DNA from: Antedon mediterranea
Lineage: Eukaryota > Echinodermata > Crinoidea > Comatulida > Antedonidae
Reading direction: 5' to 3'
Length of the DNA: 64,000 bases
Assembly: GCF_964355755.1 (NCBI RefSeq)
Contig: NC_092673.1
Coordinates: forward strand, 32,249,648-32,313,647
A program made the translations under genes and the position numbers. Within the stretch, counting starts at the first letter, position 1, and each line of letters starts with the position of its first letter. The notes under the pieces were generated by a model that searched no databases, was not told where the DNA came from, and was given only the letters and a program-made list of their open reading frames with translations. This document shows, in pieces, positions 1-64,000 of the stretch.

Positions 1-1283
1 ACAAAAAACATATCTACACAACTTATCCTTAGACAGTAATGTTATGCAATAACTGATACTTTAAATTGTTTTAATTTCAAGTACTAGTTATTGCTGTCCC
101 CGAGGACATTTTGATAGAAACGTTAAGCTCAACAGTTCTTTTCAGAATGCTAGAAGTAACTTGCCATATGTATCCAATTAAACGCCCCAGGCATTTATTG
201 TTCAAAAGGGTTTTTAGGGGGAAAGGAGGCATCTTTATTTGGGGTATAATATGGTAACATGTATAATCAAATAAATACCACCTAGATGTAAAAAAATACT
301 GCACAATTAATATCAAAAAGTGATAAAATTATGTCAAAATGCTTGGTAAATTGTAGATTATGGTAGTTAATGAAATGTGTTGACGCAGGGAGTTGTTATT
401 AGAACTCCCTGATTCCATTAAATGGATCTTCTCCTCCAGGTGCCAGTAAAACAATGACACATCATTATCCTGACACGATTGCACTCATAATGGATCTTCA
501 TTCTATCATCTATTTGTTTGTAACTACAATTTGACAACAATCTTTTGCATAGTTTTAAATGCCAATACATAGTTTCATTACTATTGTACAATATGTCCAG
601 CTTTCCTGAAAACACCCTTGTGTACTGTAGTACAGTGTGGTAGTATGATTTTATCATGATAAACTTCTGATGCTTTTATTGTCAATGCATTCAGTACCTA
701 AAACATGTCAACGTTTCTAGTGGTATTGATAATAAATCTCCAGAAATATATATTGTTTTATTATCTACACTGGGAACAGACGTGTATATGTGTAAGTTTT
801 GTCGTTGACATTCAAAACTATTATGCAACAGTGTAATACGTAATAATGACAATGACTTGATCTATTATTGTGGTCTCCGATACCTTTTATTACATGATTG
901 TACTTCCACCAGGATAGAATGAGGTTTAATCCCGTTATTATTCTTATTATATATATAATTTTTTATATATATATATCTGGGGTGTATATTTGATTATACA
1001 TGTTACCATTATTACACCCAACAAAATAAACGCCTTCCCTGAATAAATAAATACCCGAGGCTTTTATTCGGGTAACTACAGTAAATTACTTCTAGCATTC
1101 TCAAAATGTTTGAATGTTCGGGGGTCAACAATACTTTCTAGCATTATTATAAGCAAAAGTACAATTATTACAAACAGTAAAGGATTTGTTTTAATTCCTA
1201 CAGTATAATGAAATCATTAAGCATCAATTATTGCATAACATTACTGTCTAATGATAAGTTGGGTAGATATGTTTTTCATTTAA
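1..1283. mobile_element. Foldback-type inverted repeat, left end cut by window edge
   Basis: The first ~60 bases recur, reverse-complemented, at about 1222-1282. Further inward, the stretch near 145-165 pairs with 1080-1100, and 240-278 pairs with 978-1018. The two arms are therefore long, imperfect and collinear, and they enclose about 700 bp of unique AT-rich DNA. No coding capacity is visible. This is the layout of a non-autonomous foldback or long-TIR element. Its left terminus lies before the window, so no target duplication can be tested. Confidence 0.6.
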
Positions 1284-1349
1284 AAGATTAGTAATTAATA
1301 GTATTTCTTCATCATCATGAATGTAAATATGTGTATTTCTAACAATTTG

Positions 1350-1990
1350 ATACTAAATTTAAGTTTCTACGACCTGTACTTACAGAGATAAAAAGATGCC
1401 CTGGTATGTATGTCAAAGGTCAGAAATGTCATTTCTGTTCATTTTTTACTAAAATGTTTCATTAGACTGAATATGAATGTATAGCTTCTGAACATTTTGA
1501 GACCAAAATTTACTCGCTGTGACCAGTGGTTGCCGAGATACAAATACCTATTTGTGTTTATTCATATAACCCCTGGCCTTGACCTTTTGACCTTTTGTAA
1601 CATTGTTCAAAATGTGTAACAAATAACTAAATGTATATTTCGAACAATTTGAGCCCAAATTAAAGTCTCTACGGCCAATAGTTACGGAGATACAGACATG
1701 CCCTGGTTTATGGGTCAAAGGTCAGAAATGGCATTTCCGGTCATTTTCGACTAAAATGTTTCATTAGACTGAATATGAATGTATACCTTCTGATCAATTT
1801 GAGACCAAAATTACCTCGCTGTGACCAGTGGTTGTCGAGATTTAAGGACATAATGGTGTTTGATCTTCTAACATTTGACCCTGACCTTTTGACCTTTCGC
1901 CACATTTTCAAAATGTGTAACCAAGCCAAAAATGATTGTTTGACCACCCTAAACCAATTTCTGAAGTCAAATTCTCTGGACCTCAAAGTG
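1350..1990. repeat. Two-copy tandem duplication, ~302 bp period
   Basis: The word ACTAAAATGTTTCATTAG occurs at 1448 and again at 1750, and the sequence around both sites is similar over roughly 300 bp, including a shared GTGACCAGTGGTTG segment. The copies differ by point changes and small indels. Short open frames over this stretch sit on both strands and show no conserved protein, so I do not call a gene. Confidence 0.7.
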
Positions 1991-2025
1991 CATACGAAAG
2001 TTGATCTAGCTACTAGAGTATATAA

Positions 2026-2503
2026 ACAAATAAATATTATTATTATTAGCCATTGATTTATTTAGTGCAGCTCAATACAACAATGCAATACTACACACAA
2101 AAATTACAATATTTTATACATTGGTTTGTAACTTAAAGTAAACATTTCCTTAACATATACATAGTCTCTAAAAGTATATATCTTGATTTGTTAATAAATA
2201 TCATGTACTGTATTACTGTACATCTTAAGCTCTGTCTACACTACACAAAATATAGTGTGATGTACACAAATATGGTAGTGATATGACATCACCATGTCCA
2301 TATATGGGCACATTACATTTTTTGTCGCATAAAGTTTGATGGTGTAGACAAAGCTTTAGTTACAAACTCATTCAATGATTCAATAAAATCTATAATGTTA
2401 TCTCTTTCTATTAGATTTTCGTACTTAAGGTCCCATAATCAATGTAATATATAACATCATGGTATAAAAATAATAACTTAATTTACACATTATAGTTTTG
2501 TAA
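2026..2503. repeat. Dispersed ~475 bp segment, copy 1 (empty-site copy)
   Basis: This stretch is nearly identical to 17125-17581 continued at 18207-18230. It starts at ACAAATAAATATTATTATT and contains a copy of the palindromic MITE at 2226-2359. At 2478-2481 it has one uninterrupted TTAA, at exactly the point where the second copy carries a 625 bp insertion. The copies are almost identical outside that insertion, so the duplication is recent. Confidence 0.85.
2226..2359. mobile_element. Palindromic MITE (family A), copy 1
   Basis: About 134 bp. It begins AGCTCTGTCTACACTA, ends GTGTAGACAAAGCTTT, and carries the family core ATATGGTAGTGATATGACATC. It is non-coding with long imperfect terminal inverted repeats. 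It lies inside the duplicated segment, so it was present before that segment was copied. Confidence 0.85.
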
Positions 2504-2649
2504 AAAACAGCCGCATCATCATCTATCTTTGTAGAACCTCTATTAACGAGACACTCACAATCCAAGCACAAGCACGGAGGTACAAAATCTAATGTTATAC
2601 CTCTATGATCTAAGTGGTCCCTTCATAGGAATGGCCCCTCGATACTGGT

Positions 2650-3556
2650 ATTATTTGTCATCCTTCAGGGCAGGTGTATGATTCCACTGTACATAGCCCT
2701 ATATCTGCCCTGACGGCTGACAAATAAGACATTTATTATTTGTCATCCTTCAGGGCAGGTGTATGATTCCACTGTACATACCGTATACCTGCCCTGACGG
2801 CTGACAAATAAGATATTTATTATTTGTCATCCTTCAGGGCAGGTATTGTATGATTCCACTGTACATAGCCGTATACCTGCCCTGACGGATGACAAATAAT
2901 AAACATATTATTTGTCATCCTTCAGGGCAGGTATTGTATGATTCCACTGTACATAGCCGTATACCTGCCCTGATGGCTGACAAATAAGACATTTAATATT
3001 TGTCATCCTTCAGGGCAGGTATTGTACGATTCCACTGTACATAGCCGTATACCTGCCCTGACGGATGACAAATAATAAATGTCTTATTTGTCATACGTCA
3101 GGGCAGGTATATGGCTATGTACAGTGGAATCACAGTCACACAATACTTGCCCTGAAAGATGACAAATAATAAATATCTTATTTGTCAGCCGTCAGGGCAG
3201 GTATGGCTATGTACAGTGGAATCACACAATACCTGCCCTGAAAGAGCCGTCAAGGCAGGTATACGGTATGTACAGTGGAATCATACAATACCTGCCCTGA
3301 CGGCTGACAAATAATAAGTCTTATTTGTCATACGTCAGGGCAGGTATACGGCTATGTACAGGGTGGAATCATACAATACCTGCCCTGAAGGATGACAAAT
3401 ATTTATTATTTGTCATACGTCAGGGCAGGTATACGACGGCTATGTAGCCTACAGTCCAGTGGAATCATACAATCCTGCCCTGACGGATGACAAAATGAAT
3501 AATATATTTATTATTTGTCATACGTCAGGGCAGGTATACGGCTATACAGTGGATTC
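2650..3556. repeat. Hairpin repeat array with inverted loop orientation
   Basis: About eleven units of roughly 80-90 bp. Each unit is a near-perfect hairpin: one arm reads ATTTGTCATCCTTCAGGGCA and the other is its reverse complement. The asymmetric centre contains TGATTCCACTGTACATAGCC. In the first five units (to about 3076) the centre reads in this direction. From about 3082 onward it reads as the reverse complement. Units are separated by short AT-rich spacers such as GACATTTA. Confidence 0.85.
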
Positions 3557-4624
3557 CGGAATAGTAGGCATGATTAGTTTGATTTGATTTGATTTGATTT
3601 GAATTTATTTGGAAAATCATCATAAAAAAATACATACAAAGTGATAATGTAACACTCTGACCATCAGGTCAACAACCCTTTTTTCACTATTTCTCCCTAC
3701 TCCATCTATTAACATTCCTAGTGGTTTCTTCCTATCCCTAGGTACTCTTTGTTCACTCTCCTATAACCCACATCCTTAATCAATTACTGTTTCCTCATCA
3801 TCATGGAATGTTCCCTTTACTAAATAGTCCCCTCCCAGTACATGCATATTAATTAGGACCGTTCCTTAAAATATGGATGTACTGGTAAGAGGAGAGGAGA
3901 GAAGGAAAAGAGCTTGGTAGAATAAAACATTTATAATAGAGAGAAGAAAAGGTATGTAATATAGCCAGAACAGACTGTATTACATTGCATATTTAAATAA
4001 AGCTGTATCTGACCATAAACCATATTTGCTGTTGGTACATTTTGTGACTGTGTGAAATCCTGCCACTGAGACTATATGGTATAGTAACGGATACACTAAA
4101 ATACAACCGTTACAATAACATAAATTACGGACATTACAAATAATAATACATTTTAAAAGATTTTCCAGGATAGCCCAAAAAGCTTCAGCTTATATTTCCA
4201 TTGGGATCCTTTTACAATCTAAAATAAAAAATATAAACATTACAAAGTAGGCCTATAGCATTAAACACGTAAATATAACAAAAACAATAATATAAACAAC
4301 AAGTTAAATTAAAGACGATTGACTTATAAAGTTATTTTTGGTTGAACAGAAATGTGATTTAACATTTTTCTTAAAATTAAATTTGTTTTCTATTTGTTGA
4401 ATGGAATGATTCTCCTTTTTCCTACAGCATAAACATAACCCGATTATATACAGTACTATCTTTTTCAACTGCTGCAAATGTTTGGTACACTTTCATTTCA
4501 TGTGTATTATAGCCTATGGCTGTGGTATGAGAAAGCGATATATATTTAAGTAATACCAAAGAATTCTTTGGTAATCACGGTATAAAATAGCGATGTGCGA
4601 GTAATATAGGCAGGTATATAAACT
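3557..4624. other. AT-rich gene-free stretch with a (TTTGA)n tract
   Basis: A run of about five TTTGA or TTGAT units lies near 3577-3602, followed by an A-rich stretch. This looks like the 3' tail of a reverse-strand LINE or SINE, similar to the one at 36.1 kb. The rest is low-complexity AT-rich sequence; I see no gene. Confidence 0.45.
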
Positions 4625-4839
4625 ATACCAAACTGGCGAGTAAATCATGTTTTACTTTTTAAACCTCGCAACGTCTGGTTGAAAAGGCTACTCGGACCAA
4701 TAATTTCTATTAGCCTAGGGGTTATTGCGATTTGGACGTTTCTGATTGGCTGTAGCCATGGACTATATTGATTAACACTGTTCTGATTGGTTGTAGCTTT
4801 GAATACATCTTCTCGGAACTCGTCCTTAATACAATAGCA

Positions 4840-6250
4840 ATTTAGCACAGTGTTTTACTATAATTAAATAGCAATTTAGGTAAATGTCTTTTGAAATGAA
4901 ATTAAATAAATTATAACCAATTTGGTTAGAGTAAAACACAATGATAAAGAATAGGAAACATTTAATAATATGATAAATTACATTTACATAGCAATTTAGC
5001 ACTGTGTTTTACTATAACCATGGAGTAACAATTTGGTTAGAGTAAAACACAATGATAAAGAATAAGAAACATTTAATAACATGATAAATGACATTTAGCA
5101 ATTTAGCACTGTGTTTTACTATAACCAATTTGGTTAGAGTAAAGCACAATGATAAAGAATAGGAAACATTTAATAACATGATAAATGACATTCACATAGC
5201 AATTTAGCACTGTGTTTTACTATAACCAATCAGATTAGAGTAAAACACAATGATAAAGAATAGGAAACATTTAATAATATGATATATAACATTTACATAG
5301 CAATTTAGCACTGTGTTTTACTATAACCAATTTGATTAGAGTAAAACACAACGATAAAGAATAGGAAACATTTAATAACATGATAAATTACATTTACATA
5401 GCAATTTATCACTGTGTTTTACTATAACCAATTTGGTTAGAGTAAAACACAATGATAAAGAATAAGAAACATTTAATAACATGATAAATGACATTTACAT
5501 AGCAATTTAGCACTGTGTTTTACTATAACCAATTTGGTTAGAGTAAAGCACAATGATAAAGAATAGGAAACATTTAATAACATGATAAATGACATTCACA
5601 TAGCAATTTAGCACTGTGTTTTACTATAACCAATCAGATTAGAGTAAAACACAATGATAAAGAATAGGAAACATTTAATAATATGATATATAACATTTAC
5701 ATAGCAATTTAGCACTGTGTTTTACTATAACCAATTTGATTAGAGTAAAACTCAACGATAAAGAATAGGAAACATTTAATAACATGATAAATTACATTTA
5801 CATAGCAATTTATCACTGTGTTTTACTATAACCAATTTGGTTAGAGTAAAACACAATGATAAAGAATAGGAAACATTTAATAATATGATAAATTACATTT
5901 ACATAGCAATTTATCACTGTGTTTTACTATAACCAATTTGGTTAGAGTAAAACACAATGATAAAGAATAGGAATTTAATAATATGATAATAACATTTACA
6001 TAGCAATTTAGCACTGTGTTTTACTATAACCAATTTGGTTATGGTAAAGCACAATGATAAAGAATAGGAAACATTTAAAAATATGATAAATGACATTCAC
6101 ATAGCAATTTAGCACTGTGTTTTACTATACCAATTTGATTAGAGTAAAACACAATGATAAAGAATATGAAACATTTAATAATATGATAAATAAATTGCTA
6201 GCACTGTGTTTTACTATACCAATTTAGTTTTGGATAAAGAATATGAATTT
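4840..6250. repeat. Left satellite array, ~101 bp monomer, ~14 copies
   Basis: Each monomer contains AATAGGAAACATTTAATAA, ATAGCAATTTAGCACT and a 37 bp dyad that begins GTGTTTTACT, passes through AACCAA/TTGGTT and ends AGTAAAACAC. A variant with AACCAATCAGATTAGAG occurs near 5222 and again near 5626, exactly four monomers apart, so a four-monomer block was duplicated. The array decays toward 6250. Short frames read from it are repeat artefacts. Confidence 0.9.
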
Positions 6251-6605
6251 AAAGAATGGATATAATATGATATGATACAATATGATTTTCTCCCAATTAG
6301 TAAGACATTTTGGAATACTGCGTGCGTAGTGCACCTAACAAGATCATGTTCGCTATTTAAAACTCACATTTTAAAACCGTAAACGCATAAATTTGCGGAC
6401 ATACTCGTAAAACACACTTCCAGAGATTTAATAATTTTAACAGTACTACAAAATCCATAATATAAAGTAATATAGATTTGTACAAAAAGAGCAGAACAAT
6501 TAAATTAACTGTCATTACATCTACTGAACTGTCTCATTACATCTACTGAAAAATTCATCGCGATGAATTTATTTATAATACACCAATCAGATCACACGCA
6601 ATTAG

Positions 6606-7539
6606 TATGGAATGCCAGTTTAGGCGATGATAAAATCGCGTCGATGATGCAATGAAAATTGCGTCGATGTGATGAAAATTGTGTCGATGAATATAGTATT
6701 GATGTAATGATGTGATGAACATTGCGTCGATGAAAATTGCGTCGATGTAATGAAAATTGCGTTAATGTGATGAAAATTGCGTCGATGAAAATTGCGTCGA
6801 TGAAAACTGCATCGATGAAAACTGCATCGATGAAAAAAAAAATAATTTTCATCGATGCAGTTTTCATCGATGAAAATTGCGATCTCCCTGCCGGTATGAT
6901 TTGAATATGATGTCATGGATGCTGGACATCTGGATTTTATGTACTGAACTGGTGGATTAACGGAAGCAATTAGCTAGAAGATATAATGTGTCCGAAAGGA
7001 CAATAATGGATCCATTGCTAAAATGTGTTGACAATAAATCACTAAAATGTTAATCAGTGCATATATTTCAACATTGTTTTAGTGCGCGATCACTGTGCGC
7101 TTGTCTATAACGCGCGCTAGCGCAAGCGGTAAACATGTTTATCATATCAAAATATTCAGAAACCGTCAATTTTTAGCAACATAATAACATTATTAACATC
7201 ATTATTAACATCATCATTTACTTTACTAGTAGTCATTTTCATCATTGATTGAATTAAAACCATTTGGAATTTTCATAATCAATTAAATTCATCACATCAA
7301 TTTTCATCGATGCAGTTTTCATCGACGCAATTTTCATCGATGCAGTTTTCATCGACGCAATTTTCATCGACGCAATTTTCATCGATGCAATTTTCATCGA
7401 CGCAATGTAAATTGCCTCGACGCAATCTACATTGCATCGACGCAATCTACATTGCGTCGATGCAATTTTCATCGACGCAATTTCATTATCGACGCAATTT
7501 TTATCATCGCCAAAAACTTGTGTAAAACGGCGTTCCATA
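6606..7539. mobile_element. Nested foldback with 15 bp tandem repeats in both arms
   Basis: The left end reads TATGGAATGCCAGTTTAGG. The right end is the inverse of a very similar sequence, with GGCGTTCCATA at 7529-7539. The arms are built from a 15 bp unit, GCGTCGATGAAAATT, with GCATCGATGAAAACT variants. It reads forward at about 6625-6835 and inverted at about 7300-7500. The middle (6900-7290) is unique. The long frames of repeated residues seen here come only from translating the 15 bp unit. Confidence 0.7.
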
Positions 7540-7784
7540 AGTGACGAATCGCATATTCGCCGTTTATTGTTGAGGCGCGTAAACAGTGTGCGCAATGCAC
7601 GTTTTCTTCCCATGACGAGACGAATCGATATTCGACTCTTCGTGTGACGAATAATCGCCAAATTATAATTAATATAATTAATTAATGAAATAAGATACGC
7701 AGTTGATGTTTGCATCAATTGTTCTTTAGAATAAATACTTTCGAAATACAAAACAAAAAATGTGTGGTGAGTGACGATATGTTC

Positions 7785-7825
7785 AATCATGGACCTATAA
7801 ATTACTAATTTATAGGTCCATGATT
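7785..7825. repeat. Perfect 41 bp palindrome
   Basis: Two 20-base arms are exact reverse complements, separated by a single C at 7805. The arm begins AATCATGGACCTATAAAT. It lies in the core of the 8.1 kb inverted structure. Confidence 0.9.
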
Positions 7826-8129
7826 CAATATCTGTAGCTTCAATTCAAACATAATGTAACAGAAAATTCGAAGCGTAAAAAACGTTCGTTTACACAACAC
7901 TTTTTTTTATACTTTATTATTGATTATTATATTATACAGGAATACTATTTATTTCCTCATTTCTACCCAAGAATAAACAATTTTTGGATACAAAACTTTA
8001 TGTGAATTACATTACCAAAATATTAAAATGAGGATAAAAAAACATCGCGTAAAATACTCGTACTCAAAAGCTTCTGAAATTTGTAGATATATGTCATGAA
8101 AAAGAAATTTGACATTCCCAATAATTTTT

Positions 8130-10020
8130 TTTGGCAAAAATGTAATATATGAAACATACAATTTACATAGTTTATCATTGTTTTTTATTAGAACCAATAT
8201 GGTTACACAGTTAAACATAGTGATAAAGAATAGATACTTGTTAGGTTACTACCCTACCCTCTAGTTTGAAGCGACATTATAAATTCATCGAGAAAAAAAA
8301 CGTATCGTATTCAGAAACGTTTGACATTTTGTATAGATATGTTCAATAAGACAAAACAAATTATAAATTTCAAGACAAATCGATGATTTCCATTATTTGC
8401 ATTTCAAAAAATTCACACTTATGAAAGACCATACATTTTCAACATTTCCTTTTTTCTGTGTACCGAGTTTAGAAACTTTTTGAATACCAGACGTATTTTT
8501 TTGTGATGCTTTTTCATTTGAATTGTAGTATAAAATGTCATTGAAACGAGATAAAAATCATACAAGACATGTTATAATAGGTTGCTCTATATACATAACA
8601 AAATTAGTTCTTTTTTTTGGTAAGAATCGCCAATGAAGTAGAAAGTTATTTCAGATGTAGTGTGCATTTATATGTCATTAATAGTAGGCCTAAAATATAA
8701 TATTAAATATTATAAAGAATATCAAACATTTTATGTTATGAAAAATAAAATTGACATATAAGTTTATCATTGTGTTTTACTTTAACCATTTTGGTTAAAA
8801 GTTAAACACAGTGAGTGATAAAGAATAGAACTGTTTTAGTTTATTTAACCCTAACCCTAGTTTGAAGCGATCACATATTTAATATTCATCGCTAAAAATA
8901 CGTATCGTCTTGAAAAACGTTTGATATTTGGTAGATATGTTCAATATAGGTTCTTACATCTATAATGCAAAAGAAATATCCTAATAGTTTTATTTTGATT
9001 TCTGAGAATCATCAATGAAGTAAAAATGTGTTGGAAATGTATTGTCTTTCATAAGTGTAAATGTTTAGAAATGCAAATTATTAAAATCACGAATTTGTCT
9101 TGAAACTTTTATTTTTTGTTTGTTTTATAGACGTAAGAACCTATTGAACATATTTACCAAATTTCAAATGTTTCTGAATACGATACGTATTTTTTCGCGA
9201 TGAATTAAGTATGTGATCGCTTCAAACTAGGGTTAGAGTTATTATAACCTAAAACAGTGTCTATTCTTTATCATTGTGTTTAACTGTGTAACCAAATTGG
9301 TTCTGTAAAACAAGATGATAAACTATGTAACTTGTATTTATTATTATTACATTATATGCATCCTATAATGTAATATGAAAAATAAAATGTACATAGTTTA
9401 TCATTGTGTTGTACTAAACCCAATTTGGTTAAAAGTTAAACACAGTGTTAAAGAATGAACTGTTAGGTTATTTAACCCTAACCCTAGTTTGAAGCGATCA
9501 CATACTTAATTCATCGATAAAAATACGTATCGTCTTAAAAAACGTTTGAAATTTGGTACATGTTCAATATAGGTTCTTACATCTATAATGTAAAAGAAAT
9601 ATCATAATTTGTTTTATTTTGATTTCTGGGAATCATCAATGAAGTAAAAATGTGTTGGAAAATGTGTGGTATTTCATAAGTGTACATTTTTAGAAATGCA
9701 AATTATTAAAATCACGAATTTTTTGTGAAATTTATATTTTTTGTTTGTTTTATAGACGTAAGAACCTATTAAACATATCTAACAAATTTCAAAAGTTTCT
9801 AAATACGATACGTACTTTTTCGCGATGAATTTATTATGTCGCTTCAAACTAGGGTTAGGGTTATATAACCTAAAACAGTATCTATTCTTTATCACTGTGT
9901 TTAACTGTGTCACCAAATTGGTTCTGTAAAACAAGATGATAAACTATGTAACTTGTATTTATTATATTATTACATTATATGTATCCTATTCTTTTCATAA
10001 CGTTTAGATAATAAGATATG
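8130..10020. repeat. Alternating inverted ~300 bp units in foldback core
   Basis: A block with ATAAAGAATAG, CTAGTTTGAAGCGA, a TATCGT motif and TATGTTCAATA occurs in one direction near 8220-8350, 8810-8960 and 9440-9580. It occurs in the opposite direction near 9120-9260 and 9760-9900. The words ACCAATATGGTT and ACCAAATTGGTT link these units to the flanking 101 bp monomers. No coding region is visible. Confidence 0.65.
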
Positions 10021-10059
10021 TTTAATATAATATTTTGCTATGTAAATAATATCATATAA

Positions 10060-12360
10060 TAAATGTTTCATTATCATTGTGTTTTACTGTAACCAAATTG
10101 GCTATAGTAAAACACAATACTAAATTTGTATGTAAATGTATCATATTATTATATGTTTCCTATTCTTAATTTGTGTTTTACTGTATCCAGCACAGTGCTA
10201 AATATCATTTATCATAGTTAAAATGTTTTACTCTAACCAAATTGGTTATAGTAAAACACAGTGATAAATTACTATGTAAATGTCATTTATCATATTATTA
10301 AATGTTTCATATTCTTTATCATTGTGCTTTACTCTAATCAAATTGGTTATAGTAAAACACAGTGCTAAATTTATATGTGAATGTCATTTATCATGTTATT
10401 AAATGTTTCCTATTCTTTATCATTGTGTTTTACTCTAACCAAATTGGTTATAGTAAAACACAATGCTAAATTGCTATGTAATGACATTTATCATATTATT
10501 AAATGTTTCCTATTCTATATCATTGTGCTTTACCATAACCAAATTGGTTATAGTAAAACATTGTGCTAAATTGCTAGCTATGTAAATAATCATTATTATT
10601 AAATGTTTCCTATTCTTTGTCATTGTGTTTTACTCTAACCAAATTGGTTATAGTAAAACACAGTGCTAAATTGCTATGTAATGACATTTATAATATTATT
10701 AAATGTTTCCTATTCTATATCATTGTGCTTTACCATAACCAAATTGGTTATATTAAAACATGGTGCTAAATTGCTATGTAAATAATCATTATTATTAAAT
10801 GTTTCCTATTCTATATCATTGTGCTTTACCATAACCAAATTGGTTATAGTAAAACACAGTGATAAATTGCTATGTAAATGTCATTTATCATATTATTAAA
10901 TGTTTCCTATTCTTTATCATTATGTTTTACTTTAACCAAATTGGTTATAGTAAAACACAGTGCTAAATTGCTATGTAAATGTCATTTATCATATTATTAA
11001 ATGTTTCCTATTCTATATCATTGTGCTTTACCATAACCAAATTGGTTATAGTAAAACACAGTGATAAATTGCTATGTAAATGTCATTTATCATATTATTA
11101 AATGTTTCCTATTCTTTATCATTGTGTTTTACTCTAACCAAATTGGTTATAGTAAATCACAGTGCTAAATTGCTATGTAAATAATCATTATTATTAAATA
11201 TTTCCTATTCTTTATCATTGTGTTTTACTCTAACCAAATTGGTTATAGTAAAACACAGTGCTAAATTGCTATGTAAATGTCATATATCATATTATTAAAT
11301 TCCTATTCTTTATCATTCTGCTTTACTTTAACCAAATTGGTTATAGTAAAACACAGTGCTAAATTGCTATGTAAATGTCATTTATCATATTATTAAGTGT
11401 TTCCTATTCTTTATCATTGTGTTTTACTTTAACCAAATTGGTTATAGTAAAACACAGTGCTAAATTGCTATGTAAATGTCATTTATCAAATTATTAAATG
11501 TTTCCTATTCTATATCATTGTGTTTTACTCTAACCAAATTGGTTATAGTAAAACACAGTGCTAAATTGCTATGTGAATGTCATATATCATATTATTAAAT
11601 GTTTCCTATTCTTTATCATTGTGTTTTACTATAACCAAATTGGTTATAGTAAAACACAGTGCTAAATTGCTATGTAAATAATCATTATTATTAAATGTTT
11701 CATATTCTTTATCATTGTGTTTTACTCTAACCAAATTGGTTATAGTAAAACACAGTGATAAATTGCTATGTAAATGTCATTTATCATATTATTAAATGTT
11801 TCCTATTCTATATCATTGTGTTTTACTATAACCAAATTGGTTATAGTAAAACACAGTGCTAAATTGCTATGTAAATAATCATTATTATTAAATATTTCCT
11901 ATTCTTTATCATTGTGTTTTACTCTAACCAAATTGGTTATAGTAAAACACAGTGCTAAATTGCTATGTAAATGTCATATATCATATTATTAAATTCCTAT
12001 TCTTTATCATTCTGCTTTACTTTAACCAAATTGGTTATAGTAAAACACAGTGCTAAATTGCTATGTAAATGTCATTTATCATATTATTAAATATTTCCTA
12101 TTCTTTATCATTGTGTTTTACTCTAACCAAATTGGTTATAGTAAAACACAGTGCTAAATTGCTATGTAAATGTCATATATCATATTATTAAATTCCTATT
12201 CTTTATCATTCTGCTTTACTTTAACCAAATTGGTTATAGTAAAACACAGTGCTAAATTGCTATGTAAATGACATTTATCATATTATTAAATGTTTCCTAT
12301 TCTTTATCATTGTGTTTTACTCTAACCAAATTGGTTATTGTAAAACACAGTATATTTTAC
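10060..12360. repeat. Right satellite array, ~100 bp monomer, ~22 copies
   Basis: This array is the reverse complement of the 4840-6250 array. Each unit carries AAATTGCTATGTAAATGTC, AATGTTTCCTATTCTTTATC and the dyad GTGTTTTACT..AACCAAATTGGTT..AGTAAAACAC. Multi-unit blocks recur: a shortened unit with ATTATTAAATTCCTATTC appears near 11290, 11985 and 12185. Copies are more uniform here than in the left array. Confidence 0.9.
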
Positions 12361-12734
12361 CTCAACAACATCGCCGCAAAATTGTTTATACGTTTATTTT
12401 GATTGGCTAACTAAAGTACGGTCTAATGAATATTGATATCAGAAGATTCCCTAGCTTAGTGAAAAAGTTTTATTACCAAAAATATGCTGATTACGTCACT
12501 ACCGGAAGCTGTAGTCTAGCATGATGCAGACGCAATTGATTATGTACGTTTGTTAAACATATAAAAAGCTGTAAATTACCACAAAACGACAATAGGAAAG
12601 AATTCAAAGAAATGCCCTACGTGTTCAAAATCATTGTTTTAATATAGTCTGTATGTATAACTAACAATTGACCTTGTGGAAGAGCGTATAAATTTAATTT
12701 AAAGTAAAACATGATTTACTCGCCAATTTGGTAT

Positions 12735-12967
12735 TGGATATATAGCTCATATAGGATACTACATGGCCGGACCGCAAATAAAATACGATATATATATGAT
12801 GACGTAGTAGATATCTACACATGCGTAGAAGAACTCCTGGATTGGAGTAGTAGGGAGATTTCCTTCCAGAAATCTCGGATTGAATCCTTCGTTCCGATAA
12901 AATGACGATAGAAATTATAATTTGTAGTTGATTTTGAAGTAATCGATATATTGTTAAATATTATAGT
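12735..12967 (+). promoter_or_regulatory. Short 5' flank of RARS2
   Basis: Only ~230 bp separate the foldback element from the RARS2 start codon, so the promoter and 5' untranslated region must lie here or inside the repeat. No TATA box or other defined element is convincing. A 44 bp word at 12817-12860, beginning ACACATGCGTAGAAGAAC, recurs exactly at 18305-18348, downstream of the gene. A short open frame across this stretch has no recognisable product. Confidence 0.35.
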
Positions 12968-15900
12968 ATGGCGACTAAAAAATTACGAGAAATTGTAGCA
13001 AAGCAGGTAAGAACACAGTCGTTTTCAAGCAAGTTAAAGGCTAGGCCTAGGCCCATGTGCATTAAAAATACAAGATCAATACAATGAAGCGTGATAATAT
13101 TTTGACCACAGTACAAGGCATATTTTCCTCGGTTTACAACCATCTCTGCGAGGATATCCAGTGGTAGCCTAGGAGAATTGATTCTACCGGTACCTAATTT
13201 GCGATACATTTTGTATATGTAATTTGGATTAAATGGTAACATTTTATATTAATTATATTTTTATTAAATTGTTTATTTTATGTTGAAATTGTATTTGCAG
13301 GTTTCTATGGCAATAGGTTTGACAGAAGAGCAAATTCTACCACTGATTAATTTTTCTCAACTTATGTTAAATAAAAGGTAATGTTACAAAATAGCATTAA
13401 TCAGTTGAAAATTAAATATCAAATCCTTTTCATAAGGGGACACTTGATCCCCTAAATAGTAGTTCTACTGTGCATATGTAACTTTAATACTAAATAATTA
13501 ATAATTTCATTTTTGGTTTACTTAATTTTGTTGTTAGATGTGGAGGTGAATTAAGTGTGTCTGTCAAGTCCCTAAATCATATTCAGAATCCGGGTCAAGT
13601 ACTCTCAGACTCTGAACTCATAAAATATGCTGGAAAGGTTGCTGCTAAGGTAACAACTTAAATTTGAATTTGCTTTTATTTCAAAGACCAAAACAAATCA
13701 GATAAAATAATTGTAATTTATTTTTTAGATAACGCATCCCGGAAAGTACATTGAGAATATTGCTATAGACTCAACTCACATTAGTTTTAAGATAAAACCA
13801 TCCAGATTTGTTGAGGTAAGAAAAAAAGAGCTTATATTTTGCTTCTCATCTCCTAACTACTCAACTTATAAATTCAATTCAATAAAACTTTATTATCCCC
13901 AGCAAACTCCGGGGAAATTCATAAATAGACAAATTCCATGATTTACTTTTTTCTTTTTTTATTTGTTTTTAGTATGTTTTAGGAGAAATAAACTCAGCTG
14001 GCCAACAGTATGGCATTCCAAGATCAAATGAGCCAAAGAAAAAAGTTATAATTGAATACAGGTTGGTGCGTTTCTTTTATTAATTTTCTTTCAATTGAAT
14101 ACTAATTTAGTTTATTATTAAACATAATTTTTAAGTGAAATTTTTTATTCCTTTCAGTTCTCCAAATATTGCAAAACCTTTTCATGCTGGTCATCTGCGG
14201 TCAACAGTTATAGGTCAATTTTTAACAAATTTGCATAAATTGCTTGGACACCAGGTGACCAGTATCAATTACCTAGGTGACTGGGGAACCCAGTTTGGTA
14301 TTTTAGCAGCAGGATTGAAGAAACAAAACCAAACTGTCTTTTCAACAAGATCTTTATTTGACGTTTATGTAGCAGCTAACAGCGAAGCTGAAGTAAATGC
14401 GCAGTTCAAAATAAAAGCAAGAGAAATCTTTAGAAAAATGGAAGATGGCGATGAAGAAATATTAAGTTTGTGGCGTGAAATTCGTGATCAAAGTGTTTCT
14501 GATTACTCACACACATACAAGGTAAAAATGAAAACAAATGATGAATATTTTATAACTACCGTATACCTTTTTTCTATGAATTTTAAATTAAATAATTGTT
14601 TTTGTTTTTTTCTTTTAAAGCGTTTAGGAATAAAATTTGATGAATATTCTGGGGAATCTAAGTACAGACAATCAGCTCAAGATCTTACGAATCAACTCAA
14701 AGAAACAAATATACTTCAAAAAGCTATGTAAGTACAGCACAGAGTTTGGTTGGTTTGTTTGCAAAATGAATGCAAGAAATTACAAATAGTTATCTTTCTT
14801 TTAATAACAGAAATGGAACCGACATAATTGACCTTTCACCTGATGGATCCATGTCAAAGTTCGTGACCCTTGCTCGTAGTGATGGCACATCTCTGTACAT
14901 TACTCGTGACCTAGCTGCAGCCATTGAGCGATTCAAGCGTTACGAGTTTGACAACATGTATTATGTTGTAGATAAAAGCCAGGCAGATCATTTTTCTGGG
15001 TTGTTCCAGACGCTTAGTAAGATTGGCCATGATTGGTCAGATAGGTATGGTAACGTATCAGATTTTGGTCAGGGTATATAATAAAATGTAATCACAAAAG
15101 CTGAACATGTGTTCTAAGATGCTCCCCAATTGAAGTATTTAATACAGCACTGATTTAATATTTGCAATAAAATCAATTGTAAATTATATGTATAGCATGG
15201 TAGATCTCGAGTACACCAGCAGAGAAGTATCCGTCAATGACGGTCATGTGACTTCAGTAGAAGACGACTACAAGAACAGTAACTGTAACAACAATAAGAA
15301 TTTTTTTTTCTTTTGGAAGGTGTCATCATCTATCATTTGGACGCGTCCTCGGCATGAGCACTCGGAAAGGCAATGTGGTTTTTTTGGAAGATATTATAGA
15401 AGAGGCTAAGTTACATATGCTACAAAACATGAGAGCCTCTAAAAGTAAGAAATGAAACATTTTATAAATTAATTTTCAATGTTTACTCAAAACAAAAAAG
15501 TTTATAATTTGTACTGAACTTTCTTTCTGAACATGTAATCATTCTCAACAGTAGGATTAGTAAACAATTTATTTAATATTTTAGACACAAAGAAATTTGA
15601 AAGTGAAGTTGATGAGGAACACGTTGCTGAAACACTCGGCGTTTCTGCTATTATAGTTCAAGATTTTAAATTTAAATTGACGTCAGATTACAGGTTTGAA
15701 TGGGATAGAGCCTTACAAGACAATGGAAACACTGGTGTGTTTCTGCAGTATACTCACGCTAGACTAAGCAGGTATGTCACATGATCAGTAGGCATGTAGG
15801 TTTGAATGGGATAGAGCATTACAAGCACTGGTGTTTCTGCACTATACTCGCGCAAGACTAAGCAGGTATGTCACATGATGATCAATAGGTATGTCACATG

Positions 15901-16956
15901 ATCAGTGTAGGTATTTCACATGATCAGTATGTATGTCTCATGATCAGTAACTATGTCTCATGATCAGTATGTATGTCTCATGATCAGTAACTATGTCACA
16001 TGATCAGTATGTATGTCTCATGATCAGTAACTATGTCTCATGATCAGTATGTATGTCTCATGATCAGTAACTATGTCTCATGATCAGTATGTATGTCTCA
16101 TGATCAGTAAATATGTCTCATGATCAGTATGTATGTCTCATGATCAGTATGTATGTCACATGATCAGTAACTATGTCTCATGATCAGTAACTATGTCTCA
16201 TGATCAGTATGTATGTCTCATGATCAGTAACTATGTCTAATGATCAGTAGGTATGTCACATGATCAGACCTTCTAACACAAAATCAAAGAGGTTCTAAAC
16301 AAATTTATCATTTCATTTCTACTGTGTATTTTTTACAAATGTTCGTTTTGATTTACAATATCTTACTTTAGTATTTGTAGAAAGAGTGGTGTGTCTTTAA
16401 ATCTAGATGCTGATACTAATTTACTCCTGGAAGAAGAGGCTATTCAACTTGTACATCATCTTGCCCTGTTTGAGGGAGCAATCCAAACTGCATACACTGA
16501 AAAGGAAGCATGTCGTATTGTTAATTACCTTTTTAAGCTTTGGTAAGTTGCCAATTACAATTTGATTAAATTTGATTTATCTTTAGACGTTTGTTTTGTT
16601 ACTTACCCTTTTTGATGACTCAAATGTGAATTTTCCTTTTTCTGTTCAATGTTTCAGCCGCCTGATCTCAATAGCTTACAAAGTATTACGAGTTGAAGGA
16701 ACTCCCACAGACCTTGCAGAGGTAGGGACAATACAGTGCAAACACTGTGTTACAGCAGCATATGTTTTCTATTATGAAATAACCTAAATAAATATTTACG
16801 ATTTTGAAATTAAAGACTTCGTGATCATTGTTTCCATAAACATGATTTTTCTATAATTTTCTTTTACAGGCTAGGTTGCTCCTCTTCAACCATTCTCAGG
16901 ACATTCTTAGTACCGGTATGAAAGTACTCGGTTTAAAACCACTCAACAAGATGTAG
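12968..16956 (+). CDS. RARS2: Mitochondrial arginyl-tRNA synthetase, 13 exons, frame break in exon 11
   Basis: Class I synthetase that charges mitochondrial tRNA-Arg. Exons: 12968-13006, 13301-13377, 13538-13649, 13729-13815, 13973-14061, 14158-14521, 14621-14727, 14811-15044, 15320-15444, 15585-15771, 16372-16541, 16658-16721, 16870-16956. All have GT..AG borders and matching phases. The HIGH-type signature reads HAGH near residue 144 (exon 6), and the KMSKS-type loop reads MSTRKG near residue 382 (exon 9). Exons 11-13 encode the C-terminal anticodon-binding domain and end LNKM-stop. The exons sum to 1742 nt, one base short of 581 codons; the human protein is about 578 residues. The missing base is in exon 11 near 16500, where the frame ending AYTE must move by one to continue ACRIVNYLF. 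As written, the mRNA would stop three codons into exon 12. A sequencing or assembly indel in the A run, or an allelic lesion, could explain this. The start was chosen because it gives an in-frame first exon with a good donor. Confidence 0.93.
13872..13930. repeat. LINE/SINE 3'-tail fragment in RARS2 intron 4
   Basis: TTCAATTCAATAAAACTTTATTATCCCC followed by a short hairpin (CTCCGGGGA) resembles the (TTCAA)n-type tails also seen at 25.48, 31.92, 36.1 and 61.1 kb. It is too short to classify. Confidence 0.35.
15772..16265. repeat. Minisatellite derived from the RARS2 exon 10 splice donor
   Basis: Directly after the exon 10 donor GTATGTCACATGATCAGTAG there is a decayed second copy of the last ~75 bases of exon 10 with its donor (about 15799-15885). 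About twenty units of 20 bp follow, of the type TATGTCTCATGATCAGTA, alternating as a 40 bp dimer (..AAC / ..TATG). About half the units keep a GTATGT donor core. Confidence 0.9.
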
Positions 16957-17133
16957 CAATATACCATACAACCAACCAGAGACATACAGTATATAGATAA
17001 TATACATCTCTTATTCAACCAACCATGGAGGTATAACTCCATTAACAACCAACATTATTTTACTTACACGATGTTAGTGCTTAACTATGTAATTATGGAA
17101 ATAGTTATTGAAATATGCTTATACACAAATAAA
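16957..17133 (+). terminator. RARS2 3' UTR and poly(A) signal
   Basis: The stop at 16954-16956 is followed by ~170 bp of non-coding DNA and an AATAAA at 17128-17133. This hexamer sits at the very start of the duplicated segment 17125-18230, so the repeat may supply the gene's polyadenylation signal. Confidence 0.45.
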
Positions 17134-17329
17134 TATTATTATTATTAGCCATTGATTTATTTAGTGCAGCTCAATACAACAATGCAATACTACACACAAA
17201 AATTACAATATTTTATACATTGGTTTGTAACTTAAAGTAAACATTTCCTTAACATATACATAGTCTCTAAAAGTATATATCTTGATTTGTTAATAAATAT
17301 CATGTACTGTATTACTGTACATCTTAAGC

Positions 17330-17461
17330 TCTGTCTACACTACACAAAATATAGTGTGATGTACACAAATATGGTAGTGATATGACATCACCATGTCCAT
17401 ATATGGGCACATTACATTTTTTTGTCACATAAAGTTTGATGGTGTAGACAGAGCTTTAGTT
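17330..17461. mobile_element. Palindromic MITE (family A), copy 2
   Basis: Same element as at 2226-2359, inherited with the duplicated segment. The differences are a few bases, for example GTCACATAAAG here against GTCGCATAAAG there. Confidence 0.85.
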
Positions 17462-17581
17462 AAAAACTCATTCAATGATTCAATAAAATCTATAATGTTA
17501 TCTCTTTCTATTAGATTTTCGTACTTAAGGTCCCATAATCAATGTAATATATAACATCATGGTATAAAAATAATAACTTAA

Positions 17582-18206
17582 AGACCCCTTCCCTGCAATT
17601 TTGGACGTTTTTTGCAAAATAATACATATATATCACTTTAAAAACATTAAACCATGTCATTCCTTGTCTTAAATGTACGTTTTATGGTAAATTATGATAA
17701 AAAGTGAGAAACAATGCACTACCTAAGTAGCTCGCGGCGATCGACCTCTCATGGACGGTCTTAGGCCTAGCCTAGCTAGGCTTAGTTTTGTAGGCCTAGC
17801 TGGTAAACATCGGTAACGTACGAACATCGTACGCTAGCTATATACCTAGCCTGAAGTTGTATAGTTGCTGCATTAATTGTCTTTCTATTTTTGCCAGACT
17901 CCGTTGATACAAATTGGGGAAAACCCGGTATTTTCGCTGAAAAGTTAGGAGTCTTCCATTTGTTTTGGCCTCACGATCGATCGAAAAGTGGGCGAATTAC
18001 AGGTGAAAAACAAAAATATCAATCCACGCGCAATGCATTTTGGGATTTATAGCGGGCCGCTATAATTATTAGAATCTACTTATTTTTCACATTTGTAACC
18101 GTTTAAAGACGAAAAAAGTTATCGCAATATGACCATATAGTATTATTTTTACATTAAATATAATTTGTGATCTTAAATTAGATCTAAAAAACGTGGGAAG
18201 GGGGCT
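17582..18206 (+). mobile_element. 625 bp TIR element at a TTAA site, copy 1
   Basis: Flanked on both sides by TTAA (17578-17581 and 18207-18210). Termini are inverted: AGACCCCTTCCC at the left and GGGAAGGGGGCT at the right. There is no transposase frame. TTAA target duplication is the hallmark of piggyBac-type transposition; assignment to that superfamily is inference. The empty site is preserved at 2478-2481. Confidence 0.88.
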
Positions 18207-18230
18207 TTAATTTACACATTATAGTTTTGT

Positions 18231-18889
18231 TACTAGCTAGGCGCGGCCTAGCCAGGCCGCCTATCTATATACTCTCTAGCCTAGGCCTAGCTAGCCTACG
18301 TATTACACATGCGTAGAAGAACTCCTGGATTGGAGTAGTAGGGAGATTCTGTAGAATGCTGCGAATCAACTGTTACATTTTTTTAGACCAAAACGTAACC
18401 ATGTAGAAATCGTATGCGCAGTCTGAATGTTCTATTGACATGTCTGCGTCGATGATTAATTGTCAACAAAAATGTATTGCTGAACAATTCTGTTTTAGTT
18501 TCATAACAATCGGACTACGAAAAGTTCACTTTCTTACGACTGGTAATTTTAAGTAGTTGGTAATATTAATAAAATATGCAATTTTTATATTTGAATTATC
18601 ATTATTTGCCTGCCATCTTCTGTCATTAAAAATTGCGTTAATCTATAGAATATTAAATTATGCATTTGACCATGTATGTTGTTAGCGTGTCCGGTGTCCA
18701 CACATAGAACAATCGTGTTTTTAATATATGGCTAAGCAGTGGTTTCTTCATAAATCTCCTTAATTATCGATGTAATTAAACTGTAACATTGTGGGCGGTC
18801 CGCGCTCTGTCGGCGAGAGTCAAGGAACCCTTGATCTCACGTCGATGCATATCCTTCTATTCTTTAATCCATGTGTAGACAGAGCTTAA
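18231..18889. other. Gene-free spacer with 44 bp duplicate and MITE end
   Basis: Rich in TAGGCCTA-like words around 18235-18300. The exact 44 bp copy of the RARS2 upstream word lies at 18305-18348. At 18871-18889 a GTGTAGACAGAGCTTAA fragment is the right end of a family A MITE, and it supplied the TTAA used by the next insertion. No gene seen. Confidence 0.6.
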
Positions 18890-19515
18890 AGCCCCATTCC
18901 CTACGTTTTTTAGATCTAATTTAAGATCACAAACTATATTTAATGTAAAAATAATACTATATGGTCCTATTGCGATAACTTTTTTCGTCTTTAAATGGTT
19001 AAAAATGTGAAAAATAAGTCGATTTTAATAATTATAGCGGCCCGCTATAAATCCCAAAATGCATTGCGCGCGGATTGATATTTTTGTTTTTCACCTGTAA
19101 TTCGCCCACTTTTCGATCGATCGTGAGGCCAAAACAAATGGAAGACTCCTAACTTTTCAGCGAAAATACCGGGTTTTCCCCAATTTGTATCAACGGAGTC
19201 TGGCAAAAATAGAAAGACAATTAATGCAGCAACTATACAACGTCAGGCTAGGTATATAGCTCGCGTACGATGTTCGTACGTTACCGATGTTTACCAGCTA
19301 GGCCTACAAAATTAAGCCTAGCTAGGCTAGGCCTAAGACCGTCCACGAGAGGTCGATCGCCACGAGCTACTTAGGTAGTGCATTGTTTCTCACTTTTTAT
19401 CATAATTTACCATAAAACGTACATTTAAGACAAGAAATGACATGGTTTAATGTTTTTAAAGTGATATATATGTATAATTTTCCAAAAAACGTCCAAAATT
19501 GCAGGGAAGGGGTCT
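18890..19515 (-). mobile_element. 626 bp TIR element at a TTAA site, copy 2, inverted
   Basis: Reverse-complement relative of 17582-18206 at high identity over its full length, flanked by TTAA at 18886-18889 and 19516-19519. Ends are AGCCCCATTCCC and GGAAGGGGTCT. The two copies lie ~680 bp apart in opposite orientation and could pair as a ~620 bp stem. Confidence 0.88.
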
Positions 19516-19831
19516 TTAACATCTTCCTACTACACTATCTTTGGTATTATTATGAGAGGGCGCCATCTACCGGGTATTGCTTTAAAAGTATAAATGGGAA
19601 ACAAATTTTTTAAACCCTGCTGCTGAGAAGACTTAAAAGTTCTTCTCGTTTTATTATTGAATACTAAATATATACAGTAGTTACACGTCATCATTAAATT
19701 CTGGTAATAGGTAAGAAAATGTTAGTTTCTAACTATTTATCAATGCAATATTAAACTAGGCCTAGGCATACATAGTCTAGATTAGGCTAGGCCTGCCTCC
19801 CTTAGTTAGCTAGCCTAGCGGGATATGACCG

Positions 19832-20604
19832 GTTGGGCCGCCGACAAGTTGAGCCGCCGGTGATTTCTATGAAACGCCCAGTGCATGCGTCTTTTACGAC
19901 ATTTCGCGTAGTGATTAGGATGGTGTCCTAGTACATAAAAGTCCATGGTCTCGGTTTATTGTGTCATGAAAATAAATAATATATAATTACATAGGCCTAT
20001 TACAATTAACACAGCAAAGGAAAGTAGTAATATTTAATAATTTAATTGTTTTTAATCTTTCGAGGAAAAAATTCAGTGCACTCATAATTTTTCTCGCGTG
20101 TAGGCCTCACGTACTACTACTAATTAATAGAGTATTAACATTTTTCGAATGAGGTTAAATAAATATTATTTTTTATTTACTAATCTTTTAATATCATATT
20201 TTATTGAATTTTAAAATGTTAATACACAAAATATTTTACTAAAAAACGTGATTTTATGTAATTATTTTACCGAAAAATGGAGTAGGCCTAGGGTAGTTCA
20301 TACAACTGCCGACTGAGTGAGGGGCAACATGTTTACGTCGTCATTTTTGGCTAAAAACGATCACTTTCGGTGATGTTTTATATTTTGGAATCTACAAGCC
20401 AGATTTTCATAATTATTTCTTTAATTATAATATTTAATAATATATATACTAAAAACCATGATATATAAACGTTTGAATGTACATCATTATCGGCGCCGGT
20501 ATCCCTAACATAAATTGAAAGAGCACCGGCGAAAGTTAGCATTTCGCGTTCCATAGAAAATAACGTTTTTCTGGCGGCGGCTCAACTTGTCGGCGGCTCA
20601 ACTT
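19832..20604. mobile_element. ~770 bp TIR element with doubled GTTGAGCCGCCG ends
   Basis: The left end carries GTTGGGCCGCCGACAAGTTG followed by AGCCGCCG. The right end is the inverse: GGCGGCTCAACTTGTCGG then CGGCTCAAC. Each terminus therefore holds two direct copies of a GTTGAGCCGCCG word, and the two termini face each other. The interior is AT-rich and non-coding. No target duplication is obvious. Confidence 0.65.
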
Positions 20605-21016
20605 GGCCTAATCCAGCCTAGCTAGGCCTAGGCTGCTAACCTTTTTTTTAACCATCACCAACAAGAGAGGTGGGTAACCAGAGTAGGAGTGTAATGAGGT
20701 TGAACGCAAAGGCCAGGCCTAGCTTAAGTGGCGAATGGAATTCAACGCACAACTGATCTATTATAAAATAGTAATTCATTCTTATCTTAGACTATATAAT
20801 AGTAGGTCCTCTAACTCTTAATTTAGAGAAATTTCCCCCCTCCTGACAAAAAGTAAAACTGCTCTTTTTCGCACCGACCCTCTGGACAGACTATCTACTG
20901 ACTGTATATCACTTTAGATGATCACGTTGTATGAATTTGGATCCGATAATTCCTGTTGAGATGATCTTCAATAGATCCTGACACAAACTTTCAAAAATAC
21001 ATCCTTACATTCCAAG
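20605..21016 (+). promoter_or_regulatory. Upstream region of DR1
   Basis: About 410 bp of mostly unique DNA before the DR1 start codon, presumably promoter and 5' UTR. The start lies in AAGATGGCGG, a strong animal initiation context. I see no TATA box at a credible position. Confidence 0.4.
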
Positions 21017-22519
21017 ATGGCGGAAGCTAATCAAGGTCAACAACCCGATGAAGAGTTGACAGTACCACGCGCAGCTTTAAATAAAATGATCAAAGAACTG
21101 TTACCACATACTCGTGTCGCAAATGATGCTCGTGAACTGATCCTAAACTGCTGTACGGAGTTCATCCACCTGATTGCGTCGGAGGCTAATGAGGTGTGTA
21201 ATAAACAAACAAAGAAGACGATATCTCCAGACCATGTGTTATCAGGTAAAAATAGTGTATTATTGGGTGTAACTATACAAATATTACATTGAACTGATTG
21301 GGGTGTGTGTTTTTTAAAGAAAATTGCCAAAGCTCTGTCTACACTAGTTTGTAAAAAAAAGTGTGATGTGCCCAAATATGGTAGTGATATGACATCATCA
21401 TCATGTCTATAATTATGGGCACATCACATTTTTTTGGTACATAAAGTTTGATAGTGTAGACAAAGCTTAAAGTTAGCAATCCTTTTTACATAACAAAAAC
21501 ATACACAAAATGCCCTTGGGAATCATGACACATGACAGGATTTGAACTCAGGACCTTTGGATTGTTAGTTGAGCATAATAACCACAAAACCACTCCCTTT
21601 GGAACTTTACACACCCCTATTTAGGGACGCCACACCCCTATTTAGGGATGCCACACCCCTATTTAGGGACGCCACACCACTACTTATAGATGCCATAACC
21701 TCTATTTTAGAGAAGCCACAACGCTATTTATGGATGTCACACCCTTATTTAAGGATGTCACACCCCTATCTAGGGACGCCAGACTCCTATTTAGGGACGT
21801 CACACCCCTATTTAAAGATGTTACACCCTTATTTCAGGACTTCACACCACTATTTAGGGAAGTCACGTCCCTATTTAGAGATGACACACCCCTGTTTAGG
21901 GATGTCGCATTCCTACTTTACTAATTTAGGGTCATCACACCCCTATTTTGAGACACCCTATTAAAGGAACACTTTCTTATTTGAATTCCCAAAATTATTT
22001 AAGCTCCTAATTCAATTGAATAATAATAATTGTTCTTTTGTTCACAGCACTAGAAAGACTAGGCTATGCTGCTTACCTGGATGACTGTAGGTCTGTCTTA
22101 CAAGAATGTAAGACAGAAGCCGTTAGACGACGCAAAAAAAGTCATCGTTTGGAAAATTTAGGAATACCAGAAGAGGAGTTATTACGCCAACAAGAAGCTC
22201 TCTTTGAAGAGGTGTGTATGGTTGTATATCATGCATTTTTTTAAATTTTGTGTTCCACACTTTTAAATTATTACACTCAAATAAGGTTGTGCACAGTTTA
22301 TCTGTAGTCCCATTACTTTTCCTATTCTAGAACTGTAATATGATTGATCATGTTCAACCATTTAATTGTGTTCTTTAGGCACGACGACAACAAGCTCTGA
22401 TAGCACAACAGGAATGGCTGGAAATGCAAGCTGCAGCTGGTCAACAGGCTGACCAGCAACTAATGAATGCACAGGTGATTCCAGGTGGTCATCAAGAATT
22501 GCAACCCCCAGAAACATGA
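21017..22519 (+). CDS. DR1: Dr1 / NC2-beta, TBP-binding transcription repressor, 3 exons
   Basis: Subunit of negative cofactor 2, which with DRAP1 (NC2-alpha) binds TBP on DNA and blocks TFIIA/TFIIB entry; also an ATAC-complex subunit. Exons 21017-21245, 22048-22211 and 22379-22519, with phases 1 and 0, give 177 residues (human ~176). Residues ~12-100 are the histone fold, with the family words PRAALNKMIKELLP, RVANDARELI and NCCTEFIHLI. The strongly conserved RLENLGIPEEELLRQQ follows in exon 2. Exon 3 encodes the Q/A-rich tail (LIAQQEWLEMQ), which ends PPET and lacks the acidic end of the vertebrate protein. Intron 1 holds a MITE, a SINE-like unit and a 21 bp minisatellite. AATAAA sequences follow at 22544 and 22752. 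All residues agree with the family; no sign of a pseudogene. Confidence 0.97.
21330..21469. mobile_element. Palindromic MITE (family A), copy 3, in DR1 intron 1
   Basis: AGCTCTGTCTACACTAG at the left, TAGTGTAGACAAAGCTTA at the right, core CCAAATATGGTAGTGATATG. Both ends are complete. Confidence 0.85.
21525..21600 (-). repeat. tRNA-derived SINE-like head in DR1 intron 1
   Basis: On the minus strand there is an A-box-like TGGTTTTGTGG and a good B box, GAGTTCAAATCC, spaced as in a tRNA gene. Stems are too degenerate for a functional tRNA, so it is read as a SINE promoter fragment. Confidence 0.45.
21601..21960. repeat. 21 bp minisatellite in DR1 intron 1
   Basis: About 17 diverged copies of a unit reading CACCCCTATTTAGGGATGC. 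Because 21 is a multiple of three, all frames stay open, which produces spurious periodic ORFs. The unit contains the short dyad CCCTATTTAGGG. Confidence 0.85.
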
Positions 22520-22956
22520 GGGGTTCAACAAAAATATGTAATTAATAAAAAAAAGTCAATCTTTAGAAATATATGATATTGAGATACTGTACCTTAGATA
22601 CACAAGAGTTGATGTTAGACCTGTGAGGGTGTGGGTGAAGTCTTGTACAGCCTGAATACCTTCCAGATAATCAAAATCTTTTCTCTGGCCATCCACTCTG
22701 TCACCATTTCCACTTTAAACCCTCTAAGTGCCTGGTAGATCCAGTATTTTAAAATAAAGGTTGGCGGGGAGGGGGGCGAGCTGTGCTGTAGGGCTGGACT
22801 TGATTTGTAGTTGTCCTACAGTATCTTTTTCACTGTAATTCTAAAAAATGTTGAATGCATTTTCCTACAGTTAAGGTATTGCCAACAACTCTTACTTTTT
22901 AGGCACTCAGTTCTTAGCCTTGCTACATTTATGTTTTTACCTTTAGGTGTGTTTAT

Positions 22957-23101
22957 TAAGCTCTGTCTACACTATCAAACTTGATGTGACAACAAAATGT
23001 GTCCATATATGGACATGACGATGTAATATCACAACCATATTTGGGCACATCACACTTTTTTTGTCAAACTAATAAACTGATAGTGAAGACAGAGCTTTAA
23101 C
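22957..23101. mobile_element. Palindromic MITE (family A), copy 4
   Basis: TTAAGCTCTGTCTACACTA at the left and GACAGAGCTTTAA at the right, with a core that is inverted relative to copy 3 (CATATTTGGGCACATCACA). Confidence 0.85.
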
Positions 23102-24423
23102 GTTGCTAAATATAATCCTAGTTATGTCTTCAAGTTTTGGGGTAATTGAAAGAGTTGTATACTGTAAAACAACATGCACTGATTTCCAGAATACTTAACC
23201 TGCAGCCTGAATGATTCAGTTCCACAAATATACTTGCGATGCTTTTGATGTTTTTTTTTAACCTCTTTGTTTTAAAGCTCAGGTACAGGCATGAATTTTA
23301 AATATAATGTTTGGTTAATTGTACATAAATCAAATATTTGTAACAGAAATCAAGACGAAAAAACATGAATTTCCCTTAATATGGCCAAATACAAAATTTT
23401 GCAAAATTCTTCCATAAAAACCAGGAAGACCTTTTTTCAGTAGTTAGGTAGTTAACCTAATGTAATAACATGTCTTGTGACTCCCTAGAAGGTGAAAAAG
23501 ATGGTGGATATGCGGTGGATAATTTTTGCTATAGCATGAAAATAAAAATTTGAAGTTGAATAAAAATTCCAGAAATGTAATATTCAAGTTATATTACCTA
23601 TACTTAGTCATCTGAAAAAATTTTTTACCACACTGTTTATTTTTCGTAGCTTTTTAAAATGCCTCTCTATTTACAAAATTTGTATACAAAAGAATAGAGA
23701 TTTTACTGTGTAATTTGAACTATCCCCCCACTGATAAGAAAGTGCTTATTTTCAACAAGCTCGTGTAACACAAATAAAATCCCAAAAATTATGAAACATA
23801 GGGGAAACTATAGATCGATAATTATTCGAATGTATGATCAATAGAATTTTTTTGCCCGCACCTGGCCTTTAACTTTAGTCAGTATATTGCAGCTAGATTC
23901 TATGATCTTAAAAACCAGTGGGTTCGCAGGGCTTCAACAAACCTCCTTTTTCCTGAAGTGCCCCTTTCAAACTAAAGACCAGCGGAAGTTCTAATCATTT
24001 TAGGCCTACTGCTGACAGTATATAGCCAACAGGTACATGCCATCTACTATTAGACTAGGCCTAAAACATTAGTTGCTTTTAGTAATCTTTGATGCCTGAT
24101 TGCATTTACAGTCAACCCTGTTCTGTAAAAATACTGGCTACGGCTATGGGATAGACATTGTTGATGCTATCCATGTTGTGTCCATGGGCAATACACGTTT
24201 AATTCACTTCGGTTGTTGATGAGCAACACAAAATTAATGTTTCATGCACTATAAAAGGAGCTGCAACCACAACTTTCCAACATTCTAATTGATTGTGCCC
24301 GACACAACATGTGCATTTCCATAATGTCTTATATTGCTGTTGAAGAATTATATTACATGATGTATAGCATGCTGGTTTTTTGAAATAAAATATTTGAAAC
24401 AGATTGGCGTTTTTTTTTTTTTT
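23102..24423. other. Gene-free stretch downstream of DR1
   Basis: Unique AT-rich DNA with no convincing coding region, splice pair or ordered repeat. It ends in a T-rich run at about 24409-24424. Confidence 0.5.
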
Positions 24424-24780
24424 TAGGTTCGAGAAGATTACGAAGAAATTAAACTCGAACTCGGGTTTGCTTCGGGTTTGCTTCGTTTTTATTAAATTAA
24501 ATAGCCAGTACCATTTAGTGCGCATTGAATCATTTAAAATATATAGACGCCGCGCCGCACATAATGACGCCGCGCCGCACTCCTTTTCTTGAGCGTTACG
24601 ATATATAATCTGTTTCGCTTCGTTTTCTTCTTTTTGTAAATAACATTACTGGTACCGTTCAAAAATAATACACGCCGCGCCGCAATTTTTTAAGCGTTAC
24701 GAAGAAATTAAACTTTCACCTTTTATCGGTTTCGCTTCGTTTTTGTTTTGTTTTTGTAAGCAAAATCGCCAGTATGACGA
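24424..24780. repeat. Three diverged ~120 bp units with CGCCGCGCCGCAC
   Basis: The words GAAGAAATTAAACT, TTCGCTTCGTTTT and GCCGCGCCGCA recur at about 24440-24570, 24590-24690 and 24690-24780. The GC-rich core stands out in this AT-rich sequence. No coding frame is shared between copies. Confidence 0.55.
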
Positions 24781-25260
24781 CATTCTGTTTATTTTGGAAA
24801 AATTTGCTTTGTCAATGGGAATAAAACTCGCATTGTTCCGTAAGAAAAATGAGACAATGAATGGATCGTGTATAAATAAATATTACACCGGATAGTGAGT
24901 GTGTGAAAAAAAGAAAATAAATACAGTACTGACAATTTATTGACAACCGGTATAGCGAAATCCTACAATAATGTAGCTTTAATTTTAATAACTTTCACAT
25001 TGTTTGACTTTTGTCTACTCTTTGGCCAATGTATGTTTCCTGTGTTTGAAAAATAATTATAATTATGACCACAATATAATTACAACCAAAACAAATGTTT
25101 ATTATTAAAATAAAAAAATATCCTTGTTCTAATTGTATAAAGTTCAGGTTAAACGTTTTCAAGGTCACTTTCACATCATTTGCGAAATTATTTGATTACA
25201 TAGACCTAAACAATTGTTTTTGAATACATTCTGTATCTAAATTCGTCCAGTTTCATAGGC

Positions 25261-25338
25261 AAAGAAAGGTTGGGTCTATGATACAGCATCACATGTGAAA
25301 CACATGCAATGCCTGTATCATAGACCCAACCTTTCTTT
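25261..25338. repeat. Hairpin with 26 bp perfect arms
   Basis: AAAGAAAGGTTGGGTCTATG and six further bases at 25261-25286 are exactly complementary to 25313-25338. The loop holds CACATGTG and ACACATG words. A related but decayed arrangement (TATCACATGTGATGTG..) is seen near 28350-28470. Confidence 0.85.
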
Positions 25339-25370
25339 AATAATACATGTGAAAAACGCATGAGATGCTG

Positions 25371-25406
25371 AATTATTAATTCTTTTCGCGAAAAGAATTA
25401 ATAATT
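25371..25406. repeat. Perfect 36 bp palindrome centred on CGCG
   Basis: AATTATTAATTCTTTTCG is followed with no loop by its exact reverse complement. Confidence 0.9.
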
Positions 25407-25469
25407 TATGAATATCAAAAACCATGAACATTTTTAATCACATGAGGTGCTGTATTACGCAAATGCTTA

Positions 25470-25560
25470 TTCAATTCAATTCAATTCACTTTTATTTCAG
25501 AACAAAGTCCATATCATAACAAATAATAATATTATTCAATAAATAGATGCAATTAAAGTA
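25470..25560. repeat. (ATTCA)n tail of a retroelement fragment
   Basis: ATTCAATTCAATTCAATTCA followed by TTTTATTTCAGAACAAAG resembles the reverse-strand 3' end of a LINE or SINE. No coding part remains. Confidence 0.4.
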
Positions 25561-25601
25561 GTAATTGAGATACAGTTTTCATATTGTAAATATAGGCCTA
25601 C

Positions 25602-26135
25602 AGCGATGACAATCATGTGGTAAATTTTGAATATAGATTTTACTAGATATAGTAGTATAAGTTTATCTTCTGTTATAGCCTTCCATTTTATCGTTACTAT
25701 ATTTTAGGGTGATAGTTCGGCCCGCCATATTCGGCAATAAGAAATATTTTTGAATATAGATTAGGCCTAGATATAAGTAAGCTTTTATAAGATAAGTTGT
25801 AAGTAGGCCTAGTGTAGCCTTCCATTTTATCGTTACTATATTTTAGGGTGATAGTTTGGCTCGCCATATTCACCAATAAGAAATAATTTTGAATATATAG
25901 GCCTATATAAATAAGCTTCTGTAAGATCAGTTGTAAGTAGGCCTTCCATTTTATCGTTACTATCTTTTAGGGTGATAGTTTGGCCCGTTATATTCAGCAA
26001 TAAGAATTAATTTTGAATGTAGATTAGATTTAGATAAGCATTTATAAAATAAGTTGTAAGTAGGCCTAGATGTATAGCATTCTATTTTATCGTTAGGCCC
26101 TACTATCTTTTAGGGTGATAGTTCGGCCCGCCATA
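25602..26135. repeat. Tandem array of ~124-139 bp units, ~4 copies
   Basis: The word TTCCATTTTATCGTTACTAT occurs at 25681, 25820 and 25944, with a variant at 26080. Each is followed by TTTTAGGGTGATAGTT and CGCCATATTC. Copies differ by indels of 10-15 bp and by TAGGCCTA insertions. Confidence 0.8.
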
Positions 26136-26756
26136 CTCAGCAAAAGTCATGAGTCATACGTCCACAATTTGCTTTTGCAGTGTCCTTAAAGACAATACTG
26201 AATAGTAAGATAGGAAGATAATCTCATAGTATCGTTGTCACTTAAATAGCGCCGGATATTTACGGAAGTTACATTCTATCACCAAGGTACGCGGAGCCAA
26301 AAGGGAGTTGCACTACTCAACGTCGGTACAAGGTTTCGTAGAGATCATACTAAGGTACCTTTACTTTCAAAACAGTAACCAGTTTTGCATACAATTTTAT
26401 ACATCGTTTTTATAGTTTTCCGGCTTAAAAAATCTTTGATTTTTCTCAAGAGAGCGAAAGTTGATTAAGTTAGATCCACGGGCGTGCGTTTTTATTTTGC
26501 TGTTTTGTTGTTTTTTTCATCCATGGTTTAAATTTATATCCTGAATTCATTACGGTAGGTATATGTATTGTTATATTTTTTATACACGTGGATTCACTTT
26601 TGTTTTTTTTATAGGATAGGCTTACTTTTGAGTGTACTTGAGTTGAGGTGCAAATGATCATAAAAGCTTATTGTACAAATTGAATGGCTTGGAAGTGGGA
26701 CTATGATCGAGCGTAGTATTTATTTAGGTGTTGAAATTGTTACTCTGAGATATTAA

Positions 26757-26905
26757 TTAAGCTCTGTCTACAAACTTTATGTGACAACAAAATGTGATGT
26801 GCCCATAGACACGATGAAATTATGTCACTACCATATTTGGGCATATCACTACCATATTTGGGCACATCACACTTTTTGTCAAACTAGTTTGATAGTGCAG
26901 ACATA
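26757..26905. mobile_element. Palindromic MITE (family A), copy 5
   Basis: TTAAGCTCTGTCTACA at the left, AGTTTGATAGTGCAGACA at the right. The core word CTACCATATTTGGGCA is present twice, so the centre has been internally duplicated. Confidence 0.8.
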
Positions 26906-28526
26906 CATTCAGTAGTAGGTCTACGTATAGGGCATATACGAGTTTTTTTTTCTCCATTATGTGCATATAGTTTGAGAAACGTCAAAGTTCCCATAATTAG
27001 CTGTAATTAATAGGCCTAGGCCTATAGACATCTATAGGCCTATGTGCATGAAATACTAACAATATTTGATGTGTATTTTCTGTTTTATTATGTTGAGTGA
27101 TATGAATAATAAACTTTTGGTAAACCTTCCTTGCAAGCTTAAGTATCCGTACGCATACCGAGATGTCTAGAAATCACTTTTTTATGCACTATACCCGTGT
27201 GAAAACAACACATCTAGGCCTAAGTTAACACATACAACAGGCATGTAATGAAGTAATGTCTGTGGTATGAAATTGGGTTTGTTCAAACGAATGTACTGTA
27301 CAATATTCTGAATTTCCTTTTGGTTTGAAGGTCCCGTCTTGTCAATCAGACCGTACTACCCGAAGTTCAAGCCGACAATTTAAGATGTTATAGGCCTATA
27401 TGTTATAAACTTGTGCTGAGAATCAATGCACTATACGGCACGCTTGGAAAATAAACAAAAAGGTATAACTTTCAATTGTTTACAACTATGATTTTTTTTC
27501 TCTGTATCAGACTTTCATGATATTAGCTTTTAAAATGATTGTGCAGTTTTATTCTTTATGTATCCTTGTCTACTCTCGACCATCAGTGTTAGTGTAACAG
27601 TAATGCGATAGGTAGGCCTAAATCTCTATAATAATACGAACAATCATTGGTAAAAGAAGAAAAGAAAAGAAGAACACCGTGTATAGTTTTTGTATTTGTG
27701 GGCCTATAATGTTCTTTACATTTTCTGAAGGTTTTTACTTTAGCTATTCATCAAATTGCTAAACATTTCTGAAATGTTTTAATTCTTGTTTTTAAATTTA
27801 CATGAGGTATGTTACACTATAAAAGTATCACTATTACCTTACCAGACATAGAGCATTCCTGTAAATTATCTAGGGGTGTTCAAAAGGCGAAAATATGATG
27901 CACGTGATCTTGAACTTTACGTCTGACAAACTAATACAATTTGTCATACAAATTAAATTATTGTCAAATTTACAACTTAACTGCGTTATTGCTGAAGTGT
28001 TTTTTTTTTCCAAGAAAGCAAAATTTGATTTAATTCTAATATAATAAAACGATTACAATTGTCATAAACATGTTTTATTATTATATTTATATTTGGGCCA
28101 GTTAGCAACAATTAACAAGTTGTCTTGATATGAATGGAACAATCGATACTCGGAAATTAGGATTCCAAATGGCCCGGCCTTCAACTCGATTGGGTAAACT
28201 TGGTGTACGAGTTTGGGAAACATAATTTGTTTTTACAACCTGAAGTTTTAAATTGAATAATTATTTTGGATAAGGTGACATTTTAAATTAGTACACATGA
28301 ATCTCGGTGCTGTATCTCCACATATGACAATGACTGCCAGTATCATGGGCAAATTGCGTATTACAGTATCACATGTGATGTGTGTATCATGGAATGTTTG
28401 GTTAGGGTGTTACACACATGTGATGTTGCATCACTGAATTGACCTATGATACTGGATACAGTATCGAGTAGCGGCTAGTTATTATCAAACGAATTTCGGC
28501 AAAACAAATTTGATTGTTTCGTGGTG
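26906..28526. other. Gene-free AT-rich stretch
   Basis: No coding exon recognised. It carries several TAGGCCTA words (27010-27060, 27385-27400, 27615) and, at about 28310-28470, direct and inverted CACATGTGAT words related to the hairpin at 25261. Confidence 0.5.
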
Positions 28527-28664
28527 CACTACTACATTATCAAACTTGTTTGACAAAAAAGTGTGATGTGCCCAAATATGGTAGTGCTATGCCCAATATG
28601 GTAGTGATATGACATCATCATGTCCATATATGGATAGTTTGATAGTGTAGACAGAGCTTTAGAT
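28527..28664. mobile_element. Palindromic MITE (family A), copy 6
   Basis: The left end is diverged (GCACTACTACATTATCAAAC), the right end is good (GTGTAGACAGAGCTTTA), and the core ATATGGTAGTG is doubled. Confidence 0.75.
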
Positions 28665-28859
28665 TAGTACGTTTGTATTTTGATGAATATAATAGACAGG
28701 CCTATAAATTAAATACCGGAGCATACAAAAAATCCCACCATTGACAAATCATATGTTCACAGTCGGTCGTGTGGTTTATTTTTATTTCCTTCGTGGTTGA
28801 CGGTCTGTGGGAAAATAGTTCCGTAGAGATTCTTGTTTTTTTTTTTCATTCTGCTGTAT

Positions 28860-29290
28860 GAGTGTGGAGCTACTTCGGAGCTACACTTGTTAATTCTCTT
28901 TCATCGTACAATTTTCTTTCAGTTTTCCTTTTAGACACCAATTACGATCAACTTGTGGTGGTGTCGATTGATTTTTGTGTTTGACAAGAGAGTGTCAACC
29001 AAGGTACGACATGTACTGAATTATACAACAAAATACTTTATAAGAACATCAATTTGTTACTAAGTGTATGTCTGTACCACGTATGTAATATGTAATAATG
29101 ATCCCTACTAAAAAATGGTACAGTCTAAGTTATAAACTTTCGTCTTTATTGATGAATTATTTGGTTTCCCATAGGTCGGTTGAAGTATTTACAATTTTTC
29201 AAAGCTGGCTTAGGAAAAGGAAGGAACAGCATTTTTCGTCCCTTTCTTTTGGTGATATCACCAAGGGAGCCAGTAGCAAGAAAAGAGACA
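28860..29290 (+). promoter_or_regulatory. Probable 5' UTR exons of the ADAMTSL gene
   Basis: A possible non-coding exon ends at a donor CCAAG|GTACGA near 29001. An acceptor TTTCCCATAG at 29164-29175 opens the exon that contains the start codon. Translation upstream of 29291 is open but shows no family similarity. This is inference from splice-like words only. Confidence 0.35.
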
Positions 29291-32200
29291 ATGATGGCAA
29301 GAGGAAAGCTCTCTCTATGCATGTTTATAGGTTTAACCATTCTATCGGTTATGTTATACGAAGTTTGCTCAAGCCCGTTGTTGCCATCAATTTCATCGAA
29401 GGTGAGTAACAGAAAATATAATTATTTTCAATAGAGGTTTAAAAACAAAAAGATTAAATATAGAAAAACAACTTCAAAATACAACTTCGCGTGTCTTCAC
29501 CAGTTGACAACATTTGGGTGTAGTAGAAGTAGTGTGCAAAGATATTTCCATCTATCCGTTTTCTTTTCAAAATTATATAATAATAAATTATATAAGTATG
29601 TGAAAGTGGCGGATTTTTAGGGGAAACTTCGAAAATCGATTACTTTTACAAAAATGTGTTAAATAATTCTGAAAGTTTTTAAAAATTTACTTCATATCTT
29701 TAATATACGTATTATTTATTATACGTATATTTATTTTATTTTATTTATTCATATTTCGTTTGTATCTTCCAAACCACACCCCTACCAGTTTGTGAACTTT
29801 CTGAATCCATGTTCAAACATTTAGCTCTATATTGTAGGCCTACCGCACCTTTTCTACCCCTCTTACGGTACATCAATCATCTAATTCTAAAAATGTTGAG
29901 TGGGGTAGATACATTTTTTATGAAAAATTTATCTTTAAATCGATCTTATCTTTAATCTTTTTTTTATATGTAATTGACTTTTTAAAACTACTGTACAATT
30001 ATGTTGTGGGTGGGGCGCACAGTGCAAAACATCAGTGTTGACGCCCCATGTGCAAACTTTGGAGTTTTGCTAGGAGATTTGAAAGTGATAGGCCTATCAG
30101 GTGTGTCAATTTCGTGGAATTAGTTTATCGTAGTTACATTTTTATTGACGATGCACAGGCAACCTGTTGTTTGAGACGTACCAGGTACCCTTGTTCCTCC
30201 TCTTCAAACCATAACCTAACAAATTTGTACCAGATCCGGTTCTGATAACGTATAATGTTCCCCTTCATGTCATTTTGTATTTTGATTCAACTGGGACCTT
30301 TCAAAGGTGTGTAGAGTGATCCTCAGAGGTCATAAATAGCAGACTGTCAAATTAGGCATGTAATTCATATTTTCAAATTTACACAGATTCTTTGTTTTTC
30401 CCTGAGCCTGCGATGGGAATTGTCTGTAGACTTTGTCGGATCACACAGACTGCAATCTACCCAATGCAATCTCAGATCTTGGGAAGGGTACTTGTTGATG
30501 AATGAGGAAATTAGTCCGTGTGTTAGAAAATATAGAACAACTGTGTCTGTTTATGACGTATTAAAACGACTTGCCATGGATTGTTGCTAATTCGACCGAA
30601 TGGATCTTTGTATAAAAGTGTCATTTTGACTTATCTAGTGGTTTCAAAGGCTTTTGTGCATATACAGTATTTCTTTTGACAACTGTGCATTAATATCGTA
30701 CGATTAATAAAAGCGTTTGTTTCGCTTCGCTTCGGGTTAGACAGATGTTTAAGTGTCTTTGATATAAAATATTATTGTTATGGAATTTACAGTGGCATTT
30801 ATGTAAAAATAAAAGTTTTAGATGTACCTGGTATTCCCATTATATTTACATAATACGCTTTCGTTCGTCTCAGGTAAATTCCAATGTTGTCATTCAATTC
30901 AAAATACACTAAAACCCTTATTAATGGAACATATTTATAGGAGTGTCCCGTTAGACTGCCCACGTATAGGCCTACGGTACGGGGAGGTTGCCCAAACTGC
31001 CTATGGGTTGGCCGTATTGTTTTTCCCTCTCGTTCGGTTCACGATTGTGTCCCCTTAATAGACTGCCCACGTATAGGCCTACGGTACGGGGAAGTTGCCC
31101 AAACTGCCTATGGGTTGGCCGTATTGTTTTTCCCTCTCGTTCGGTTCACGATTGTGTCCCCTTAATAGACTGCCCACGTATAGGCCTACGGTACGGGGAG
31201 GTTGACCGAACTGCCTATGGGTTGGCCGTATTGTTTTTCCCTCTCGTTCGGTTCACGATTGTGTCCCCTTAATAGACTGCCCACGTATAGGCCTACGGTA
31301 CGAGGAGGTTGCCCGAACTGCCTATGGGTTGGCCGTATTGTTTTCCCCTCTCGTTCGGTTCACGATTGTGTCCCCTTAATAGACGAGGTTCCATTTTATG
31401 TTAAGTATCTCTATATTCTACTGTCTTTCTTGGACAAAATTAAAAGCAATTGTTTTCTTTCCATCCTCGCTCCTGAGAACGATCAAAGTATTAACCGAAA
31501 CGTCGAACTCATACATACGTGGTTTACAAACATTTTGATTTCGCCATGCAAACCTTCAAACAATATAAGTGTTTTCTATTCCTGTAATTTAATACGGTAA
31601 TAAAATGTGAATTTTGGTTTTTGCAACCTCTCTCCATGTTGGCCACAGCCTATAATAGACCATAGAGCGCTGATATATTCAATTAAAATATGCAATCTGT
31701 ACGCACTTTCAAAATTTGACCGGAAAGTCCTCTTCCTATTGGCATTCGATGCCGGAAACTTTGTGATATTTATACCTGTCATCTCTGAATGTGTGTTAAT
31801 GGCCAGAACGATAGATAGCCCTGCTTTTAGTGTAAAACCTTGGATAGTGGTCTTCCAGTCACGCCTGCAAAGTTGGAAATAAGTAATCGAATTATGAGAA
31901 GGACTTACGCACACAACAACAACAACAACATTTATTTAGAAACAGTTCAAGAAATAAAAGCAGCATACATTCACAATAACTTTAAATGGTAACATTAAAT
32001 AAGAACTGTTTCTGGGATCGGAAAAAGAAGTAAAAGAACTTGTCAAATATCAACCCCTAAACAAAAACAACAAAAAAGCAACTGCATGACAAATCATTAG
32101 CTACGCCTACATATGGGATCCTCCTCACGTCGTAAAACATTCAGCATTACAACTGGGGAAATTTGGGGGTGTATGAACTATGCTTTCATATTTGGACACA

Positions 32201-32938
32201 AAATAGGAGAGTATGAAAAACATCCCTTTTAAAAATGTTGATACGGTACCGGTTAGAACCCGTAGGATATGAATCTCTGTAGAAAGTATGTCCAGGAATG
32301 GTTCCAGTAATTATAGTGCATAGTATGATTAGACGAAATAATCGTATCTTTAATTTCATAGGTTGAATCCTGGACTGAGTGGGGGACCTGTAGCCAACAA
32401 TGTGGTGGAGGAGTATCGGAACGGCGTCATATTTGTCATGACAACAGGTATGTGTAAAAATATAACAACATGGTTGCTATCTCGTTCATTTTCGTCTGTG
32501 AAATAAATATAAGCCTAATCCGTTTCTCAGTGCTTATATCGTTTACGATAAGCTTTTTCAGTTTCTATAACGTTGTTTTCTGTTTATTAATGTTTGATTA
32601 ATTTTTGTTTATAGTGATTCGCTCATAGAGAAGAAATGCGAAGAAACCGTACAATATAAATTGTGCAATTATCAGGTATTGTTCAAATGTATTCACATAC
32701 AATAGGATCATTTCATAGTAGGCCTACTGTTATTTAAATATGGATGATTACAACAATTCAAGGATTGATTATTTGATATAAAATGGTTCATGTTATTTAT
32801 AAATAAACATTAATAACAATCTACCGTATCATCCATTGATTGTTTTATTTAATTATTCTATAATTATTTATTTATTTTTTTCTCATATATTTATCCTATG
32901 ATTGATTTATTTATTTTATAGAGAATATTGATTGGCTC

Positions 32939-32969
<31 letters not shown>

Positions 32970-35900
32970 AAGCAATATATTTATATATCGATGTATGATA
33001 CCGTACTTATTGATTGATTACCTCCGCCAAGGAGGTTATGTTTTCACCTCTGTATGTTGGTGTGTGTGTGTGTGTTTGTGTGTGTGTCTGTGAACAGCCT
33101 GGAAGCCACAGTTTTTATCCGATTCTAACCAAATTTGGACACAATGATCTATGCCTAAAAAGCTCGGACGAGTTCGAATTTGAGGGTGAAAGGTCATAGG
33201 TCAAGGTCACAACTAACAAAAAACTATTTTACTGCCTAGAGACCACAGTTTTGATCTGATTCTCACCAAACTTAGCCACAATGATCAATGACACATCATA
33301 TAATTGTGGTTAAATTTTGAAGGGTCAGGGTCAAAGATCAAGGTCCACACAAAAAGAAATAAAAAAATAATTAAAAAAAAAAACCCCTCAGTGGGACTTG
33401 AACCAGCGATCTCAACAGTGAGAGGCTGGATAAATAACCATTACACCACACTGTCATCCACAACTTTGTAGTGTGCAGTTAACATATTTACACTTAGAAC
33501 TAATATAAAAAAATGTAAAAAAAAAAAAATATTCAGGGGGCATTTTATGTAGGGGAATTTTACAGTAGGCGGAGGTTTGTACTCTCGGAGTACCCTCTAG
33601 TTTGTCCATATATTTATATATTGATTGATATATTTATTGATTTATCGATTTCTCCATATATTTATATATCGATTGGCTTATTGATTATTATTTATTGATT
33701 TATTCTAAATTTGTATGAACTTAGAAATGTCCAGGTGGTAAAGAAGGTATTGGTTGGCATCAACTATGTTCTCGTTTTAATAATGTGTATTATCATTGGA
33801 GGCCATACAGACCTAGAGTAGGTAAGTAACACACTTAATTATCAAATCACGTTACACCTTAAATAGTCAGCAGTAGATGTTTGTACTATCTGAATTCTTT
33901 ATAATGTTAGAGTTACACTGTTTCTTTATTATATCATTCACAGATGGGGTGAATTCATGTGCGTTACGTTGCTATGCTACGGAGAATATTAAACTTATGG
34001 TACAGTTACCGGACATGCACGATGGAAAATTATGTAGTAACAGAGATATCGAAAGAGGTGTCTGTCAAAATGGAGAGTGTGTTGTAAGTTGACAGACTAA
34101 ACCTATTTGCGTAGAGCGCAGCATGTACTAGGTACTCACTACATATCAAGATTATTACTATGGTGAATTCGAAATTGTGGTAATGACGGAACGCCGATTA
34201 GCTTATTGGCATACGCTGATCGTCGCTTTGAATAATCTATTGCTTGTGGTTGGTCAGACCACTTACGTTGCGTTACGTACTTGTGTCTCTAGTGGGGACC
34301 AAGCTTTACAGTCTAGTCCTATACTCTTTGGTGTCACCGAATTTCAGGGTTATAAACGAAATGAGTGTAACACTGAAAGCAGCAGCCTGTATATAACAAA
34401 GTCAGGTTTATTAATCTTGGTTCCCACTAGGAGGCAAGGACGTAAGCGCAACGTAATGCGTGGTTCCCACTAGAGACACAACATAACGACGTAACGTGAA
34501 GGGATTTGATCAATCACAAGCGATGGATTATTCGAAATGTCGCTTGTCATTGGTCAACTCGCTTGCGTCGCGTCTACGTCCTTACGTTGAGTCCTAGAGG
34601 GTACCAAGCTTAAAGCTTCGTTCCCTCTATAGATGCAGCATAAAGCGTGGTTCCCACTAGCGACGCAACACAAGGACGTAACGCGACGCAAGTGAATTGA
34701 CCAATCACAAGCGATGGCTTATTCGCTTGTGATTGCTAACTGTCTATAACTTCGCTTGTCATTGGTTAAAACGCTTGCGTTGCGTTTACGTCCTTGCGTT
34801 ACGTTCTAGCGTTACGTTCTAGTGGGAACCAAGCTTAAGGACGTAGACGCAACGCAAGCGTTGACCAATACAATGACATGCACCAGTTTCGAATAATCCA
34901 TCGCTTGCGTTGCGCTTACGTCATTTCATTAAGTCCTAGTGGGAACCAAGCTTAAGTTAGCTGACCAATGTTCGGATAATCCAACACTTGTGATTGGTCA
35001 AATAACTTATGTTGCGCTTACGTCATTGCATTAAGTCCTAGTGGGAACCAAGCTTAAGTTAGCTGACCAATATTCGGATAATCCAAAGCTTGTGATTGGT
35101 CAAATTAATTGCGTTGCGCTTGAACCAAAGTGGGAAACAAATTTAAGAAAATTATGACAACCCGATTTTTTGTACTAGTTGATTGCACCATAGAAATATT
35201 ATAGTGAACTATAATATTTCTATGATTGCACTTTGTCAACTTTGGTCTACTGTTGGCATAGTGTACACCTTTGTACACACTAATATTTAAAGCGCTATAA
35301 CTCTTATCTTAGAAGAACATGCTCCTTATCATACCATTCAATTTGATTTAATAATGGTAACCTTATGCGTCATATTCGTAACATGGTATTGGAAGAAAAA
35401 AATGTATTACCTCATGTCTCATCGATTTTTAAGTCTGTAAGAATGTTAAGAAGTATAAAGTGGGACTAAGTAGAGTATCGTGACATTGTAACACTGGGTT
35501 GTGAGTGAATGATAACATGTGAACGTGATGTAAAACCACATTACTCATACATACCAAGGAAGACCTAAACAACATTATAACTGACACTCCTTGTACTCCA
35601 CAAGTGTTCAGATTTAAGAGATCGTTAATTAGGACATTTTTGATGGTTAGAGTACCGAAATTTACGGATCATTTATTAAGAACATTTTTTTTAAGTGTTT
35701 ACTGATAATGGTGAGAGTCCCGGTACGGTGAGAGTACCGAAATTTACAGATCGTGTATTAGAACATTTTTTTTAAGTGTTTACTGATATGGTGAAAGTAT
35801 CCAAAATGTATTTATAGGTTTATTTATTTTCAGAAAGTAGGATGCGATGGTATACTTAACTCGGACAAAGCGGTAGATGTTTGCGGAGTTTGTGGCGGAA

Positions 35901-38900
35901 ATTCGAGTGTGTGCGAATCCGTTGAGGGAGAATTTCAAACCAGTAATCTTAAAGTAGGTAAGATATTAGTATATTTGATTTAAATTCAAAAGTATATTTT
36001 ATATTATTTATTCTTGTATGGCGCTTAGGATCTGTAAACGTGAAGTTGAACAATTTTAAATTAAATGTAACTTTATTTAAAAATGAAAAAGTTTTGATTT
36101 GATTTGATTTATTTTCGTCTCATTAGAAACATACAATGATATAATATAAAAACTATACAATTTCAATTTAAAAGACAAAAAAAGGAGATTCAGGATAGCA
36201 AATGAAAGTCCCGATGTGGGATTTATCTCCAATGGGGTCATCAAGACGTAGAAGAAACACATTTTGAAAAAACAAAAATAGAAAGACAAAAAGTTAACAA
36301 TGCATTAAACATACTTAAAATTACTTGTACATAAGTTTCAAAAAATATTACTTAACCGTTGATTCATTATTACTTAAGTTTTAATATCATTATGTTTTGT
36401 ATCCTTACAAGGTGTGTTCTTTTTTTGAAAAGATAAATTAAATTTTTTCAGGTTACAATAAAGTCGTTGAAATTCCAACAGGAGCGAAAAATATTCAAAT
36501 AGTGGAAAAAAGAGGAAAAAATTATCTTGGTGAGCATCGAATTAAAAACATATCAATATAACTAATTATAAATATATTCCAATAATGTAAATGTCGCTTA
36601 GGAAAGCTGATAACGCCACTCTGGTTCCCGGTGCATTGGGTAATGGTCTGTATTGAATACATTATTATACATTATATTTAGACACAGTGTGATGTGAGGG
36701 AGATAACATATAATTTAATACACCTAGACTTGTATTTCAATGACTTGCGATAGTCAGTTAAGATGTATCTAGTGACAGCTGTAGAATCGAATGGTTTGAA
36801 GTATCTGCATGACAAAAAGTATTGTTGAAACAGTTCCTAGATCATTTTTCCTTACTAGGTAAATAATCAATTTCTCTATGATTCCGTTGTCAGCACTTCA
36901 GAATGGCGTAGGCGACTATTTTTTAAACGGTGGTTGGTTAATAGAACGACCAGGTCAAATTAATATAGCGGGAACGTTGGTCAATTACAGAAGACCACAA
37001 CGAGGGATTTTGGGACGGCTGCATGGAGAATGGGAGACAATAACAGCGCCTGGACCAACAAACACTAGCATCTGCGTAATGGTACTGTACTTTTGTTTAA
37101 ACTTTTTTTAGAGGCTGGTAGTTAAGTCATTCAAAAAAATTTCATTTTTAGAGTTTTGTAAAACTTTAGGAAACTGATTGTTGTGTGTTTTGTCTGTCAG
37201 GTTTTATGTGCAGATACATCTGCCCACATAGCCTACAAGTTTACTTTACCTACCACAAATCAAGAAGCATTTCATGTCGAATCAGTCATTGGAGATGAAA
37301 CATATACTAGGCCAACCGAACGCTCTCCATCAATATTGTCGAAGTTTACAACCACCGTTCAGACGACAGAACCAGGCGAGCTGGTCACTGATTCCAATAA
37401 CAATGGAAGCTTTCGTGATGGTATTAAGTCAGATGATATTTTGAAAGACAAGGCATCATATCTTCAGTACGACTCTCCTACACCAATAAGGCCAACGTCT
37501 GAAATTCCATTTCTTGACGACGTCTTTGAAGATTCACCAGAACACACGACTGAAAGACCCGCCGATCTCATAATTGATATCGAAAGCGATTCAACACAGA
37601 TAGACGAGAATAAGAAGCTTACTTCGAAAAGAAACCATCACCACATACCTTCTACACATGCGCACGAAGATCTGGTTGACGTTGGTCTTGGTGAAATTAA
37701 TGCAACTAAGCATCCACCAGAGAACGTACAAATCGGTACGTCTTTTAATATAGACATCAAATCACCAGATGGTGGTGAAACTGCAACGTCAAGTGAATAT
37801 GAGAGAGGCCCAGAGGTATTCCGTCTGGGCTATGTTTTATATCCACCAGAGGAATCTGATTCAGAGATGTCATCTGAATGGTTTGTGCGAGTTTTTCCAG
37901 ATGCTGTTGAAGACGTTAATGGCGCTGAGGAAACGGTTGTTGAGGACTTCACAGCACCAACTGCTGAGGCTTATGAGAGTAAGACCTTATTCATTGATTA
38001 TCTAATCCATTTAAATAGACATTTATTTAAAGGAACCTTTTTTTTCTTTCTTTCTTTTCATAGACATTCATTATTATACATACATAAATAAGCATAATAC
38101 AAAGACAGAAAAAAAGAATGTAAAAGGGGAATTTACAAAAAATATATATATATATACATAATTAATTGCAGTAGAACATTTCTGGACAAATAGTGTCCAT
38201 TTATAGGGGTTTTCACTTAAAATGATTAGCCGTATCTATATAGGCCTATAATGATTGGCCGTATAGTGTTAAAACGTATATTCCCTCTCGTTTGTTTCAT
38301 GAGAAAAAGTGTCCCCTTAATGGGGGTATCTGTGTCCTCGGAATAAAGATGTCCCCAGAACAAATATGTCCTAAAAGAAGCCTTCTATATTTATTTATTA
38401 TCGCACAGATACCTCTACCGATGTCATGAATGTAAATCCAAATGGAGCCAGGAACACGTGGACTAACCAACAAAATACGTATCATCCAAACAACGGAGGT
38501 ATCCAAAGTACGTACACGTGGACTACTGCTGGTGCTAGTGACTGCTCAGCAACGTGTACACGGGGTAAGGAGACATATATCCATTTCCACATCGCCTAGC
38601 AATTCTACATGGACCTACTTACTTAGGCCTACTTATTTAGTCCGTGACATACCCGAACTTATGACTAGATTCTTCCATAACTTTCTATCTGCCATTGTGA
38701 CAGCCAGTTCATCTCTCTCTCTGCATACCACCATTCAGGGCCGTAGCCAGGATCTGTCATGTCAAGGGGGGGGGGTGAATTTTGTTAAATGACACCCCTA
38801 GATGGCCGGAAAAGACACTCTCGTGCAGCATGCTATATAACCAATGAGCAAAAAGATCGTACTTTTTTCCTCCTCCTCAAACACGTCGATAATTTAAATG

Positions 38901-41900
38901 ACGATAACTATTTGTTGCCGTATGTTAGATGCGCGTGCTCTGTGCGGAACCGCCGATTGTTTGATCATTTACTCCGTATTTTGTTTTGCGTTCAAGTTCA
39001 ATGCGAACGTATATCTAGGAGCAGCCCCGAAAAAAGCACACTGGGTGAAGGCAAATGCTTTTTGCTAGCTCTATCTATAATATTTATTTACAGCAATTTG
39101 TTGAGGAATATAAATATGTAAATAGGTGATATTGATACATTTTAGTACGTATCGGCTGGTGGTCTAGAAAAAAAATAATCGGATGCCATAATGTGAACTA
39201 CAGTACTTGATACCATAGATACTATAGTGTAAAATATTAATATTCACTATAATCCTCTATGATACATTATACTTCATAGTCACACATAAATACTGATGTA
39301 CGTCGGAAGGCTATACTTTATGCATGCTGCCTGACTGCCAGTGATCTAAACAATTATAGGTACGCAGTTGTCTGGCGGTGTCCTTTGTACGAATCGTTCG
39401 TGCGCCAGCTCGCTGTGAGACGCGTCAATATCATGTTACATGCAGGGACCAAACATTTATTTTTCAGGTTAAAATCGGCAATTCATTTGCAGCTTTTAGA
39501 AATTTACAGACACGTATCACTAGTTGACGCTCATACAGAGAAGAAGGTTCACGAACAAGTTTACGAATTTTTCAATTTACAAACAACTTTTTGTACTGTG
39601 GGGCACGTATTTGGAGGATTTTTGGAGATGAGGGTGAGGTATTGGGCATGTCGGGGATGGGGGTTTGCAGTTGGTTAAGGGGGGTTCGCTGTAAAGGGGG
39701 GGGGGGGGGGGTTCGCCCGAACCATAAAAAACCCCCCTGGCTACGGGCCTGCCATTATCCGTCTCTAAGTACATTACATCCATGTATGTGAGTGCTGGTC
39801 TTCCTTGCTCCGTCTCTAAGTACATCCATGTATGTGAGTGCTGGTCTTCCTTGCTCCGTCTCTAAGTACATCCATGTATGTGAGTGCTGGTCTTCCTTGC
39901 TCCGTCTCTAAGTACATCCATGTATGTGAGTGCTGGTCTTCCTTGCTCCGTCTCTAAGTACATCCATGTATGTGAGTGCTGGTCTTCCTTGCTCCGTCTC
40001 TAAGTACATCCATGTATGTGAGTGCTGGTCTTCCTTGCTCCGTCTCTAAGTACATCCATGTATGTGAGTGCTGGTCTTCCTTGCTCCGTCTCTAAGTACA
40101 TCCATGTATGTGAGTGCTGGTCTTCCTTGCTCCGTCTCTAAGTACATCCATGTATGTGAGTGCTGGTCTTCCTTGCTCCGTCTCTAAGTACATCCATGTA
40201 TGTGAGTGCTGGTCTTCCTTGCTCCGTCTCTAAGTACATCCATGTATGTGAGTGCTGGTCTTCCTTGCTCCGTCTCTAAGTACATCCATGTATGTGAGTG
40301 CTGGTCTTCCTTGCTCCGTCTCTAAGTACATCCATGTATGTGAGTGCTGGTCTTCCTTGCTCCGTCTCTAAGTACATCCATGTATGTGAGTGCTGGTCTT
40401 CCTTGCTCCGTCTCTAAGTACATCCATGTATGTGAGTGCTGGTCTTCCTTGCTCCGTCTCTAAGTACATCCATGTATGTGAGTGCTGGTCTTCCTTGCTC
40501 CGTCTCTAAGTACATCCATGTATGTGAGTGCTGGTCTTCCTTGCTCCGTCTCTAAGTACATCCATGTATGTGAGTGCTGGTCTTCTTTGCTCCGTCTCTA
40601 AGTACATCCATGTATGTGAGTGCTGGTCTTCTTTGCTCCGTCTCTAAGTACATCCATGTATGTGAGTGCTGGTCTTCCTTGCTCCGTCTCTAAGTACATC
40701 CATGTATGTGAGTGCTGGTCTTCCTTGCTCCGTCTCTAAGTACATCCATGTATGTGAGTGCTGGTCTTCCATGTTTTGCAAGCCCATGTAAATGTACATA
40801 ATAACCATTTGATGTTACATTGGAATTATTTTGAATTACAGGTGTGACAACGATAAGTCCGTACTGCCAAAGTGAAGATGGCCAACGAGTTGGTGACCAT
40901 TATTGTGACATAAATATGAAACCAAGTGTTGGGTTTAATGAATGCCTCAACGAACATTGTGAAGCAAGGTAACCTAGCAGATCTCCTAAGTTGTAATTTA
41001 TATATTTTTCACCAATAAAATTGTATTTTATATCATTCTAACAAGAACCCTATTAAGGGAAACCTTACAATAAAGTGTAGGTTCTTAATAGGAAGGGTGT
41101 CCCCTGAATAATGTTAATAGTGTTATTTACAATATTGTACTTATCCTCGTTGGTTTGACGAGAAATAGGACGCACTAAAATGACGTAAGCGCAACGCAAG
41201 TAATTTGACCAATCATAAGCGATGGATTTTTCGAACTGTCGCTTTTCATCGGTCAGCTCTCTTGGCGTTGCACTTTACGTCCTTGCGTTGCACTTCCTCC
41301 CTTCACTGCGTCCTAGTGGGAACCAAGCTTTAATAGAAGTATCCTGAATAAGAATGTCCCAAAGAAGGGGTTCTATTGTAGTCCTTTTTTCTTCCCGATT
41401 CTCAAAATTGAAAGATATTGTATTGTTTCAGATGGGAGGTTAGTAAATGGAGCGGATGTTCCAAGACTTGCGATGAAGGACGAATAACCCGTCTTATTAA
41501 TTGTTGGCGAATGATCAAACCTGGGCTGGATACGTCTGTAGACAGTGGACAATGTGCTCACATTCCTAAACCGAATTCATCCGAACCTTGTGAGAATATG
41601 CCGTGTACACCAACATGGCGGTCCTCCGAGTGGAAAAGTGTAAGCGACTAACTCTCTCTGAGTGACAAATTCAGAAATTAAGATTGTGGCCACAGTGGCC
41701 ACTCATTTTATTTCGATCATTAGGCCTATATAGGCCTAGATTTGAAGAAATGTTGAATATGAAACTTCTGCTGTAAAATATATTTGTTTTCATTTACAAT
41801 ATTTGTTAATATTTAATTCTTTATATAATATAATAAAGCTCTGTCTACACTATCAAACTTTATGTGACAAAAAAGTGTGATGTGCCCAAATATGGTAGTG

Positions 41901-44900
41901 ATATGCTTATATATGGTCGTGATACGACATCCTCATTTCCATATATGGGCACATCACATTTTTTTAAACATTCATTTATTTATTCATTTATTTATTCCAC
42001 ATTTATTTAGTCATCAATTACAGTACATCATAATTACAGTACAACTGAGAACAGGGATCCTGCATAAAAAAGCTGTAGCTTCGTTTTTTTGTAGGACCCT
42101 TTTACATAAGAACAAGTATATAGAACTTAAATAAACAAAGGTGTTGTTAATCAGCATATAGTGTTAAAAAGTATTTTTTGACCTGTTTTTTTATACATTT
42201 ATTTTGTTTCTTTAAGATAACCGGTTTATTACCACCATTACAAGTGAATTCTTTCCACAATTTTGATTCAGTTTGATAGTGTAGACAGAGTTTTACACAT
42301 ATAAAGTGACGATTTATTTTATATATAAAAATTGATAAATATATCTTAGTGTAATGTTAGCTGTGGAGAAGGATACGAGACCAGAGATGTGAGCTGTGTT
42401 GGGCCATTCAACGTGGCTTGTGATCAGAGCACCAAACCCGTGGCTGAGAAACGATGCGACGCTGGCAGATGCAAGTACCAATGGCATGCGTTATCGGACT
42501 GGACATTGGTAAGTTAGTTATACAGTACTGAAAACTGGTTGTAAGGAATCTTATAAAGAGGTAGGCCTACACGTTATATAAGATCAATTTGTATTGGTCG
42601 ATTCGTTACGCGCGCGTATAAAACCCTAATATTTTCATCAAAATCTGATGCTCTTTCCACTATCCAACTAGTTCGACAACAAAAATGTAATGTGCCCATA
42701 TAGTGATATGCTCAAATATAGTAGTGATATGCCCAAATATGGTAGTGATATGCCCAAATATGGTATGACATCCCCAAATATGGTATGACATCGTCATGTT
42801 CATACAGCATATGGGCTTATCACATTTTTTCACATAAAGTTTGATAGTGTAGACAGGACTTTAGGCGTTGATGATGTCACATGTGCGTCGATTACGATTG
42901 GTGTACACTAGAGCAATATAAGCTATTCTACAGTGCATACATAAAATGCGCTCAACACTAATTTGTTGTAAATTTTCAAATCAATCAATCGTTCAATTTA
43001 TATAGTCATTATCATACAGTCATTGCTCATGCATGGCGCTTCAAACGCCTTAGAATTACTAACAATTAAAGCCACACTCTTTGTAACCGAAACGTTGAGA
43101 AAATATCACCCATACGTTGCTACACATGTTATGTTATTGCATCTCTATTGCATTATTTGTTAAATTGTTTGACATTTGTTTGACATTGGTTTAACTGTAT
43201 TCTAATTATTTTATTAGTGTCCCGGCATTTGCGGCGTACAAACGAGAAATCTGGAATGTAGGGATTATAATGGTACGACTGTTACGTCACAGTTTTGTCA
43301 AGAAATTGAGCAACGTTATGAAGGTCAATTATGCGGAGCTAAGACTTGCTCAAATCGTTGGGTTCCTCAACCTTGGTCACCTGTAAGTTAAAAGCTCTGT
43401 CCACACTATCAAACCATGACGTGTGACGTACCCTAATATGGTAGTGATATGACATCATCATTTTTTTGTCACATAAAGTTTGATAGTGTAGACAGGGCTT
43501 TAGATTTTTGTTATTATTGTTTAATAATATTTGTTTCAATTGAGGATGATTTAGGTTCTCTATTATAATATAGTACAGTATAATTATGTTGGAATGTTAA
43601 ATACATTTTTCTAGTGCTCTGCCAAATGTGGACAGGGAACGCGCACGCGCACTGTGATATGTGCTTCTGTTGAATCCAATAAGATGGTTGTCCACCCAGA
43701 GAATGCAGGTTACTGTTCAGGAATTATGCCATCGAGATCATCACGTTGTTATAATGGCAATTGCGTCAGCAGGACGGTTGGACAGTGGTTTACATCGAAA
43801 TGGTCAGAGGTAAGATATAGTTACTATTTCACAGTGTGTTATTATGCAGTAAGGTTCACATCGGAAAGTTTTCAGATGTGTGTTGAAATATAATTACTAG
43901 TGGCTGCTTTTGTGTGTATTTGTTTTGTGGTGTTGGTTGACATTGTAATGTGGATTGGTAAGCAATTTCGTACAATACTGAACATTTACAAACAACGATA
44001 CCAAACCATAAAACCATTAAACTAAAATAATTGATCATAAATAATTATTTCTATTAAATAGAATATTAATAAAAAAAAACATCATTACGTAAAAAAGTCG
44101 AGCGGCGTTTTTTGTAAGATATAGTTCTTGTTTTATGTTTAGACCACCAGTCGTCGTTTCGATTTTTGTCTGAGAGCTCAAGTAGTATACGTATGAAACG
44201 CCATATGTGCCAAAATATTTACATTTGTACTAATTTCGGTCTACAACCAGACTATCCTATAACAACTGTGTTCTTGTTTTTCTTGCAGTGTTCTGTGACG
44301 TGCGGGAATGGCTATCGACACAGAGACGTCAAATGTTACTATAAAGGTGTCGAAGTCAATGGATGCATCAATGGTTCGAAACCAGTGTCACAAATGGTTT
44401 GTCACAAATCTGCCTGTTTATTAGTAGCAGCCGCCACAAAATCAGGTTAGTTTAATTTGTTATTACATTTTAAGTGTTTAAATAATACAGAATACTTATG
44501 AAATAAATATGACAATAGGGCAAGATGTGTTACATTTGACTATGTTGCATTTCTGACATTTACTGCGGCTATTACTCAAAGTAACATTTCATTTTCTGTA
44601 AGTTTATCATAATAAATTAACAATAATTTGATTAAACTTAGAGAGGGGAAAACAAATCTTGTGTAAGGCAGCCCAAGAAACTATATTTTTTTATGATTAT
44701 ATTTATATTTTCGATGATCAACTTTTGACTTTCAACACATGACGTCACTTAGTTTTGATCGTGGTCGCCCTGCATGAAAGTTGTCTGCATGCTTGCCTTA
44801 GTCTTATAACCCTGGCCACAAAATGGGTCTCTAGTATGCCTATACCATTATCCCTCCATTTTATTCATTTTTACAGTATGTAGAGATGAGCCTGGACAAA

Positions 44901-44989
44901 GCTGTCCTTACATTCGTGCTTACTCTATAGGCTTATGCCGACTAAAAATGTATAGTGATACGTGCTGTGAAACATGTGCGGCGCTTTAA
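29291..44989 (+). CDS. ADAMTSL: ADAMTS-like secreted matrix protein (TSP1/Cys-rich/spacer/6xTSP1/PLAC), 17 exons
   Basis: Secreted extracellular-matrix glycoprotein without a protease domain; relatives bind fibrillin microfibrils. Exons: 29291-29401, 32362-32447, 32615-32675, 33725-33821, 33944-34083, 35834-35957, 36452-36529, 36894-37081, 37201-37978, 38409-38564, 40842-40968, 41432-41639, 42350-42508, 43218-43382, 43615-43809, 44289-44445, 44877-44989. Phases all agree: 2943 nt, 980 residues. Residues 1-~30 are a signal peptide. TSP1-1 is ~38-86 (SWTEWGTCSQQCGGG). The cysteine-rich part is 87-206 (YYHWRPY, CGVCGG). The spacer runs to ~312. A Thr/Pro/Glu-rich linker fills most of the 778 nt exon 9. 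Six TSP1 repeats follow, and PLAC with six cysteines is 944-980. The 1+6 TSP1 layout with PLAC matches ADAMTSL4 and THSD4 (ADAMTSL6); which ortholog is unresolved. ATG at 29294 is an equally possible start. Confidence 0.93.
30954..31384. repeat. 107 bp tandem repeat, 4 copies, in ADAMTSL intron 1
   Basis: GACTGCCCACGTATAGGCC occurs at 30954, 31061, 31168 and 31275, and the copies are almost identical. Each contains GGTTGGCCGTATTG and GTGTCCCCTTAATAGAC. Diverged single copies of the same words occur near 38240-38330 and 60815-60870, so the unit belongs to a dispersed family. Confidence 0.9.
33021..33603. mobile_element. Dispersed repeat bounded by CCTCCGCC / GGCGGAGG, ADAMTSL intron 3
   Basis: Starts CCTCCGCCAAGGAGGTTATG and ends TAGGCGGAGGTTTGTACTC followed by TCGGAGTACCCTCTAG. 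The interior contains a GT microsatellite (33060-33092), GGTCAAGGTCA words and a tRNA-like unit. Short (GATT)n runs precede it at 32940-32972. This type of boundary is common in invertebrate repeats, but I cannot name the family. Confidence 0.55.
33385..33460 (-). repeat. tRNA-like SINE unit inside the intronic repeat
   Basis: On the minus strand an A box, TGGTGTAATGG (33438-33448), and a B box, GGTTCAAGTCC (33393-33403), have tRNA-gene spacing and are followed downstream by A/T-rich sequence. The anticodon arm is imperfect, so a SINE head or tRNA pseudogene is more likely than an active tRNA gene. Confidence 0.55.
34260..35150. mobile_element. Cluster of TIR MITEs (family B) in ADAMTSL intron 5
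   Basis: The complete copy is at about 34643-34836: AAGCGTGGTTCCCACTAG at one end and CTAGTGGGAACCAAGCTT at the other, with GACGCAACGCAAG and CCAATCACAAGCGATGG inside. Shortened head-to-tail copies follow at about 34830-34955, 34950-35055 and 35050-35140, each ended by GTGGGAACCAAGCTTAAG. A diverged copy precedes at 34290-34615. Other copies are at 41168-41334 and 45795-45974. Confidence 0.8.
35181..35231. mobile_element. Tiny hairpin flanked by an 8 bp direct repeat
   Basis: GATTGCAC at 35181-35188 and again at 35224-35231 flank two 17-base arms (CATAGAAATATTATAGT and its exact complement, sharing one base with the right repeat) around a two-base loop. An 8 bp duplication suits a hAT-type insertion reduced to its two ends; that is inference. 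Confidence 0.5.
35232..35833. other. Unique part of ADAMTSL intron 5
   Basis: AT-rich sequence without an exon. A ~90 bp stretch near 35640-35790 is duplicated around GAGAGTACCGAAATTTAC and TTTTTTTTAAGTGTTTACTG. Confidence 0.5.
36085..36350 (-). mobile_element. LINE/SINE 3' end fragment in ADAMTSL intron 6
   Basis: Read on the minus strand it ends in AATAAATCAAATCAAATCAA, a simple-repeat tail typical of non-LTR elements. The 70-codon minus-strand frame here has no recognisable reverse-transcriptase motif. Confidence 0.45.
38736..39751. mobile_element. 1.0 kb TIR element in ADAMTSL intron 10
   Basis: The left end is CAGGGCCGTAGCCAGG and the right end is CCTGGCTACGGGCCTG, its near-complement. 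CCATT flanks both sides (38731-38735, 39752-39756) and may be a 5 bp target duplication. Each end is followed inward by a run of about ten G. The open frames inside show no transposase similarity. Confidence 0.7.
39757..40771. repeat. 46 bp minisatellite, ~22 near-identical copies, ADAMTSL intron 10
   Basis: The unit starts CCGTCTCTAAGTACATCC and contains GTATGTGAGTGCTGG. Apart from the first, slightly longer copy and a C/T change in two late copies (..TCTTCTTTGCT..), the units appear identical. The array begins within a few bases of the right end of the 1.0 kb TIR element. Confidence 0.95.
41168..41334. mobile_element. TIR MITE (family B) in ADAMTSL intron 11
   Basis: Contains GACGTAAGCGCAACGCAAG and CCAATCATAAGCGATGGA, and ends CTAGTGGGAACCAAGCTT. 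The left terminus is decayed. Confidence 0.65.
41833..42297. mobile_element. Palindromic MITE (family A), copy 7, split by an insertion
   Basis: The left part 41833-41966 runs from AAAGCTCTGTCTACACTA to GGGCACATCACATTTTTTT. The right end GTTTGATAGTGTAGACAGAG resumes at about 42270. The ~300 bp between begins (ATTCATTT)n-like and contains GGATCCTGCATAAAAAAGC, the pattern of a reverse-strand retroelement tail. Confidence 0.75.
42660..42866. mobile_element. Palindromic MITE (family A), copy 8, expanded core
   Basis: The right end GTTTGATAGTGTAGACAGG is good. The core word ATATGCCCAAATATGGTAG is repeated about four times, making this copy ~70 bp longer than the others. Confidence 0.75.
43391..43503. 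mobile_element. Palindromic MITE (family A), copy 9
   Basis: Short copy with both ends (AAAGCTCTGTCCACACTATC and AGTGTAGACAGGGCTTTA) and a reduced core. It starts ten bases after an ADAMTSL exon. Confidence 0.8.
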
Positions 44990-45794
44990 TCATCACCGCT
45001 TCGTTGTGGCAGAGGTGGACGCTTTTATACGTATTTAGAAACACGTGTTACGTAATTTGATGGCTTGTTTAACACAAATAGAGAATAATTCGATAATGAA
45101 AAATGTGTTTGTTTGTGACAATTACCATTTGTGTTTTTAACCAAGCAGTTTTAATTTATATCATAAATAGTGGTTTTTAGCGAAGTAAGCTATAGGCCTA
45201 GTGACATTATCACAAAAAGAAACATGCATTTCGCCATTTTTTTATTACATACCGTAATGTTTTGCTATGACACAGGTAAGTTTAAAAGAAATAGCACTAA
45301 TTGTAAATAGACTATGTTCAGTTGAAGGTTATTGCGCTATTGCTGTTATTACTCTAATATTATTTACATTTATCCGTAATTATTTTATGTAGGCCTATAA
45401 ACTAGAGGACTACAGTGTAATTGACGTTTTATTGTGTGTTTTTTATGTACTTTATTGTAAGTTGTATTGTATGTTTGTAAACTAGTTGCCGTCATAATTA
45501 CGTTCAATTCATACAACGAATGGTTTCAAATCATAACATTGTCATCACAATCTATAATATATCTCACCCACAAAAAGGATGACGTCGTGTGAATTGTTGT
45601 CTATATCTGGAACTGAGACCGAGAATTTAACAGGTTAAATTAATGTATTAATGGACCGAGCATAATTGGATGCTAAAGACTGTCTCTTGGATGCGACTGG
45701 CATTAGTGGGGTGAAAAAAACTGTACTGTATGATTTACACGTAAACATGTGTCCTATAACATACGCCCTATACATTTACAAAACTTAGTTTCTT
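44990..45794. other. 3' flank of ADAMTSL
   Basis: Presumed 3' UTR and intergenic DNA. No canonical AATAAA lies close to the stop, so the mRNA end is not placed. No other gene seen. Confidence 0.4.
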
Positions 45795-45974
45795 AAGCGT
45801 GGTTCCCACTAGCGACGCAACACAAGGACGTAACGCAACGCAAGTGAATTGACCAATCACAAGCGATGGCTTATTCGCTTGTGGTTGCAAACTGTCTATA
45901 ACTTCGCATGCCATTGGTTAAAACGCTTGCGTTGCGTTTACGTCCTTGCGTTACGTTCTAGTGGGAACCAAGCT
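45795..45974. mobile_element. TIR MITE (family B), complete copy
   Basis: 180 bp, from AAGCGTGGTTCCCACTAG to CTAGTGGGAACCAAGCT. It is very similar to the copy at 34643-34836. Confidence 0.85.
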
Positions 45975-46781
45975 GTAAGATATGAAGTGTTTTAAGTGTA
46001 GGTAACTCCCATGCCCCATGATATTATTATCTCCCAACGTAATTTTAGAGCAAAACAATTACTTTAATAAATCAATAATTCCATTTATGATATTTGTTAA
46101 TAGATCGCATTGAATATTAATATTTTATAACATCTATGTCTATCTAACTATGTACAGATTAAAAGAAACAGTGTGTAGTTGTAATATATCTGTTTTCTAT
46201 GAATCAGTAATGATCAATACGTCACACAATATCATTTTCCTCTAATCGTCTAAACGATTTGCGCACAGTATAATTCTGCGGATCCTCAGCAAATCGAATG
46301 CGCAAACCGTATAGTAAAAAAAAACTACGTCGCGTCATGAGATCGGAAGGTCACAATTTATTTTGTTTGCAGGAGTTTCAGTTATAATTTTTTAACTCTT
46401 TAAATAATTATAACGCAGTACAGTATTTTAAAGAAATAATCATCATTATCGTCGATATTGTGTAGGCCTAGGCCTACTTTATACTAATATGTAACAACGT
46501 CACACAATTACTATTTCACCGCGTTACTGAGAAATTGACCGCAGGGCACCACTCAGTAGTTTGACTGACAGACATATCATATCCATCGTCGGATTCATTA
46601 CCGTATCCAATATAGGCCTGATAAATTAATACCACAACAGCCGTCTAAATTAACTGCTGACAGGTATCTCAACGTATGTTCTTGATGACAATAATTGTTC
46701 GCAGGTAGTCATAGTAATTGGCTCTATTTCAATTATTTGTCTTTTGAAATTCTTTTGAAATTCTGGCAAAATTCAACAGGC

Positions 46782-46990
46782 TTATATTATACAGATATTG
46801 ACTGCTTAGAGGTTAAATATAAGATTTGACATCCCCGAGGGAATGATATTAAGTTCGAGGGAATATATATTTCCCGAAGCGCCAGCTGAGGGAAATATAT
46901 ATTCCCCGAGAACTTAATATCATTCCCGAGGGGATGTCAAATCTTATATTTAACCGATATAAAAGGCAATATCTGTTATATTATATAGCC
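46782..46990. repeat. ~200 bp palindrome
   Basis: Inner arms are almost perfect. GGTTAAATATAAGATTTGAC at 46811 pairs with its complement ending at 46955, through CCCCGAGGGAATGATATTAA and GGGAATATATATTTCCC, with a loop near 46876-46890. Outer arms continue with TATACAGATATTG against CAATATCTGTTATA. The whole could form a long cruciform or hairpin RNA. Confidence 0.85.
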
Positions 46991-47429
46991 AAGAACAAGT
47001 CTGCTGGGTTGGGTGAAGCTAGGCTAGCTAGGCCTCCTTATAGTATTTGTATTGTATTTAAAACAAGCCTGCCTAGACACCTTACCTTGCGAAGAATAAT
47101 ATACAGATAATTACTAATTAATGATTCCTTGGCAATAAAATATTCACTTAGGCCTAGGTCGTTTAAATTAACAGAAGAATTTCCATCAATAAGCCTATTA
47201 ATAATAATATTATAATCAGGTAGGCCGAATAAACAATTCGTCGTCTTCTCGATCTTCGAGGAGCCGAATCACCGGATGTTCAGCGCGTACTAGTTACTAG
47301 GTTACTACCGTGAGTTTTGACCAATCATAAACGGTGTTTCATCACATTTAGGGTGGACTTATAACAAATGAGGGCGCTATGTATGCATAGCTTAAATAGT
47401 TTAGAAGATTAATTTCTTCAAGCAAATTC

Positions 47430-47700
47430 CGTGGCCCAGCGGATGAAACGTCGTCTTGCGATGGAGTGACAATTCCACCCGAGTTCAAGATCGAGTAGAT
47501 GACTTTTGTTTATTTATCGGCAAACTCGAGTGTTGCACACGAAAATTACACAGTCAATATCATCGTACTCGAGAATTTATATGATTAATGACAGGGGACA
47601 CGATTATTACGCGAAAATTACACAGTCAATATCATCGTTCTCGAGGATATATACGATTTACGATCCTCGCAGCGGTAGTCATGTGATGCAGTTTCAACCA
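47430..47700 (+). repeat. SINE-like unit with tRNA-type head and 72 bp duplication
   Basis: TGGCCCAGCGG (A-box-like) and CGAGTTCAAGATCG (B-box-like) lie at 47433-47495. Downstream, GAAAATTACACAGTCAATAT occurs at 47541 and 47613, in two ~72 bp copies. A plus-strand short frame through it is judged spurious. Confidence 0.45.
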
Positions 47701-49241
47701 ATCACGTTCGCGTATTTACATAGGCTATGTAATATAACTAACTAACTAATTAGAATGTTTTATTTGTTTGTTTTCTTCAGCAATTTACAAGCTATTTAAA
47801 ATACAAAGAAGAAAATAAAAGCACACCAATCGTCATCATAAAGCATCATTAAAAGTCTGCCTCTATATCCACAAAATCTGAAAGTATAATATGTTGTTTT
47901 TTTCCGACTAAACAGTATTATAATAAAACAGCGAACATTTCGTTGTAATAACAATATTTAATCGTGTTTACTGTATAAGACAAACATAATGTTAGTATAA
48001 CATTACAATGAATATGGGCAAGGCGAAGCACACGACACAGAATCTATTTCAGAAAACATAAACACGGGTGTATTATTATACCAAAACGTTTCGATTAGTC
48101 AACTCTCTACCAGCCTCGCGTGCCTTTTGTATGGGACTTACTAAATGAATACAAGAGACACGTATATATAATGATGATGAGGGATAAAGGAATAAAGATG
48201 CACTCAAATAATTATTTTTTAAAACACATTTCAAGGGAAAACAAGAAATGCTTTGCAGTTGTTTTCTGTTTAATTTTAGTAACATCATCATTAGTTATAA
48301 TCTTTTAATTGAAGTAGACACTCTTATCTGTTTAATAGCACACTTTTATCTGTAATATTACAGCTACTGGTATAAATACGTGCAGAACGGTATAACATAA
48401 TGGGATTAATTTTAACCTTTAGACAACATAATATATATATTTGCTTTTAGCATATATCATTGTTTGTCAACTTTAAGAAAACGTGTGATATTGGTGGTAT
48501 ATTATTTAACTCTAGAGTTCTCCATTATTTAACAAAGACCAATGTTATTGGTTTGTAGGCTAAGTGTTATTCAAACATCTCACACAGTGTCACAAACGTT
48601 GACACGAGCATCGTAGAAAACGAGCGTCGTAGAAAAGATGAAGGTGTATGCACGAACGTTATAAGCTTCCTTTAGTTTCAGTGACGAATGGATATCCTAA
48701 TTAGGCAGTACCGAAAATAGGCCTAAATCTAATCCGATCCATTCTAATGATAATAATCCTCAAACTGAAATAGCGAAATGTTAAACAGATTCACAAATGT
48801 TAAGGCACAGACGTTATTAGGCATTTTATAAAAGGCCACCACCAGCTATTCACAATAACATAGCAATGGCGTAACTTTGCATAAGTCAAAAGTTAAAATG
48901 TCGAAAATTCACTGTAAATTCTCAAAATGTATTCCATGCACATTATTTCACAAAAATGTTCACTTTTCAAATATATCTTTCCTGATATGGAAGGCCTAGA
49001 AGGCCTATATGAACATTCTTAGTAGGCGCCTGTTTCGATGACATTCTCATCCAATTTGCTACGGTACTATACGGCAAAAAGCAATAAAAACTAGAGTACT
49101 GTACAGTTCACATTACAATCAGTGTAGTTATTATTGATAACCAGTGTATTCCTTCCATCCTTGTTTCATGCATCAGAAACTGTGTTATGTACAAACAAAC
49201 ATTTTTCAAGTTAATCTAAAAACTTTCATTCAATTTCAAAA
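47701..49241. other. 3' flank of AJM1, no other gene seen
   Basis: AT-rich DNA between the SINE-like unit and the AJM1 stop codon. Part must be the AJM1 3' UTR (minus strand); I could not place its poly(A) signal. Small frames on both strands lack splice support or similarity. Confidence 0.4.
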
Positions 49242-52200
49242 TTATTCAAATTCTCCGTCCATATCAATATCGTCCAACAATCCTGGATTCGTTACCCAAC
49301 CGAGAGCGTCAGGATCTGATTCCGGCATGATCAAACACATAAACGGACGATTAGTGTTCCCTTCTTTCGGATAAATAGTAGTAGGTGGAAAACTTTCATG
49401 GTATTCGACCCAACGGCATAACGCACTGTAAATTGCAGGGAACTGATGACGTAGCTTTACCTCCCGTTGCCTCAGATGACGTTGTATGTTGACGAAGCAC
49501 ACTTGGCGCAACTTTCGGTCGCGCGTACCGTCAGGAGGTAGTCCAGGCGGCATTGTCAAGATCAGTGTTTCACCAGTTGTCTCGTTCGCCCTTGTGTTGG
49601 GCTTGGCCACATGGGTTTCACACAGAGAAAACCTAGCACATTTTTTGATTGCGGTGCCTTGTCGGCGTGGAACGGGTTTCTTGGGTATTTCCATTCCAAT
49701 ATTCACGATGATATTTATAATAAATGACGTATTTGGGTCATATTCTTGACATACAGACAGTAAGGAATGTGTATGTTCGTTTGGTTCTTGAGTTTTTTCA
49801 AGCTCTCTGACTGTAATGTACGAAGGAGGTGACGGAACTGCACGGAGTCCATAATGAAAAAACAACCGCGCTGCTATTTCGTTTGGAAATACAATCAAAA
49901 TAGAACCTCGTCCGTGTGAAAGGAAGCATGTCCGTGCAATTTTCGAAAGTGTATAGTGCGTTGAACCGTCGTCACGACATACAGCTATTGCACGTTTACA
50001 CGAACTACTTACGCGAGCAAAAATACACCTTTGTTTGTGTTGTTCCCAATGTTCAATACGACAGTCACGTGAACAATAGTAGGTATAGCAATGGTGGCAG
50101 TTTTTAAAAGATTTCTTTGCTTCTTCGAGATTTGCCGAAGTTCTACATTTACGACAATGCACGACGTGTGTTTTATCGTCCGTTGTTGTGTCTGTTTGCT
50201 TCTTGGCGGCATCATTTTGTTTACGTCTGGCAGATGCCATAACAGAAGATGAATCGCTTTCAGATGACGGTAAGAGTGATGATGACGATTGTGCACTTTC
50301 GTTGTAAGAAAAATTTGAAGAGTTATTCAAACTTGCCGTGGTTAGACCAAGAAGTCCGTCTATGATATTCTCCATAACGACCGCTTTCTCTTTATCTTCT
50401 GAATCCGATCTTCGATCAGATTCGTGGAGACGTTTTTCAAATTCCTCTTCATCAATATTATTATTATGAGAATCATCTAAGCGTGTGTCGGTTATACTTA
50501 TTGAAAGTCCGTTCTTTTTACCGTTAGCTAATAAGTTATCGCGCGATCGGTTTATAACCGGAAATCGCGGCGAATTTTTAGATCCAAGACCAGAATCCCG
50601 AGGAGAAGTCCTACCTTTCCCGCTTTTTACAAGACTATCTGATTTCTGTTTCAATACGTCATCATAACTCGATGATACATTTCTACTTCCAAGATTTGTC
50701 AATGAGTTTAATGGGAAAGCAGATGGTTTGTGTTTCTTTTTGTGTTCTACGTGTGGTGGTGCGCTGTGTGTAATAGACGGTACGTATAGGCTGTCCGATT
50801 GAGCTGCTGACTCTTCGTAACTACGGAACGATTCTGAATCTTGCCCGGATGACATATTATCGAGATTTATTGCGCTGTCATTAGTGATATCCGGCGATAA
50901 ATTACCCTGATTATCAGACAATTGGTCACTCACCTTTTCCTCACCACATCTTACAATCGATGCGTAATATTCAACATGGTCCGATTCCTTATAAAATTCC
51001 GTTGATTCTGGTGACGTTTCATGGCGCGTACTAGTATCGTCTGCTGTTCCTTCTTTTAAAGTTTGTGGCGTACCATAGACTAGCTTATATGTGTATGGAT
51101 TATGTTTATACTTTACTTCATCAGGGTAAGAATCATCCCTATTGTTATGCACAGAATTGTTTGTTTCTATTTGCTTCTCAATTTCATTGTTATTTTCACG
51201 TCTTGCACCGCCGTTGACACCGGAATATGACCCTCGAATTGGGTTTGAACAATTAGTCTCCTTTTGTTTCGTGTCTTTGTTTTCAACATGTACACTCGTA
51301 ATATAAAATGTAGCAGTACCTTTATTTGACCTCTGCCGCTGAATTTTGAAATTATTCATCGGGATCGGATCCATATTCACGAGATCTGACTCGGACTGTG
51401 GTCTCTCCGTTATTCTGGATTGTTCTAAACGTTCCTGTCCAGCTATATCATCACTATGTCCACTGTTCAATATCGTAGTTTTGTCTTTTTCTCTAGCCAA
51501 ACGATGAATATCGTAGTTACTTTGTGTTTTCAAATACGATGAGGACACAGCCTTGTTACGATATTCGTCGCTGGGACTACTCCGCATCGCTAAATGCTGC
51601 GCAGAATAATAATACTTAGCTTTTCGTTCGTATGACATCCTCGTACTTATTGACTTTGTGCTGCTACAGTCGCTGTCACTTCCAAATGACGAAGACTTTG
51701 GTCGGCTATAAAACGAATTTTGTCCATAAACAGTTCCACTATCCGATCGTAAAACCTTCCCTTCTGCCATATTTTTCATTTTTCGTTTATGCACGTCGGA
51801 TTTTTTATACCATTCAGGTAATTGTAGATTTTTTAAAGAGTCTAGTACTCTTTTCTCGTGTACAGATAACCTTCGACTTTCTTTGGTTTTATCACTGGCG
51901 ACACTTTCGAGTGATCCTGAAATTTCATAGTTGCTAGGCTTCCTATCATTGGGTAAGCGGTCACTAGCTTCGACATTCCTCAAGTTTGTAGATTTTTCCA
52001 AAGGTATATCAACAACTTTTGCAACATCAACAGAGTCTTTCTTCAAAACGGTTAAATCCTCTACATGTTCTAGAGATTTTTGTGGTAGAACGCTTATATC
52101 CTCGTGCAGTGGTTGTTCCGTGATTTTCTCTGACGATACTACATTGGCAGGTTCCTCTACAGTAGGTGATATAGCATCGGCGATACTTTTCGATTTCCTT

Positions 52201-55014
52201 CGTAGTAAATGCAACTCGATGATTATAGTTTGTTTGCTTGTTTGCTCAGTACTCGCTTGATCTGGCAAGGCTAATTCATGTTTACACGAATCATCAATAT
52301 ATTCGTTATCTTCGACACAAATAGAAGGGCCGTGTGTTGATAGCGGTTCTGACTCAAAGTCCACTTGTGAATCTATATCAGTTGTACCGACATGTACTTC
52401 AGAAGGATAACATTCTATTTGCCCGCCGGACGAAAAGTCCTGTTGAATAGAACCATTTTCTAAAAGTGACTCAACGCATGCGCTATCTATTGCGTTGTCT
52501 TGTTCAACAACACTCAAATTGTTTGATGTAGTAGATGAAACTGCACCGAAATCCTCCTCTGTTCTAACAGGCAGAGGGCGTATTTTATCCAGTTCTTTGA
52601 TTTCGACAAAAGGAATTTCAAACTGCGGAGGTACTGGATCTGCTGTTTGTGAAATAAACTCTGGTTTATTGTCTATCGGCTTACATTCAGACGATTCTAT
52701 TAGATCATTGTCGTCGTCATAACGTATGCTACCACTTTGTAAATTAAGTTCACTAGACGTTCCATCGTTCTTATATAAGTCTGTTCTTTGTACGCCAAAA
52801 TCCTTTAATTTATTTTGATCAATAATTGCTAATTCATCAAGTGCAACTTCCTTTTCGTTACCATGGGAACGATCACAAACTTCGTGTTCCGTTATAATCT
52901 GTTCAAAACTGTCCTTTTCCTCCGGGATTTGAGATGCCTCAGACAAACAACATCTTTCGTGAATGTTTTGTATCGGTGAGCCAATTAATGCGAAACATTT
53001 CTTGTAGTCTGCGGCGCGTTCTATTTCAGCATCATTGCTTTCTAGATTTGTTTTCATGACAAACGGTTCGGTTTCATGATCAATTAAATCGGATCCTACA
53101 ACCGGACTAAAGTCTGACGCGTTAGTGATCGGTGGAGAATGACATTCGGTTATCACATTTTTACATTTATAATGTTCTCTACTGATGTCGGTGTCAGGTT
53201 CAGAAAACCCACCGTTATTTGGTGTTTGGTCGTATTTGTTCTCAGAACAGAGTTTGGCTGAAACATCATTCGATTGGTCATCTGTTAAAACAAAAATTAA
53301 AATCAAGATTAAAAATCAGCCTATTTGTTATATTACGGTTTCATGTGTCAGTCGTAATTGTTGTCATTGACTATCATCATCGTCATCATCATAATTATCA
53401 TAACCATCATCATCATCATAACCATCATCATAACCATCATCATCATCATAACCATCATCATCATAACCATCATCATAACCATCATCATCATCATAACCAT
53501 CATCATAACCATCATCATCATCATAACCATCATCATAACCATCATCATCATCATACCATCATCATAACCATCATCATCATCATACCATCATCATCATCAT
53601 AACCATCATTATAACCATCATCATAACCATCATCATCATCATACCATCATCATCATCATCATAACCATCATTATAACCATCATCATAACCATCATCATCA
53701 TCATACCATCATCATCATCATCATCATAACCATCATTATAACCATCATCATAACCATCATCATCATCACCACCATCATCACCATCATCATCCTCATTATC
53801 ATCATCATAACCATCATCATCATCATCGTCATCATCATAACCATCATATAACCATCATTGTCATCGTCATCATCATCATCATCATCATAATCATGAATTT
53901 AATACATGGTATGAACCGACCCTTAAATACTGCAAACCACCTACAGTAGATTACAGTAATTTCGAAAACAATTCCACAATAACGTTACTAATAATAAAAG
54001 ATAAAAAGTACAGTATCTATAGGTCTTAAGCTCTGTCTACACTATCAAACTAGTTGTGATATGCCCAAATATAGTAGTGATATGACATCATCATGTCCAT
54101 ATTTGGGCACATCACATTTTGTTGTCACATAATGTTTGATAGTGTAGACAGAGCTTTCGGTATTGAAAAAACCCGGTATACAGTATATTCATTGTGTTGG
54201 TTTCTGTAACTATTTATGTTAATCATGGTACTTTATGCTAATGGCTTACGACATCGTCACAAATACAACTAATCCTAATTATACATTAACACATTTAGAC
54301 ACAACCCTGATATGCCTAACAGACCTTATGTATTACTAAAGGAATTATAATAAAATATATTAATAACAACATTCGTTTGTGTTCATAAGACATACTAATC
54401 AAATATTAATATTGAGTAGGTGAATGGTAAATGCGGCCGGTTTCTGAGTTTAAAATCGATTTCAGAAACATCTGCCGGTACTCATGCTTAAACAAAAAAC
54501 AACTCAGAACATACGAATTATCTTATTTATTTCTAATGTTATTAGAAAATTATCAACGATATATTCTTCCCGTTGTTTTTTGTTTTTTTGTAGGCCTAAT
54601 GCGATTGGTTATTATAGGATGTATTAAAGCAACAATTGCGACGTTCCCTGATGCGTAGTTTACTACAGAATGCTCTCTTGAGGTTAACTCGAAAAGACAC
54701 GCGAGTATTCCGCGTGTTATAATAAGGTTCGAACAGTGAGCCTGTATTTGCCAAGAATCTGTAGCATTTCAATTACATCAGAATTGTTATCGATTATAGT
54801 TAATTTTATGGTAAATAACCATTCTCGTTGCGAATGAATAACAATCCACTAAAACGAAATGGATTTTAAAAATCAAATGTACTCCGAATAAGAAGAATGT
54901 GATTATTAATGACGTACCTTCACCGACGACGACTCGCCGAACACGTGACAAGCCAAATAGCACAGCAGGCCACATTAAACCAGTCATTTTAAATCCGTTA
55001 TTCTGTAAATCCAA
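49242..55014 (-). CDS. AJM1: Apical junction component 1 homolog, MYND-type zinc finger C-terminus
   Basis: Homolog of the epithelial apical-junction protein AJM1 (human C9orf172; nematode ajm-1). A large exon, 53281-49242, has an acceptor TTTTAACAG just before it; the in-frame ATG at 53306 lies in the intron. A small upstream exon, 55014-54918, ends in phase 1 at a GTACGT donor and joins in frame: 1378 residues. Residues ~25-1050 are Ser/Asp/Glu-rich and low in complexity. At ~1075-1118 there is a complete MYND spacing C-x2-C-x14-C-x2-C-x4-C-x3-C-x7-H-x3-C, with CYTYYCSRDC. The following ~260 residues match the AJM1 C-terminus as I know it (KIAR.CFLS.GRG, TLILT.PPG, PTTIYP, RPFMCLIM, LLDDI). 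The human protein is shorter, near 1,000 residues, so the disordered part is longer here. The intron holds a CAT microsatellite and a MITE. A second possible first exon lies at 56674-58204. Confidence 0.88.
53373..53895. repeat. (CAT)n / CATCATAAC microsatellite in AJM1 intron 1
   Basis: About 520 bp of CAT triplets interrupted regularly by AAC, giving compound units of 9-24 bp. The His-, Ile- and Met-rich frames over it are repeat artefacts. Confidence 0.95.
54027..54156. mobile_element. Palindromic MITE (family A), copy 10, in AJM1 intron 1
   Basis: AAGCTCTGTCTACACTATC at the left, GATAGTGTAGACAGAGCTTT at the right. One of the best-preserved pairs of ends in the window. Confidence 0.9.
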
Positions 55015-56673
55015 ATCGAATACACTGAAGCAATCGCATGCACTTTAAACTATAAAGTAAAGCATTCGGGTACATGTCTTCTACGCATGCTCACATCATT
55101 TTACCAAGCAAGTTCTCATTAATGTAAACAGAGATATCACTATGGTAACGTTTCTCATTAGTACGCGATCTTTTTTTTTCAATGGACGACAACGTTAATT
55201 ATCATAGAAGACCTACTCCATCGAAGAATATATTAATTTTCACCAAAAATTATCATAAACCATTACGATATTACAAAGATGGATGAAATATAAAAATTAC
55301 TATAGATTTTTAAAAAAAACTTGGGAAGGATTTGAATAAATCGTCATACAAAACAATTAAATGTTACGGGGTCCATAATCTTCTTAGCTAGGTACCTATT
55401 TATAGAAACCAATGGAAAAAAAAACCCTGTTTTTTATATTTAAATTTCATTTTTGAAAAATGCTTTAAACATAGAACGCCATATAAAGAATAATACTTCT
55501 TCACCAATATTAATATACTTGTATATAAAACAACCCTTCATCTTTTACATTTTTGTCATAAAGTCGATTTTTTTAAAACCATAAATGCCAAAAAACGATG
55601 ATTTATCAGATGAATGCAATTGGAATTTCACAGACACTAAATTAATTGTTAAGCTTTCGGTAAGATATCCCTATAAAATGTATCGTATATTCGCATTATA
55701 AATTAGTATAGACCGTTCCAGCTATAAATCTACTAAGTGTACTGATAATAGTAGTAGTTGTAGTTGTTATAATATGTATTCATATGTAGCTGAATTGAGG
55801 AGGATAAAACTGGGTTAGATATTCTAAAATGTTGAAGAAACCGTTTGGTGATGGGAGTGTTGGAGAACATTATAAATTGGATATTCCAATCTTAGTCTAC
55901 AACTAAATTTACTGATAATAGTAGTTAGAATAAGCTCGTGATGAATTAAGGTGGAAAAGCAATTAAATATATTTAAACATTATACTGAAGATGGTGAGAG
56001 AGTTTGGAGGAGAACATAACACATTCATATTACTATATTAGTATAAACCCATATATTATTATGGGCGTTGTTTCGTAAATCAACCTAATGTTTCCTAGTA
56101 CAGTAATCGGTTTTGTGAGTAATATTTTGAGATTAAAAAGTAAAATCGACAAAGGTTTGCATGGCGAACAAACACTAAAGTTTGGTTTCGGTGCACCATG
56201 TGTTTTCAGAAAGGAAATAAAGGATGGTTGACGTTCTCCACCATATTTTACTTCCATTTGAAATATGATGTACCGCTACCGCAAACCTAACTTTGCTATA
56301 CCAGAAAAAAGGATAGTCACTATTGTTAAAGTTTAATATTTATAATTTTGTTATGTTTACTAAACACTGAAATGATATCGATGTGTTCTGGCATATGTTG
56401 TTTTTCACTCTAGAAATCATAACTGAGTATATCATTATTATATGAGATTCCCTGTTGAGTGTGAAGCTGAACTCACCTCAATGATTGTTGGTGTCATAGA
56501 ATATCCGCATTAGAATCCTCCCCCACGCCCCTCTCCTCAAATACGATGCTAAATGAAAATAATTTGAAACAACTGGCATAGTTCGATCTAACATGCCCCA
56601 CCGGTGCTCACACTACAACAGATACCTCACTGATGAGCAAATGTTGAATTAAAAATGAGAATGCATATATTAC
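55015..56673. other. Stretch between the two candidate AJM1 first exons
   Basis: AT-rich, mostly unique. If 56674-58204 is an AJM1 exon this is intron; otherwise it holds the AJM1 promoter. GGAGGAGAACATAA-like words near 55800-56010 form a weak two-copy repeat. No coding exon recognised. Confidence 0.4.
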
Positions 56674-58204
56674 CTATACTTTGTTGAGCACCACTTGTTG
56701 ATTCAGTTAAAGAATTACAATCATAATCACTTTCTTCTTCTTCTTCCGACACTTCTTCAATTGTTTCTAACCCTCCAGATTCATCAGACTCCTCATCTTC
56801 TTCATATTCTCCTGTCTCATATTCTCCCTCTTCTTCTTCGTCGTCGTCATCATCTTCCTCCTGATTAGTTTCATTTGTTTTATGATCATCTTCATACTTT
56901 TCAAATTCGCAGTTAGTTCTCAATTGATCACCATCAAAGAAAAGTGAATTAGTTACAACTTCTACAGAGACATCATTTAAACAATTCATATCCACATGGT
57001 TTGGAATTACTGAGACAAACGAAGATTCAATTAGTTCGCCTGAAGCATTGCTGTGTTTTAGGTATACTTCTGGTTCATTGTCCACCGGTGCATTGTCAAA
57101 GTCGTCTTTATAGAAGCAAGCGATTTCCTCGGGCGTTGCCATCTTAGCCGTTTCTGTTACTGGTGTTGGTACCAGCGTATTGAGGCCTTCGTTTTCCTCA
57201 GCAACTCCTGTGTCCGCAACAACATGTTGGAGGCCTAAATCTATTGTTATCAGGTGCGACCCATTTAAATCAGTCTGATACCGCTTCACTGTAATATTCT
57301 CATTTATATCATTATCTGAATGTTCAGATACGACGACAAGTGGTACACGTTGTGCAATGGTTGCTTTATGGCTGAAATCAGTCGTAGATATTTTCTTATC
57401 TTCTTGTAGGCCTAACCCATCGGCAGCAACAGTTAATCTGAGCTCATTTGCTAAGTGGTTACCCGTTTTATAATCATTTTCCGAACAACCATTCGTATTT
57501 TCTAATCCATTATAAGCATACCTATGTTCAGCTGTACTACATTTCATCGCCGGTGTATTGATTACAAATGTGTTTTCGTTGTCAACCAATGAGCGTGAAT
57601 TATCGAACGGGACATATTCAGTGAATGAATTCTCTTTGAAAAGATAATCTTCTTCAATCCCATCTTCAATCAAATTAATCCCTAATCGTTTATCTGCGTT
57701 CATACTATTTTCTTCAATCAAATTAATACCTAATCGTTCAAATGCGTTCACACTATTTTCCACAATTTTGCTTTTTGTTTGTGCGTTAGTCTGAGGGCAC
57801 AGATCTATGTACTTATCGTCGTCCACGATTTGTCTGTACTCATTGATAACACCATCGTTATCATTGTTGATTTCAGCACCAATTAGTCTTTCATCGGCTT
57901 TTAACTTATCTGGAATAATTACATTGTTGCAAACAACAACTTCGTCTGCAATAATACGACGCTTATCTTCTGTCTGATCAGCCCCAAAGTCTGGCTTCTT
58001 GTCTTCCGTCATCAGTACCTGTTTATCATCAGACGACTTCAAACGAGATTTACGCGGTTTTGCATTACCCGTTGTAGGCCTACCTACTACTAAGTAACGC
58101 GCAGCATATGCTATACTCACAACAACCACGATAGTTCCAATCACTAAAACGCTTATCGACCATGTGGCATTCACAACACTACCCTGCACACCGACGTCCT
58201 CCAT
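56674..58204 (-). CDS. Membrane-anchored acidic protein segment; possible alternative AJM1 first exon
   Basis: An ATG at 58204 opens a 510-codon frame that reaches a donor AGTATAG|GTAATA at 56674 in phase 1; unspliced it would run 15 more codons to a stop near 56627. Residues 15-35 form one hydrophobic helix (VLVIGTIVVVVSIAYAA), preceded by an NAT glycosylation sequon and followed by KPRKSRLKSS. A single-pass protein with a cytosolic C-terminus is therefore expected. LGINLIE occurs twice around residues 155-180, a short internal duplication. Residues ~445-495 are almost all Glu/Asp. The AJM1 exon acceptor at 53281 takes phase 1, so splicing would give a 1856-residue membrane-anchored AJM1. 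I recognise no family. It could instead be a separate gene whose later exons I cannot see. A TGTATTTCAG acceptor just upstream of the ATG suggests a 5' UTR exon. Confidence 0.6.
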
Positions 58205-59686
58205 GACGTGTCAGCCTAATGGCGTCTGAAATACACACTTGAAGAAAAATAAAAACGAATCGATACAACTTTTATAATGTGCATAATTTGTAAAAACGCA
58301 ACCTTGTTGTTTTGCTTCGAGCGCGGTTTTGTTATTCAAAAACAACGTGTAAGTACAAAGTGCACAGGACAGATGACTTGGCTCTGAGCAGCACAGATCA
58401 AAGTACGATTGAATACAATAAGATATTGAAGTTCATATCATTATCTACACCGTACAAACCTTGAGTATAGAAATGTTAATGAGGTATAGACTACCTGTTG
58501 TATCCAATTTGTCATCCACTCACTGCTGCTCGAAAGTAGACGACTTTATTTCTCGGGAGCAGACGACTTTTTTTATTGCTCGGGAGCTGACGACTTTACT
58601 GCTGCGTAAAAACATACGGCAGTTGGCTCTGATTATGTGTTGACTTCTCATAGAAAATCCAAAAGGTTTGAGCACCTTCAGTAGCCCTGGTGTAAGTCTA
58701 TCATATGTTAATCTTGGACACACAAATCGATCAAGACAATTACAAATTCCCGCCATTACGGTCGTGTTTAAAAAAATAAAAATCTGTCCATTTTAAAGCA
58801 ATCGTACTATTGACTTTTCTTGCACATCGTGTGCAAGCACTGTTCTAATTTAACATCGACTGTTTTGTAATTCATTTGCTAATCAAACAGATTATGTAAA
58901 CAAGCAATAAGCAGACAGCTATGAAAGGTAGTTCGATCAATTACGTCAGCTGTCCCCAATCCAATAACTAACATTGTAATGTCTTTATTATTGTGGTTTG
59001 ATAAATATGATATTTTTAATGGATGGAATAAAAGAAATAACTGTAAAGAGGGCGTTTTCCATTATTGATTATTGACAATTTAATTGTGTCGTCAACAATG
59101 GAGGTTGACACCATAAAGCATGCGAGTTAATTTCCGCTATGACAAGAGAAATACTGCGTGCCATGTTAATCAGATGCAGATCCATCGTGTTAATTATCGC
59201 ACTAAAAAATAATTAATTATCATCATCATATCATCATCAGCATCATCATCATCATCATTATCCGCATCATCATCATCATCAGTCATTCATAATTCTTCAT
59301 GTTATCGCACTTAATAAATATTGGTAAAATGTACATCAAAATCATTACCACTAGGACTAGACCAACATTTATTATAGGCTACAAACAATATATTTCATTA
59401 TCGAAATCACTATTATTATTCGTCGTAGCCTATATTTTCGATCCACCACATGGTCTAATAATAATTATCAATCATCGTTGATTCTTAAATTCAGAAAAGG
59501 TCAGATAAAACAAACAGAAAATCAACGTTTTGACCAAATGACGGTTCATACTTTACAATAATATTTTGCCGATTCGGCAGGAAAGGGGAGGGCGTAAACA
59601 ATGAGGTTTCGTAAAATCAGAATATTGGACGAAATAGAATTTATAACCTGGCAACATTACGAACCATTGTGAAAAGAAATGTAAAC
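58205..59686. promoter_or_regulatory. Divergent intergenic region
   Basis: About 1.5 kb between a minus-strand start (58204) and a plus-strand start (59687), so it must hold promoters for both. A short repeat, CGACTTTATTTCTCGGGAGC and variants, occurs near 58540-58600. A CATCAT microsatellite lies at 59219-59286. No TATA box stands out. Confidence 0.4.
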
Positions 59687-62600
59687 ATGGCGGCGAACGT
59701 CGAAGACGATGTTCGCATTGAAATTAAAACAAGTAGCGAAAATCTTATTTCTAGCGGTATGATTAGCAACGTAATAATATCAAATACATCTGGAAATCAT
59801 GTTCCTTTTAAACTTATTGAGAGTAGCGATAGAGTATGGATAGGCTTGTTAAAAAACCCGGAAATATTCGGGGACAACAACTACATCCGTGGTTTCGTAA
59901 ATGGGCCTGACGAGCTGGAGTCGATTTTGGAGGCTCACAAACGGGCAACTACATCGTCATTTAGTGTAAGGTACGGCGATAAATATTGTATCATATATCA
60001 AGTATTCGACTGCTATTTCATTAGTTTTGGTGAGAATATTCTAACGATGGGTAAACTAAACTTGAGTCCAATATATCTCGTGGTAGTAGAGGACTTTATG
60101 ATACCTATTTATAGGATTATAACTTTAACACATTAGGCGCAGGAGCCCCGGATAGCGTTACGAAGTCGTTAACTCTGTCAGCCCATGGTCAACCCAACTA
60201 ATGTGTTTTTCCCAAGGACAACTTATCAATAACTAAACTTTGTCACCACCCATAAGTGTGCTGTTCATTTCCTATTGACCAATGAACACCAATGTAACTG
60301 GACCTGAGTTTCTTGCTATTCGACCTTGGGTGCAAATTATACAATTAATTGATGTTAAGGCCACTGACTACTCTTTTCTGTATAGAAACACTGAATTGAC
60401 TGAATAATAAGAAAACCCTACAATAATTTCTACTACTACTTGATATGGTGTTATACAAGAACTATATTAAAAGAATTGAATGTATGGAGAATGAAAAGTT
60501 AAACGTTATAACTTATATGTAAAACATCACTTAGATGATATCTATCAGATATATCATTTTCTAAAAATTGTTTCATTAGTTAGAATAGATAACGGAAAAA
60601 CAATACCAATACTGATCTGGACTCGGAAATTCAAAATGTAGCAGGCAACGTTTCACCATTCCAATGAAAACTTTCAAGACAAACAAAGTATCATAATAAT
60701 CATGATATCCATTTTTATTTAATAGCGATAAATGGATATAAATATTTCGTCTTTTTTGTTATTTTGTGATGGAAAATATATTGAGTGAACATTGGCACTG
60801 AGCTTAAATGTTCCCCGTCCCCTTAATGTCCGCTTTATAGGAGTGTCCCCTCAGTAAGGATTTGCTGTTTTGCCCCTTAATAATAAATTATGATGTCCAT
60901 CTTATCCTCTCAATTTTAATGTGCTACACCCGATAATAGAATACACATCTAGCTCGTGTGTACTTTAAAGAACCTAGTACATCTTTCGAGACGAGTGGGG
61001 GGTTACCCCGGTGTATTATCACAGCCACTGATCACCAACTGGGCCCTATGGGAGACCAGTCTTTGACTGAAGAGGTTACCCAGTATAAATATATATTTCA
61101 ATTCAATTCAATAGAATAACTGTACAGTAGGCTCCCATTTGATGCAATGTGTTACCCAATGTGCTCAATTTGATTGTGCTACCCAAATCCATGCTATCCA
61201 TTTGAAATAATTTGCTATCCATTTGAAAGAATGTGCTACCCGATAATCCGTATAGAATAATGTACAGTACAATTACATATATCCATTTGATTGTGCTACC
61301 TAATGTGCTATCCATTTGAAATAATGTGCTATCCATTTGAAAGAATGTGCTATCCATTTGAAAGAATGTGCTACCCGATAATCCGTATAGAATAATGTAC
61401 AGTACAGTACTATATCCATTTGATTGTGCTACCCAATGTGCTATCCATTTGAAAGAATGTGCTATCCATTTGAAAGAATGTGCTACCCGATAATCCGTAT
61501 AGAATAATGTACAGTACTATATCCATTTGATTGTGCTACCTAATGTGCTATCCATTTGAAATAATGTGCTACCCGATAATCCTTATAGAATAATGTACAG
61601 TACTATATCCATTTGATTGTGCTACCCAATGTGCTATCCATTTGAAATAATGTGCTATCCATTTGAAATTATGTGCTATTTGAAAGAATGTGCTACCCGA
61701 TAATCCGTATAGAATAATTTACAGTACAATTACATCCATTTGATTGTGCTACCTAATGTGCTATCCATTTGAAATAATGTGCTATCCATTTGAAATAATG
61801 TGCTATCCATTTGAAAGAATGTGCTATCCATTTGAAATAATTTGCTATCCATTTGAAAGAATGTGCTACCCGATAATCCGTATAGAATAATGTACAGTAC
61901 TATATCCATTTGACTGTGCTACCTAATGTGCTATCCATTTGAAATATTGTGCTACCCGATAATCCTTATAGAATAATGTACAGTACTATATCTATTTGAT
62001 TGTGCTACCCAATGTGCTATCCATTTGAAATAATGTGCTATCCATTTGAAATAATGTGCTATCCATTTGAAATAATGTGCTATCCATTTGAAAGAATGTG
62101 CTATCCATTTGAAATAGGCCTAATGTGCTATCCATTTGAAAGAATGTGCTACCCGATAATCATAGAATAATGTACAGTACTATATCCATTTGATTGTGCT
62201 ACCTAATGTGCTATCCATTTGAAATAATGTGCTATCCATTTGAAAGAATGTGCTATCCATTTGAAAGAATGTGCTATCCATTTGAAAGAATGTGCTACCC
62301 GATAATCCGTATAGAATGCACAGTACAGTTATATCATAGTTATATCCATTTGATTGAGCTATCTATTGTGCTATCCGTTTGAACTAATGTGCTGTCTGTT
62401 TGAAATAATTCAGGTTTTTTTTTTTAATATGTTTTGCTATCCATTTTAAACGTGCTAAACAAGTTACATATTTGTTGATATAAATTTGCGGTACACCACG
62501 TAGGCCTATATTAGTTCTGAAAAGAACTGTTGAGTTGCTTGACGTTTTTCGATTTAGGCCTACTCCAAAGTCAAAGTCTCCAAAGCTATTCCATCATGCC

Positions 62601-63930
62601 GTATTCGGGGAATCGCCCACAAGTGTTTTCTCAGAGAAGGGTATGTTCTGTATGGGGTTCTGTATGCTATTTTTTAATAATGTACAAAAAATGAAATGAA
62701 AAATCATATTAATTATCGGTATGTACGGAGGAAGCTAGAACAAGACGAAGCGCGAAACAAATAAAAGCGCAGCGCGAAACATCTGAAATGATATACAATT
62801 TCTCAAAACATGAAAACACAGAATATATTATATTAATATAACTTTTTAATATTTCCAAAGGCTCGGACAAGGAAGAAGGGCTTTAAAAAACTGAATTGCT
62901 ATATGTTAGACCACATTTCCATAACTTTTCAAAACTCATCGAACCCTCTGCTAGTAGGCCTAATTAATATAGGAGCGTATCGCCAAATCATTAGAGAAAA
63001 AAAAACATGGCATGAAGATGTAATTAATCAAACAACGGCCAAAGAATACCAACAATTTTAATTTAGGTTTCGATTCGTAATTACTAATGTGGTGGACTAA
63101 GCCTAGTTTGAAACTATAGTGACCATTTATTTTAGAAAGAAAGATAGACAAATTTGTTTCTATCTCCATGTTATTGTTAATACCAAGGCACTTTTCAATT
63201 AAAAATTCTGGCCTAGTATTCTTGCAAGGTCGTCACAGCTCCAGTTACAAAGGTCGTCACAGCTCCAGTTACAAACGGTGATACAAAGTGTCAATCATTT
63301 GACCAGTGAACAGCCCACTGGTAGGATAGTCCTTGAAACCGTCCGTAAAACACATTAATCACTCACATCAGTCATGCCGCTAATGGTTGAAAACCTCACT
63401 TTTTGGAGTTTTCAAACGTAACGCTATCCGGGGCTCCTGCGCCTAATGAGTAGGCTTATCTGAATAGGCCTATCATTAGTGGCAAAAATGGTAAATTCAA
63501 TTTAACATATGATTTTATTAGGAACCATTTAAGTTTACCTGCATTGTTATTATCATTACTACTAGTAAAAGCTTAATTAGCCAGAATTATTGTCTCATTA
63601 AAAAGCCTACTTCATGTACAGGCTTATTTCAATTGTAGCAGTCCTATCCTAGGCTACATAAGTTTCTTTTAAATTCATATTTATATATTAACTTACCGTA
63701 TACTTATTTATATTATGATTGTTGTACAAATAAAGAACTTTTTGGTGTAAATTTACAGAACTTCAAATTCTAAACGTGACAAATCAGGCGCTTGGAAAAA
63801 GAACATCCAGCCTGTGTTTATTCGAAATTGGGAGCCAAAAATGAGGTTTGATTTTACTCCGTTTATTGTGGTGAAAGTGACGTACATGGAATGTGAATTT
63901 GGCAGAGACTACTGGCGCAAGGACAAAAAG
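59687..63930 (+). CDS. First two exons of an unrecognised protein, 3' incomplete
   Basis: ATG at 59687 lies in AACATGGCGGCG, a strong context; an upstream in-frame ATG at 59669 is weaker. Exon 1 is 59687-59970, ending in phase 2 at AG|GTACGG. Exon 2 is 63758/63759-63930, opened by ATTTACAG. Joined, they give 152 residues with no stop: an acidic N-terminus (VEDDVRIEIK), a middle with DELESILEAHKRATTSSFSV, and a basic-aromatic end (AWKKNIQPV, MRFDFTPFIVV, FGRDYWRKDKK). The end looks like the DNA-binding start of FAR1/ZSWIM-type or transcription-factor-like proteins, but this is a weak impression and I give no function. The final donor, AAG|GTTTCT, is poor. The intron is 3.8 kb, of which 3.3 kb is a transposable element. 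Confidence 0.55.
61113..62410. repeat. 21 bp minisatellite with higher-order structure
   Basis: The basic unit is TATCCATTTGAAATAATGTGC or its GAAAGAATGTGC variant, in runs of one to seven. The runs are broken by a longer block with CTACCCGATAATCCGTATAG and AATAATGTACAGTAC, which recurs about eight times. Frames over it (CYPFE or MDSTFFQ repeats) are artefacts of the 21 bp period. Confidence 0.92.
62411..63443. other. Right part of the 3.3 kb element, non-coding
   Basis: No coding frame recognised. A direct duplication, AAGGTCGTCACAGCTCCAG, lies at about 63226 and 63250. It ends in the right TIR. Confidence 0.5.
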
Positions 63931-64000
63931 GTTTCTATCTAGTGTAATTGTTAGATTGCTTATTTTATTTTGTAGGCCTATAATAAAATAAAATCGAATC

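Follow-up and report, generated by a model that had tools for sequence, protein, structure and literature searches.

The foldback transposons FB and TU have inverted tandem-repeat arms around a variable core, as does the element described here, with short arm repeats (15 bp in TU) and target duplications of 8–9 bp. The present element differs in its ~101-bp monomer and 7-bp duplication, and shows neither the 15-bp outer repeats nor the 8-bp duplications of TU. Galileo, a foldback-like element of the P superfamily in Drosophila, resembles it in 7-bp target duplications, in long arms that contain a variable number of internal tandem repeats, in its many transposase-less copies and in a middle segment that is inverted in some copies (PMC2775673, PMC3573991, PMC3688188). 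Some Galileo arm repeats contain tested binding sites for the transposase (THAP) (PMC2775673, PMC3688188), although only three binding sites were tested (PMC3688188). The differences are that Galileo arms measure 0.3–1.2 kb and hold 2–4 repeats, whereas up to ~93 repeats occur here; that Galileo duplications follow GTAGTAC, whereas no such consensus is found here (a difference in target consensus alone); that the Galileo transposase is known, whereas none was found here; and that the end sequences appear to differ.

Tetris/DAIBAM, a foldback element of Drosophila virilis, is likewise non-coding and is built of a flanking domain, an arm of ~220-bp tandem repeats and a variable middle; its repeat has a stretch in common with the end, no autonomous partner has been found, and extra binding sites have been proposed (PMC4079207). 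Its duplications are 8–10 bp long, compared to 7 bp here, and most of its repeats lie in satellite-like arrays, whereas nearly all listed monomers of the present element lie inside copies. Tm1, a Mutator/foldback element of root-knot nematodes, also has foldback arms, asymmetric terminal motifs outside the inverted repeat and MITE-like members, but it has a Mutator-type transposase, 9-bp duplications and ~14-bp repeats (PMC3169594). Against this background, the monomer, which a preliminary description had noted as much longer than the 15-bp units of TU, is not unusually long, given arm repeats of ~210 bp in Galileo-F and ~220 bp in Tetris (PMC3573991, PMC4079207). Whether long repetitive foldback arms have any function is directly testable here, since two sister families have a recognition word swapped in both ends and repeats, and since the number of repeats ranges from a few to ~93 among ~60 nearly identical copies. 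The family also illustrates a way in which satellite-like arrays can be assembled and dispersed by a transposon.

In the window (the whole 64,000-nucleotide stretch of Antedon mediterranea DNA that was analysed), the sequence common to all copies sets the limits of a non-autonomous foldback element of 8,138 bp, on the plus strand, with the following parts:

4604–4610, no strand: left 7-bp target-site duplication ATATAGG; the same heptamer lies beyond both ends
4611–12748, plus strand: the whole element
4611–4662, plus strand: left terminal inverted repeat; the outer 17 bp, CAGGTATATAAACTATA, have diverged from the right end and the next 31 bp are nearly identical to it
4663–4833, plus strand: left unique subterminal region, conserved among copies
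4834–6230, minus strand: left arm, ~12 tandem ~101-bp monomers, oriented opposite to the right arm
6231–10066, no strand: core, with no coding frame above 196 aa
6616–6880 and 7288–7505: 15-bp GATGAAAATTGCGTC-type repeats in the core
about 8740–9360 and 9365–9985: two ~625-bp internally palindromic units in the core
10067–12351, plus strand: right arm, ~22 tandem ~101-bp monomers, each with a ~49-bp dyad TGTTTTACTnTAACCAAATTGGTTATAGTAAAACA
12352–12696, plus strand: right unique subterminal region, found in at least 40 copies at 98–100%
12697–12748, minus strand: right terminal inverted repeat, GAGCTATATATCCAATACCAAATTGGCGAGTAAATCATGTTTTACTTTAAAT as read on the minus strand
12749–12755, no strand: right 7-bp target-site duplication ATATAGG

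The preliminary description had recognized the foldback-type layout, with two inverted arrays of one ~101-bp monomer around a composite core, and this reading holds: the same ends delimit many other loci, and the arrays are part of the element. Its inverted ends are also present, yet not as an isolated 34-bp pair. They are imperfect, ~45–50 bp long and reach the 7-bp target duplications; left and right ends agree in 12 of the 17 outermost bases and in 30 of the 31 that follow. The limits first given, 4625–12734, were too narrow, as the comparison of copies adds ~14 conserved bp on either side; the termini are CAGGTATATAAAC...GGATATATAGCTC, and the ends noted earlier lie ~14–17 bp inside these. 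The bounding end sequences are CAGGTATATAAA...TATATAGCTC, and the element reads CAGGTATATAAACTATACCAAACTGGCGAGTAAATCATG...CATGATTTACTCGCCAATTTGGTATTGGATATATAGCTC (4611–12748); the first bases of its two ends differ (C vs G). The element ends 220 bp from the putative RARS2 start codon at 12968, close to the ~230 bp first reported, and a class I ArgRS catalytic domain is found in the ORF at 14135–14731 (RARS2). Two other repeats lie in the window: ~88-bp, internally palindromic tandem repeats with CAGGGCAGGTATA at 2649–3553, ~1 kb upstream of the element, and an inverted repeat at 17559–19538, downstream of the RARS2 exons, with 646-nt arms that are 96% complementary and 688 bp apart.

The genome search for other loci with the same ends, as the preliminary description had advised, returned a family of ~60 copies in one haploid assembly of 354 Mb, a count in which old copies are under-represented because ends were located by exact or near-exact patterns. 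A 23-bp end pattern gave 125 genome matches (63 forward, 62 reverse), nearly all paired head to head, and its reversed control gave none, which together exclude chance. At least 59 left ends of the family are among the matches listed; the left 143 bp (from 4628) matched at least 40 loci, with 100% identity in 25 of these, and identities of 98–100% to the right 385 bp were seen at no fewer than 40 loci. Copies mostly span 7–10 kb (median 8.8 kb, maximum 22.8 kb). Where both ends were read (53 copies), canonical ends are flanked by an exact 7-bp duplication in 47, each with its own sequence, and three more have one beside damaged ends, for 50 of 53 overall. These three are C5:248319 (GATATGT, with a 5-bp insertion in the left end near position 17), C7:30419972 (TCGTGTT intact, with the right end lacking exactly 17 bp) and C3:19065633 (AGCCAGC, where a 1.7-kb insertion interrupts the left end). 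No strong base preference or consensus is seen among the duplications.

Inverted ends with fixed-length duplications at unrelated sites place the element among the cut-and-paste DNA transposons of the TIR order, and long inverted tandem-repeat arms around a variable middle place it in the foldback structural group. The family has moved with linked ends and 7-bp duplications. It has also spread recently, since the core (7500–9300) is 97–100% identical in the 39 copies scored. No coding frame above 196 aa occurs in the seven copies read, and the frame of that length has no Pfam match; the family is therefore non-autonomous, with no protein coded in any copy read. An older relative of ~1.4 kb has a left end 88% identical and contains no more than two or three monomers, all diverged; this suggests a short ancestor in which the arrays later expanded. 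At C10:7470327–7470879, two right-type family ends face each other across 553 bp, possibly as a mini-element with two right ends.

We consider it rather probable that this is a young, non-autonomous cut-and-paste foldback transposon, moved by a P-superfamily transposase in trans, with arms that are arrays of that enzyme's recognition site. The transposase would recognize the inverted ends and would make the 7-bp duplications, and the arm monomers would carry, as a dyad, the recognition word of the ends' inner part. With the word present in ends and, as a dyad, in monomers, the arrays would serve as multiplied transposase-binding sites. Such sites might help to bring together the ends of a very long element, and the arrays lengthen and shorten, presumably via unequal exchange. 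That the transposase is P-type, that it binds the monomers and that the arrays are of any benefit are inferences.

P-type transposases are present in the genome. One resident element of 5.55 kb has an intact 794-aa TNP-like ORF, in which TNP RNaseH and GTP-binding domains are recognized, and a convergent second frame of 337 aa that matches no Pfam family. Both copies read have 7-bp duplications (CGGACAC, AGCTAGC). The ends of this element, CTGAGACAAC, are unrelated to those of the foldback family. A second P-type pair (617-aa ORF) ran past the DNA read. No partner of the family was found among the P-type genes, as none lies within 25 kb of any end of either the family or its sister, described below. 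P transposase makes a 17-nt stagger, one strand being cut 17 nt inward from the end (PMC7776569), and just two copies here have end defects at that distance of 17 bp. The 7-bp length falls within the 7–8 bp of P-superfamily target duplications. A P-superfamily (Galileo-like) transposase most likely mobilizes the family, given the 7-bp duplications, the 17-bp end defects, the resident P-type element with its own 7 bp and the likeness to Galileo. That the same non-autonomous foldback transposon instead uses a transposase of another superfamily leaving 7-bp duplications (hAT-like, Dada-like or undescribed) is a possibility to which we give clearly less weight. Duplication length alone cannot fix the superfamily, the partner gene was not found, and the ends begin with C and G, unlike perfect P-element ends; yet the only transposon of this genome for which duplication and transposase were both read is P-type with 7 bp, and the end defects fall at 17 bp.

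Neither an autonomous element bounded by these ends nor a transposase in the copies read came to light. The test for a related transposase in larger copies, advised in the preliminary description, found none, and such copies were rejected as a source of the autonomous partner: those of 14.8 and 15.1 kb are array/arm expansions, and that of 22.7 kb (within C4:31171000–31193920) has two nested palindromes in its left array. The nested palindrome is ~7.2 kb long, near-perfect and non-coding, with ends TATGGCAAGCCTCAGCTG and apparent 6-bp duplications (CAATTT and CTGTGT), and its central part has ~70% similarity to positions 8873–9215 of the window, in the core.

The preferred reading, in which arms are arrays of the recognition site, draws on a sister family with a common outer 20 bp bearing one or two changes per end. 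Its ends CAGGTATATAAAATATACCA (left, 65 exact matches) and GAGCTATATTTCCTATACCA (right, 53 exact) form 48 pairs with a median span of 7.0 kb. One sister copy adjoins a fetched copy, and 1,465 bp of its right end were read: an end with AGTTGAGAATTCTCAACT, then ~390 bp of unique sequence, then ~105-bp monomers. These are homologous to the first family's monomers (alignment score 69, against 17 for the best of 300 shuffles). The dyad words are TGTTTTACT...AGTAAAAC in the first family and TTCTCAACT...ACTTGAG in the sister; with sister sequence from two loci only, the change between families from TGTTTTACT to TTCTCAACT affects the end and the two dyad halves of the monomer alike. In each family the monomer word equals the family's own end word, and the alignments begin at the same end and monomer positions in both. 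End-to-monomer scores are 21 and 22 within families (reached by 16 of 1000 and 2 of 1000 shuffles) and below shuffle means across families; none of 1000 joint shuffles reached the observed sum of scores. In the first family alone the similarity is marginal, and it becomes significant once the sister family is added. This within-family match is the best evidence that one protein may read both ends and monomers. A third related end, GAGCTATATTATCTATACCATTCCGG, followed by another word, TAGGTTGAGTCGACCTTCAA, lies ~150 bp outside the copy at C8:17114473, on its left-end side; the end of the third family reads GAGCTATATTATCTATACC.

Otherwise similar copies, among those read, have ~3–13 monomers in the left arm and ~5–93 in the right. 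Arrays could have arisen merely through unequal exchange or replication slippage and play no part in transposition, the monomer-end similarity reflecting an origin from the end. We hold this only as a tentative reading. It fits array lengths that vary widely without visible loss to the element, a dyad slightly but non-significantly more conserved than the rest of the monomer, and the marginal similarity in the first family taken by itself. However, after the families diverged the end word still equals both dyad-half words in each, while the surrounding monomer has retained its older sequence; re-derivation from the end is possible, but it must replace both half-sites in register.

The dyad first described as 37 bp exists, with a length here of ~47–54 bp. 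The element can fold as a whole, with left and right arms aligning over ~1.35 kb at ~90%, and the small cruciform proposed for each monomer agrees with single-monomer hairpins whose stability greatly exceeds that of shuffled sequences (z about −5 to −7). Two copies (C4:20380556, with intact ends and TACACAG duplications, and C10:17320466) have the core inverted relative to the left end, as expected with arm-arm recombination. Stable hairpins, arms that can pair and these inverted cores would suit selection on the cruciform or foldback structure itself, through hairpin-driven spread or replication. We think this improbable: among several hundred first-family monomers, each counted in both orientations, no compensatory change was found at any dyad pair and one-sided changes are common at some pairs, and the precise ends and 7-bp duplications need a transposase. 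A double binding site explains the palindromy at least as well as cruciform function. Lastly, large tandem arrays do exist, but a general satellite without linked ends, which the preliminary description had named as the alternative, or a segmental duplication of that kind retains practically no probability, as flanks differ at every copy around exact 7-bp duplications, the paired ends gave zero control matches, and a 45-bp monomer word (1,901 genome matches) falls within known copies in 99 of the 100 matches listed, so that the arrays are confined to the element.

Among 235 ends of the two families, five pairs of neighbours face outward at distances of 7, 11, 17, 21 and 80 bp, where 0.004 such pairs within 100 bp are expected. 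In all five the adjoining ends are both right ends (about 0.0005 by end type), with no left-left or left-right pair:

C1:15791976/15791984: right-to-right pair
C7:4710397/4710409: right-to-right pair
C2:14556331/14556349: right-to-right pair
C7:26553429/26553451: right-to-right pair
C5:29599607/29599688: right-to-right pair

The literature on twin insertions offered no usable explanation of these pairs. More speculatively, and as a picture we think possible without expecting it, this may be a giant non-coding P-type foldback lineage in which ends and arm repeats co-evolve as one recognition system, families specialize when the word common to both is switched simultaneously in the ends and throughout dozens of repeats, and new copies are set right-end to right-end beside old ones by a particular mode of insertion. 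A gap of 7 bp would result if a new copy inserted into a duplication already present.
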